Shown here one piece after another: positions 1 to 39,946 of a DNA stretch of 39,946 nt (position 1 is its first letter; every line of letters begins with the position of its first letter). The position numbers were made by a program, and so were the translations under genes. This DNA comes from Prochlorococcus sp. AG-402-P18. Lineage in GTDB: Bacteria; Cyanobacteriota; Cyanobacteriia; PCC-6307; Cyanobiaceae. The DNA lies in contig QCJC01000014.1 of the NCBI GenBank assembly GCA_003216275.1, positions 1 to 39,946 on the forward strand, written 5' to 3'. The notes beneath the pieces were generated by a model, which saw nothing but the letters and a program-made list of their open reading frames with translations, had not been told where the DNA came from and ran no database searches.

Positions 1-366
1 ACTTAAATCATCCTTAGAATTTCCACGATTAAAGTAGTAACTAGCATCTGTTGGATTAATTTTTATTGCTTTTGAAAAATCATCAATGGCACCTTTGTAA
101 TCACCTGATTTATTTTTAGAAACCCCACGATTGAAATAATAAAGTTCTTTTGTTGGACTAATTTCTATCGCTTTTGTAAAATCATCGATTGCACCTTTGT
201 GATTACCTAATTTTTTTTTTGAAACCCCACGATTGCAATATGAATTATCCGAGTATGGATTAATTTCTATTGCCTTTGACAAATCATCAATCGCACCTTT
301 GTAATCACCTTCGATTAATTTAGAATAACCACGATTAGAGTAGAATCCTGAATCTTTCGAGGTCAT
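1..366 (-). CDS. TPR-repeat protein, partial (C-terminal end outside window)
   Basis: An open frame runs from an ATG at 366 to the window edge (122 codons, no stop), so the C-terminus is missing. It is built of tetratricopeptide repeats of 34 residues with the consensus GDYKGAIDDFSKAIEINP followed by a YYFNRG helix; at least three copies are visible. The repeats are also alike in DNA: for example AACCCCACGATTG recurs at 121 and 223, a period of 102 bases. TPR arrays make helical scaffolds that bind partner proteins; no catalytic domain is visible and no partner can be named. It is divergent from the TPR gene at 727, with about 360 gene-free bases between. The family assignment is safe; the role is unknown. 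Confidence 0.85.
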   Translation of the reverse strand, partial: MTSKDSGFYSNRGYSKLIEGDYKGAIDDLSKAIEINPYSDNSYCNRGVSKKKLGNHKGAIDDFTKAIEISPTKELYYFNRGVSKNKSGDYKGAIDDFSKAIKINPTDASYYFNRGNSKDDLS

Positions 367-726
367 TTCTTCAATTTAATTCTCATTGTTATTATACTTA
401 CTCTTCGCATGGGAATATTCGAAGAACAATTAGTTGGAGATAATGCAAAATGATGTTGGATTCTATGAGAATGATTGATATGACTATCGCTTCCTTGTTG
501 GGATTGTTCTAATATGACTATCCTAAAATCTTGTTGGATTCCTTGTTTGATTTTCTACTTGATTTCGACTTTTTTTTCCTCTTTGTTCCCGCACCATCCC
601 TCCTAAACACAAATTGACTGACTCCCTCTCCGTATTTTTTAGAAATTATTTTGTCTTAAATATTTTTTTAAAGAACTTTAAAATGATTGTATAATCATGA
701 TTAGAATGAAGTAGAGAAAAAATGAT
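367..726. other. Gene-free stretch between divergent TPR genes
   Basis: I see no convincing coding region here. The left part holds imperfect short repeats: ATATGACTATC occurs at about 478 and 512, and TTGG(G)ATT occurs three times between 452 and 540. The right part is AT-rich and holds the promoter of the gene at 727. GTTCTAA near 506 faintly recalls the heptamers of the cassette repeats further right, but the match is too weak to claim. Confidence 0.5.
690..695 (+). promoter_or_regulatory. Probable -10 element of the TPR gene at 727
   Basis: A perfect TATAAT lies 31 bases before the ATG at 727, in a very AT-rich stretch. No good -35 is seen. A three-codon ATG-ATA-TGA overlaps just before the start and could affect initiation. 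Confidence 0.45.
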
Positions 727-1371
727 ATGAAAAATTCCGATGAATCTTCATTTTTTTATAATCAAGTAATTAATCTTATTGATTTAAATGATCTTGAGGG
801 GGCTATTAAGTTTATCAAAAAGAATATTTATACCCTTGAAAACCCTGATGATATTGCCTTAGCCTATCTAAATTGTGGCTTTTTAAATGATAAATTGGGA
901 GAGCTTAATTCAGCTATTGAGGACTTCTCACAAACAATTCGTTTCGAAGATAAACTAGAAAATATAAATCAAAGGTCTAAAGATATTTCGTTAAGTGGGA
1001 GAAGCAATTCGAAGTATAAAAATGGAGATTTTAAAGGAGCCATAGAGGATAAGAGAAAGGCGAAAAATATCAGATTATTGGAAAACGAGAATTTTTCAGA
1101 ATTAATTAATATAAACAAAATAGATTATAAAAATATTTTATTAGGTACTTTTATTGAAATTGACTTAGAACCAAAATTCAATACATTAATTAAAGTATCA
1201 AAAATTAAAAAAAGTAAATATGATCTAATTTTAGATTATAAAAAAGTGATTAGTAAACAAAGGAAAGAGGAGGTTATAAAGAAATTAGAATTTTTAAGCG
1301 AATCAAAGTATAAAGTTGGAGATTATAAAGGTTCTATTAAAGCAATTAGAAGGGCTGAAAAGTATTTTTGA
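727..1371 (+). CDS. TPR-like protein of unknown function
   Basis: This 214-residue protein has degenerate tetratricopeptide repeats. One lies around residues 42-75 (AYLNCGFLNDKLGELNSAIE), one around 91-115 (KYKNGDFKGAIEDKRKAK), and a last half-repeat sits at the C-terminus (KYKVGDYKGSIKAIRRAEK). The middle (about 120-185) is Lys/Ile-rich with no recognisable motif. There is no signal peptide or membrane segment, so it is probably cytoplasmic. The repeat wording (GDYKGAI) is the same as in the partial gene at the left edge and the gene at 36889, so these are one family that has spread in this genome. The ATG at 727 follows a TATAAT at 690. It converges on the ferredoxin gene with 33 bases between. 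Function cannot be given. Confidence 0.75.
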   Translation: MKNSDESSFFYNQVINLIDLNDLEGAIKFIKKNIYTLENPDDIALAYLNCGFLNDKLGELNSAIEDFSQTIRFEDKLENINQRSKDISLSGRSNSKYKNGDFKGAIEDKRKAKNIRLLENENFSELININKIDYKNILLGTFIEIDLEPKFNTLIKVSKIKKSKYDLILDYKKVISKQRKEEVIKKLEFLSESKYKVGDYKGSIKAIRRAEKYF

Positions 1372-1404
1372 CTATGTACAGTATTTGATATAGATATTTT
1401 TTAT

Positions 1405-1638
1405 TTACCAATAAGGGTCGCTGAATAATTCAACTTTTATTTCCTTTTTATTTGGAACTCTAGCAATACAGGCTCGTATTACTTCTCCATTAACTTCGAT
1501 TTCACATGCCCCACAGCTTCCTCCAAGACATCCAGTTGGGATTTCTACATTTGCATCATAGGCAGCTTGTAACCACTCAACTCCTGGAGAGCAATCACTT
1601 GAATATTTGTTAGGCCAGTGAATTTTTACTTTTTTCAT
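1405..1638 (-). CDS. Small 2Fe-2S ferredoxin-like protein
   Basis: This 77-residue protein carries one [2Fe-2S] site. The cysteines are C37-x4-C42-x2-C45 (GCLGGSCGAC) with a fourth, C57, only 11 residues later. That spacing is that of the N-terminal cluster of CoxS/xanthine-dehydrogenase small subunits rather than photosynthetic ferredoxin, where the last cysteine is about 29 residues on. The protein is shorter than PetF (about 97) and lacks its C-terminal part. It should act as a soluble electron carrier; the partner is unknown. It is the last gene of a three-gene minus-strand run, starting 11 bases after the cobQ stop, so it is probably co-transcribed with cobQ. Whether it serves cobalamin metabolism is inference from position only. 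Confidence 0.88.
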   Translation of the reverse strand: MKKVKIHWPNKYSSDCSPGVEWLQAAYDANVEIPTGCLGGSCGACEIEVNGEVIRACIARVPNKKEIKVELFSDPYW

Positions 1639-1649
1639 TATTAAATTGA

Positions 1650-3161
1650 TTAAATTAGTTTATTCATACTTATATTTTCCTCAAAAGAGTCTGCTAGTAA
1701 ATCTAGCAACATTTCTCTCTTCTCATTATTAGTTTCATCGTTAATCTTTAATTTATTCAACCCTTTCTTTTGTCTTATCTTATTTATCAAATGCTGTCTC
1801 CATTGATCATTTTCAAAGATTCCATGTAAATAAGTCCCGCCTATAAAACTGTTATCTTTTTTCTCTAGCATCCAACCTAAAGAAGAGTTTTTAAATAAAG
1901 AAATAATATCGGAATTTTTATTCTCAATTAATTCACTTTTACCAAAATGCATTTCAAACCCTTGTACACACTTTTTCTCAGGCCATGTAATTATTTCTTT
2001 CCTTTGTGAGGTATTCTTCTTGTCACCAAAGATGGTCTTTATTGGAAGTAGGTTCATGCCTTTATATGAAAATGAATTTCGATCATTAATGCTTTCCTTC
2101 TTGTGTGGGTCCTCTAATGATTTTCCTAGCATTTGTAATCCTCCACATATCCCAAAAATATTTCCACCATTTTCCGCATAAATATTTATTTGATTGCTCA
2201 TTCCAGTCTTATTTAGTTGCTCTAAATCCTTAATCGTTTGCTTGCTTCCAGGAATTATTAATACATCTGGATTCCCAATGTCTTGGCCAAGTTCTATCCA
2301 TTTTATGTGAATTCTTGAATCGCTCCTAAAAGGGTCTAGATCAGAGAAATTACTAATTCTAGGCAGTTTTATAATTGCTATTTCTATTTCTGCATCATGA
2401 TTTATTTGTTTTTTTTCTAGAAGATCTAGGGAATCTTCAGGTGGAAAGATTTCTTTTAACCAAGGTAATATTCCTAAAACTGGAATTCCTGTTTCTTTTT
2501 CTATCCATGTGACTCCTGTCTCAAATAATGCTTTATCACCTCTAAACCTATTGATAATTATTCCTTTAATTAATTTCTTTTCTTCAGGTTGCATTAAGGA
2601 AATCGTTCCAATTATTTGAGCGAAAACACCTCCTCTTTCAATGTCTGCTACTAAAATACAATTTGCATTTAGAAATTTTGCCAATTTCAAGTTTGTTAGA
2701 TCTTTATGTTGTAAATTTATTTCTACTGGACTTCCTGCGCCTTCAAGAATAAGTCTTCCATCTTTTTCACTATTTAATAATATTGTTAGGCCTTTTTTAA
2801 TAGATTCCCACCCTGAATCAAACCAATCTTCGTAGTAACTTATCGCTTTACTGGTACCTACACTCTTGCCAAGATGAATTACTTCACTTGTGCAATCCCC
2901 CTTTGGTTTTAGAAGTACAGGGTTCATTTCAGCACATGGCTCTAAACCTGCTGACCAAGCTTGAAGGGCTTGAGAATAGGCCATCTCTCTTCCTTTAGGA
3001 TCAACCCAAGCATTGTTGCTCATGTTTTGACCCTTAAAAGGTATTGGCTTCTCACCTTTTCTTTTTAAACATCTACAAATAGCAGTAGTTATAAGCGTTT
3101 TACCTGCACCACTAGAGGTTCCTAAAACCATTAAGGGAGTATGTTTTAATTCTATGTTCAT
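1650..3161 (-). CDS. cobQ: Cobyric acid synthase (adenosylcobyric acid, glutamine-hydrolysing)
   Basis: CobQ amidates the b, d, e and g carboxylates of adenosylcobyrinate a,c-diamide using glutamine and ATP. The N-terminal part has the dethiobiotin-synthetase-like P-loop GTSSGAGKT and FKGQNMSNNA. The C-terminal half is a class I glutaminase with the nucleophile in GICGGLQMLG (about C339) and the His in YLHGIFEND. Length (503 residues) fits the family. The frame could open at 3188, but I choose the ATG at 3161: its first four bases (ATGA) overlap the stop of the upstream gene, the usual sign of translational coupling, whereas 3188 would give a 31-base overlap. Prochlorococcus makes (pseudo)cobalamin, so a complete CobQ is expected. 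Confidence 0.95.
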   Translation of the reverse strand: MNIELKHTPLMVLGTSSGAGKTLITTAICRCLKRKGEKPIPFKGQNMSNNAWVDPKGREMAYSQALQAWSAGLEPCAEMNPVLLKPKGDCTSEVIHLGKSVGTSKAISYYEDWFDSGWESIKKGLTILLNSEKDGRLILEGAGSPVEINLQHKDLTNLKLAKFLNANCILVADIERGGVFAQIIGTISLMQPEEKKLIKGIIINRFRGDKALFETGVTWIEKETGIPVLGILPWLKEIFPPEDSLDLLEKKQINHDAEIEIAIIKLPRISNFSDLDPFRSDSRIHIKWIELGQDIGNPDVLIIPGSKQTIKDLEQLNKTGMSNQINIYAENGGNIFGICGGLQMLGKSLEDPHKKESINDRNSFSYKGMNLLPIKTIFGDKKNTSQRKEIITWPEKKCVQGFEMHFGKSELIENKNSDIISLFKNSSLGWMLEKKDNSFIGGTYLHGIFENDQWRQHLINKIRQKKGLNKLKINDETNNEKREMLLDLLADSFEENISMNKLI

Positions 3162-3532
3162 CTTGGATATATTTGGTATCTTACGCACCTAACTAGCTTT
3201 TTTATAAATGATGTTTTGTGATTGAATAAATCTGTACTACTTTTTAGTACTTGTCTCCCTATAGGTGTGATTCGAACTTTAGAAGTGAGACCCTGGCCAT
3301 CAACCTCTCTGCGCAAAACACCTATTTTGATTAATCTAAGAAATTCATTTTCTATAAATGAGGAACTATTGATAAAAATAAAGTCTTTGTTCAAATATTT
3401 TGATTTATTCAGATAGACACTATTAGCACTAAGGCTTCCCTCTAGCAGACTTTCAAAAAGAAATAAGTTAAAGGGACTTCTTTTTATCCCTTTCTTTGCT
3501 CTTCTAAAGATTTTTTGGTCAATCGGCAACAT
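3158..3532 (-). CDS. Conserved cyanobacterial protein, possibly Npun_F0494 family
   Basis: This 124-residue protein has no signal peptide or membrane helix. The segment IKIGVLRREVDGQGLTSKVRITPIGRQVL looks like the wing and recognition part of a winged-helix fold: an 'LxxxGVLRREVDGQG' helix-turn is followed by a two-strand wing and a basic end. It resembles what I remember of the cyanobacterial Npun_F0494 family, but I could not check this. It is the first gene of the run with cobQ (ATGA overlap) and the 2Fe-2S protein. A DNA-binding role is only a possibility; the rest of the protein is too divergent for a firm call. Confidence 0.65.
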   Translation of the reverse strand: MLPIDQKIFRRAKKGIKRSPFNLFLFESLLEGSLSANSVYLNKSKYLNKDFIFINSSSFIENEFLRLIKIGVLRREVDGQGLTSKVRITPIGRQVLKSSTDLFNHKTSFIKKLVRCVRYQIYPR

Positions 3533-3602
3533 TTAATTAAATGTATTTATTTTTAAATAGATGATGAATCATGATCCTATGTATTAAAAAATTTAATTTT
3601 CT

Positions 3603-4238
3603 ATGTTTGTGCTTGCATCTGGATCTAAAGCACGGAAAAAATTACTTGATCAAATAGGTTTGAAACACAAAGTCATCATAAGTGATTTTGATGAGACTCA
3701 CGTTCTGGAATCTGACCCCCGCCTTAAGGTTAAATTATTAGCTAAGGGTAAAGCTGATAGGGCCTTTAAAAAGTTGATTAAAGAAAATCGAGCTTTAAAA
3801 ACTTTCCAAGCTTTATTAGGATGTGATTCCTTGTTTGAGTTTGAGGGCGAAGTTTTTGGTAAGCCACTCAATAAAGAGCAATTGATATCGAGATGGAAAA
3901 GGATGTCTGGTAAATCAGGCTTTTTGCATACTGGACACCACTTGATTTCGATAGATAATTTTAAAGGTGATATGGAAAGTATTCCATTTAATAAAAGGTT
4001 TGAAGAGGTTGTAAGCACAAAACTTGAATTTGTAGATTTATCCAATAACGAAATAAACAAATATTCCTCAACTTCAGAACCATATAATTGTGCAGGAGGT
4101 TTTGCAATTGAAGGACTTGGTGGACTATTTATAAAAAAAATAGATGGATGTTTCAGTAATGTTATGGGACTAAGCTTACCTTGGTTGAAAACTAATTTAG
4201 ATAAACTTGGTTTATCTGAGTTGCTTTTAGAAAGCTAA
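3603..4238 (+). CDS. maf: Maf-like nucleoside triphosphate pyrophosphatase
   Basis: Maf proteins hydrolyse non-canonical or specific nucleoside triphosphates to the monophosphate and pyrophosphate (housecleaning), and were first known as septum-formation inhibitors. The signature LASGSKARKKLLDQIG is at residues 4-19. GCDSLFEFEGEVFGKP around 77-92 corresponds to the family's (A)DTxVxxxGxxLGKP, and EPYNCAGGFAIEGLG with the SNVMGLSL block sits near the C-terminus. At 211 residues it is a little longer than typical bacterial Maf (about 190-200). It converges on psbC with a shared terminator between them. A maf gene next to psbC is a gene order I associate with Prochlorococcus. Confidence 0.93.
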   Translation: MFVLASGSKARKKLLDQIGLKHKVIISDFDETHVLESDPRLKVKLLAKGKADRAFKKLIKENRALKTFQALLGCDSLFEFEGEVFGKPLNKEQLISRWKRMSGKSGFLHTGHHLISIDNFKGDMESIPFNKRFEEVVSTKLEFVDLSNNEINKYSSTSEPYNCAGGFAIEGLGGLFIKKIDGCFSNVMGLSLPWLKTNLDKLGLSELLLES

Positions 4239-4264
4239 ATGATTGGAAGACAAATATTTTGAGC

Positions 4265-4297
4265 AAAAAAAAAGTCCTCTAAAAGAGGACTTTTTTT
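4265..4297. terminator. Bidirectional rho-independent terminator between maf and psbC
   Basis: AAAGTCCTCT (4271-4280) pairs perfectly with AGAGGACTTT (4284-4293) across a three-base loop. The stem is preceded by a run of A (4265-4273) and followed by a run of T (4291-4297), so it works for transcripts on either strand. It sits just past the maf stop (4238) and just past the psbC stop (4319), which converge. Confidence 0.93.
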
Positions 4298-4318
4298 ATT
4301 TATTTAGGATTTAGGAAT

Positions 4319-5701
4319 TTAATCTAGATCAGGCATTGAAAGAGCAGGCTCCTGAGAACGACTGATACCTTTTTCAAATCCTGCTGCAGCGGCTCTTGCA
4401 CGGCCTGCATGCCAAAGGTGACCTACAAAAGTAAACCAACCAAGGAAAAATTGAGCACCAGCAAGCCATTGACGCAAGTTAACAAAGTTAACAGCATTAG
4501 GCTCAGTAATGATTCCACCAACTGAGTTGATAGAAGCGTTTGGAGCATGTGTCATGTATTCAGCAGCTCGGCGAACCTGCCATGGCTGAATATCATTTTG
4601 AATCTTGTCAAGACTTAACCCATTTGGACCTCTAAGAGGTTCTAACCATGGTCCTCTGAAGTCCCAGAAACGCATTGTCTCTCCACCAAAGATGATTTCA
4701 CCTGTAGGAGAACGCATTAGGTATTTACCTAATCCAGTTGGTCCCATAGTTGAACCCACATTTGCACCTATTCGTTGGTCACGAACTAGGAATGTGAAAC
4801 TTTGGGCCTGAGAGGCTTCTGCGTTTGTTGGACCATAAAACTCAGATGGATAAGCTGTGTTATTGAACCAGATGAAACATGAAGCTATAAAACTAGCTAC
4901 ACAGATACCACCAAGTGCATAACTTAGAAGGCCCTCGCCATTCCAGATAAAGGCTCTTCTTGCCCAACCATATGGACCAGTAAAGATATGGAAAAGTCCG
5001 CCAATTATCTCAATTACACCCAGGTAAACATGTCCTCCGACAATATCTTCCATTGAGTTGACACCAACTATCCAACCTTGACCACCCCAAGGGGTTGATA
5101 CTAGGTATCCAAAAATAACTCTTGGATCGAGAGTTGGATTAATTAGCCTAACTTCTCCACCGCCTGGTGCCCAGGTGTCATAAGCGCCACCAAGATACAT
5201 CCAATTGAGTGAAAAGAGTAGAGAGCCAACTCCCAAAACAACCAAATGGAAACCAAGAATATTGGTCATCTGATTTTTATCTCTCCAATCTGTGGAGAAA
5301 AATGGGAAGGCTTCTTCCAGCTTCTCAGGTCCAGCTAGCGAATGAAAAACTCCACCGAAGCCAAGAATTCCTGAAGCGACTAGGTGAATAACACCAGCTA
5401 TGAAAAATGGCCAAACGTCTGTAACTTCTCCGCCTGGACCAATCCCGTAGCCAAACATGGCTACATGGGGCATACAGATTAAGCCTTGCTCCCACATTGG
5501 TTTGTCCAATGTGAAATGACTGACTTCAAAAAGCATCATCGCGCCTGCCCAAAAGACCATTAGTCCTGCGTGGGCGATATGAGCTCCCAGAAGTCTTCCA
5601 GAGAGATTGATTAACCTTGCATTTCCTACATACCAGGCATAACCAGTCTCTTCAAGACTTTGATTTGGAGCTTTGAGTAAACTATTAAAGGGCGTTTCCA
5701 C
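4319..5701 (-). CDS. psbC: Photosystem II CP43 chlorophyll-binding protein
   Basis: CP43 is the core antenna of photosystem II, with six membrane helices and a large lumenal loop. The mature start [14 protein letters not shown] and the loop motif [14 protein letters not shown], which in other organisms gives the Mn4CaO5 ligand Glu354 and nearby Arg357, are present. I place the start at the GTG at 5701-5699 (460 residues), 17 bases inside psbD, as is known for psbC in cyanobacteria and plastids. A strong Shine-Dalgarno AGGAGG (5716-5711) lies nine bases before it. The upstream ATG at 5728 would add nine residues foreign to the family. It is co-transcribed with psbD. Confidence 0.97.
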
Positions 5702-6761
5702 GTGGGAGTACCTCCTCAGGGAATACAAAGTTTTCGTGTGGTTGGTCTACAGAAGACATCCATGCACGCATACCTTCATTAAGAAGGATATTTTTGGTGT
5801 AGAAAGTTTCGAATTCAGGATCTTCAGCAGCTCTGATTTCTTGGCTTACAAAATCGTAAGCACGGAGATTAAGAGCTAAACCGACGATTCCTATTGATGC
5901 CGCCCACATACCTGTGACAGGAACAAAGAGCATCAAGAAATGAAGGAAACGCTTATTAGAGAAAGCAATACCGAAAATCTGGCTCCAGAAACGGTTAGCT
6001 GTAATAAATGAATAAGTTTCTTCTTCCTGAACAGGGTCGAAACCTCTGAAAGTTGTGCTCTGATTTTTACCATCAGAGTAAACACTTGAATCTTCGTAAA
6101 GGGTGTTCTGAACAGTTGCACCGTGAATAGCACAAAGTAGAGCACCTCCAAGAATTCCTGCTACACCCATCATGTGGAATGGATTAAGCGTAATATTGTG
6201 GAACCCTTGAATAAAGAGAATGAAACGGAATATTGCTGCAACTCCAAAAGAAGGAGCAAAAAACCAACTGTGCTGACCCAAAGGATATATGAGGAAGCAA
6301 GCTGTGAATACTGCAATAACTGCTGAAAAAGCTAGAGCGTTATATGGACGGATGCCAACTAGTCTTGCAATTTCGAACTGACGAAGCATGAAGCCAATAA
6401 GACTAAATGCACCGTGAAGAGCAACGAAATTCCATAGGCCACCAAGTTGGAACCACCGAGTTAAATCGCCTTGAGCTTCTGGTCCCCAAAGGAATAGAAG
6501 ACTGTGACCCATGGCATCGCCAGGAGTACTAACAGCAGCAGTGAGGAAATTACATCCCTCTAAATAAGAGCTGGCTACACCATGGGTGTACCAGGAAGAA
6601 ACGAAGGTTGTACCTGTAAACCATCCACCAATAGCTAGGAATGCCGTAGGGAAGAGTAGTAATCCAGACCAACCAACAAATACGAATCGGTCGCGCTTTA
6701 ACCAGTCATCGAGGGCGTCAAACCAACCTCGTTCTGTTGCGCTTCCAACAGCGATCGTCAT
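5685..6761 (-). CDS. psbD: Photosystem II reaction centre protein D2
   Basis: D2 holds half of the P680/QA electron-transfer chain in the thylakoid membrane. Five helices are visible. Key residues keep the usual numbering: Tyr160 ([10 protein letters not shown]; TyrD), His197 ([11 protein letters not shown]680 ligand), His214 (AIHGATV; QA/iron). The second iron His sits in SNKRFLHFL and is shifted to about 274 by an insertion of roughly six residues (around VYSDGKNQS) in the stromal loop, giving 358 residues instead of the usual 352. The C-terminus ends in the conserved [10 protein letters not shown]. No Shine-Dalgarno precedes the ATG at 6761. It is first in the psbDC operon and divergent from ycf4 (200 bases apart). 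Confidence 0.97.
5711..5716 (-). promoter_or_regulatory. Ribosome binding site of psbC inside psbD
   Basis: On the minus strand AGGAGG stands nine bases before GTG (5701). It lies within the last codons of psbD (the EEV region), so it fixes the GTG as the psbC start and allows separate initiation. Confidence 0.88.
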
Positions 6762-6961
6762 GGGAGGAGCGTTGCTGAGCTTTTGTATACGTGGCAGACT
6801 TTAACAACGATGAAGGTGTTTGTGGGTAAATCATTAACCTGATGAAATCCCTTGTATTGAAATGAGATAAATTAAGTGTTTTTTATTTCTAGATAGTAAT
6901 TGTCAAAAACATAGTATCTATAATGATTTGAAAGGGATGATGTCCCCAATTATTCGATCCT
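6762..6961. promoter_or_regulatory. Divergent promoter region of psbDC and ycf4
   Basis: These 200 bases contain no gene. On the + strand a perfect TATAAT lies at 6919-6924, 37 bases before the ycf4 ATG; TTGTCA at 6900-6905 is too close (13 bases) to be a normal -35. The psbD side has no obvious consensus, and the 5' leader next to its ATG (GCTCCTCCC) is pyrimidine-rich rather than a ribosome binding site. Confidence 0.5.
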
Positions 6962-7537
6962 ATGTCAATTGAATCAAACTTGAGTCAATCAGAAAAACAG
7001 TTATCTGATTTGGTCTTAGAACAGAAAATTAAAGGTTCGCGTAAGGTTTCGAACTATTTAGTAGCTGCAATGCTAAGCATTGGAGGAGTTGGCTTTTTGT
7101 TGGCCTCATGTTCTAGTTATTTTGGAAGAGATTTTTTACCTCTAGGTAATCCTTCAACTTTGATTTTTGTTCCTCAAGGTCTGGTTATGGGGCTTTATGG
7201 TGTAGCAGCATTTTTTCTGGCGCTTTATTTTTGGAGGCTTATAAGCATTGATTATGGTTCAGGTATAAATAGATTCGATAAGTCGAAAGGAACGCTATCC
7301 GTATCTAGGAGGGGGCTGTTAAAAAATATAGAAATAGAAATCCCTATTAATGAAATCAAGGCTGTGAAATTAGAGGTTAGAGAAGGTTTCAATCCAAGAA
7401 GGAGAGTCTCTTTAAGAATTAAAGGTAGAAAAGATTTACCTATATCTAGAGTTGGCTCTCCCAAACCTCTATTGGAATTAGAGAATGAAGGTGCAGAAAT
7501 TGCTCGTTTTTTAGAGGTAAACCTTGAAGGGCTTTAA
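6962..7537 (+). CDS. ycf4: Photosystem I assembly protein Ycf4
   Basis: Ycf4 is a thylakoid protein that helps assemble photosystem I. The 191-residue product has two hydrophobic helices (about 31-52 and 68-92) joined by a short loop with [15 protein letters not shown] soluble C-terminal domain follows, with the family's [15 protein letters not shown] and the basic [19 protein letters not shown] segment. Length is close to the family norm (about 185). It overlaps the next gene by 14 bases, so the two are probably co-transcribed. The divergent pairing of ycf4 with psbDC brings together assembly and core genes of both photosystems. Confidence 0.94.
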
Positions 7538-8234
7538 TAGGATAGATTCAATTAAAAAAAAAATAAATAATTCAAATTTAATCATAAGATTATCTAATTT
7601 ATTTAGTGTTTTTTTGTATATTAATTTAATCAACTTATTTGGATGTTCAAATTTTAATAAGAATGAAGATATTAACCTCTGTTCTTCCTCAACTCTTCCG
7701 TGTTTGCAATCTACAGAATATGTTTTATTGATAACTAATAAAGGTAAAATAAAATTAGAGCTTTATGGAAAGATAGCCCCTATAACAGTTGGAAACTTTA
7801 TTGAAAATGTTGAAAATGGATTATATGATAAAACTATTTTTAATAGAGTTATTCGTCAGCCATATCCTTTTATAATAAGGGGTGGTGATAGTAGACTAAC
7901 AAAAGTTGAAAATACATTTAAAGATAATAAAATTGAACGAATAAGATATATTCCATTAGAAATAAAATTAAAAAATAGAAAATTACCAATCTATGGGAAG
8001 AAGATAGAGGTGGTTCATAAAAAAAATAATATTGAACTTAAACATAAAAGAGCTTCTTTAGCTATGGCAAGATCAAAAGAGGTTAATTCTGCAAGTTTGC
8101 AGTTTTATATTTCATTAAAATCAACTCCTGAGCTGGATGGTAGATATGCTGTGTTTGGAAAAGTTATTAGTGGTATGAATATAGTTGAATTAATTGAAGA
8201 AGAAGATTTTATAATCAAAGCTAGTAGGCTCTAA
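7524..8234 (+). CDS. Cyclophilin-type peptidyl-prolyl isomerase, predicted lipoprotein
   Basis: Cyclophilins catalyse cis/trans isomerisation of X-Pro bonds. The catalytic domain begins around residue 67 ([25 protein letters not shown]), continues with [10 protein letters not shown] and IIRGGDSRL, and ends with [18 protein letters not shown]. An N-terminal helix (about 20-40) ends in LFGC, so Cys41 may be lipidated and the protein held at the periplasmic or lumenal face. The only possible start upstream of that segment is TTG at 7524, inside ycf4, with GAGG six bases before it. The gene is very AT-rich and Lys/Asn-rich. The domain is 25-35% longer than minimal cyclophilins because of an inserted charged stretch (about 130-165). 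The lipoprotein status is inference. Confidence 0.85.
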
Positions 8235-8246
8235 TACTGAGAAAAA

Positions 8247-8759
8247 TCATATTTTCTTTGCTTTTAACATTTCTGTGTTTACGCCTGAGGCTCTTTTTAG
8301 TGCAACTTTACCAGTACGAGCGATTTCTAAAATCCCGTATGGTTTCAATAAGTTTTCAAGTGCAACAAGTTTTCCAGGATCACCTACAACTTCTAGGGTT
8401 AAAGCCTCATCTGAAACGTCTACAACTTTCGCTCTGAAAACTTGAACAAGATCTAAAATTTTTCCTCTTTTGTCTGATGATGCTGAAACCTTTAAAAGCA
8501 TTAATTCTCTTTCTACAGCAGGTAAAGCAGTCAAATCAAGAACCTCCAAAACATTTATTAATTTGTGTAGTTGCTTAGACATTTGTTGAAGTGTTAGATC
8601 GTCACCTTGAACAACCATTGTTAATCTTGATATCCCTTTAGCTTCTGCAGGCCCAACGGCTAAGCTATCTATATTGAATCCTCTTCGCGCAAATAGCCCA
8701 GCAATCCTGCTTAATGCTCCAGATTCATCTTCAACTAAAACTGAAAGTGTGTGCTTCAT
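8247..8759 (-). CDS. ilvH: Acetolactate synthase small (regulatory) subunit
   Basis: IlvH activates the large subunit IlvB and gives valine feedback inhibition in the first common step of branched-chain amino acid synthesis. Residues 1-75 are an ACT domain ([32 protein letters not shown]). Residues 80-160 are the second ferredoxin-like domain ([44 protein letters not shown]). Length (170) is standard. It starts five bases after the stop of the hydrolase gene on the same strand and converges with the cyclophilin gene, 12 bases away. Confidence 0.96.
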
Positions 8760-8764
8760 ATTGG

Positions 8765-9769
8765 TTAACTAGAAGTTTTTAAGTCCTTCAGCCATTTCAG
8801 AACAATTTGATTGAAATGCGTTGGTAATTCATCGTGTGGGCAATGTCCCGCATTATCAATAACTTCTAATTTAAGCCAAGGATGGAGCTTTATTAGTTTT
8901 TTTGCCAAAAATAAAGGTATCAATTTATCTTTTTTTCCCCAAATCAACAAAATTGGTGGAATATTACTAAGTTCTTTTATTTTCGCAATAATTGAAGGAC
9001 CTTTTACTGAGTTTGATCTTTCGCTCATGCCAATACACATAGCTCTAAGAGCATTGGAGGCATTTGATCTTCGTGCAGGAACTGTAACTATCCTTTTTAA
9101 TAATTTGTCATTTGAAATGGAACGAAAATATGCGCTTTGAAGGGCAAAAGTAATTAAATTGGTTTTTGAGATTAAATTTATTAAAGGTTTTAAAGGAAAT
9201 AAATTAAAAAAAAGTTTTACGAAAAATCTTTTGAATTTTGTAAACCATTTCGGAAATGAAATTTTAATTGGATTAACGGATACAGGCTCTGGGAGAGGTG
9301 CTGCGATTATTGCTTTTATTAACTCTGGTTTTTGATAAAGGGTTGTGATTGCTGTTAAAGCTCCCAAAGAATTTCCAATCAAAATAACCTTTCCATTTTT
9401 TTTAAAATCAACTATTTCCTCAATAAAAGAAACCAATTGATTTGCCCAAAAAACATTATCAAGAAATTTTATTTTTTTTTGAACAGCTTGTTCTGATTTG
9501 CCAAATCCTATTAAATCTATTCCATATACTCTAAAACCTTCGGAAGCAAAAGCTTCTGCGTTGTTTCTCCAGTGATCGCTGCTAGCGCCAAAACCATGAA
9601 CCAGGACAATAGGAGGATTTGCTTCATTGCCTATAACTCTAAAGTGAACTCTGAGATCTTTGAAGATCCAATTATTGCTTGTTCCCCAATTTGGAGATCC
9701 TATGTAATGACTTTTGTCCTTAATATCTGACTGCATTTCATCCAAAGAGACCTTCAAGTTTTTAGGCAA
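8765..9769 (-). CDS. Alpha/beta-fold hydrolase
   Basis: This 334-residue protein has a full alpha/beta hydrolase set: an oxyanion-hole HGFGAS (59-63), the nucleophile elbow GNSLG with Ser134, Asp281 in WGKKDKLIP, and His309 in [13 protein letters not shown] lid region (about 150-255) is basic and hydrophobic, typical of enzymes acting on lipid or pigment esters in photosynthetic organisms. The substrate cannot be read from sequence. It lies five bases upstream of ilvH on the same strand, so co-transcription is likely, but there is no obvious metabolic link. Upstream is a 108-base gap to petM on the other strand. Confidence 0.85.
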
Positions 9770-9877
9770 TTTCTTAAGTGCATTTTAAATTTATTTTAAA
9801 AACTTATTTGTAAGAATTGATTTTTATTTGAATGTCAGGGCTTTAGGTTTTAATAGTTCATGAGTTAAATTATCTGA

Positions 9878-9976
9878 ATGGCATCAGAAATTTTCGGAAT
9901 CGCAGCAGTCTTTTGGGTTTTAATCCCCGTTGGACTCTTAGGTGGAGTACTTCTTCTTAAACTTCAAGGTGATTAA
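9878..9976 (+). CDS. petM: Cytochrome b6f complex subunit PetM
   Basis: This is a 32-codon gene starting ATG at 9878 and ending TAA at 9974. The product begins [15 protein letters not shown], runs through one hydrophobic helix (about 5-27) and ends [10 protein letters not shown]. The KLQG ending after the helix is the hallmark of PetM, the small single-helix subunit VII at the edge of the cytochrome b6f complex in the thylakoid. It is easily missed because of its size. It lies between the divergent hydrolase gene and the downstream ycf39-like gene, 55 bases from the latter's preferred start; joint transcription is possible. Nothing else fits this sequence as well. Confidence 0.9.
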
Positions 9977-10031
9977 TTTCCACAATCCTTAGTCTGTCCA
10001 TTTAGGCTCCACTCTTGTAATGAATTCAACT

Positions 10032-10994
10032 ATGCAAGTTCTGGTGATTGGTGGTACTGGAACTCTTGGTCGCCAAATAGCCAAAAATGCTATAGACGCA
10101 GGGTATAAAGTCCGCTGCATGGTAAGAAAGCCAAAAGCTGCCTCCTTTCTTCAAGAGTGGGGTTGTGAATTAACTCGCGGAAATTTGCTTAATAAAGGAG
10201 ATATTGAATATGCCCTTGATGGGGTTGAAGCAGTCATTGATGCTGCAACAAGCAGACCTGATGACCCTCTTAGTGTTTACGATATAGATTGGGATGGAAA
10301 ATTGAATCTTTACAATTCTTGTGAAGAGAAAAATATCAAAAGGGTAGTTTTTATATCTTTATTTGGAGCTGAAAAATATAGGAAAATCCCTTTAATGGAT
10401 ATTAAGTTTTGCACTGAAGAATTATTAGTTAATTCGTCATTGGATTACACCATTCTTCAAGGTGTTGCTTTTATGCAAGGTGTTATTGGCCAATTTGCAA
10501 TACCTATCTTAAACAATGAGCCAGTTTGGGTTAGCGGTAATCCTACAGATATTGCATATATGAATACACAAGATATTGCTCGATTTGCAGTTGCAGCTTT
10601 AAATAGACCTCAGACCATAAAAGGTAGGTTTCCAATAGTGGGGCCTAAAGCATGGAGTGCGAAAGAATTGATAAATCTTTGTGAAAAGTTCAGTGAGAAA
10701 AGAGCCAGGGTTTTGAAGGTTTCTCCATCAGTAATTTCAATTGCTCAATCAGTTGTATCATTTTTCGAGCCAACTTTAAATGTTGCAGAAAGACTTTCTT
10801 TCTCTGAGCTTAGTGGAAGTGGAGGGAAGCTAGACGCGCCGATGGAAGATACATATACAGCTTTTGGATTGAATCAAGCTGACTCAACAACCATGGAGGG
10901 ATACATTAAAGAATATTATGGAGTTATTTTGAAAAGGCTGAAAGATATAGGCGTTGATCTTGATATTGAGGAGAAAAAGAAATTCCCAATTTAA
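10032..10994 (+). CDS. ycf39: Ycf39-type atypical short-chain dehydrogenase (photosystem II assembly factor)
   Basis: The protein begins with an NAD(P)-binding Rossmann motif (VLVIGGTGTLGRQIAKNA) and has the NmrA-like features of Ycf39/HCF244: RCMVRKPKAASFLQEWGCEL, DAATSRPDDPLSVYDIDWDG and the C-terminal helix region. Ycf39/HCF244 works with high-light-inducible proteins and chlorophyll delivery during D1 synthesis; it is not a classical dehydrogenase. I prefer the second ATG (10032), which puts the glycine motif at the usual distance from the N-terminus; the ATG at 10020 adds four residues (MNST). Neither has a clear ribosome binding site. It lies just downstream of petM. Confidence 0.9.
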   Translation: MQVLVIGGTGTLGRQIAKNAIDAGYKVRCMVRKPKAASFLQEWGCELTRGNLLNKGDIEYALDGVEAVIDAATSRPDDPLSVYDIDWDGKLNLYNSCEEKNIKRVVFISLFGAEKYRKIPLMDIKFCTEELLVNSSLDYTILQGVAFMQGVIGQFAIPILNNEPVWVSGNPTDIAYMNTQDIARFAVAALNRPQTIKGRFPIVGPKAWSAKELINLCEKFSEKRARVLKVSPSVISIAQSVVSFFEPTLNVAERLSFSELSGSGGKLDAPMEDTYTAFGLNQADSTTMEGYIKEYYGVILKRLKDIGVDLDIEEKKKFPI

Positions 10995-11022
10995 AAGTAT
11001 TGCTAAAAAATAGTTAATATGT

Positions 11023-11047
11023 ACTATTAGGAAAACTTTCTTAGCTA
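11023..11047 (+). promoter_or_regulatory. Short leader motif, also found at 14175
   Basis: ACTATTAGGAAAACTTTC followed by TTAGCTA lies directly before the ATG at 11048. Nearly the same sequence occurs at 14175-14200 upstream of the transhydrogenase operon. A conserved leader or control element is possible; its function is unknown. Confidence 0.35.
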
Positions 11048-11263
11048 ATGTCAGTTAGTCAAATTAAAAATCTAAATAGAAGGTTGGAAAATCTTTCTAT
11101 TGAAGCATCCAATGAACTAGATAAGTTATGTGGCAATCAATTATGGAAAAGTATTGGATTTGAAGCTTTTGATGGTTTGGCCGATATAGAACTGAGAGCA
11201 TCTGCTAATTATTATTATGGACAATTTCAAACCGCTAGGGAATTGCAAGACATTTTTAGTTAA
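11048..11263 (+). CDS. Small hypothetical protein
   Basis: This 71-residue protein is soluble and acidic. It consists mainly of amphipathic helices (QIKNLNRRLENLSIEASNEL, then LADIELRASANYYYGQF) and ends in a Gln/Glu-rich helix. No catalytic motif, cysteine pair or signal peptide is seen. The first 30 residues could form a short coiled coil. It stands alone on the + strand between ycf39 and infA, and its ATG is directly preceded by the leader motif described at 11023. I do not recognise the family; codon use looks like that of its neighbours, so I think it is real. Confidence 0.65.
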   Translation: MSVSQIKNLNRRLENLSIEASNELDKLCGNQLWKSIGFEAFDGLADIELRASANYYYGQFQTARELQDIFS

Positions 11264-11339
11264 TCAATCTATTTCTTAAGTAATTAAAGGCTTTTTAGAA
11301 TACAATTGTCGTAATTAATTAGAGATACCAAAAAAGCAG

Positions 11340-11609
11340 ATGATTGAAACATCAGGTGTTATAGAAAAGGAGCAAGGTAACGGATTCTATCTCGTAACTT
11401 TAGAACAGCCTGAAGGGCATCAATGCTTATGCAGGGCAGCAGGTAAATTAACAAAATTCCGAATTAAATTACTTGCAGGAGATAAAGTCCTGGTTGAGAT
11501 TAGTCCATATGACTTAACTCGTGGACGAATTACATATAGAGAGAGAAACGTTAATGCAGGAGGAGGAAGACAAGGAGGTAATAGACCAGGAGGTCCAAGA
11601 AGAAGATAG
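11340..11609 (+). CDS. infA: Translation initiation factor IF-1
   Basis: IF-1 binds the ribosomal A site of the 30S subunit during initiation. The product starts MIETSGVIEKEQGNGFYLVTL and has the OB-fold strands with CLCRAAGKLTKFRIKLLAGDKVLVEISPYDLTRGRITYR, the standard IF-1 fold over residues 1-70. It departs from the common 72-residue form by a Gly/Arg-rich tail (GGGRQGGNRPGGPRRR) that may touch RNA. It converges with the NTRC gene, which ends three bases later. No terminator is visible between the two. Confidence 0.95.
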   Translation: MIETSGVIEKEQGNGFYLVTLEQPEGHQCLCRAAGKLTKFRIKLLAGDKVLVEISPYDLTRGRITYRERNVNAGGGRQGGNRPGGPRRR

Positions 11610-11612
11610 GTT

Positions 11613-12992
11613 CTAATCTTTAATTAATTGGTCTAACGCAGATTTGTATTCACTTCTTGCTTTAACACCTTTCCATTGATGTTTTAGTTCTTTACTTTTA
11701 AAAAGATGGACAGTTGGAGTTCCGCTTATTTCTGCTTGTTTAGCAATGTCTTGATCTTTTTCGATATCAATCTCAATACCCAAGGCTTTTCCTTCTGATT
11801 CTTTTAGAACTCTTAGGAGTTGAGGTTTGAGTATGTGACAAGGCCCACAGCTACTTGAGGTATAAATTACGAAAAGAGGTTTTTGACTTTCGTGATACAG
11901 CTTCCTAAGTGCATAGCTTCCTTTCTGCCATATTTTGTTTGAGTTGAAATTGCTTTCAGAGCTCATTTCAACAGTATTTGATGATTCTGTCTTTGTCGGC
12001 TCTAGCTCCTCTCTATCAATAATTGAGGCTAGATTATTTTTAGTTAACCATCTTTCTGCAGCAAGTGCAGCTTTGCATCCACTACCTGCCGCTGTAACAC
12101 CTTGACGCCATTCTGAATCTGCAACATCTCCAGCTGCGTAAACACCTTCCAAAGAAGTTTCTGGTCTCCCAGGCATTGTTAATAAGTAACCTTTTTGATC
12201 AGTATCTAGTTGATCGCTAAACAAAGAGGTGTTCGGAGTATGTCCTATTGCATAGAAAAGGCCTTTTGATGAAATCTCATCTTCCTGGCTTGTGTTTCTT
12301 TTTTTAACCTTTAATTTCTCAAGCCAGTCCTTACCTTCAACATCTAAAAGTTCAGTCTCCCAATGAATAGTTATGTTTGAGTTGGCTTTAACTCTATCTG
12401 CCATCGCTGCGGAAGCTCTCAATTTGTTTGATCTAACTAATAAATGCACATGACTTCCATATTTCGTTAGATATTCAGCCTCTTCACAAGCAGAATCACC
12501 ACCTCCAATAACCGAAAGCTCTTCATTCCTGAATTGAGGGGTTGCTCCATCACAAATAGCACAGGCGCTTATACCTTTGCTCCAAAATTGCTTCTCATTT
12601 TTAACTCCCAATCTATTTGCGCTTGCACCGGTGGCAATAATCAAGGCATTCGATTTTATGCTTTGAGTACTTGTATTAATAGTGAATGGTCTTTGGCTTA
12701 GATCCATAGATAGGGCATCCTCTTCTATTAGCTTGGTTCCCCACCTCACAGCTTGAGCTTTGATTAAATCCATTAATTCTGGACCTTGTACTCCATTTGG
12801 AAAACCTGGGAAGTTCTCTACAAATGTTGTTGTCATTAATTGACCACCAGGAATTCCACCTGCTTGAAAACCAGTAATAAGCAATGGTTTTAGATTCGCT
12901 CTTGCCGCGTAAATAGCTGCAGTGTATCCAGCTGGTCCAGAACCTAAGATTACTAGATTTTCAGTTTTTAATTCTTGGTGCTCTGCTGGCAT
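11613..12992 (-). CDS. NADPH-thioredoxin reductase with C-terminal thioredoxin domain (NTRC)
   Basis: NTRC is a chloroplast/cyanobacterial fusion that uses NADPH to reduce 2-Cys peroxiredoxins and other targets. Residues 1-325 are thioredoxin reductase: FAD-binding [16 protein letters not shown], the redox pair C144-A-I-C147, NADPH-binding [10 protein letters not shown] (about 173) and the FAD-contacting GVYAAGDV. A linker (about 330-365) leads to a thioredoxin domain with C382-G-P-C385 and the cis-Pro motif SGTPTV. All redox cysteines are present, so the fusion should be active. Length (459) matches the family. The gene faces infA and is preceded by a 105-base gap. Confidence 0.95.
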
Positions 12993-13097
12993 GCCTTACC
13001 AAATCAGACTGACTTACACCATATAAGAAATAAACTTGAAATTGTGTTGAAAGCAGAAAAAAAGTTGATTCTTCTAAAATAAAAAATTTAATTCACA

Positions 13098-13358
13098 TCA
13101 AAGTTCGAGAAGTTCATCAGCGTCAAAATTTTCTTTCTGAAAATCAGGAACTTTTAAAGTTGATGCTTTTAATCCTTCAGGATATGTATTTATGCAAGTA
13201 ATCCATTCACAAAATTCTTGATTGATCGCATAACTATCTTCATATCTTTCTACGCTATCAAGCAAAGCTATTCTGCTTGCAGCCCAACAGCTTGCGATAC
13301 TGATTCTTTTGTTAAAAGAAACATTCATAATTAATCCCCAACGACGCCACCTTGCCAT
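13098..13358 (-). CDS. Small hypothetical protein
   Basis: This 86-residue protein has an N-terminal Trp/Arg-rich stretch (MARWRRWGLIM), a central ISIASCWAASRIALLDSVERY segment and an acidic C-terminus (FDADELLEL). No family or catalytic motif is recognised. Translation might instead start at the second ATG (13328), which has GGGGA seven bases before it; I keep the longer form because the first ten codons are much more G+C-rich than the flanks, as expected of conserved coding sequence. It is single, with gaps of 105 and 188 bases to neighbours on the same strand; I see nothing else in those gaps. Confidence 0.6.
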   Translation of the reverse strand: MARWRRWGLIMNVSFNKRISIASCWAASRIALLDSVERYEDSYAINQEFCEWITCINTYPEGLKASTLKVPDFQKENFDADELLEL

Positions 13359-13546
13359 GCCAAAGGGTGATTAACTTGTGTTTTTTGGTACAAATTTGCG
13401 TTTTGTCTGGAAAACGAAATTATCACTTAAGATTTTAGATTTTCTTAATATTTAAGAACGGCAAATTTGCTCTACTAAGCTTCGATTACAGTTATTGAAA
13501 TTAATTTATTATACAAATGGGTGAAATGTTATTTTTTTCCAGTTTT

Positions 13547-14125
13547 TTAAACTGCTTCTGTATGATTGATTAATAGTTTTTCAACATCATTTATACCCTC
13601 GATTGCTGCATCTTTGGCTAAACCAAAATCTCCATTCGCTTCTTCTGAAAGAGCTTTTGCGATTTTATCTGTTAGTTCTTCTTTTTTGTTTTCGATCATT
13701 ACTATTAGTTCATTCTCTATTATTTTTCTAACAGCTTTAGATGGCAATTTGTCATCTTTTGCTTCAGCAAATGTTCCTTGTACCAGTTCTTGAATAAATA
13801 ATCTATGAACTTCGCTACTTCTCAAAAAGCTTTCAGTAGCATTGATTATTCCCTCGACTAAAGCTTCATCAGGTTCTGATTCATTATTAGCGAGCTTGAA
13901 TTCCCAATCTAGATGTTTCCTTTGCCATCCTGATGCATGCAGGCTTGGCATAACAGTTTGAGAAAAGGTGTCTACTGACATTTCATAGATTCGTTCTGCT
14001 AATCGCTCGCACCATTCTTTCCCATGACTTTGAAGATTTTTTTGCATGGCTGTTCTTGGAACTGCATGCCCACCATGATGGCTATGACATACACCATCGG
14101 GACATTCGATCGCGGTTAGGCTCAT
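13547..14125 (-). CDS. Conserved hypothetical protein with Cys/His-rich N-terminus
   Basis: The 192-residue product starts with a short segment, CPDGVCHSHHGGH (residues 8-20), holding two cysteines and four histidines, followed by a helical, charged body with many Glu and Lys. There is no signal peptide or membrane helix. The Cys/His cluster could bind zinc, nickel or copper, but I know no named family with it, and the rest gives no enzymatic motif. The gene is divergent from the transhydrogenase operon with about 135 bases between coding regions. Its first codons overlap, on the other strand, an open frame continuing upstream of pntA; that upstream extension is not real. Confidence 0.7.
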   Translation of the reverse strand: MSLTAIECPDGVCHSHHGGHAVPRTAMQKNLQSHGKEWCERLAERIYEMSVDTFSQTVMPSLHASGWQRKHLDWEFKLANNESEPDEALVEGIINATESFLRSSEVHRLFIQELVQGTFAEAKDDKLPSKAVRKIIENELIVMIENKKEELTDKIAKALSEEANGDFGLAKDAAIEGINDVEKLLINHTEAV

Positions 14126-14174
14126 TTTTTCTTTGTTCGATAACTTTTTCTCATTTCATTCATAGCCAAAAAAA

Positions 14175-14200
14175 ACTATTAGGAAAACCTTTCTTAACTA
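14175..14200 (+). promoter_or_regulatory. Second copy of the 11023 leader motif, upstream of pntA
   Basis: ACTATTAGGAAAACC with TTTCTTAACTA is almost the same as at 11023. It is followed by a nine-codon mini-ORF (14204-14233, MLVFKRLLS) that ends 26 bases before the proposed pntA start. The pair may be a leader region controlling pntAB. Confidence 0.35.
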
Positions 14201-14259
14201 AAAATGCTGGTATTCAAACGTTTACTCTCCTAATCTTAAAGAGGATAAATTTTTTTACT

Positions 14260-15405
14260 TTGGTTAGTTTCTTAATTCCCTGCGAATCAGCTTTAGGGGA
14301 GACGCGCGTTTCAGCTACTCCAGAGACCGTTAAAAAGTTTTTGGATTTGAGTTGTAAAGTATTTTTTGAAAAAGGTGCAGGTATTGCTGCAGGTTTTTTG
14401 GATAAATCTTATTTAGATGCTGGTGCTGAATTAGTTGAGAAAGATAATAATCAAGTAAAAAAAATTGTTGATATTGTTTTGTGTGTTCAGCCACCTAATA
14501 AAAAATTTCTTTCAAATTTAAAACCAGGTGCCTTTCTTATTGGTCTTTTGAATCCTTACGGCAATAATTTATTAGCTGAAACTTTGAGAACGCAAAAGAT
14601 TTCTGCAATATCTTTAGAGTTGCTTCCTCGTATTAGCAGAGCTCAATCATCTGATGCGTTATCTTCTCAGGCAAACATAGCTGGATATAAATCTGTACTT
14701 TTAGCGGCTAGTGCCCTGGATCGCTATTTCCCGATGTTGATGACTGCTGCAGGTACTATTCAACCTTCAAAAGTCGTTGTTTTAGGCGCGGGGGTAGCAG
14801 GGTTGCAAGCTATTGCAACGGCAAAAAGATTAGGGGCTGTTGTTTATGTGAGTGATATTAGAGAGGCGGTAAAGGAGCAAGTTGAATCACTAGGAGCGAG
14901 ATTTATTGATCTTCCAAAGATTGACGAATCCCCCTCAGAGTCAGGCGGATATGCAAGAGAAGTTTCTGATGAGTTTCTTATTGCACAAAGAAAAGAATTG
15001 GCATATCAATTATCTGAAGCTGATGTAGCAATTTGCACTGCTCAAGTACCTGGTAAAAAAGCTCCAAAACTTATTGATGAAAAAATGTTGGATGATATGC
15101 GTCCTGGTTCGGTAGTGGTTGATCTTGCAGTTCTCAGTGGTGGAAATTGTGCATGTTCAATACCAGGCGAAACTTTTGTAAGAAATGGGGTCAAGATTTT
15201 GGGTGCATCTAATCTGCCTTGTTCAATCCCAAATCATGCAAGTGCTTTATATTCGAGGAATTTATTGTCACTTCTAAAACCGATGTTCAAAGAGGGTAAG
15301 TTTTTAATTGATAACGATGATGAGCTTATTGCTGGTTCATTGATTAGTAAGGATGGAGTAATACTTAAATCAGAAGTTATTGAGAATGGAGGAACTAAGT
15401 CATGA
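14260..15405 (+). CDS. pntA: NAD(P) transhydrogenase alpha subunit, NAD-binding part
   Basis: This is domain I of the proton-translocating transhydrogenase, which drives hydride transfer from NADH to NADP+ with the proton gradient. The family N-terminus IPxESxxGETRVxATPETV is seen as LIPCESALGETRVSATPETVKK. The NAD-binding VVVLGAGVAGLQAIATAKRLGA and RPGSVVVDLAVLSGGN are typical. No ATG lies near the family start, so I use the TTG at 14260 (381 residues). A GAGG lies 16 bases upstream, rather far, so the start is not certain. The open frame extends back to 14056, but those codons encode no family sequence and overlap the divergent gene. It overlaps the next gene by four bases (ATGA). Confidence 0.92.
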   Translation: MVSFLIPCESALGETRVSATPETVKKFLDLSCKVFFEKGAGIAAGFLDKSYLDAGAELVEKDNNQVKKIVDIVLCVQPPNKKFLSNLKPGAFLIGLLNPYGNNLLAETLRTQKISAISLELLPRISRAQSSDALSSQANIAGYKSVLLAASALDRYFPMLMTAAGTIQPSKVVVLGAGVAGLQAIATAKRLGAVVYVSDIREAVKEQVESLGARFIDLPKIDESPSESGGYAREVSDEFLIAQRKELAYQLSEADVAICTAQVPGKKAPKLIDEKMLDDMRPGSVVVDLAVLSGGNCACSIPGETFVRNGVKILGASNLPCSIPNHASALYSRNLLSLLKPMFKEGKFLIDNDDELIAGSLISKDGVILKSEVIENGGTKS

Positions 15406-15695
15406 GTTTTTTTAGTGAAGCTCTTTGGGTGCTTTTGCTTGGAAGCCTATTGGGATTGGAGCTCATAGGAAAGGTTCCTCCAACTTTGCATACTCCACTA
15501 ATGAGTGGAGCTAATGCAATCTCAGGAATCACGATGCTTGCAGCTCTAACGTTAATAATTAAATCAGGAGACAATTTACCTTTGCTAATAATTGGCTCAA
15601 TATCTCTTGGATTTGCTTTATTTAATGTGATTGGTGGCTTTCTCGTTACAGACAGAATGCTTGCAATGTTTAGTCGTAAAAAAACACGTAAATAG
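15402..15695 (+). CDS. pntAB: NAD(P) transhydrogenase alpha subunit, membrane part
   Basis: This 97-residue protein is the small membrane piece that is fused to the alpha chain in E. coli but separate here, as in other cyanobacteria. It has three hydrophobic helices and the conserved PPTLHTPLMSGANAISGI at residues 26-43, which lies at the membrane domain of PntA. The ATG at 15402 overlaps the pntA stop (ATGA), so translation is coupled. The gap to pntB is 11 bases. Confidence 0.93.
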   Translation: MSFFSEALWVLLLGSLLGLELIGKVPPTLHTPLMSGANAISGITMLAALTLIIKSGDNLPLLIIGSISLGFALFNVIGGFLVTDRMLAMFSRKKTRK

Positions 15696-15706
15696 GATTT
15701 TTTCTT

Positions 15707-17146
15707 ATGACTTTTATTGGTTCAATAAAGTTTGCTATTGATCTACTGGCAGTTTTATTGCTTGCTTTAGGCATTAAAGGCCTTTCTAAAGTTAGATCAG
15801 CTAGGGAGGCAAATAGGCTTGCAGCTATCGCAATGATATTGGCTGCTTTTGGAGTTTTGATGAACTCTCAAGGAACCATAGGAATTCCTATTAACTCTTG
15901 GGTTTGGATAATTTGTGGAACTTTGATTGGAGGTCTTTTAGGAGCTTTCACGGCTAAAAAGGTTCCAATGACTGCAATGCCAGAAATAGTCGCTTTGTTT
16001 AATGGTTGTGGGGGAATGTCATCACTGTTGGTTGCACTTGGTGTGGCTTTATTTCCATCTTCAGATGGCTCAGATGGATTGGTAAGTGAACTTATTAGAA
16101 ATTTATCAATAGTCGTTTCACTCTTTGTTGGAGCTATCACTTTCTCTGGATCAATAGTTGCAATGGCCAAGCTTCAGGGTTGGCTTTCTACCCCTTCTTG
16201 GACCCAAAGCAAAGCTAGGCATTTCTTTAACATTTTGTGCGCTGTCATTGCTTTGATCGGCGGAATCTATCTTGCTATTGATGGGCAAAATGGTCTTTTC
16301 CTTATTGTAGTTGCTTCATCTTTGCTAGGTATTGGAGTTACTCTACCTATTGGTGGAGCCGATATGCCAGTAGTTATATCTTTGCTAAATAGCTATTCAG
16401 GAGTTGCAGCGGCCTCGGCAGGCTTCGTTGTTGGTAGTCAACTTTTGATTGTCGCTGGTGCAATGGTTGGAGCTGCTGGATTGATACTTACTCAAGTAAT
16501 GTGCGATGGCATGAACAGATCTTTAGTTTCTGTATTGTTTGGCGGTGCACTTGGTGCTAATACAGTTACCTCAGGAGGTGGGGGTGGAGAATATACGAAT
16601 ATAACTAGTTGCAGTCCAGAGGAATGTGCACTCACTCTTGAGGCTGCAGAGAGAGTTGTAATTGTTCCAGGTTATGGCCTTGCCGTTGCCCAGGCGCAGC
16701 ACACTCTGAGGGAAGTTACCAGAGTTCTAGAGAATGCCGACATTGAAGTCACATATGCTATTCATCCTGTTGCAGGAAGAATGCCTGGCCATATGAATGT
16801 TCTCTTGGCTGAGGCAGATGTTCCCTATGAGCAATTAAAAGAAATGGATGTAATCAATCCTGAATTTCCTGCTACGGATGTTGTTCTAGTCCTTGGAGCG
16901 AATGATGTGGTTAACCCTCAGGCCAAGAATGATAAGAGCTCACCTTTATATGGAATGCCAGTTTTAGATGTTCAAGAAGCCAGAACAGTATTTGTTGTTA
17001 AGAGAGGAATGAGTGCTGGGTATTCAGGAATAAAAAATGACCTTTTTGATTTGCAAAATACCTCTATGGTCTTTGGAGATGCAAAAAAAGTTCTTGGAGA
17101 TCTTTTATTGGAATTAAAGGAGCTTGGAGTTGGTAGTAAAGGATAG
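15707..17146 (+). CDS. pntB: NAD(P) transhydrogenase beta subunit
   Basis: PntB contributes most of the proton channel and the NADP(H)-binding domain III. The N-terminal two thirds is polytopic, with roughly nine helices and conserved segments such as MTAMPEIVALFNGCGGMSS. The C-terminal domain III has VIVPGYGLAVAQAQ, HPVAGRMPGHMNVLLAEA, VLVLGANDVVNPQA and VFVVKRGMSAGYSGIKNDLF, all standard. At 479 residues it is a little longer than the E. coli protein (462). It is third in the pntA-pntAB-pntB operon. The next gene begins inside its 3' end. Confidence 0.96.
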   Translation: MTFIGSIKFAIDLLAVLLLALGIKGLSKVRSAREANRLAAIAMILAAFGVLMNSQGTIGIPINSWVWIICGTLIGGLLGAFTAKKVPMTAMPEIVALFNGCGGMSSLLVALGVALFPSSDGSDGLVSELIRNLSIVVSLFVGAITFSGSIVAMAKLQGWLSTPSWTQSKARHFFNILCAVIALIGGIYLAIDGQNGLFLIVVASSLLGIGVTLPIGGADMPVVISLLNSYSGVAAASAGFVVGSQLLIVAGAMVGAAGLILTQVMCDGMNRSLVSVLFGGALGANTVTSGGGGGEYTNITSCSPEECALTLEAAERVVIVPGYGLAVAQAQHTLREVTRVLENADIEVTYAIHPVAGRMPGHMNVLLAEADVPYEQLKEMDVINPEFPATDVVLVLGANDVVNPQAKNDKSSPLYGMPVLDVQEARTVFVVKRGMSAGYSGIKNDLFDLQNTSMVFGDAKKVLGDLLLELKELGVGSKG

Positions 17147-18230
17147 TCTTAGAAGTGAAGCTTTACTCTCAGATTTAGGGATAAGCCCTTTTAAAGAGCG
17201 AATCCCATGGATTGGAGCTGACCTTCAGACACTAAGAGATACATTTGCCTCAGATGAATTACCTGATGTCAATTCATTAGAAATTCGTATAAAGGTTCCA
17301 CCACTTAAAAATAGAAAAACAGGAGGAGGCTCCTTGGTTGCTTACTTGGATAAACCATTAAATGTCTCGCGCGTTAATGGCTTGGTTCTACTTTTGCATG
17401 GACTTGGCGGTTCTACTCGTAGAAGAGGTTTGACTAGGATGGCGAGTGCCTTGGTTCAATCAAACTTCGCTGTTCTGAAACTTAATTTGAGAGGTTCAGA
17501 TCCTTGTAGAAATTTTGTGGACGGCACTTATGCTGCTGAGTGCAATAGTGATTTGATTCCAGTTTTAAAGCATGCCAGAGAAATTTCATATCAATTAACC
17601 AATGACTATCAATGTTCAAAAAAAATACCTCTTTTTGGTGCTGGGATCTCTTTGGGTGGAACTATTCTTTTAAATGCTTGTATGAGTGATGAGTCTTTAT
17701 TAGATGGATTGGTATGTATTAGTAGTCCATTGGATTTGCATGAATGTAGTTCTTCTATTGAAAGACCAAGAAATTTTATTTATCAAAAATGGTTGTTAAA
17801 TCGTTTGATTAGGCAAACTTTAGAAGATCCTTTTGGGATAGAAGAAAGAGAAAAGAATGCATTAGTAATAAATAAAACAGATAAAAGAAGAAAAATAAGT
17901 AACATTAGATCTTTTGATAACTTAATAACTGCTCCAAGATGGGGATATAAAGATGTTGAGGAATATTATGCTATGGCATCTCCTTTCTTCTCTTTGATGA
18001 AAAATGAGAAATCTATTCCTAAAACTTTATTTATTCAATCTAAAGATGATCCTTGGGTTCCTTTCTTAGCTGCTGAAAAATTAATGACAAAAATGAGATT
18101 TTCTAATGATCAAAAAAATAATAAATTTATTTTTACTGATAAAGGTGGGCACAATGGATTTCATGGAGTTCAAGGCTGCTGGGGTGATCAAGTAGTTTCT
18201 AAATGGCTTTTATCTTTTCAAACTATTTAG
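17130..18230 (+). CDS. YheT-type alpha/beta hydrolase
   Basis: This serine hydrolase is of the YheT/Abhd family. It shows [19 protein letters not shown] (oxyanion region), [10 protein letters not shown], the nucleophile in [11 protein letters not shown], Asp in SKDDPWVPF and His in KGGHNGF near the C-terminus; the triad looks complete. The substrate is unknown. I choose TTG at 17130: AAAGGAG (17116-17122) lies seven bases before it, the ideal distance, whereas the alternative TTG at 17124 would leave one base. It overlaps the end of pntB by 17 bases, so it is probably in the pnt operon. It converges with dxr with a four-base overlap and no terminator. Confidence 0.87.
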
Positions 18231-19471
18231 TCTGAGATTGCAATTCTTTTCATATTCTTTTCTGAAAAATTTAATACTTCTTTTCTAGCCCAATTGTCTA
18301 TTTCAAGAATTTCATTAAGACTTGGATGTAGATTAAGATCACGTTTATGTTTTTCGCAAATAGCCTCAATTACTTTTGGAATATCAATAAATTTAAATTT
18401 TTCTTCTAAAAATAATTCTACTGCTTTTTCATTAGCGGCATTAAGCACAGCTGGCATTGTGCCTCCGAGTTTCCCTGCATTATAAGCAAGTTCCATGCAA
18501 GGATATTTATTAGTATCTGGTTCTTTAAAAGTTAAATTACCTATTTCAGTGAGCTTTAATTTTGGCCAGGGTGTTTTAAGTCGAGAAGGCCAACTTAAGC
18601 AATATAAAATTGGGAGTTTCATATCTGGCCATCCCAATTGAGCTAAAACTGATGAATCATCCAACTCCACCATCGAATGAATGATACTTTGAGGATGAAT
18701 AATGATTTCGATTTGATCATATGGAAGCCCAAATAAATAATGCGCTTCAATTACTTCAAGACCCTTATTCATAAGGGTTGCAGAATCTACAGTTATTTTC
18801 CTTCCCATACTCCAATTAGGATGGCTAGTTGCATCCTTGACAGTTGCTTTTTCTAGATCTTCTGCTTTCCAATCTCTAAAAGCTCCTCCTGATGCAGTTA
18901 ATTGTATGGATTTAAATCCTGGAGTAGGTATTCCTGTTGAGAGCCTTGCATTCTCCGTCCATGGCGTTCCTTGGAGGCATTGGAAAATAGCTGAGTGTTC
19001 AGAATCTGCAGGTAATAGTCTACTTCCACTTTTTTTTAAAGCAGGAATGACTACAGGTCCTGCTGCAATTAGAGTTTCTTTATTTGCTAGAGCTAGATCT
19101 TTCCCTGCTTCAATAGCTGAAAGTGTTGGCAAGAGACCCGCACAGCCAACTATTCCAGTTACAACAAGATCTGCACTTGCCCAAGCTGCTGCGTTGTTAA
19201 GGCCTTCTGGTCCAGCCATTAATAAAGGCTTTTTGTCTATTTTTTTATCTTCAGACAGACTATTGATTCGAGTAGTCAGTTCTGATAAAAGCGATTCATT
19301 GGCTAGAGAAACAACTTCAGGTTGATGAGTCTCAATTTGTTTGATTAGCAAATCAAGGTTCTTTCCTGCTGTTAGTCCAACAATTTTGAATTGATCAGGA
19401 AACTCTTCTGCAATTTGAAGGGTTTGAGTTCCGATAGATCCTGTTGAGCCTAAAACGCTTATGGCTTTCAC
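18227..19471 (-). CDS. dxr: 1-deoxy-D-xylulose 5-phosphate reductoisomerase
   Basis: Dxr makes MEP from DXP with NADPH in the plastid-type isoprenoid pathway that feeds carotenoids, phytol and quinones. The N-terminal NADPH motif is [15 protein letters not shown] (residues 6-20). Metal and substrate motifs are [24 protein letters not shown] and [23 protein letters not shown], all intact, with the usual C-terminal helical domain. Length (414) is slightly above E. coli's 398. It is divergent from the sodium symporter gene (92 bases) and overlaps the hydrolase gene tail-to-tail. Confidence 0.97.
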
Positions 19472-19563
19472 ATTGTGAAGGCAAGTATGTCCAGTCTCCC
19501 ATTTAAAGGTATAACCCAGTTATGTATTTACCAGTTTCTTCTGGATTTTAATAGAGATTTATC

Positions 19564-20883
19564 ATGCAAGAAAGGGAACAATGGAGATCGGGGCTTGGAT
19601 TCGCACTCGCTGCGGCTGGTAGCGCAGTAGGTCTTGGAAATCTTTGGGGTTTTGCTTATAGGTCATCTCAAGGCGGAGGACTTGCTTTTCTTATCCTTTA
19701 TATATTGGTTGTTTTAGTTGTTTGTCTGCCTGTTTTGGTGGCAGAAATGGTTCTAGGAAGGAGTACTGCGAGTAGTCCTTTTATTGCGCCAATTAAAGCT
19801 GCTGGGGAAAATTGGAAACCTTTAGGGTGGCTTTTTGCACTAGCTTCTTGTGGAATTCTCTCCTATTACGCAGTGATAATGGGATGGACAATTGATACTT
19901 TTTTCCATTCATTATTTATTGGCCTACCCTCAGACATGACAGAGGCTGGAGAATTCTTTGGTAAAATTAGTAGTGGTAATAGTGTTTTCGTAGGGCAAAT
20001 AATTAGCTTATTATTAACTGCTTTAGTTGTTGTTGCAGGAGTACGTGGTGGCATAGAAAAACTTACAAAATGGGCTATGCCATTTTTATTTGTTTTGCTT
20101 TTGATATTAGCCATATGGGCTGCAACTTTATCTGGTGCTTGGGAGGGGTATACATCATTTTTACTGAAATGGGATGCATCTCAGCTTTTTGATAAAAACA
20201 CAATTAGTAATGCATTCAAGCAAGCTTTCTTTTCCTTGAGCTTGGGTATAGGAATCATGGTTGCCTATTCTTCATATTTAAGTCGTAAAAATCACCTTCC
20301 TAAAGAAGCTTTAAGAGTCGCTACTTTGGATACTGCTGTTGGTTTACTAGCAGGACTGATTACATTCCCAGTTGTAATGAGCTTTGGTTTGAAAGATGTT
20401 GTAAGTGAATCAACAGTTGGAACTTTATTTATTGCTCTTCCAACTGGATTTGCAAATCTTGGATTATTTGGGAGATTGATTGCAGCTGTTTTCTTTGGAT
20501 TGGCTTTTATAGCTGCTATTACTTCTTCTGTTTCATTGATGGAAGTACCAGTATCTTCTTTTATGGACAGGCTTAATTGGAGCAGGAATAAGGCAGTTTG
20601 GACTTCAACACTATTAATTTTCTTGATTGGAATTCCTTCTGCCATCTCTACCGACTTTTTAGGGAAGTCAGATGCTATTTGTAATACTCTTTTGATATTA
20701 GGTGGCCTTCTGATCTCAATTCTTTTGGGTTGGATCATTCCAAATCGTTATGATGAGGATCTTTCTAATTCTAATTTAAGAGTTAGAAGGTATCTAAAAT
20801 TTATGCTTCGCTGGGTATCTCCACCCGTTATTGCAATAGGTCTCTATTTAACAGTGTTATCAACAATAGAAACACTTGCTTAA
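19564..20883 (+). CDS. Sodium-dependent transporter, NSS (SNF) family
   Basis: Members of this LeuT-fold family use the sodium gradient to take up amino acids or related solutes. The protein has about eleven hydrophobic helices. The first holds the family signature GFALAAAGSAVGLGNLWGF followed by GGGLAFLILY, including the unwound sodium site. Length (439) is that of the bacterial 11-12-helix type. The substrate cannot be read; the nearest known relatives include LeuT (leucine) and TnaT (tryptophan). It ends one base before the convergent cysS gene. The ATG at 19564 is the only suitable start. Confidence 0.92.
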   Translation: MQEREQWRSGLGFALAAAGSAVGLGNLWGFAYRSSQGGGLAFLILYILVVLVVCLPVLVAEMVLGRSTASSPFIAPIKAAGENWKPLGWLFALASCGILSYYAVIMGWTIDTFFHSLFIGLPSDMTEAGEFFGKISSGNSVFVGQIISLLLTALVVVAGVRGGIEKLTKWAMPFLFVLLLILAIWAATLSGAWEGYTSFLLKWDASQLFDKNTISNAFKQAFFSLSLGIGIMVAYSSYLSRKNHLPKEALRVATLDTAVGLLAGLITFPVVMSFGLKDVVSESTVGTLFIALPTGFANLGLFGRLIAAVFFGLAFIAAITSSVSLMEVPVSSFMDRLNWSRNKAVWTSTLLIFLIGIPSAISTDFLGKSDAICNTLLILGGLLISILLGWIIPNRYDEDLSNSNLRVRRYLKFMLRWVSPPVIAIGLYLTVLSTIETLA

Positions 20884-20884
20884 T

Positions 20885-22381
20885 CTAATTCTGTTTCCAT
20901 TCAGTTATACCTCCAGGTTTATCTATTAACTCAATTCCGATATCTTTTAATTCAGCTCTTATTTTATCAGCGAGCAAAAAGTCTTTATTGGATTTTGCTA
21001 AAGATCTGTTTTTTATAAGTCCTTCAATTTTAATGGTGTCAAATTTAGTTACCTTGATTTGATGTTCCTGATTTAAATTTACTTTTAAGCCCAGAACCCC
21101 TGCTAACTCAGAAAGTAACTCCCATTTATTAAAAACTTGATTCAAAATATCTTGGTCAACTTCATGGATATTTTTGTCTTTTAAAAAAATTATGTATTTT
21201 CTAATAGGTTGAGACAGTTCAAAAAGAACAGATAAAGCTCCAGATGTATTCAAATCATCATCCATATATTTTTCAAAGTTTGATAATAATTTAAATGAGT
21301 CTTCATCAAGTTTTCCGTTGATAGCTTTTTTTACAGGTTTATCTAGGTTGATTTTATTTATGTTTTGATCTTTAATTTTGAAAATATAACCGAAAGATAG
21401 GCAATTATTTAATCTTTCCCATCCTTTTGCAGCAGCTTTTAGTGCTTCTTCAGTAAAATCTAAGGGCTTTCGATAATTAGTTTGTAATACAAAAAATCTC
21501 AAAGTCATCGGTGAAATCCCTTCATCTAATAAAGATCTAATCGTTGTAAAATTACCTAGTGATTTACTCATCTTTTCACCTCCTACATTAACCATTCCAT
21601 TGTGAAGCCAGTATCTCGCTAACTCTTTTCCATTGCAGGCTTCCGATTGAGCTATTTCATTCTCATGATGAGGAAATATTAGGTCTGATCCACCGAGGTG
21701 AATATCAATACTTTCACCTAATTCTTGTTTAACCATCGCTGAACACTCAATATGCCAACCTGGTCTTCCATGTCCCCAAGGAGAAGAATAACTAACCTCG
21801 CTTGAGCTGGACTTTTTCCAAAGAGCAAAGTCAAGTGAATTCTTTTTACTTTTTTTTTGATTAATTTTTAAACGTCCAGCTGCATTGTCTATCTGATCCT
21901 CAATTTCTCTACCACTGAGCTTTCCATAGTTTTTATGTTTATCTACTGAAAAATAAACATCACCATTTGATGAGTAAGCTATTTTCTTTTTTTCTAATTC
22001 TTCTATGAAATTAATAATTTGATGGAGGCATTTTGTTGCTCTTGGCATGCTACTTGGTCTAAGAATGGAGAGTGTATCCATATCCTTATGAAATTCATCA
22101 ATATTTCTTTCACTTAATTCATCAGTAGAACATCCTTCTTTCTTTGCTCGATTAATAATTTTATCATCAATATCTGTGAAGTTTTGCACGAATTTAACTT
22201 CAAATCCTTTCCAGATTAAGAACCGTCTTAGTACATCCCAATTAAGATAACTTCTTGCATGACCAAGGTGACAAAGATCATAAACAGTTACACCACAACA
22301 ATATATTTTAACTTGATTAGGATTTATAGTAATAAAATCCTCTTTCTTTTTGGAAAGGGTGTTTGTGAATTTTAAGGACAA
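20885..22381 (-). CDS. cysS: Cysteinyl-tRNA synthetase
   Basis: This class I synthetase charges tRNA-Cys. Residues 26-41 hold the zinc Cys29 (YCCGVTVYD) and the HIGH variant HLGH (38-41). Further zinc ligands lie in HIECSAM and FPHHENEIAQSEA, and the KMSKS loop is intact as GEKMSKSLGNF. The C-terminal helical domain carries the anticodon-binding region. Length (498) is normal, with a Lys/Asn-rich insertion near 375 that is common in AT-rich genomes. It is last in a minus-strand run with the efflux adaptor and polA, 43 bases after polA. Confidence 0.97.
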   Translation of the reverse strand: MSLKFTNTLSKKKEDFITINPNQVKIYCCGVTVYDLCHLGHARSYLNWDVLRRFLIWKGFEVKFVQNFTDIDDKIINRAKKEGCSTDELSERNIDEFHKDMDTLSILRPSSMPRATKCLHQIINFIEELEKKKIAYSSNGDVYFSVDKHKNYGKLSGREIEDQIDNAAGRLKINQKKSKKNSLDFALWKKSSSSEVSYSSPWGHGRPGWHIECSAMVKQELGESIDIHLGGSDLIFPHHENEIAQSEACNGKELARYWLHNGMVNVGGEKMSKSLGNFTTIRSLLDEGISPMTLRFFVLQTNYRKPLDFTEEALKAAAKGWERLNNCLSFGYIFKIKDQNINKINLDKPVKKAINGKLDEDSFKLLSNFEKYMDDDLNTSGALSVLFELSQPIRKYIIFLKDKNIHEVDQDILNQVFNKWELLSELAGVLGLKVNLNQEHQIKVTKFDTIKIEGLIKNRSLAKSNKDFLLADKIRAELKDIGIELIDKPGGITEWKQN

Positions 22382-22424
22382 TTTCTTAAATGAAAATGTG
22401 AGAAATTATTGAATTTGTTAGCAA

Positions 22425-25385
22425 CTATTTTGCCTCCATCCAATTTACTCCAACGCCAGTTTCAACGATAAGAGGAACGCTAAGTTTTACAGCATTTTCC
22501 ATAGTATTTTGTACAAGGAGTTTTGCTTCCTCCAAATCTTTTGGATCAACTTCTAGCACGAGTTCATCATGCACTTGAAGCAGGATTTTGGCTGCTAATC
22601 CAGTCTTTCTCAAAGCAGAGTGCAAGTTAATCATTGCAATCTTAATTATGTCTGCACTTGAGCCTTGAATAGGTGCATTTGCCGCGGCTCTTAGTTGCTG
22701 TGCTTCCAGTCCTGCTCTTCTAGCCGTTGTTAAATCAATTTCATTCGCTGGTGTTCCCAAAAGTCTTCCAAGTCCATTTTTATTGAAATGAAAATATCGT
22801 CTTCTCCCAAGCAATGTTTCAACAAAACCTTGGCTAAGAGCCAGTCTTTCTTGATATTCTAAAAATTTAAAAACTGCTGGATAACGTTCTTTGTATCGAC
22901 TTAAAAAATATTTTGCTTCAATTAATGATACTCCTGTCGATCTTGCAAACCTTTGAGCCCCCATGCCATAAATAACTCCAAAATTTATTGTTTTTCCTAT
23001 TCTTCTTTCATCATCGTCAATGTTATCTTTCTCAAATAAAATTTTTGCTGTTAAAGAGTGTACATCTTCGTTTTTTAAGTAAGCATTTTTTAGAACTTCT
23101 TCACCTGAAAGATGTGTGAGTATGCGAAGTTCAATTTGTGAATAATCTGCACTTAAAAGTTTCCAATCTTTTTGGGGAAGAAAAGATTTTCTTATTCTTC
23201 TACTAAATTCAGTCCTGACAGGAATATTTTGGAGATTGGGATTGCTGCTACTTAATCTCCCGGTAGCGGTGACGGCTTGATTGAAATCTGTATGTACTCT
23301 TCCAGTTTCTTTTTCAATAAGCTGAGGTAACGCATCTACGTAAGTATTAAGTAATTTACTTATGGTGCGATGTTCAATGATCATTTTTACTATTGGATGG
23401 TCTGATTCAAGTTTTTCTAATACACCTGCATCTGTACTCCATCCTGTTTTTGTTTTTCTTGATTTCTTCCTATCCAAATCAAGCTTTTCAAAAAGTAATT
23501 CACCTAGTTGTTTAGGAGATGAAAGGTTAAATTCATTTCCTGCAATCTTATATACTTCCTCCTCGATAGAAGTTAATGTTTTTGTTAGTTCTAAGGACAA
23601 ATCTTTTAAATAAGGAGTATCAATAGTTATTCCAGTAGATTCAATGTCAGCTAATACTTCCTCAAGTGGTTGTTCAACTTCTTTAAGTAATTGTATTAAT
23701 TTTATACTCGTTTCTTTTAATCTTTTAACATAAATAACTGCTAATCTTCTTGTTAAATAAACGTCCATACCACAATACATACTTGCAGTCTTAATGTCCA
23801 CATAGGAGAAGTCTTCTCCTTTTTTTACAACATCAGAAAAACTATTTGGTTTAAATCCGAATTCTCTATAAGCAATTTCATCTAAACTATGTTTAAGTGT
23901 TGCATCGTATACATAGTCTGCCAGTAAAGTATCTATGACAACTCCATTTAATATGATCCCATGCCTTAACAAAATCAGTCTGTCGTATTTTGTGTTTTGA
24001 AGAGTTTTTGGATTCTCTCTGCTAGAGAACCAGTCTTGAAGGGCATAAATAACTTCTTCAATCTTTAATTGATTTATATGATTAGTTTCTAATAAACTTT
24101 CTTCTTTCGTTCTGTGTCCAATTGGTATGTAAACTATATCTTGTAACGATGCACCAAAACAAAATCCTAACCCGACAAGTTCAGCTTTAAAAGGATTCAA
24201 ACTCGTTGTTTCGGTGTCAATGGCTATTGGTTCTGAAGCGTCTGTATGTTTCATTATCTTTGCAACAAACTTATTAAGTTCTTCTAGATTGTTGATGATA
24301 TTTGGCTCTATCTGAGGAATCTTTTTTGTCTCATTAAGAGTAGTTGGTTCACTATCTTTAACCTTATTAATAATAATTTTAGTTTCTATTGAAGCAGGAT
24401 TAATATCTTTTTTTGATATTCCCTCCTTGGAAAATAGAGCTTTAAATGTTGAAACTTGTTTTAATAAACTATATAATTCAAGCTTTTCAAGATTTTCAGC
24501 TAGTTTTGATTCATTAATACCCTCTAAGTTATGATCTATTTTTGGCTTAATAGGAATTTTAATCAATATTTCTGCAAGTTTTCTTGAGAGATAAGCATTA
24601 TCTTTATCTGCTTTTAGTTTTAATCTTACAGCTCCTTTTATGGCTCCTCTTTGAGCTTTCTCGCCTTCTTTTTCTAACTCTTGGAGTGACTTATAGACTC
24701 CATCAAGATCATTGTTTTCGTTTAAAAGATTTATTGCTGTTTTTGGACCAACTCCTTTGACGCCTGGAATATTATCTGAACTATCACCAGTTAAAGCTTT
24801 CAGATCAATAACTTTGCTTGGATTGACTCCGAGCTTCTCTCTTACGCCTTCTTCATTAATCAGTTTAGGATTTCCGCTTTTTGCATAAGGACCTCCACCC
24901 ATATACAAAACAGCGATGTCTCTTTTGTCATCCACTAATTGGAATAGGTCTCTATCTCCAGAAAGGATTCTGACACTCCAACCTTTTTCAGCGGCATCAT
25001 TCGCTAGTGTCCCTAAGACATCATCCGCTTCATATCCTGGGGCTTTGCAGATGGATAGATTTAGACTTCCTTTGAGAATATCTTCAAGCTGATCTAAATC
25101 TTGAAAAAAGATATCTGGCGCTACATCCCTATTGGCTTTATAGTTTGGATCTTCCTTGTGGCGAAATGTTGGCTCAGCAGTATCAAAGGCAATTGTAATT
25201 CCTTTAGGTTTGATAGATTTGCAATTATCTAAAAGGCTTTTTAGAAAACCATAGGTAACACTCGTAGGAAATCCGTCTTTTGTAGTGAGACCTCCTTCAC
25301 CTCCTTTACTAAAAGCATAAAAACTTCTAAATGCTAGAGAATGACCATCAATCAATAACAAAGTTGGCTTTTTTATTTCTTTCAT
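22425..25385 (-). CDS. polA: DNA polymerase I
   Basis: Pol I removes RNA primers and fills gaps. All three domains are present. The 5'-3' nuclease/FEN domain (1-300) has YEADDVLGTLA and LTGDSSDNIPGVKGVG. The 3'-5' exonuclease (about 380-560) keeps its acidic set: D390 and E392 in IAIDTETTS, D468 in NTKYDRL and D541 in YCGMD, so proofreading should be active. The polymerase domain (from about 620) has motif A DYSQIELRIL (D747), motif B RRIGKTINFGVIYGMG and motif C QVHDELVLEV. Length is 986. It follows the adaptor gene by 26 bases and precedes cysS, probably as one transcript. Confidence 0.98.
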   Translation of the reverse strand: MKEIKKPTLLLIDGHSLAFRSFYAFSKGGEGGLTTKDGFPTSVTYGFLKSLLDNCKSIKPKGITIAFDTAEPTFRHKEDPNYKANRDVAPDIFFQDLDQLEDILKGSLNLSICKAPGYEADDVLGTLANDAAEKGWSVRILSGDRDLFQLVDDKRDIAVLYMGGGPYAKSGNPKLINEEGVREKLGVNPSKVIDLKALTGDSSDNIPGVKGVGPKTAINLLNENNDLDGVYKSLQELEKEGEKAQRGAIKGAVRLKLKADKDNAYLSRKLAEILIKIPIKPKIDHNLEGINESKLAENLEKLELYSLLKQVSTFKALFSKEGISKKDINPASIETKIIINKVKDSEPTTLNETKKIPQIEPNIINNLEELNKFVAKIMKHTDASEPIAIDTETTSLNPFKAELVGLGFCFGASLQDIVYIPIGHRTKEESLLETNHINQLKIEEVIYALQDWFSSRENPKTLQNTKYDRLILLRHGIILNGVVIDTLLADYVYDATLKHSLDEIAYREFGFKPNSFSDVVKKGEDFSYVDIKTASMYCGMDVYLTRRLAVIYVKRLKETSIKLIQLLKEVEQPLEEVLADIESTGITIDTPYLKDLSLELTKTLTSIEEEVYKIAGNEFNLSSPKQLGELLFEKLDLDRKKSRKTKTGWSTDAGVLEKLESDHPIVKMIIEHRTISKLLNTYVDALPQLIEKETGRVHTDFNQAVTATGRLSSSNPNLQNIPVRTEFSRRIRKSFLPQKDWKLLSADYSQIELRILTHLSGEEVLKNAYLKNEDVHSLTAKILFEKDNIDDDERRIGKTINFGVIYGMGAQRFARSTGVSLIEAKYFLSRYKERYPAVFKFLEYQERLALSQGFVETLLGRRRYFHFNKNGLGRLLGTPANEIDLTTARRAGLEAQQLRAAANAPIQGSSADIIKIAMINLHSALRKTGLAAKILLQVHDELVLEVDPKDLEEAKLLVQNTMENAVKLSVPLIVETGVGVNWMEAK

Positions 25386-25411
25386 GAGTCATTCAGGTTG
25401 GGAATAATATA

Positions 25412-26485
25412 TTATTTTTTTCTTTTTTTAGCCCATGGTGGAAGATTAATAAAAACTCTATCTCCTGGGTTTAATCCAGATATTATGGCAGTCTTACTGC
25501 CACTACTTGTTCCTAATTCAACTTTTTTAAATTTTGGTTGATTTTTCTCGCCTGGTATTAAAACTCCTACTTTCCCCTCTTCAGTGACAATTGCTACAGT
25601 TGGAATAAGCGTACTGATTTTGGTTGCTCCTGTTTCAAAGTTGATATCAGAAGTCATTCCCAGTCGTAAATTTTTAGGCCTTTTGTTTAAAAACAACGTC
25701 ACTTCAAATGAGGTTACATTGTTGTTTCTTATTGCACTTGGTGAGATTTTGGAAACAACAGCTTTATAACGCTTATCAGGAAAAGCATCTACTATTATTG
25801 TCGCTTCTTGACCAGTCTCAATCCTGCCTATATCACTCTCAGGAACTTTCGCAACTATTTCCAGGCCTTGAGAAAGTTTAACTATTGATGAACTGGTTGC
25901 TCCTCCTTCTCTTGATGATGAGGCTGATGTCGTAGGAGTTACAAATGCGCCAGGGACAGCGTATCTACTTGTTATGGTGCCTTTGAAGGGTGCCTTTATA
26001 TTTGTCTCATTTTCTTCAACTTCTATTTGTTTAAATTTGGCTTCGCTTCTTAAAAACTTATTTTTATATTCTTCATACTCTTCGGCACTTATAGCACCTT
26101 CAGAAAAAAGCATTTTTCTTCTTAAGTAGCTTGCCTTTTGTGTCTCATAATTAGCTCTTAGCTCGTCAATTCTATATTTCAAGTCTCCGAAATCCATTTT
26201 TGCAATAAGATCTCCTTGTTGAACCTGATCTCCTTCATCCACAAATATCTCATTAAGTATTCCCTGTCTTTTAGGGCTTACATTTACACTTTTATTTGCT
26301 TTTAATTCACCACTTGCGGTGATCAGTCCAGGCAAGCTTCCACTTTCAGCTGCAATTGTAAATCCAGTAATGTCTTTATTAGACCTATTTGCATCTTTAA
26401 GTTTAAAACTAATGCCACTAACGGTTAAAACAGATAGTGCGATAAGTCCTACAACTTTTTTCTTTTTTAAATTTTTCCAAATCAT
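25412..26485 (-). CDS. HlyD/RND-type membrane fusion (adaptor) protein
   Basis: Periplasmic adaptors of this type link an inner-membrane pump (ABC or RND) to an outer-membrane channel. Residues 11-27 form an N-terminal anchor. A split lipoyl/biotinyl domain follows (SVNVSPKRQGILNEIFVDEGDQVQQGDLIAKMD and, after the hairpin, NIKAPFKGTITSRYAVPGAFV), with a short alpha-helical hairpin (about 103-155) between. A beta-barrel and a membrane-proximal domain end in SGLNPGDRVFINLP. A Ser-rich insert lies near 185-200. No pump gene is adjacent, so the partner and substrate are unknown. It is the first gene of the polA-cysS run and divergent from ychF (167 bases). Confidence 0.9.
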   Translation of the reverse strand: MIWKNLKKKKVVGLIALSVLTVSGISFKLKDANRSNKDITGFTIAAESGSLPGLITASGELKANKSVNVSPKRQGILNEIFVDEGDQVQQGDLIAKMDFGDLKYRIDELRANYETQKASYLRRKMLFSEGAISAEEYEEYKNKFLRSEAKFKQIEVEENETNIKAPFKGTITSRYAVPGAFVTPTTSASSSREGGATSSSIVKLSQGLEIVAKVPESDIGRIETGQEATIIVDAFPDKRYKAVVSKISPSAIRNNNVTSFEVTLFLNKRPKNLRLGMTSDINFETGATKISTLIPTVAIVTEEGKVGVLIPGEKNQPKFKKVELGTSSGSKTAIISGLNPGDRVFINLPPWAKKRKK

Positions 26486-26652
26486 TTTGCGAAAATTAAT
26501 TGCTCAAGAGCTTTAGAAGTTTTGATCAAGTGAAGAAAAAGCTTAAAAAACTTTCCTTTGGAGATTTATAACTATATTTTCGCTGTTAATGGGCACGATT
26601 GGGTTTAATTTGGTCAAATTAATCAACTGGGATCCTTCAAAGATCCATTTCA

Positions 26653-27744
26653 ATGCTTAAGGCCGGAATTGTTGGACTCCCCAATGTGGGCAAGTCTACT
26701 TTGTTCAACGCTCTTGTCGCGAATGCTCAAGCTCAAGCAGCAAACTTTCCTTTTTGCACGATTGAACCCAATGTCGGTTCTGTTTCAGTACCTGATCAAC
26801 GTTTGAATTTGCTTGGTGAACTCAGTAAGAGCAAACAAATTGTTCCAACTAAAATTGAGTTTGTTGATATTGCCGGTCTTGTTAAGGGGGCAAGTAAGGG
26901 AGAAGGACTTGGAAATAAATTCTTAGCAAATATAAGAGAGGTAGATGCAATAGTTCATGTAATTAGATGTTTTAGTGATGATGATGTTGTGCATGTATCG
27001 GGATCAGTAGACCCATCAAGGGATATTGAGATAATAAATTTAGAATTAGCTTTGTCTGATTTAAATCAAATAGAAAAAAGAAGAACAAGATTAAAAAAAC
27101 AATTAGCTACTAGTAAGGAAGCGAAGTTAGAAGACGAAATATTAGAGAAGTTAGCTTTAGGATTGGAAAATGAGAATGCAGTTAGGAGTGTTTCATTAAC
27201 TGAGGGAGAGAAAAAATTAATTAAACCATTGGGTTTACTAACTCAAAAACCAATTATTTATGCAACTAATCTTGGTGAGGATGAGCTTGCAAAGGGGAAT
27301 TCTTTTTCAGAAGAAGTAAATATTCTTGCAACTAAAGAAGGTTCTGAATGTGTAAAAATTTCAGCTCAAGTTGAAGCAGAGTTGATTGAATTGGGGGAGG
27401 AGGAAAGAGATGATTATTTAAATGGACTAGGTGTAGAGGAAGGCGGTTTAATTAGTCTAATTAAAGCTACTTATCGATTGCTGGGCTTGAGTACATATTT
27501 CACTACTGGAGAAAAAGAAACAAAAGCTTGGACTATCTCTGACGGCATGACAGCACCACAAGCGGCTGGGGTGATTCATACAGACTTTGAAAAGGGTTTT
27601 ATTCGAGCCCAAACAATTTCATATAAAAAGCTATTGGAAGCTGGATCTTTATCTGAAGCTCGAAATAAAGGTTGGCTAAGAAGTGAGGGGAAAGAATATG
27701 TAGTAAACGAAGGCGATGTTATGGAGTTTTTATTCAACGTATAA
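26653..27744 (+). CDS. ychF: Redox-responsive GTPase/ATPase YchF (Obg-like)
   Basis: YchF is a conserved P-loop NTPase that binds ribosomes and prefers ATP. It has the G1 motif GLPNVGKST (8-16), the switch region with EFVDIAGLVKGASKGEGLGN, the atypical G4 region YATNLGED and a C-terminal TGS domain (GAKVIHTDF equivalent AAGVIHTDFEKGF) ending GDVMEFLFNV. Length (363) is standard. Its 3' end is special here: the last seven codons and about 65 bases beyond are repeated several times downstream, and the repeats are described separately. The protein itself is intact. A 23-codon mini-ORF (26589-26660) overlaps its start, probably by chance. Confidence 0.97.
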   Translation: MLKAGIVGLPNVGKSTLFNALVANAQAQAANFPFCTIEPNVGSVSVPDQRLNLLGELSKSKQIVPTKIEFVDIAGLVKGASKGEGLGNKFLANIREVDAIVHVIRCFSDDDVVHVSGSVDPSRDIEIINLELALSDLNQIEKRRTRLKKQLATSKEAKLEDEILEKLALGLENENAVRSVSLTEGEKKLIKPLGLLTQKPIIYATNLGEDELAKGNSFSEEVNILATKEGSECVKISAQVEAELIELGEEERDDYLNGLGVEEGGLISLIKATYRLLGLSTYFTTGEKETKAWTISDGMTAPQAAGVIHTDFEKGFIRAQTISYKKLLEAGSLSEARNKGWLRSEGKEYVVNEGDVMEFLFNV

Positions 27745-27808
27745 GCATCCAGTCATAGCAAGGGTTTTCAGCGATTTTTATAGCTATTCTAACTTTATTC
27801 TAACTTCT
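27718..27808 (+). repeat. Cassette repeat R0: 3' end of ychF plus right arm (attL-like half)
   Basis: GAGTTTTTATTCAACGT in the last ychF codons is shared with the repeats at 31381 and 32330; 23 bases (27718-27740) are identical to the copy at 31456-31478. The bases after the stop match the right arm of the other copies: AGTCATAGCAAGGGTTTTCA, then TTCTAAC at about 27787 and 27798. The left arm is absent; coding sequence stands in its place. So this is a half site whose left side is ychF. Confidence 0.82.
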
Positions 27809-28033
27809 GAATTATTTTAGAAATTTTTTTTAGTTATTTTCTCTCTAAACATGCATAACCTTAAGTTCGTTCGATGCTTGAGATTTATGAGGAAATAATA
27901 GAAGATCATGCAAGAACTGTATTTTAATATACTTAAATCATAAACTGGAGATATTTAAATTCTTTTTTGTATTTTTAGCTACCTGAATAATTGCTGGCTT
28001 GATTCATATTTAATTAACTAATTGGAGGTTGAT
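27809..28033. other. Leader region of the ATP-grasp operon
   Basis: No gene is seen between the ychF repeat and the operon. The region is AT-rich. GGAGG at 28024-28028 is the ribosome binding site of the next gene; no clear -35/-10 pair can be chosen. Confidence 0.45.
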
Positions 28034-29467
28034 ATGTTTACAGATTATCAACCAAAAAAGGGATATGATGAATATTTTACATCTGAAGATTATTCTCCTA
28101 GAACATCCCTTGAGCCTCTTCTTTCGTCTTTAAAAAAGATAGGTTTAGACCAGTTAAATGTAAGTCATGAAATTGCAAGAAAATTACTTCTACGTCATGG
28201 AGCAACTTTTCGTCTTAACGACTCCGGTAATAAAGGTTCTGAAAGGATTCTTCCTTTTGATCCTTTGCCGAGAGTAATTGGTGCCTCTGAGTGGTTAGAG
28301 CTAGAAAAAGGACTTGTACAGAGACTTGAAGCAATAGATTTATTTTTATCTGATGTTTATGGTAAACAGCAAATAATAAAAGATCGGATTATCCCAAGAG
28401 AATTTATAGAGAGTTCTGATGGTTGGCGGCCACAAATGCAGGGATTTGTGTTGCCATTAGGTAAATGGTGCCATGTGTCTGGATTGGATTTAATTAGGGA
28501 TGGAAAAGGAGACTGGCTCGTTCTTGAGGACAATCTTCGGTGCCCTTCAGGAGTTGCATATTTCTTGGAGAATAGATTAGTTATGAAAAGAATTTTTCCT
28601 AGCCTTTTTGCTGGCAGGATTGTTAGACCTATTGATGATTACCCATCATATTTATTGAAATCACTTCAGGAATTGGCAGTTTGGACTGACAATCCAAAAG
28701 TTGTTTTATTGACTCCTGGAGTTTTTAATAGCGCATATTTTGAACATAGTTATTTAGCTCAACAGATGGGAGTTCAATTAGTTGAAGGAAGTGATTTAGT
28801 TTGTCAGAATGATAATGTTTATTTGAGAACCACCTCAGGGATAAAAAAAATTGATGTTATTTATCGTCGAATAGACGATGATTTTTTAGATCCTAAATTC
28901 TTTAGAAAAGATTCAATGCTTGGAGTCCCAGGTCTTCTTGATGTGATGAGTAAGGGTAGAGTTGCTGTTGCAAATGCTCCTGGCACAGGATTAGCAGATG
29001 ATAAATTAATTTATACTTTTGTACCAGATATGATTAGATATTATTTAAAAGAGGAACCTATAATAAATAATGTTAAAACATATGTATGTGCAAAGGAAAA
29101 AGATCTTAATTATGTACTTGAGAACCTCAATTACTTAGTTGTTAAAAGTGTTTCTGAAGCTGGCGGCTATGGAATGTTAATAGGTCCACATTCTTCTCAA
29201 ATAGATATTGATAAATTTTCAGCAAAAATCAAAGCTAATCCAAGAAATTATATAGCTCAACCAACTCTAGATTTGTCTACGGTCCCATCACTTAGTGATG
29301 GTGAAGTATACCCATGTCATGTTGATTTAAGACCATATGTTCTTAGGGGAAAGAATACTTGGGTAAGTCCTGGAGGTCTCACAAGGGTTGCTTTAAAACG
29401 AGATTCTTTGATTGTTAATTCTTCTCAAGGTGGAGGGTGTAAAGACACTTGGGTGGTAAGCCAATAA
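28034..29467 (+). CDS. Circularly permuted type 2 ATP-grasp protein (DUF404/DUF407)
   Basis: This belongs to the circularly permuted ATP-grasp family that is usually encoded with an alpha-E protein and a transglutaminase. Such sets are thought to form amide bonds in a peptide-like product, but no product is established. Recognisable parts are GWRPQMQGFVLPLG, VLEDNLRCPSGVAYFLENR (ATP-grasp core), VIYRRIDDDFLDP, the VKSVSEAGGYGMLIGP loop and RPYVLRGKNTWVSPGGLTRVA. I start at the ATG 28034 (477 residues), because GGAGG ends five bases before it; the TTG at 28022 lies inside that ribosome binding site. It is the first gene of a three-gene operon and lies directly after the ychF repeat. Confidence 0.92.
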   Translation: MFTDYQPKKGYDEYFTSEDYSPRTSLEPLLSSLKKIGLDQLNVSHEIARKLLLRHGATFRLNDSGNKGSERILPFDPLPRVIGASEWLELEKGLVQRLEAIDLFLSDVYGKQQIIKDRIIPREFIESSDGWRPQMQGFVLPLGKWCHVSGLDLIRDGKGDWLVLEDNLRCPSGVAYFLENRLVMKRIFPSLFAGRIVRPIDDYPSYLLKSLQELAVWTDNPKVVLLTPGVFNSAYFEHSYLAQQMGVQLVEGSDLVCQNDNVYLRTTSGIKKIDVIYRRIDDDFLDPKFFRKDSMLGVPGLLDVMSKGRVAVANAPGTGLADDKLIYTFVPDMIRYYLKEEPIINNVKTYVCAKEKDLNYVLENLNYLVVKSVSEAGGYGMLIGPHSSQIDIDKFSAKIKANPRNYIAQPTLDLSTVPSLSDGEVYPCHVDLRPYVLRGKNTWVSPGGLTRVALKRDSLIVNSSQGGGCKDTWVVSQ

Positions 29468-29472
29468 TATAA

Positions 29473-30447
29473 ATGTTACTTAGTAGAGTTGCTGAATCAC
29501 TTTTTTGGATTAATAGATATTTAGAACGTGCAGAGAATATTTCTAGATTTGTTGAAGTTAGTGAGTCTATGGCTCTAGATTGTCCGCCTGGTAGTGCTGA
29601 ACCATGGTTGCCTTTAATAGATGCTAGTGGTGATAGAAACGAATTCGATAAGAGTTATAAGAATAAAACTTCAAGCGATGTAATAAGTTTTCTTATTAAA
29701 GATAGAGAGAATCCAAATAGCATTGTTAGTTGTATTTATATGGCAAGAGAAAATGCTCGCCAAATAAGAGATGTTATTACTTCTGAGATGTGGGAACAAA
29801 TAAATAGTTTGTTTTGGAGTATTCAGGAGGGTGAGGTCATTTGGCATCAACCTGCTCAAGAACAATTATTCGAAATAAGAAGAAGTTGCCAGTTATTTTA
29901 TGGAGTTACAGATGCTACTTTTAGTCATGATATTGCATGGCATTTTAGTAAATTAGGAAGGTTGATTGAGAGAGCGGATAAAACTTCTAGAATATTAGAT
30001 GTAAAATATTTTTTGCTTTTACCAAATCTAAATGAGCTTGGTGGAGCGTTAGATGAGCTGCAATGGATTTCTTTATTACGCTCAGCGGGAGCTTATCAAA
30101 TGTTTAGAAGATCTGAACAAGGATCAATAACTCCTAATGCAATCGCAAGTTTTTTACTATTAGATCCTATTTTCCCAAGATCTGTGAGATTTTGTCTTGA
30201 GGGTATTAAAGAATCTTTAGGTAAGATTCAAAATTCACCTGTTTCTGAGAAGCCAAATGATCTGGAATGTTTAATAGGTTTATTACTATCAAAATGGAGT
30301 TTTGTAAGAATAGATCACTTAATTAAAAATGGTTTGCATGAGGCTATTGATAGTCTTCAAATTGATTTAAATAAATTAAATGATCTTATACATAGCTTTT
30401 ATTTTATAAACGAAAAGGGATTTGATTTTGATTCTTTACAAGAATGA
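29473..30447 (+). CDS. Alpha-E domain protein (DUF403)
   Basis: This 324-residue, mostly helical protein opens with MLLSRVAESLFWINRYLERAEN, the standard start of the alpha-E family. Further family marks are ARENARQIRDVITSEMWEQIN and HFSKLGRLIERADKTSRILDVKY. Alpha-E proteins occur almost only beside circularly permuted ATP-grasp proteins; they may bind the substrate or the ATP-grasp partner, but no activity is proven. It begins five bases after the ATP-grasp stop and overlaps the transglutaminase gene by four bases (ATGA), so the three form a coupled operon. Confidence 0.92.
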   Translation: MLLSRVAESLFWINRYLERAENISRFVEVSESMALDCPPGSAEPWLPLIDASGDRNEFDKSYKNKTSSDVISFLIKDRENPNSIVSCIYMARENARQIRDVITSEMWEQINSLFWSIQEGEVIWHQPAQEQLFEIRRSCQLFYGVTDATFSHDIAWHFSKLGRLIERADKTSRILDVKYFLLLPNLNELGGALDELQWISLLRSAGAYQMFRRSEQGSITPNAIASFLLLDPIFPRSVRFCLEGIKESLGKIQNSPVSEKPNDLECLIGLLLSKWSFVRIDHLIKNGLHEAIDSLQIDLNKLNDLIHSFYFINEKGFDFDSLQE

Positions 30448-31292
30448 AAAAGAAAATAATTCACAAACTATTTTATTCTTATGAAGAGCCCGTCTCTCTT
30501 AGCGAGCATTTGATTTGTATGAAACCCAGGTCTGGCGGCTTCCAGAAGTTAAATTATTTTGATCTTGAAATTAATCCCTATCCCCATTCAATATTTCCTT
30601 TGATCTCTGCTAATGGAGATGATATTTTTAAAGTATTATTTAAAGAACCTACTGATTCTCTTCTTATTAAGACAGAAAGTGAAATTGAGACACAGATTCA
30701 TCCAGATTTATATCAATTAGAAAATTATAATGATCTAAGTTTACCTATGAAAATAGAAGGAGAAAATAACTCATTGAATGGATTTATTCAAGGTTGGTTC
30801 CTTAATGGACAACATGATCCAGCAGCTATTCAAATTGCTCAAGAGGCATTGGTAGGGATCGAAAATAATGTATTGGACTTTTTATATCAATTAATCGCTC
30901 TAATAAAAGATAGAGTTAAATATACACCTAGACATATTGGACCGGCATGGACTGCAGGAAGAACTCTTAGAGAAAGAGTTGGTTCTTGCAGGGATTTGGC
31001 GATTTTGTTAATGGAGACTTGTCGATGCGTTGGCATACCTAGTCGTTTCGTTAGCGGGTATCAATTTATGGACCAACCCCCAGAAAAATATGAACTTCAT
31101 GCATGGACTGAGATTTTTATACCTGGTTTTGGATGGAGAGGATTTGATCCAAGCGGTTGTGGTTTGATTAATAGTAAATATATAACCCTAGCCTCTTCTT
31201 CTAAGTCTGAACTTGTTGCTCCAGTAAGAGGAAGTTTTACTGGTGCTCCTGACTTGAAAAGTGAATTACAGTGGAATATTGAAATTATCTGA
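30444..31292 (+). CDS. Transglutaminase-like cysteine protease family protein
   Basis: The C-terminal half (about 140-240) has the papain-like transglutaminase core with an intact triad: Cys182 in VGSCRDLAILL, His219 in YELHAWTEIF and Asp235 in RGFDPSG. The N-terminal 120 residues are a beta-rich domain typical of bacterial members. The enzymes cut or transfer amide bonds; as partner of the ATP-grasp/alpha-E pair it may release or trim the amide product. There is no signal peptide, so it is presumably cytoplasmic. ATGA overlap couples it to the alpha-E gene. It is the last gene before repeat R1. Confidence 0.93.
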   Translation: MKKKIIHKLFYSYEEPVSLSEHLICMKPRSGGFQKLNYFDLEINPYPHSIFPLISANGDDIFKVLFKEPTDSLLIKTESEIETQIHPDLYQLENYNDLSLPMKIEGENNSLNGFIQGWFLNGQHDPAAIQIAQEALVGIENNVLDFLYQLIALIKDRVKYTPRHIGPAWTAGRTLRERVGSCRDLAILLMETCRCVGIPSRFVSGYQFMDQPPEKYELHAWTEIFIPGFGWRGFDPSGCGLINSKYITLASSSKSELVAPVRGSFTGAPDLKSELQWNIEII

Positions 31293-31380
31293 ATTGTATT
31301 GAAATTATGAATGGACTCACTTATTGATAAATCTTCGATCAGTCTTTCTCGTTTCTGCCTCCTTCTTGATAGTTATATCT

Positions 31381-31578
31381 GTTCTAACTTCGTTCTAGTC
31401 TTCTAACTTACGTCTAACCGCGATTTTCGCTTGTAATCGCTTGGTATGACTGGACGTTATGGAGTTTTTATTCAACGTCTAAAAAGTCAGTCATACCAAG
31501 GGTTCTTAGGGGTTAGACTAAGGCTTAGTCTAACAATTTAGTCTAACCTTTTGAGACGAAAAACTTGAGTTTTGAGAC
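31381..31578 (+). repeat. Cassette repeat R1, complete (att-like)
   Basis: The left outer part has TTCTAAC (31382, 31401) and GTCTAAC (31412-31418). Then come the inverted arms CTTGGTATGACTG (31440-31452) and CAGTCATACCAAG (31488-31500), a perfect 13-bp pair. Between them lies an inner pair GACGTT/AACGTC around the ychF 3' end (ATGGAGTTTTTATTC...). The right outer part has GTTAGAC (31512), two GTCTAAC (about 31528, 31541) and two TTTTGAGAC (31549, 31570; 21 bases apart). Similarity to R2 continues to the start codon at 31683. Confidence 0.85.
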
Positions 31579-31682
31579 TAGCTGGTCTTAAGAGTCCAGC
31601 TTTGATTAAAGAGTTTTATTATCGTTTTTCAATGCTTAAACTGACTAGATCAGCTAGAAAGGGTCTAGCAAAAAATAAATTA

Positions 31683-32288
31683 ATGCGTCGTTTGGCAATC
31701 CTTGCAGCGATAGCTCTTACAACTTCAAGTTGTGCTAGAAATTCTGCCCAGGGTTCTGTAGACCAAAAGACACACAAGATGTGTCTTCAAGCAAATGATT
31801 ATTTGGGTTGCGTTAAAGCTCAGTCTGGGCAAGCGACCTCTAATGAGAAATCTAAAAAACAAATAATTTTTAATCCTGGAACGGCAACATCTTTAGGCAA
31901 TGAATGTCCTTCTGGATATGCATATACGGGTAAGGGATATTGTGCACCTGTTCGCTGTCATTATGAAGCCTCTTTCGGACAATTCTTTAAAGGTCATAGT
32001 GATTTTTTAGGAGGCAAAAGTGATTGGAAATGTAAGTACAATGCTTGGTATGGTCCTGGTCTCTTGAGGTTGGAGAAAGAAACAGTAAGAATAGGTACAA
32101 ATCCAAATTGTCCACCAGGAGAACCAGCTCTGGGATGGAACTCTACTTGTGAAGCTCCTTATATAAAGAAAGAAAAGAAGAAGAAAAACAAACTTCCTAT
32201 GGCATGTAGAAATGGAGTATGGGCTAAAGATGATCCAAAATGCCAACTTCCTGAAGAGACTATTCCATCCCCAATGGATATGGATTAA
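31683..32288 (+). CDS. Small predicted lipoprotein of unknown function
   Basis: This 201-residue protein has a short signal: MRRLAILAAIALTTSSC, with Cys17 as the likely lipidated residue (a weak lipobox, TSSC). The mature part has many cysteines (about ten), a Gly/Tyr/Pro-rich middle (ECPSGYAYTGKGYCAPVRC), and a Lys run KKEKKKKNK before CRNGVWAKDDPKC, which suggests disulphide-bonded small domains. No family is recognised. The frame is open from 31572, but the region up to 31683 is part of repeat R1; in R2 the corresponding place ends at the start codon of the next cassette gene, and the ATG at 31683 directly begins the signal peptide. It is the only gene between R1 and R2. Confidence 0.68.
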   Translation: MRRLAILAAIALTTSSCARNSAQGSVDQKTHKMCLQANDYLGCVKAQSGQATSNEKSKKQIIFNPGTATSLGNECPSGYAYTGKGYCAPVRCHYEASFGQFFKGHSDFLGGKSDWKCKYNAWYGPGLLRLEKETVRIGTNPNCPPGEPALGWNSTCEAPYIKKEKKKKNKLPMACRNGVWAKDDPKCQLPEETIPSPMDMD

Positions 32289-32329
32289 TGAAACGCTTAC
32301 TGCAGAAATGAGATAAATCTATTAGGAGT

Positions 32330-32525
32330 GTCTCAACATGTCTCAAGAATGGTCTAACATTTTGTTGTACTGGTCTAACCCTAAATTATCGCTCAAAATA
32401 TTTGCTATAACTTGATGTATAGGAGTTTTTATTCAACGTATAAGCGTCCTGTTATAGCAGGGGTTCTCAAAAGTTGGAAGAGGTGCTATTCTCACTTTTG
32501 AGACAAAAAACTTTTGTTTTGAGAC
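32330..32525 (+). repeat. Cassette repeat R2, complete (att-like, second subtype)
   Basis: The left outer part has GTCTCAA twice (32330, 32340) and GTCTAAC twice (32352, 32373). The arms are TGCTATAAC (32402-32410) and GTTATAGCA (32451-32459), a perfect 9-bp pair but with different bases from R1. The core GAGTTTTTATTCAACGTATA (32422-32441) equals the ychF end. The right part has TTTTGAGAC at 32496 and 32517, 21 bases apart, which is the inverted form of the left GTCTCAA. GTTGGAA at 32473 takes the place of R1's GTTAGAC. Confidence 0.85.
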
Positions 32526-32586
32526 AGTTTTGTCTTAAGAATCCAGATGTAATTGGTTATTTTTTATTCTGCATAAAACGCTAGAA

Positions 32587-32614
32587 TTGACTAATTCAAC
32601 TAGAAAAATATACT
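32587..32614 (+). promoter_or_regulatory. Sigma70-type promoter of the TPR-SDR cassette
   Basis: TTGACT (32587-32592) and TATACT (32609-32614) are separated by 16 bases and lie 14 bases before the ATG at 32628. A related but weaker arrangement (CTGACT at 31641) precedes the lipoprotein gene. The promoter is thus part of the repeat-associated sequence. Confidence 0.6.
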
Positions 32615-32627
32615 AAAAAAGATCATT

Positions 32628-33191
32628 ATGCACCGTGATTTGGATAACATAGAAGGACAAAATGCAGGAGGGCAAACAATCAATGAAGTAAAAACATTTC
32701 CAGTTCCGTTTTCTATAGAAGAAAGCAAAGACAATATCACTATTACTACTCATAAGAAACCTTCTATAGAACAAATAATCAATCAAGCGTTTAAGTTTCG
32801 TTCACAAGGAAATCTTTCAGAAGCAGCAAAATATTATCAATTTTTCATAGATCAAGGTTTCAAGGATTACAGAGTTTTTCTTGATTATGGAAAAATACTT
32901 AAAGATTTTTCTCATTTTGATAAGTCAAAAGATCTTCTTGAACAATCAATTAGATTAAAGCCTGATTTAGCTTTGGCTTATTTGTATATTGGCGAGATTT
33001 TATTAATTAAAGAAGATATAGAAAATGCTAAAATATATTTTTTAAAGTCATTAAAAATAGATCCAACTTTATCACTTTCCTGTGCTAATTTAGGTAGTAT
33101 ATTTAAACTTAAAGGTAAGATAGAAGAATCTGATTACTGGAATTCTAGGGCAATTAAAATGGCTACTAGAGCCGAATTGCAAATTATTTAA
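32628..33191 (+). CDS. TPR-repeat protein with the shared N-terminal module
   Basis: This 187-residue protein starts with an unstructured, polar stretch and the module TFPVPFSIEES ... QIINQAFKFRSQGNLSEA (about 23-66). Three TPR units follow (KYYQFFIDQGFKDYRVF, DLLEQSIRLKPDLALAYLY and YFLKSLKIDPTLSLSCANLG). The module is the same as at the start of the TPR-sulfotransferase at 38212, but here the protein ends after the TPR units with no enzymatic domain. It probably serves as a scaffold. Four bases separate it from the dehydrogenase gene, so the two may work together. Confidence 0.8.
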   Translation: MHRDLDNIEGQNAGGQTINEVKTFPVPFSIEESKDNITITTHKKPSIEQIINQAFKFRSQGNLSEAAKYYQFFIDQGFKDYRVFLDYGKILKDFSHFDKSKDLLEQSIRLKPDLALAYLYIGEILLIKEDIENAKIYFLKSLKIDPTLSLSCANLGSIFKLKGKIEESDYWNSRAIKMATRAELQII

Positions 33192-33195
33192 AGAT

Positions 33196-33858
33196 ATGAC
33201 TAATTATCTTATTACTGGAACAAATAGAGGAATAGGTTTAGAATTCTGCCGCCAGCTTGACTCTGAAAGAAATAAGATAATTGCAATTTGTAGATCAACA
33301 TCTTCTGAACTATTGGATCTTGGTGTTCAAGTTGAATCTGGAATAGATCTTTCAAACTTTGAATCAATTTATAAACTTAGTAATAAATTAAGTGAATTTA
33401 AGATAGATGTTTTAATTCATAATGCTGGTATTATCGAATTCGATTCTTTTCCAAATATTAATAAAGAAAGTGTTATTAGACAATTTAATATAAATGCAAT
33501 AAGCCCACTATTGCTTACAAGGGTATTTCTTAAAAATTTATCTAATACGGGTAAAATAATTCTTATTTCTAGTCGAATGGGATCTATTTCTGACAATTCC
33601 CATTCAGGTTGTTATGGATATAGAATGTCGAAATCAGCGCTTTGCATGGCTGGCAAGTCATTATCTATTGATTTGCGAGCCAGAGGTATAGCTTTAGCTA
33701 TATTGCATCCAGGGTTGGTTAACACTCGAAATAGTCCTACAGCTAAAGCACTTACTGCTGAATTATCTGTAAGTGAACTTATAAAAAGAATTAATTTACT
33801 AACTCTTGAGGATACAGGAAAATTTTGGCATGTAAATGGAGAAAATATAGCCTGGTAA
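33196..33858 (+). CDS. Short-chain dehydrogenase/reductase
   Basis: This 220-residue Rossmann enzyme has the cofactor motif TGTNRGIG (7-14), HNAGI (75-79), the SSRMGS strand and the active-site Y142-x3-K146 (GYRMSKSAL), followed by HPGLVNT. All catalytic elements are present. It resembles the C-factor/CsgA-like group of short SDRs, but the substrate is unknown. It is translated from an ATG four bases after the TPR stop; the pair forms the third cassette, between repeats R2 and R3. Confidence 0.88.
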   Translation: MTNYLITGTNRGIGLEFCRQLDSERNKIIAICRSTSSELLDLGVQVESGIDLSNFESIYKLSNKLSEFKIDVLIHNAGIIEFDSFPNINKESVIRQFNINAISPLLLTRVFLKNLSNTGKIILISSRMGSISDNSHSGCYGYRMSKSALCMAGKSLSIDLRARGIALAILHPGLVNTRNSPTAKALTAELSVSELIKRINLLTLEDTGKFWHVNGENIAW

Positions 33859-33989
33859 ATTTAATAGCTCGCTTGATTTGATAATCAAGGAGATACCATC
33901 ATAACCTTATTTAAAGTTATCCAAACATCTATTTAAAAACCATAAAAATTTCACAGCATTATCAATAGTTGTTTCTTCTCCTTCATTTG
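33859..33989. other. Spacer after the dehydrogenase gene
   Basis: No gene is seen. AT-rich sequence leads into repeat R3; no convincing terminator hairpin. Confidence 0.4.
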
Positions 33990-34186
33990 TTCTGATTTCG
34001 TTCTACTGTTCTAACTTACGTCTAACCGCGATTTTCGCTTGTAATCAGTTGGTATGACTGGACTGCTATGATTTTTCATCCAACGTCTAGAATTTCAGTG
34101 ATACCAAGGGTTTTCAGGTGTTAGATCGAGGCTTGGCCTAACCGTTTATTCTAACTTTTTGAGACATGAAAACTGGTTTTTGAGAC
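33990..34186 (+). repeat. Cassette repeat R3, complete (att-like, first subtype)
   Basis: The left part is nearly identical to R1: TTCTAACTTACGTCTAACCG at about 34009, then GATTTTCGCTTGTAATC. The arms TTGGTATGACTG (34049-34060) and CAGTGATACCAA (34097-34108) pair with one mismatch. The core is diverged (ATCCAACGTCTAG). The right part has GTTAGAT (34120-34126), GCCTAAC, TTCTAAC, and TTTTGAGAC at 34157 and 34178, again 21 bases apart. GTCTAAC (34020) to GTTAGAT spans 107 bases, exactly as in R1. Confidence 0.83.
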
Positions 34187-34221
34187 AGGGTTTTAAATCA
34201 TAAATTATCTAGACAATAAAA

Positions 34222-34236
34222 CAATAATGATTATCG
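34222..34236 (+). promoter_or_regulatory. Fur/Zur-type operator before the cobW-like operon
   Basis: CAATAATGATTATCG matches the 7-1-7 palindrome TGATAATnATTATCA at 11 of 14 positions. It lies just upstream of a TATATT (34252-34257) -10 candidate and about 43 bases before the start codon, so a bound repressor would block the promoter. CobW-like genes are commonly Zur targets, so I favour Zur, but Fur cannot be excluded. Confidence 0.6.
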
Positions 34237-34278
34237 TTTCCGTATTCAGTGTATATTTTACATTGAATTGTGTGCGGT

Positions 34279-35067
34279 ATGGGCAGCAATACGTGGCTGA
34301 TTTCAGGATCGCCAGGCTGTGGCAAAACGAATTGGATCCTTAATAATCTTATTTCACACAAAGGTAGTTGTTGCTTTTTGCGCCTATCTGGTTACGGAGA
34401 TATTGATCAACAGCAAGTAGCTTCTACAGATATTGACTATGCCTTTCTTAAAGATCAAATTCCTCAATTAATAGATTTATCAAGGTCCAGTGCAGACTCT
34501 ATTTCGCATCAAGATGATTCTTTGATATTGATTGAGCTTCCTCAATTTCGAATTCCTAAAGAGCTTGGTTTGGCTGGAATTGATCCGCGCATAATCAAAC
34601 AACTTGCAACTTTCAACCTCGAACCAGATAAATACCTTCATTTTGGACGTGATATGGAATTACCAATTAATGACACATTAAATTTCAATCAAATTGAATC
34701 ATGCAGGTTCAAGCTTCATCGGAATGTTTGGGATCCACCTAGTCTGAATACTTTTTGGTTCGAGCTGGTTAATGGTGCTTATGGAGATGTTTATAGGGCT
34801 AAAGCCTTGATGAATATCCCCGATGGTAGATCTATGTTCTTTAACTGGATTGTTAGTCAAAAAGGTTCGCAATTTTTACCTCTTAATACTGTCTCACCTC
34901 CTAGCGGTAGACCTACAAGAATATCTGAACTTGTTGTTCAAGGGAAAAACCTTGACTCTGTACGAATTGAATCAACTATTCAGCTTTGTCTCTTGAATGA
35001 TTCAGTTTTGGAGCTTCATCAAGCCTCTCTTAGAGATCCACAAATGCAGCCTAGTTATTCAACTTGA
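34279..35067 (+). CDS. CobW/COG0523-like P-loop protein
   Basis: COG0523 proteins are GTPase metal chaperones, often for zinc. Here the Walker A is SGSPGCGKT (about 9-17 from this start) and the Walker B-like strand is LILIELPQFRIPKELG, as in the CobW 'IExxGxxxP' element. The C-terminal part FELVNGAYGDVYRAKALMNIPDG resembles the CobW C-terminal domain. The usual CxCC metal motif is not seen (only SCC near 37-39), nor is a clear NKxD, so it is a divergent member. I start at the ATG 34279; GTG at 34270 is possible. A Fur/Zur-type operator precedes it. Four bases separate it from the phosphoesterase gene. Confidence 0.78.
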   Translation: MGSNTWLISGSPGCGKTNWILNNLISHKGSCCFLRLSGYGDIDQQQVASTDIDYAFLKDQIPQLIDLSRSSADSISHQDDSLILIELPQFRIPKELGLAGIDPRIIKQLATFNLEPDKYLHFGRDMELPINDTLNFNQIESCRFKLHRNVWDPPSLNTFWFELVNGAYGDVYRAKALMNIPDGRSMFFNWIVSQKGSQFLPLNTVSPPSGRPTRISELVVQGKNLDSVRIESTIQLCLLNDSVLELHQASLRDPQMQPSYST

Positions 35068-35071
35068 CGAT

Positions 35072-35887
35072 ATGAAACACGCAGTAATTTCTTGTTTACA
35101 TGCCAATCTCTCAGCAGTGGAAGCTGTGCTAGGCGATATTGATCGGCAAGGAATTGAGACTATTACATGTCTTGGCGACCTTGTTGGCTATGGTCCTCAG
35201 CCAAATGAAGTTGTTGAGCTTATTAGAGATAGGGAGATAGAAACCTGTCAGGGTTGCTGGGATGAAGACATAATTGATGGTCTTGATGCTTGTGATTGCA
35301 GCTATCCATCTCAGCTAGCAGAAAGGCGAGGGCATATAGCTCATCAATGGACAACAGAGAAGTTGACTTATGGAAACAAACAATTTCTAGCCAGTCTCCC
35401 AACATCGATTAGAAGAGGTAGATCGTTTTTCGTACATGGAAGTCCCAACAGTCAGCATGAGTATCTACTTCCAGATATGGATGCATTCGCAGCACTAGAA
35501 CGAGTAGAGATGAGTGGAGCCGATACTTTATTTTGCGGTCATACTCATTTCCCATATGTACGTGAATTAGGTAATGGATCAATTCGCGTAAATATTAAAA
35601 ATGCTTCCGATCGTGAAAGAGAAGTTAAAGAAATGACTTTACCTATTAGAAGAATTGTAAATGTGGGATCTGTCGGAGAACCTCGTCATGGAGGAGTAAA
35701 TGCTACCTATGTTATTTATGACGATATAAATAGTGATGTTGAGATTAGAGAAGTTGCTTACGACATTGATCGAACTTGTAAGGCAATTATTGATGCTGGT
35801 CTACCCCATGTGTTCGCATGGCGTTTGAGCAACGGTTTTGAATTTGCTGAACTGGCTGAAGATGCTAGCCACGTGTGCGAACGATGA
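35072..35887 (+). CDS. Metallophosphoesterase-like protein with altered metal site
   Basis: This has the calcineurin-like phosphoesterase plan, but several ligands are changed. The first motif is SCLHANLSA (Cys8 where D-x-H is usual, His10 kept), then GDLVGYGPQ (Asp36 kept), GCWDE instead of GNHD/E, VHGSP (His kept), GHTHFP (kept), and NVGSVGEPRHG. With the first Asp and the GNH Asn/His missing, normal two-metal catalysis is doubtful; the cysteines could support another metal. The frame is open further upstream, but the family start is the ATG at 35072, four bases after the CobW-like stop. It overlaps the next gene (ATGA). Confidence 0.8.
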   Translation: MKHAVISCLHANLSAVEAVLGDIDRQGIETITCLGDLVGYGPQPNEVVELIRDREIETCQGCWDEDIIDGLDACDCSYPSQLAERRGHIAHQWTTEKLTYGNKQFLASLPTSIRRGRSFFVHGSPNSQHEYLLPDMDAFAALERVEMSGADTLFCGHTHFPYVRELGNGSIRVNIKNASDREREVKEMTLPIRRIVNVGSVGEPRHGGVNATYVIYDDINSDVEIREVAYDIDRTCKAIIDAGLPHVFAWRLSNGFEFAELAEDASHVCER

Positions 35888-36597
35888 TTGAACGTTGGGC
35901 ACTCATAAGTGGTCTTATGGGTGATCTTGAGACCTATGAATTGATTCAAAAAGATTTAAAAAATACTCGCGGAGATATAACTCTTTTTGTTTTAGGAGAC
36001 GTTGTAGGACCAGACAAGAATTGTGATGCACTTTTAAATAGACTAATAAATCCTCATCGTGATGATTTGAAACCAAACTGTATTTATGGCTGGTGGGAGG
36101 AACAATTATTGGCAGAATTAGGTTACCGTGGAGAGAGAAAGTCAGATGCCTTACGACTCAATAAAGGAGACGATGCTGTAATTGCTCTTATAAATGCTGT
36201 TGATCCATATTACTTAGGATGGATATCATCACTTCAATTTGGATTTGTAGAACTTGATTGTGGCTTAATTCATGGAAGTTCGAAAGATGTAGGAGACATT
36301 CTGACAATGCAAACACCTCCACTTACTCTTCTTGATCGAATTACCCGACTTAATGTGAATAGATTATTCACAGCTAGAAGTAAACAGCAATTTCATCTTG
36401 AGTTAACTGATGCTGTAGTTGACTCAAAAATTAAAGATTTAAATGAAGAACGAAACCAGGAGCATACTCTTCCTAAACGTGCAGTCATAGGAATTGGAGC
36501 AGGGGCTAATTACACTCTTTATGACGTTGGAAGTGATAAGACTCACTTCCTAACGGTTTCTGATGTCACTAAATCCAGAGGGCTTGGATTCGCGTAA
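35884..36597 (+). CDS. Degenerate phosphoesterase-like protein
   Basis: This 237-residue protein is a more eroded relative of its upstream neighbour. SGLMGDLETYELI stands in for SDIHGN, VLGDVVGPDKN for GDxxG, YGWWEEQLL for GNHD, LIHGSSKDVG for the His motif, and LFTARSKQQFHLE for GHTH, so most metal ligands are gone. It is probably non-catalytic, for example a partner of the preceding protein. I choose the ATG at 35884, whose ATGA overlaps the previous stop, over the GTG at 35875. It is the third gene of the operon behind the Fur/Zur-type operator and the last before R4. Confidence 0.72.
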   Translation: MIERWALISGLMGDLETYELIQKDLKNTRGDITLFVLGDVVGPDKNCDALLNRLINPHRDDLKPNCIYGWWEEQLLAELGYRGERKSDALRLNKGDDAVIALINAVDPYYLGWISSLQFGFVELDCGLIHGSSKDVGDILTMQTPPLTLLDRITRLNVNRLFTARSKQQFHLELTDAVVDSKIKDLNEERNQEHTLPKRAVIGIGAGANYTLYDVGSDKTHFLTVSDVTKSRGLGFA

Positions 36598-36649
36598 CCA
36601 CTCTTTCCAAAAGAATTTCGAGGATGGTTCAGTTCAAGGACTTATTGGA

Positions 36650-36755
36650 ATCTCAAGGTGTCTCAAAAATGGCCTAACTTTTTGTGGTATTGGCCTTACC
36701 CTATATTATCGCTCTAATAAGTTCCTATGACTTGAGGTATAGGAGTTTTATTGTC
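36650..36755 (+). repeat. Cassette repeat R4, left half only (attR-like)
   Basis: The left part follows R2 closely: (A/G)TCTCAA at 36650 and 36660, GCCTAAC at 36672, GCCTTAC at 36693, ATTATCGCTC, then CTATGACTTGAGGTATAGGA and GTTTTATT. After about 36753 the similarity stops: no AACGT, no right arm, no TTTTGAGAC. The half site is the mirror of R0, which has only the right side. Confidence 0.78.
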
Positions 36756-36888
36756 TATTGATTCAGCGATAAATCTTCTCGTATTTTGTCCAGAACCAAA
36801 CAGATTTATCGACTACTTGAAACCATCAGAATCAGGGAGACGAGCAAATGCAGCAAATATCAAGATATTTTTCCCAAACGTAAAGGAT
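36756..36888. other. Unassigned stretch after the last left half repeat
   Basis: A + strand frame stays open for 53 codons from TTG 36751 to TAG 36909, but it overlaps the 3' end of the TPR gene on the other strand and has no ribosome binding site; I do not call it a gene. It could be a remnant of what lay beyond the insertion point. Confidence 0.4.
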
Positions 36889-37506
36889 TCATTCACAATT
36901 CTCCTTTAGTAATTTCTTTGCTTCTTCATCGCCCAGATTTACTGCTTTTCTCCAGTCTTCGCATGCACTTTTTATATCACCAACTTCTTTTTTTAAATTG
37001 GCACGATTAAAAAAGGCATCTGAGTCCTTAGGATTGATTTTTATAACTTGTGAATAATCATCAATTGCTCCAACAAAATCCCCCATTTTGTACTTTGCAC
37101 TTGCTCTATTGAAATATCCATCTACATATAAAGGATCAAAACCTAATGCTTTGTTTTGATCGTCTATGGCTCCATCAAAATCACCTAAATTACGTTTGGC
37201 ATTGCCTCGCATTGAGTAGATAAGGCAAATCTCAATGGGTGAAAGTCCCAATGCTTTGTTGTAGTCAAGTATTGCCCCTTCATAATTCGCAACTTCGAAT
37301 TTATCTTGTGCTCTATTAAAGAAGTATTCGTAATTTTTTACCTTTTTATTTGGATCATCTTCATCTCTTAGAGCAATCATTAAACCTGCGCCTATAACTA
37401 CGGCAGTTGATCCGATGACTAGGTTTTTATTAACTTTCATAAGAGACATGCCGATAGCAGTCGCAATACTTACTCCCAAAGCAATCGCAGTATTGTGGAG
37501 TTTCAT
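36889..37506 (-). CDS. Membrane-anchored TPR protein
   Basis: The 205-residue protein has two hydrophobic stretches at the N-terminus (about 6-22 and 28-46), then four TPR-like units from residue 57: YEYFFNRAQDKFEVANYEGA, IYSMRGNAKRNLGDFDGAID, YFNRASAKYKMGDFVGAIDD and FFNRANLKKEVGDIKSACED. The GDFxGAIDD wording is that of the TPR genes at the left of the window. It may hold partner proteins at the membrane. It starts three bases after the nuclease stop, on the same strand, so the two are probably one transcript. Confidence 0.82.
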   Translation of the reverse strand: MKLHNTAIALGVSIATAIGMSLMKVNKNLVIGSTAVVIGAGLMIALRDEDDPNKKVKNYEYFFNRAQDKFEVANYEGAILDYNKALGLSPIEICLIYSMRGNAKRNLGDFDGAIDDQNKALGFDPLYVDGYFNRASAKYKMGDFVGAIDDYSQVIKINPKDSDAFFNRANLKKEVGDIKSACEDWRKAVNLGDEEAKKLLKENCE

Positions 37507-37509
37507 CTT

Positions 37510-37827
37510 TTATTTTTTGCTCCAATTACATTGATTTTTATACCTTTCATAGATGCGTGCATACCCTTTTTCAACTAGCTCTTCTTGAATATTTATAGAT
37601 CTTTTGTAGAGTTCAACGATTGTTCTTCCGTATCTATCTTCAGTGATACGTCTAATGGTTACTGTTGAACCAGCAACTAAATCATTGAGATGATCTTTTG
37701 CTGCTTTAGCAAGGATTTGATTGCCTCTTGTCCCTCCCAATTCAGGAGTGTCAATACAGGCAAGTCTGACCTTCTCTCCTTGTGTCGTTGTGCAAGTATC
37801 ACCGTCATAGCATCTTTGAATTATCAC
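37510..37827 (-). CDS. Thermonuclease (SNase)-family nuclease; N-terminus probably longer
   Basis: The staphylococcal-nuclease fold is clear: YDGDT (7-11), VRLACIDTPE with Arg21, Asp26 and Glu29, and DRYGR with Arg68 match the catalytic Arg35/Asp40/Glu43/Arg87 set, so it should cut nucleic acid. Starting from the GTG at 37827 gives only 105 residues. The same frame stays open upstream to 37977 and encodes a strong hydrophobic helix (FFTAIFIVFFLALIALL), so the real protein is most likely membrane-anchored or exported. No ATG lies in that frame; an ATG at 37975 is in another frame and meets TGA after seven codons, where a +1 shift would join the two. Confidence 0.8.
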   Translation of the reverse strand: MIIQRCYDGDTCTTTQGEKVRLACIDTPELGGTRGNQILAKAAKDHLNDLVAGSTVTIRRITEDRYGRTIVELYKRSINIQEELVEKGYARIYERYKNQCNWSKK

Positions 37828-37996
37828 GCTTGGTAGTTCTTGGGAACTTGGATAATTAATTAGTGTTTGTAAAAGCGCAATTAAGGCTAAGAAAAAAACA
37901 ATGAATATTGCTGTAAAAAATCCAATCAGTAGATTCCTAATAAATCTTTGCTCAGAACTCAGTTTGTTTTTGCATTTTTATTTATCCATTTTCGAT

Positions 37997-38055
37997 GTTC
38001 TAACCTCGTTCTTTTATTCAACATAGAGAAGAGATGTTATGTCAGAACTTTATCG
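37997..38055 (+). repeat. Degenerate cassette repeat (R5)
   Basis: GTTCTAACCTCGTTCTT (37997-38013) matches the outer left part of R1; TTTTATTCAACATAG follows directly at 38012, like the ychF core, and GTTATGTCAGAACTT recalls the R2 right arm. Arms no longer pair well. It lies between the nuclease/TPR pair and the sulfotransferase gene. Confidence 0.5.
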
Positions 38056-38211
38056 TTCTTGATAGGCTTTTTTTTGCATTTTTAATCTAGATTTTTAGTT
38101 TTTGTTAGCCAAGTGAAACTCAGGGTTGGCTGCATTATTTCTTAAGCAATAATAATATTGGCTTTTTATATAATATGGTCTTGAATATCTTTATTTGATT
38201 TCACTAGGACT

Positions 38212-39759
38212 GTGGATAGTAGAAAAAAAAATGATTTTTCTAGCAAGAACCAAAGGAAAAGAGTAACTACATTTTCAGTTCCAATCTCTTTAGAAGAGAA
38301 CATTTATAATTCTATCGACAATCCTTTACAGCTTTCTAAAGAACAAATAATTAAACAAGCTTTTAGGTTTCATTCACAAGGAAATATTTCAGAAGCTGTA
38401 AAATATTATCAATATTTTCTTAATCAAGGTTTTAATGATCATCGAGTTTTTTCTAATTATGGGGTGATTTTAGGTGATCTCGGTAAATTAGAAGAAGCAG
38501 AATTATTACAACGCAAAGCAATTGAATTCAAACCTGATTACGCAAATGGTCATTATAATCTAGGAAACACTTTGAACAATCTTGGTAAACTAGAAGAAGC
38601 AGAATTATTACAACGCAAAGCAATTGAACTTAAACCTGGTTTTGCAAAGGCTTATTCAAATCTAGGCACAGTATTAAGAGGACTTGGAAAACTAGAAGAA
38701 GCAGAATCATCACATCTAAAAGCATTGGAACTCAACCCTGATTTAACTAAAACCTACTATGCTTTGTCGATACTTAAATGTACAGATAATAAAAAAGGAT
38801 GGCAAGATAAACTCTTTTCATTGGAAATTTTAAATAATAAATCAAAAGAAGATCAGATTGATATTTACTTTGCTAGAGCAAACATCCTACATAAGGAACA
38901 AAATTACGATAAGAGTTCTAAATTCCTCCACTTAGCAAATGAATTGAAACTTGAGTTAGCAAAATCTCAGGCTGATTTACTAATTAAAAAATCTAAAGTA
39001 TTACTTGATGTATCTGGTGAGGAAGAAATTATAGATAAAAATTATAAAAACTATTCTGAAAATATTTTTATTGTAGGAATGCCAAGAAGCGGTTCTACAT
39101 TATTAGAATCTATCCTTAGTATGAATAGCGATGTTGATGACCTGGGCGAAGTCAACTTTCTTGAGGAATCATTCTTAGAATATAAGAAAAAGAATGAAGG
39201 GTTAACACTTGCTGATTTGTATTTGCAAAAAGTTAAAAACAATAATAAGCAATCCTCTGTAAAGACTAATAAATGGCTATATAACTTTCAATATGTAGGT
39301 ATTATTGCAAATAATATACCCAATGCCAAAATTATTCACTGTTATAGAAATCCTTTAGACAATATTTTATCTATATATAGAACGCAGCTTGCTAAAGGAA
39401 ACGAATATTCATCTTCCTTAATTGATTGTGCAAGAGTTTATTTAAATCAAGAGGAGGTAATGAATAAGTATAAAAATAGATTTCGATCAATAATATATGA
39501 CTTAAATTATGATTTATTAGTGATTGAACCTAGTCGTGAAATCAAATCATTAATCGACTGGTTGAAATGGGAATGGGACGATTCATATCTTTCTCCGCAC
39601 TCTAATCAACGCTTAGTTTCAACAGCAAGTAGTGTTCAAGTTCGTTCCCCAATTAATTCAAAATCTGTTGGAGGTTGGAAGAACTATAGAGAGATGCTTC
39701 ATCCAGCTATTGAGATTTTAGAAAAACATGAAAAATATAAGAACCTGAAATTCTCGTAA
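38212..39759 (+). CDS. TPR-repeat sulfotransferase
   Basis: The N-terminal half begins with the shared module (TFSVPISLEEN ... QIIKQAFRFHSQGNISEA) and at least four TPR units to about residue 190. The C-terminal half is a sulfotransferase: the PAPS loop IFIVGMPRSGSTLLES at 285-300 and the 3'-phosphate site CYRNPLDNILSIYR are present. It should transfer sulfate from PAPS to an unknown acceptor, perhaps a surface polysaccharide or protein. Two TPR units are nearly identical in DNA (38482 and 38584; one difference in 45 bases), a sign of recent duplication. The start is GTG at 38212; the frame is closed upstream by TGA at 38182. AGGA lies only two bases before it. Confidence 0.88.
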   Translation: MDSRKKNDFSSKNQRKRVTTFSVPISLEENIYNSIDNPLQLSKEQIIKQAFRFHSQGNISEAVKYYQYFLNQGFNDHRVFSNYGVILGDLGKLEEAELLQRKAIEFKPDYANGHYNLGNTLNNLGKLEEAELLQRKAIELKPGFAKAYSNLGTVLRGLGKLEEAESSHLKALELNPDLTKTYYALSILKCTDNKKGWQDKLFSLEILNNKSKEDQIDIYFARANILHKEQNYDKSSKFLHLANELKLELAKSQADLLIKKSKVLLDVSGEEEIIDKNYKNYSENIFIVGMPRSGSTLLESILSMNSDVDDLGEVNFLEESFLEYKKKNEGLTLADLYLQKVKNNNKQSSVKTNKWLYNFQYVGIIANNIPNAKIIHCYRNPLDNILSIYRTQLAKGNEYSSSLIDCARVYLNQEEVMNKYKNRFRSIIYDLNYDLLVIEPSREIKSLIDWLKWEWDDSYLSPHSNQRLVSTASSVQVRSPINSKSVGGWKNYREMLHPAIEILEKHEKYKNLKFS

Positions 39760-39946
39760 AAGTCAATATAAATATCTCTTTTAAGGACAAGTTTAATCTT
39801 TCTTGTTATCAAATTTAAAATATCATCAAGATTTAGAATTTTCCTAATTCATGTCTAATCATTGTTATTAACTTGTATCAACGTATAGCTGTTAATTTTT
39901 ACTTACATTATCTCATAATAGCGATTTCAAAACCTATAGATTTTTA
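39760..39946. other. Gene-free right edge
   Basis: No gene is seen. GTCTAAT (39853), ATCAACGTATAGC (about 39877) and ATAATAGCGATTTC (about 39916) recall parts of the cassette repeat family, but the match is poor. Confidence 0.35.

Follow-up and report, generated by a model that had tools for sequence, protein, structure and literature searches.

Zinc is very scarce in the habitat of marine picocyanobacteria. FolE2 and HemB2 are regarded as zinc-saving substitutes. The closest described systems to the locus presented here are the Zur regulons of cyanobacteria, namely those of Anabaena 7120, Synechococcus 7002 and WH8102, with which it shares, as far as the available excerpts of the published accounts go, the operator box, znuABC, COG0523 genes and paralogues of folE, hemB and thrS. 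For WH8102, the accessible part of the report gives a Zur regulon of eight genes (PMC9337993). At the protein level, the nearest relatives are the COG0523 proteins (CobW, YciC, ZagA and YjiA), which are G3E P-loop metallochaperones, and the metallophosphoesterases of the 3RQZ/SapH group (Metallophos_2).

The window, that is, the whole stretch of 39,946 nucleotides that was analysed, belongs to a Prochlorococcus assembly of 1.85 Mb with a completeness of 96.9%. It contains three consecutive genes, termed A, B and C, which are preceded by an operator of the Fur/Zur type. What appears to be new is a very probably Zur-controlled zinc-scarcity operon made of an unusual set of proteins. The available excerpts of the regulon studies do not mention an intact A-B-C as one entity, and the copy in PCC 7002 is broken. 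Likewise, neither full-text literature searches nor the accessible parts of the Zur and COG0523 papers yielded an account of the three genes as a set, although this set may be listed in regulon databases, and none of the terms sought is present in the Prochlorococcus zinc-toxicity paper PMC8374608.

Operator and operon of the trio

Gene A (34279..35067, plus strand) encodes a P-loop protein with a CobW_C domain and without a CxCC motif. Its ATG at 34279 agrees with the start in relatives, the GTG at 34270 being an alternative only. Gene B (35072..35887, plus strand) encodes a metallophosphoesterase homologue with cysteines at the metal-ligand positions 8 and 62 and with Trp63 replacing His or Tyr, and gene C (35884..36597, plus strand) a paralogue of B that lacks the DxH, GN and GHxH metal motifs (pseudo-phosphoesterase). 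The coupled three-gene operon proposed in a sequence-only reading of the window is thus present, with all genes on one strand and B and C overlapping by 4 bases. The nine closest named sequences of A are all from Prochlorococcus (93–95% identity). In comparison with five relatives, A, B and C are under purifying selection, with dN/dS values of 0.07–0.35 (Nei-Gojobori, 14 of 15 comparisons computable). A phage origin was rejected, since A and B have no relatives in viral contigs and B has none in phage records.

Upstream of gene A, the palindrome CAATAATGATTATCG occupies positions 34222..34236 (no strand assigned) and constitutes a Zur-box-like operator according to a znuA-trained matrix and to its conservation. 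The near-consensus 7-1-7 palindrome named in the earlier reading is therefore found as claimed: 11 of 14 positions correspond to the consensus TGATAAT-N-ATTATCA, and the arms are symmetric at 6 of 7 positions. A weaker box of 9.8 bits overlaps it at 34228–34242. Scanning of the window with the znuA-trained matrix places the site at 34222–34236 on top with 13.5 bits, followed by a site at position 2067 with 12.7 bits. That the box is striking on its own was rejected, as an equally good site appears in 7 of 20 mononucleotide-shuffled windows, and a plain pattern search in this AT-rich genus gave no excess over the reversed control (14 matches versus 16 in genome G000). The box is significant because it is conserved and not by its sequence alone. 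The hexamers at 34210–34237 obtained in a generic promoter scan overlap the box; promoter-like sites of this kind are no commoner than chance, and the promoter and terminator scan of the window was uninformative.

For training the matrix, only znuA promoters were used, namely the best box in front of this gene from each of 18 zinc loci that were fetched. All 18 boxes match the consensus at at least 11 of 14 positions, the scan being confined to the znuA genes of these loci. With this matrix, 52 of the 60 trio promoters from the taxonomic family display a box of at least 8 bits, compared to 27 of 537 control upstream regions; since the family loci include close relatives, these counts are not independent. 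The controls are upstream regions of mechanically called open reading frames of at least 120 residues in 40 of the family loci. Locus L034 was left out of the count due to a too short upstream stretch, and nine short loci (L008, L009, L011, L013, L016, L024, L025, L029 and L033) were replaced by refetches with longer flanks. Several of the top-scoring controls are regions in front of a COG0523 gene that heads a trio operon.

The eight trio promoters lacking a box (L054, L056, L057, L060, L062, L063, L069 and L074) have one feature in common: a canonical COG0523 gene, encoding both P-loop and CxCC, abuts or overlaps the start of A. Shortly upstream of the start candidates of this COG0523 gene, a box of 15.7–19.8 bits is found in all eight operons, accompanied in L069 by a second, weaker one (12.8 bits) farther upstream. 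The position of the box hence tracks the first gene of the operon. In genome G061 (locus L068), where C is located about 7 kb beyond B, an exact box precedes A-B as well as the lone C.

On the scale of whole genomes, TGAGAATGATTCYCR with at most one mismatch occurs at 2–7 sites per genome on both strands of ten larger family genomes, versus 1 in all ten for the reversed control. The sites are located before the trio in 9 of the 10 genomes, before znuA in 9 of 10 and before a COG0523 gene in two. Further TGAGAATGATTCYCR sites lie elsewhere, including one near a CN-hydrolase gene and, with one mismatch, one near a ferritin gene. Two checks suggested together with the earlier reading, namely the same operator at znu genes and conservation in other picocyanobacteria, both turned out positive: the operator matches the boxes of the zinc-uptake genes, and trio and operator are both kept.

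Outside the family, 23 loci were inspected, comprising 20 fetched and mostly better-scoring loci and three plasmid loci. A box of at least 14 bits is situated within 300 bp of A in 12 of them; among the remaining 11, ten display a box 0.5–4.2 kb upstream of A, a longer stretch that was scanned without control, and one displays none. The operator is most plausibly interpreted as a Zur (zinc) box rather than an iron box.

When 201 genomes of the family were sampled, 73 turned out to contain a relative of A, including 46 of the 131 good genomes, so that its presence is patchy. Where A occurs, it is seldom alone. In the family analysis, which covers 61 of the 73 positive genomes, B follows A in 60 of 61 loci and is itself followed by C in 59; L061, with an interrupted A and without B and C, and L068 with its relocated C deviate from this order. 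Across the phylum, a search with a profile of A was positive for 70 of 292 genomes, 53 of which lie outside the family. Twenty of these 53, chiefly better-scoring ones, were fetched, and A-B-C are consecutive with gaps below 200 bases in 17. The other three comprise a locus without C, whose contig ends about 1 kb further on, a locus with C about 2.8 kb away and a locus with A alone. Outside the family, the sequence identity amounts to 56–61% over the full length for B (19 loci), 33–42% for C and 25–39% for A. The trio A-B-C accordingly occurs across the cyanobacterial phylum.

The surroundings of the trio include genes related to zinc. Among 40 family loci, a canonical COG0523 gene is located nearby in 11 and a ZnuA-family gene, confirmed by Pfam, in 6; a seventh ZnuA candidate, a 116-residue fragment in L038, gave no Pfam match. 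Other clusters of neighbours are permeases (7 loci), ATPases (5) and WD40 proteins (4), each checked by Pfam on one member. COG0523 genes are also found near the trio in 9 of 20 loci outside the family. On plasmids, the trio adjoins folE and hemB in PCC 73109, lies near thrS and the gene of a GTP-binding protein in T. variabilis, and adjoins thrS, folE and genes of GTP-binding proteins in Dolichospermum. Laboratory strains carrying an intact trio include Picosynechococcus PCC 73109 and Trichormus variabilis ATCC 29413. The neighbours of the trio point to zinc.

Proteins A, B and C

Protein A shares the P-loop, a conserved glutamate (Glu89), the CobW_C domain, the YjiA fold of the C-terminal domain and the zinc context with the COG0523 metallochaperones. 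In contrast to these, it has no CxCC, rarely an NKxD motif, a length of only about 260 residues, and B and C nearly always adjoining. The P-loop (Walker A) is present in 83 of 84 A sequences and Glu89 in all 84. With E<=0.1 as limit, CobW_C is recognized in all but one of 29 members of A (28 of 29; best value 2.3e-7), with protein A of the window scoring 19.9 bits, which is under the 22-bit cut-off. CxCC is found in none of the 84 sequences and a match to [NT]KxD in two, whereas the three canonical COG0523 proteins examined from the same genome all contain CxCC and two of them [NT]KxD.

For the AlphaFold model of A (pLDDT 83.6), Foldseek yielded three significant matches, all of them E. coli YjiA and two in a zinc-bound form, with a poor fit of the whole chain (TM 0.30). 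In a re-alignment with VIA, A and YjiA superimpose with a Z of 10.2–10.3 over 95–96 residues, the good fit being confined to the C-terminal domain, while the N-terminal half mostly resembles SRP-type GTPases at a middling Z of about 6–8. The relationship of the C-terminal part to canonical COG0523 proteins is also seen by hhalign (E 5.7e-7); when A and C were searched against the PDB by sequence alone, the matches were confined to P-loops and to chance. The designation CobW-like is hence appropriate with respect to the CobW_C domain and the P-loop and inappropriate with respect to the metal motif and the NKxD-like motif, whose frequencies of 0/84 and 2/84 led us to reject A as a true CobW/COG0523 GTPase. 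By its motifs, A is a COG0523 derivative without the metal motif.

In family and fold, protein B is a calcineurin-like metallophosphoesterase; the canonical ligand set of that class (DxH, GD, GN[HD], H and GHxH) is not preserved. Profile searches assign it to Metallophos_2 (8.9e-19) and to 3rqz (5.9e-27), which also ranks first in Foldseek and shows 31–32% identity in the fold alignment. Next in rank is the asymmetric Ap4A hydrolase SapH (3qfm). The model of B is of moderate quality (pLDDT 72.6), with values below 50 at residues 64–82, 124–135 and 258–271.

The prominent feature of B is a recoded metal site. Cys8 and Cys62 are present in 82 of 82 cyanobacterial sequences, whereas Asp and Asn occupy these positions in all six non-cyanobacterial relatives that form the outgroup, so that DxH is changed to CxH and GN[HY]D to GCWD in 82 of 82. 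Residue 63, which corresponds to the catalytic histidine of GNHD, is Trp in 82/82 cyanobacterial and Tyr in 6/6 outgroup sequences. The ligands His10, Asp36, His122, His157 and His159 are kept. In addition, Cys155, Cys236 and His206 are found in 82/82 sequences versus 1/6, 0/6 and 0/6 in the outgroup, and Cys269, which lies beyond the outgroup stretch compared, likewise in 82/82. Overall, 111 of 271 positions are conserved to at least 97% over the 82 sequences, and the motifs HGSP, GHTH and GSVGEPRHG are near-invariant.

Thiolate ligands are unusual for the metallophosphoesterase class. According to the ligand assignment of the superfamily, each metal in B would presumably be coordinated by a cysteine and two histidines, in addition to the bridging aspartate. 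Such a site would be of the N2OS type and thus zinc-like, this type being called typical for zinc in SynZur in the accessible part of the report (PMC9337993).

Protein C is homologous to B (hhalign probability 98.7%). It is devoid of DxH, GN and GHxH, retains one Asp and one His, and appears from its sequence to be a metal-dead paralogue of B. The notion of two degenerate phosphoesterases consequently applies to C and is misleading for B, where mere degeneration was rejected in view of the cysteine-recoded metal site, the other ligands kept and the strong conservation.

Probable zinc response and possible function

Expression data are available for a promoter that we identify as orthologous. 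In Synechococcus PCC 7002, hemB-II, folE-II, G0131 and G0132 are up both upon deletion of zur and with TPEN, according to the accessible part of the report, where G0131 is annotated as GTPase-like and its divergent neighbour G0132 as FAD oxidoreductase (PMC4628125). The same part indicates no rise in the zur mutant for G0129 (phosphoesterase) and G0130 (no homologues), and a rise of iron-limitation genes with TPEN (PMC4628125). Because of the latter, TPEN alone cannot split zinc from iron, and the zur mutant represents the cleaner test.

Plasmid pAQ7 contains three open reading frames between folE and the FAD gene. Behind a perfect TGATAATTATTATCA, the first 147 residues of A are preserved with 99% identity to A of PCC 73109. 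Of C, only the last 130 residues remain, and B was sought on pAQ7 and not found. Based on gene order, as the locus tags differ, we equate G0131 with the broken A and G0129 with the remnant of C, G0130 being the open reading frame between them. If G0131 is the truncated A, the promoter of the trio operon is Zur-repressed and chelation-responsive in PCC 7002. The silent G0130 and G0129 would then, in our reading, represent debris, with B lost and A and C broken, and the orphan-like appearance of genes in the Zur cluster published for PCC 7002 may be explained by their being leftovers of a trio operon.

Comparative evidence and the published data on the orthologous promoter together indicate that the trio is very probably switched on at zinc shortage, and repression of its operon by Zur can be assumed with high confidence. 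The metal-limitation operon under a Fur-family operator, as originally proposed, is upheld, and zinc and Zur can be specified as metal and regulator on the basis of the znuA motif, the association of the box with the operon head, the zinc-related neighbours and the zur and chelator data of PCC 7002. When zinc is plentiful, zinc-loaded Zur bound to the box at 34222 would block the promoter, whereas a drop in zinc would lead to joint production of A, B and C. B may then provide a metallophosphoesterase fold with a recoded two-metal site that carries zinc, C, as a metal-free paralogue, would probably be its structural partner, and A could act as a nucleotide-binding, NTP-dependent partner that loads B or unloads its zinc. 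A complex of the three might capture scarce zinc and allocate it to essential clients, beside ZnuABC and the canonical COG0523 chaperones. Such a zinc-handling complex for zinc scarcity is the most likely role of A-B-C, with a biochemistry that we infer. The explanation as a whole, a Zur-repressed zinc-starvation operon with zinc-handling A-B-C, is given a probability of roughly 0.6.

Considered by itself, the choice of a zinc-handling over a signalling-enzyme role is evenly balanced. B could still be an enzyme, as residues capable of metal binding occupy all of its di-metal positions and conservation is high. The operon would then be Zur-controlled as well, with B as a phosphodiesterase that depends on zinc and has a stress nucleotide as substrate, for instance a dinucleoside polyphosphate, C as its regulatory subunit and A supplying or sensing the nucleotide; metabolism would be adjusted to zinc scarcity and zinc would not be moved. 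This alternative, which gains from the rank of SapH among the closest folds of B, from the near-invariant motifs and from thrS and folE adjoining the trio on plasmids, is rather unlikely in view of the invariant Trp in place of the catalytic histidine and of the atypical thiolate ligands. Moreover, no substrate is indicated, and a zinc enzyme made at zinc scarcity would be counter-intuitive.

B might also be a zinc-saving replacement in the manner of FolE2 or HemB2, a substitute phosphoesterase that relies on a different metal and steps in for a failing zinc enzyme. Zinc-free paralogues are frequent in Zur regulons, as stated in the published excerpts available, and the trio adjoins folE and hemB genes. 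However, B has gained rather than lost thiolate ligands, which favours zinc-like metals, and A and C, its near-constant companions, would be left unexplained, making such a replacement improbable. Control by iron, with the operator serving as a Fur box, is very improbable: Fur-family boxes are alike, G000 encodes Fur and a second FUR-family protein, TPEN induced iron genes as well in the available PCC 7002 data (PMC4628125) and one single-mismatch site lies near a ferritin gene, but the znuA-trained motif, the neighbouring zinc genes and the published zur-mutant data all stand against it.

Zinc handling by A-B-C, the preferred reading, may be extended tentatively to a hitherto undescribed, phylum-wide zinc-allocation machine, in which B would be a thiolate di-zinc carrier by virtue of its two cysteines, C a metal-dead copy and A a CxCC-less COG0523 driver, together forming a new class of zinc chaperone; this extension is doubtful. 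The strong conservation of an operon with a zinc-type box, which is present in Prochlorococcus as well as on plasmids of filamentous cyanobacteria, hints at a component still lacking from the picture of how zinc is shared out within the cell. The trio moreover allows a specific test of whether two cysteines converted an enzyme fold into a protein that handles metal.

Flanking repeats

The trio is flanked by intergenic repeats (no strand assigned). The left copy, at 33985..34186, is 81% identical to 31377–31578, and the right one, a partial copy at 36651..36749, is 83% identical to 32331–32429. Related intergenic repeats of the window are located at 27715, 31377, 32331, 33985 and 36651. In 11 sibling loci, homology around the trio starts at 33981–34150 and stops at 36664–36752. 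The trio directly follows the gene of window positions 26653–27744 in 8 of these 11 loci, and in two sibling loci the genes of window positions 28–31 kb are situated downstream of the trio and not upstream.

These observations bear on the putative mobile cassette of the earlier reading. Among close relatives it is supported, since two repeat copies in one orientation bracket the trio in the siblings G056 and G086; it does not extend to G130 of the same genus, where the repeat copies lie away from the trio, nor to the module as such, which is phylum-wide. The 21-base core of the repeat has no match in three genomes outside the genus and 1–4 matches in each of seven genomes within it. Within the genus, the majority of the trio copies examined are located in a repeat-flanked cassette.

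Zur-type boxes in the zinc cluster and in a relative

Elsewhere in the window's own genome, a zinc cluster on contig C5 (locus L195, 3400–9786) encodes, by Pfam, a second FUR-family protein, which is likely Zur, together with ZnuA, a COG0523 protein and a WD40 protein. Further ORFs of the cluster are read as putative znuB and znuC, and znuA is preceded by the box TGAAAATGATTATCG. In the relative genome G061, gene C of the trio, the paralogue of the metallophosphoesterase homologue B, stands alone about 7 kb past B (locus L151, about 1501–2369) and has an exact Zur-type box of its own. An exact TGAGAATGATTCCCA box is also situated immediately 5' of a CN-hydrolase gene of G061 (locus L160, 1501–2575), which could represent a new Zur target.

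Repeats and TPR genes around the trio

The cassette genes in the window are bounded by dispersed intergenic repeats with matched stretches of about 60–200 bp, found at five places (27715–27776, 31377–31578, 32331–32560, 33985–34186 and 36651–36749). A 21-base core occurs in 7 of 7 genomes of the genus at 1–4 copies per genome; it brackets the trio in two siblings and does not do so in G130. Possibly, these repeats serve as points of recombination in a cassette array. Adjoining the trio is a TPR protein (36889–37506, minus strand), and a TPR-sulfotransferase protein (38212–39759, plus strand) is a further neighbour. Window positions 32762–32890 and 38334–38462 have 83% in common across 129 bases.

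A broken trio on pAQ7

Plasmid pAQ7 of Picosynechococcus PCC 7002 carries a broken trio (locus L338, 18717–20488) in which gene B was not found. Gene A, which encodes the P-loop and CobW_C protein, breaks off after 147 residues, only the last 130 residues of gene C are retained, and a separate 236-aa ORF is positioned between both remnants.
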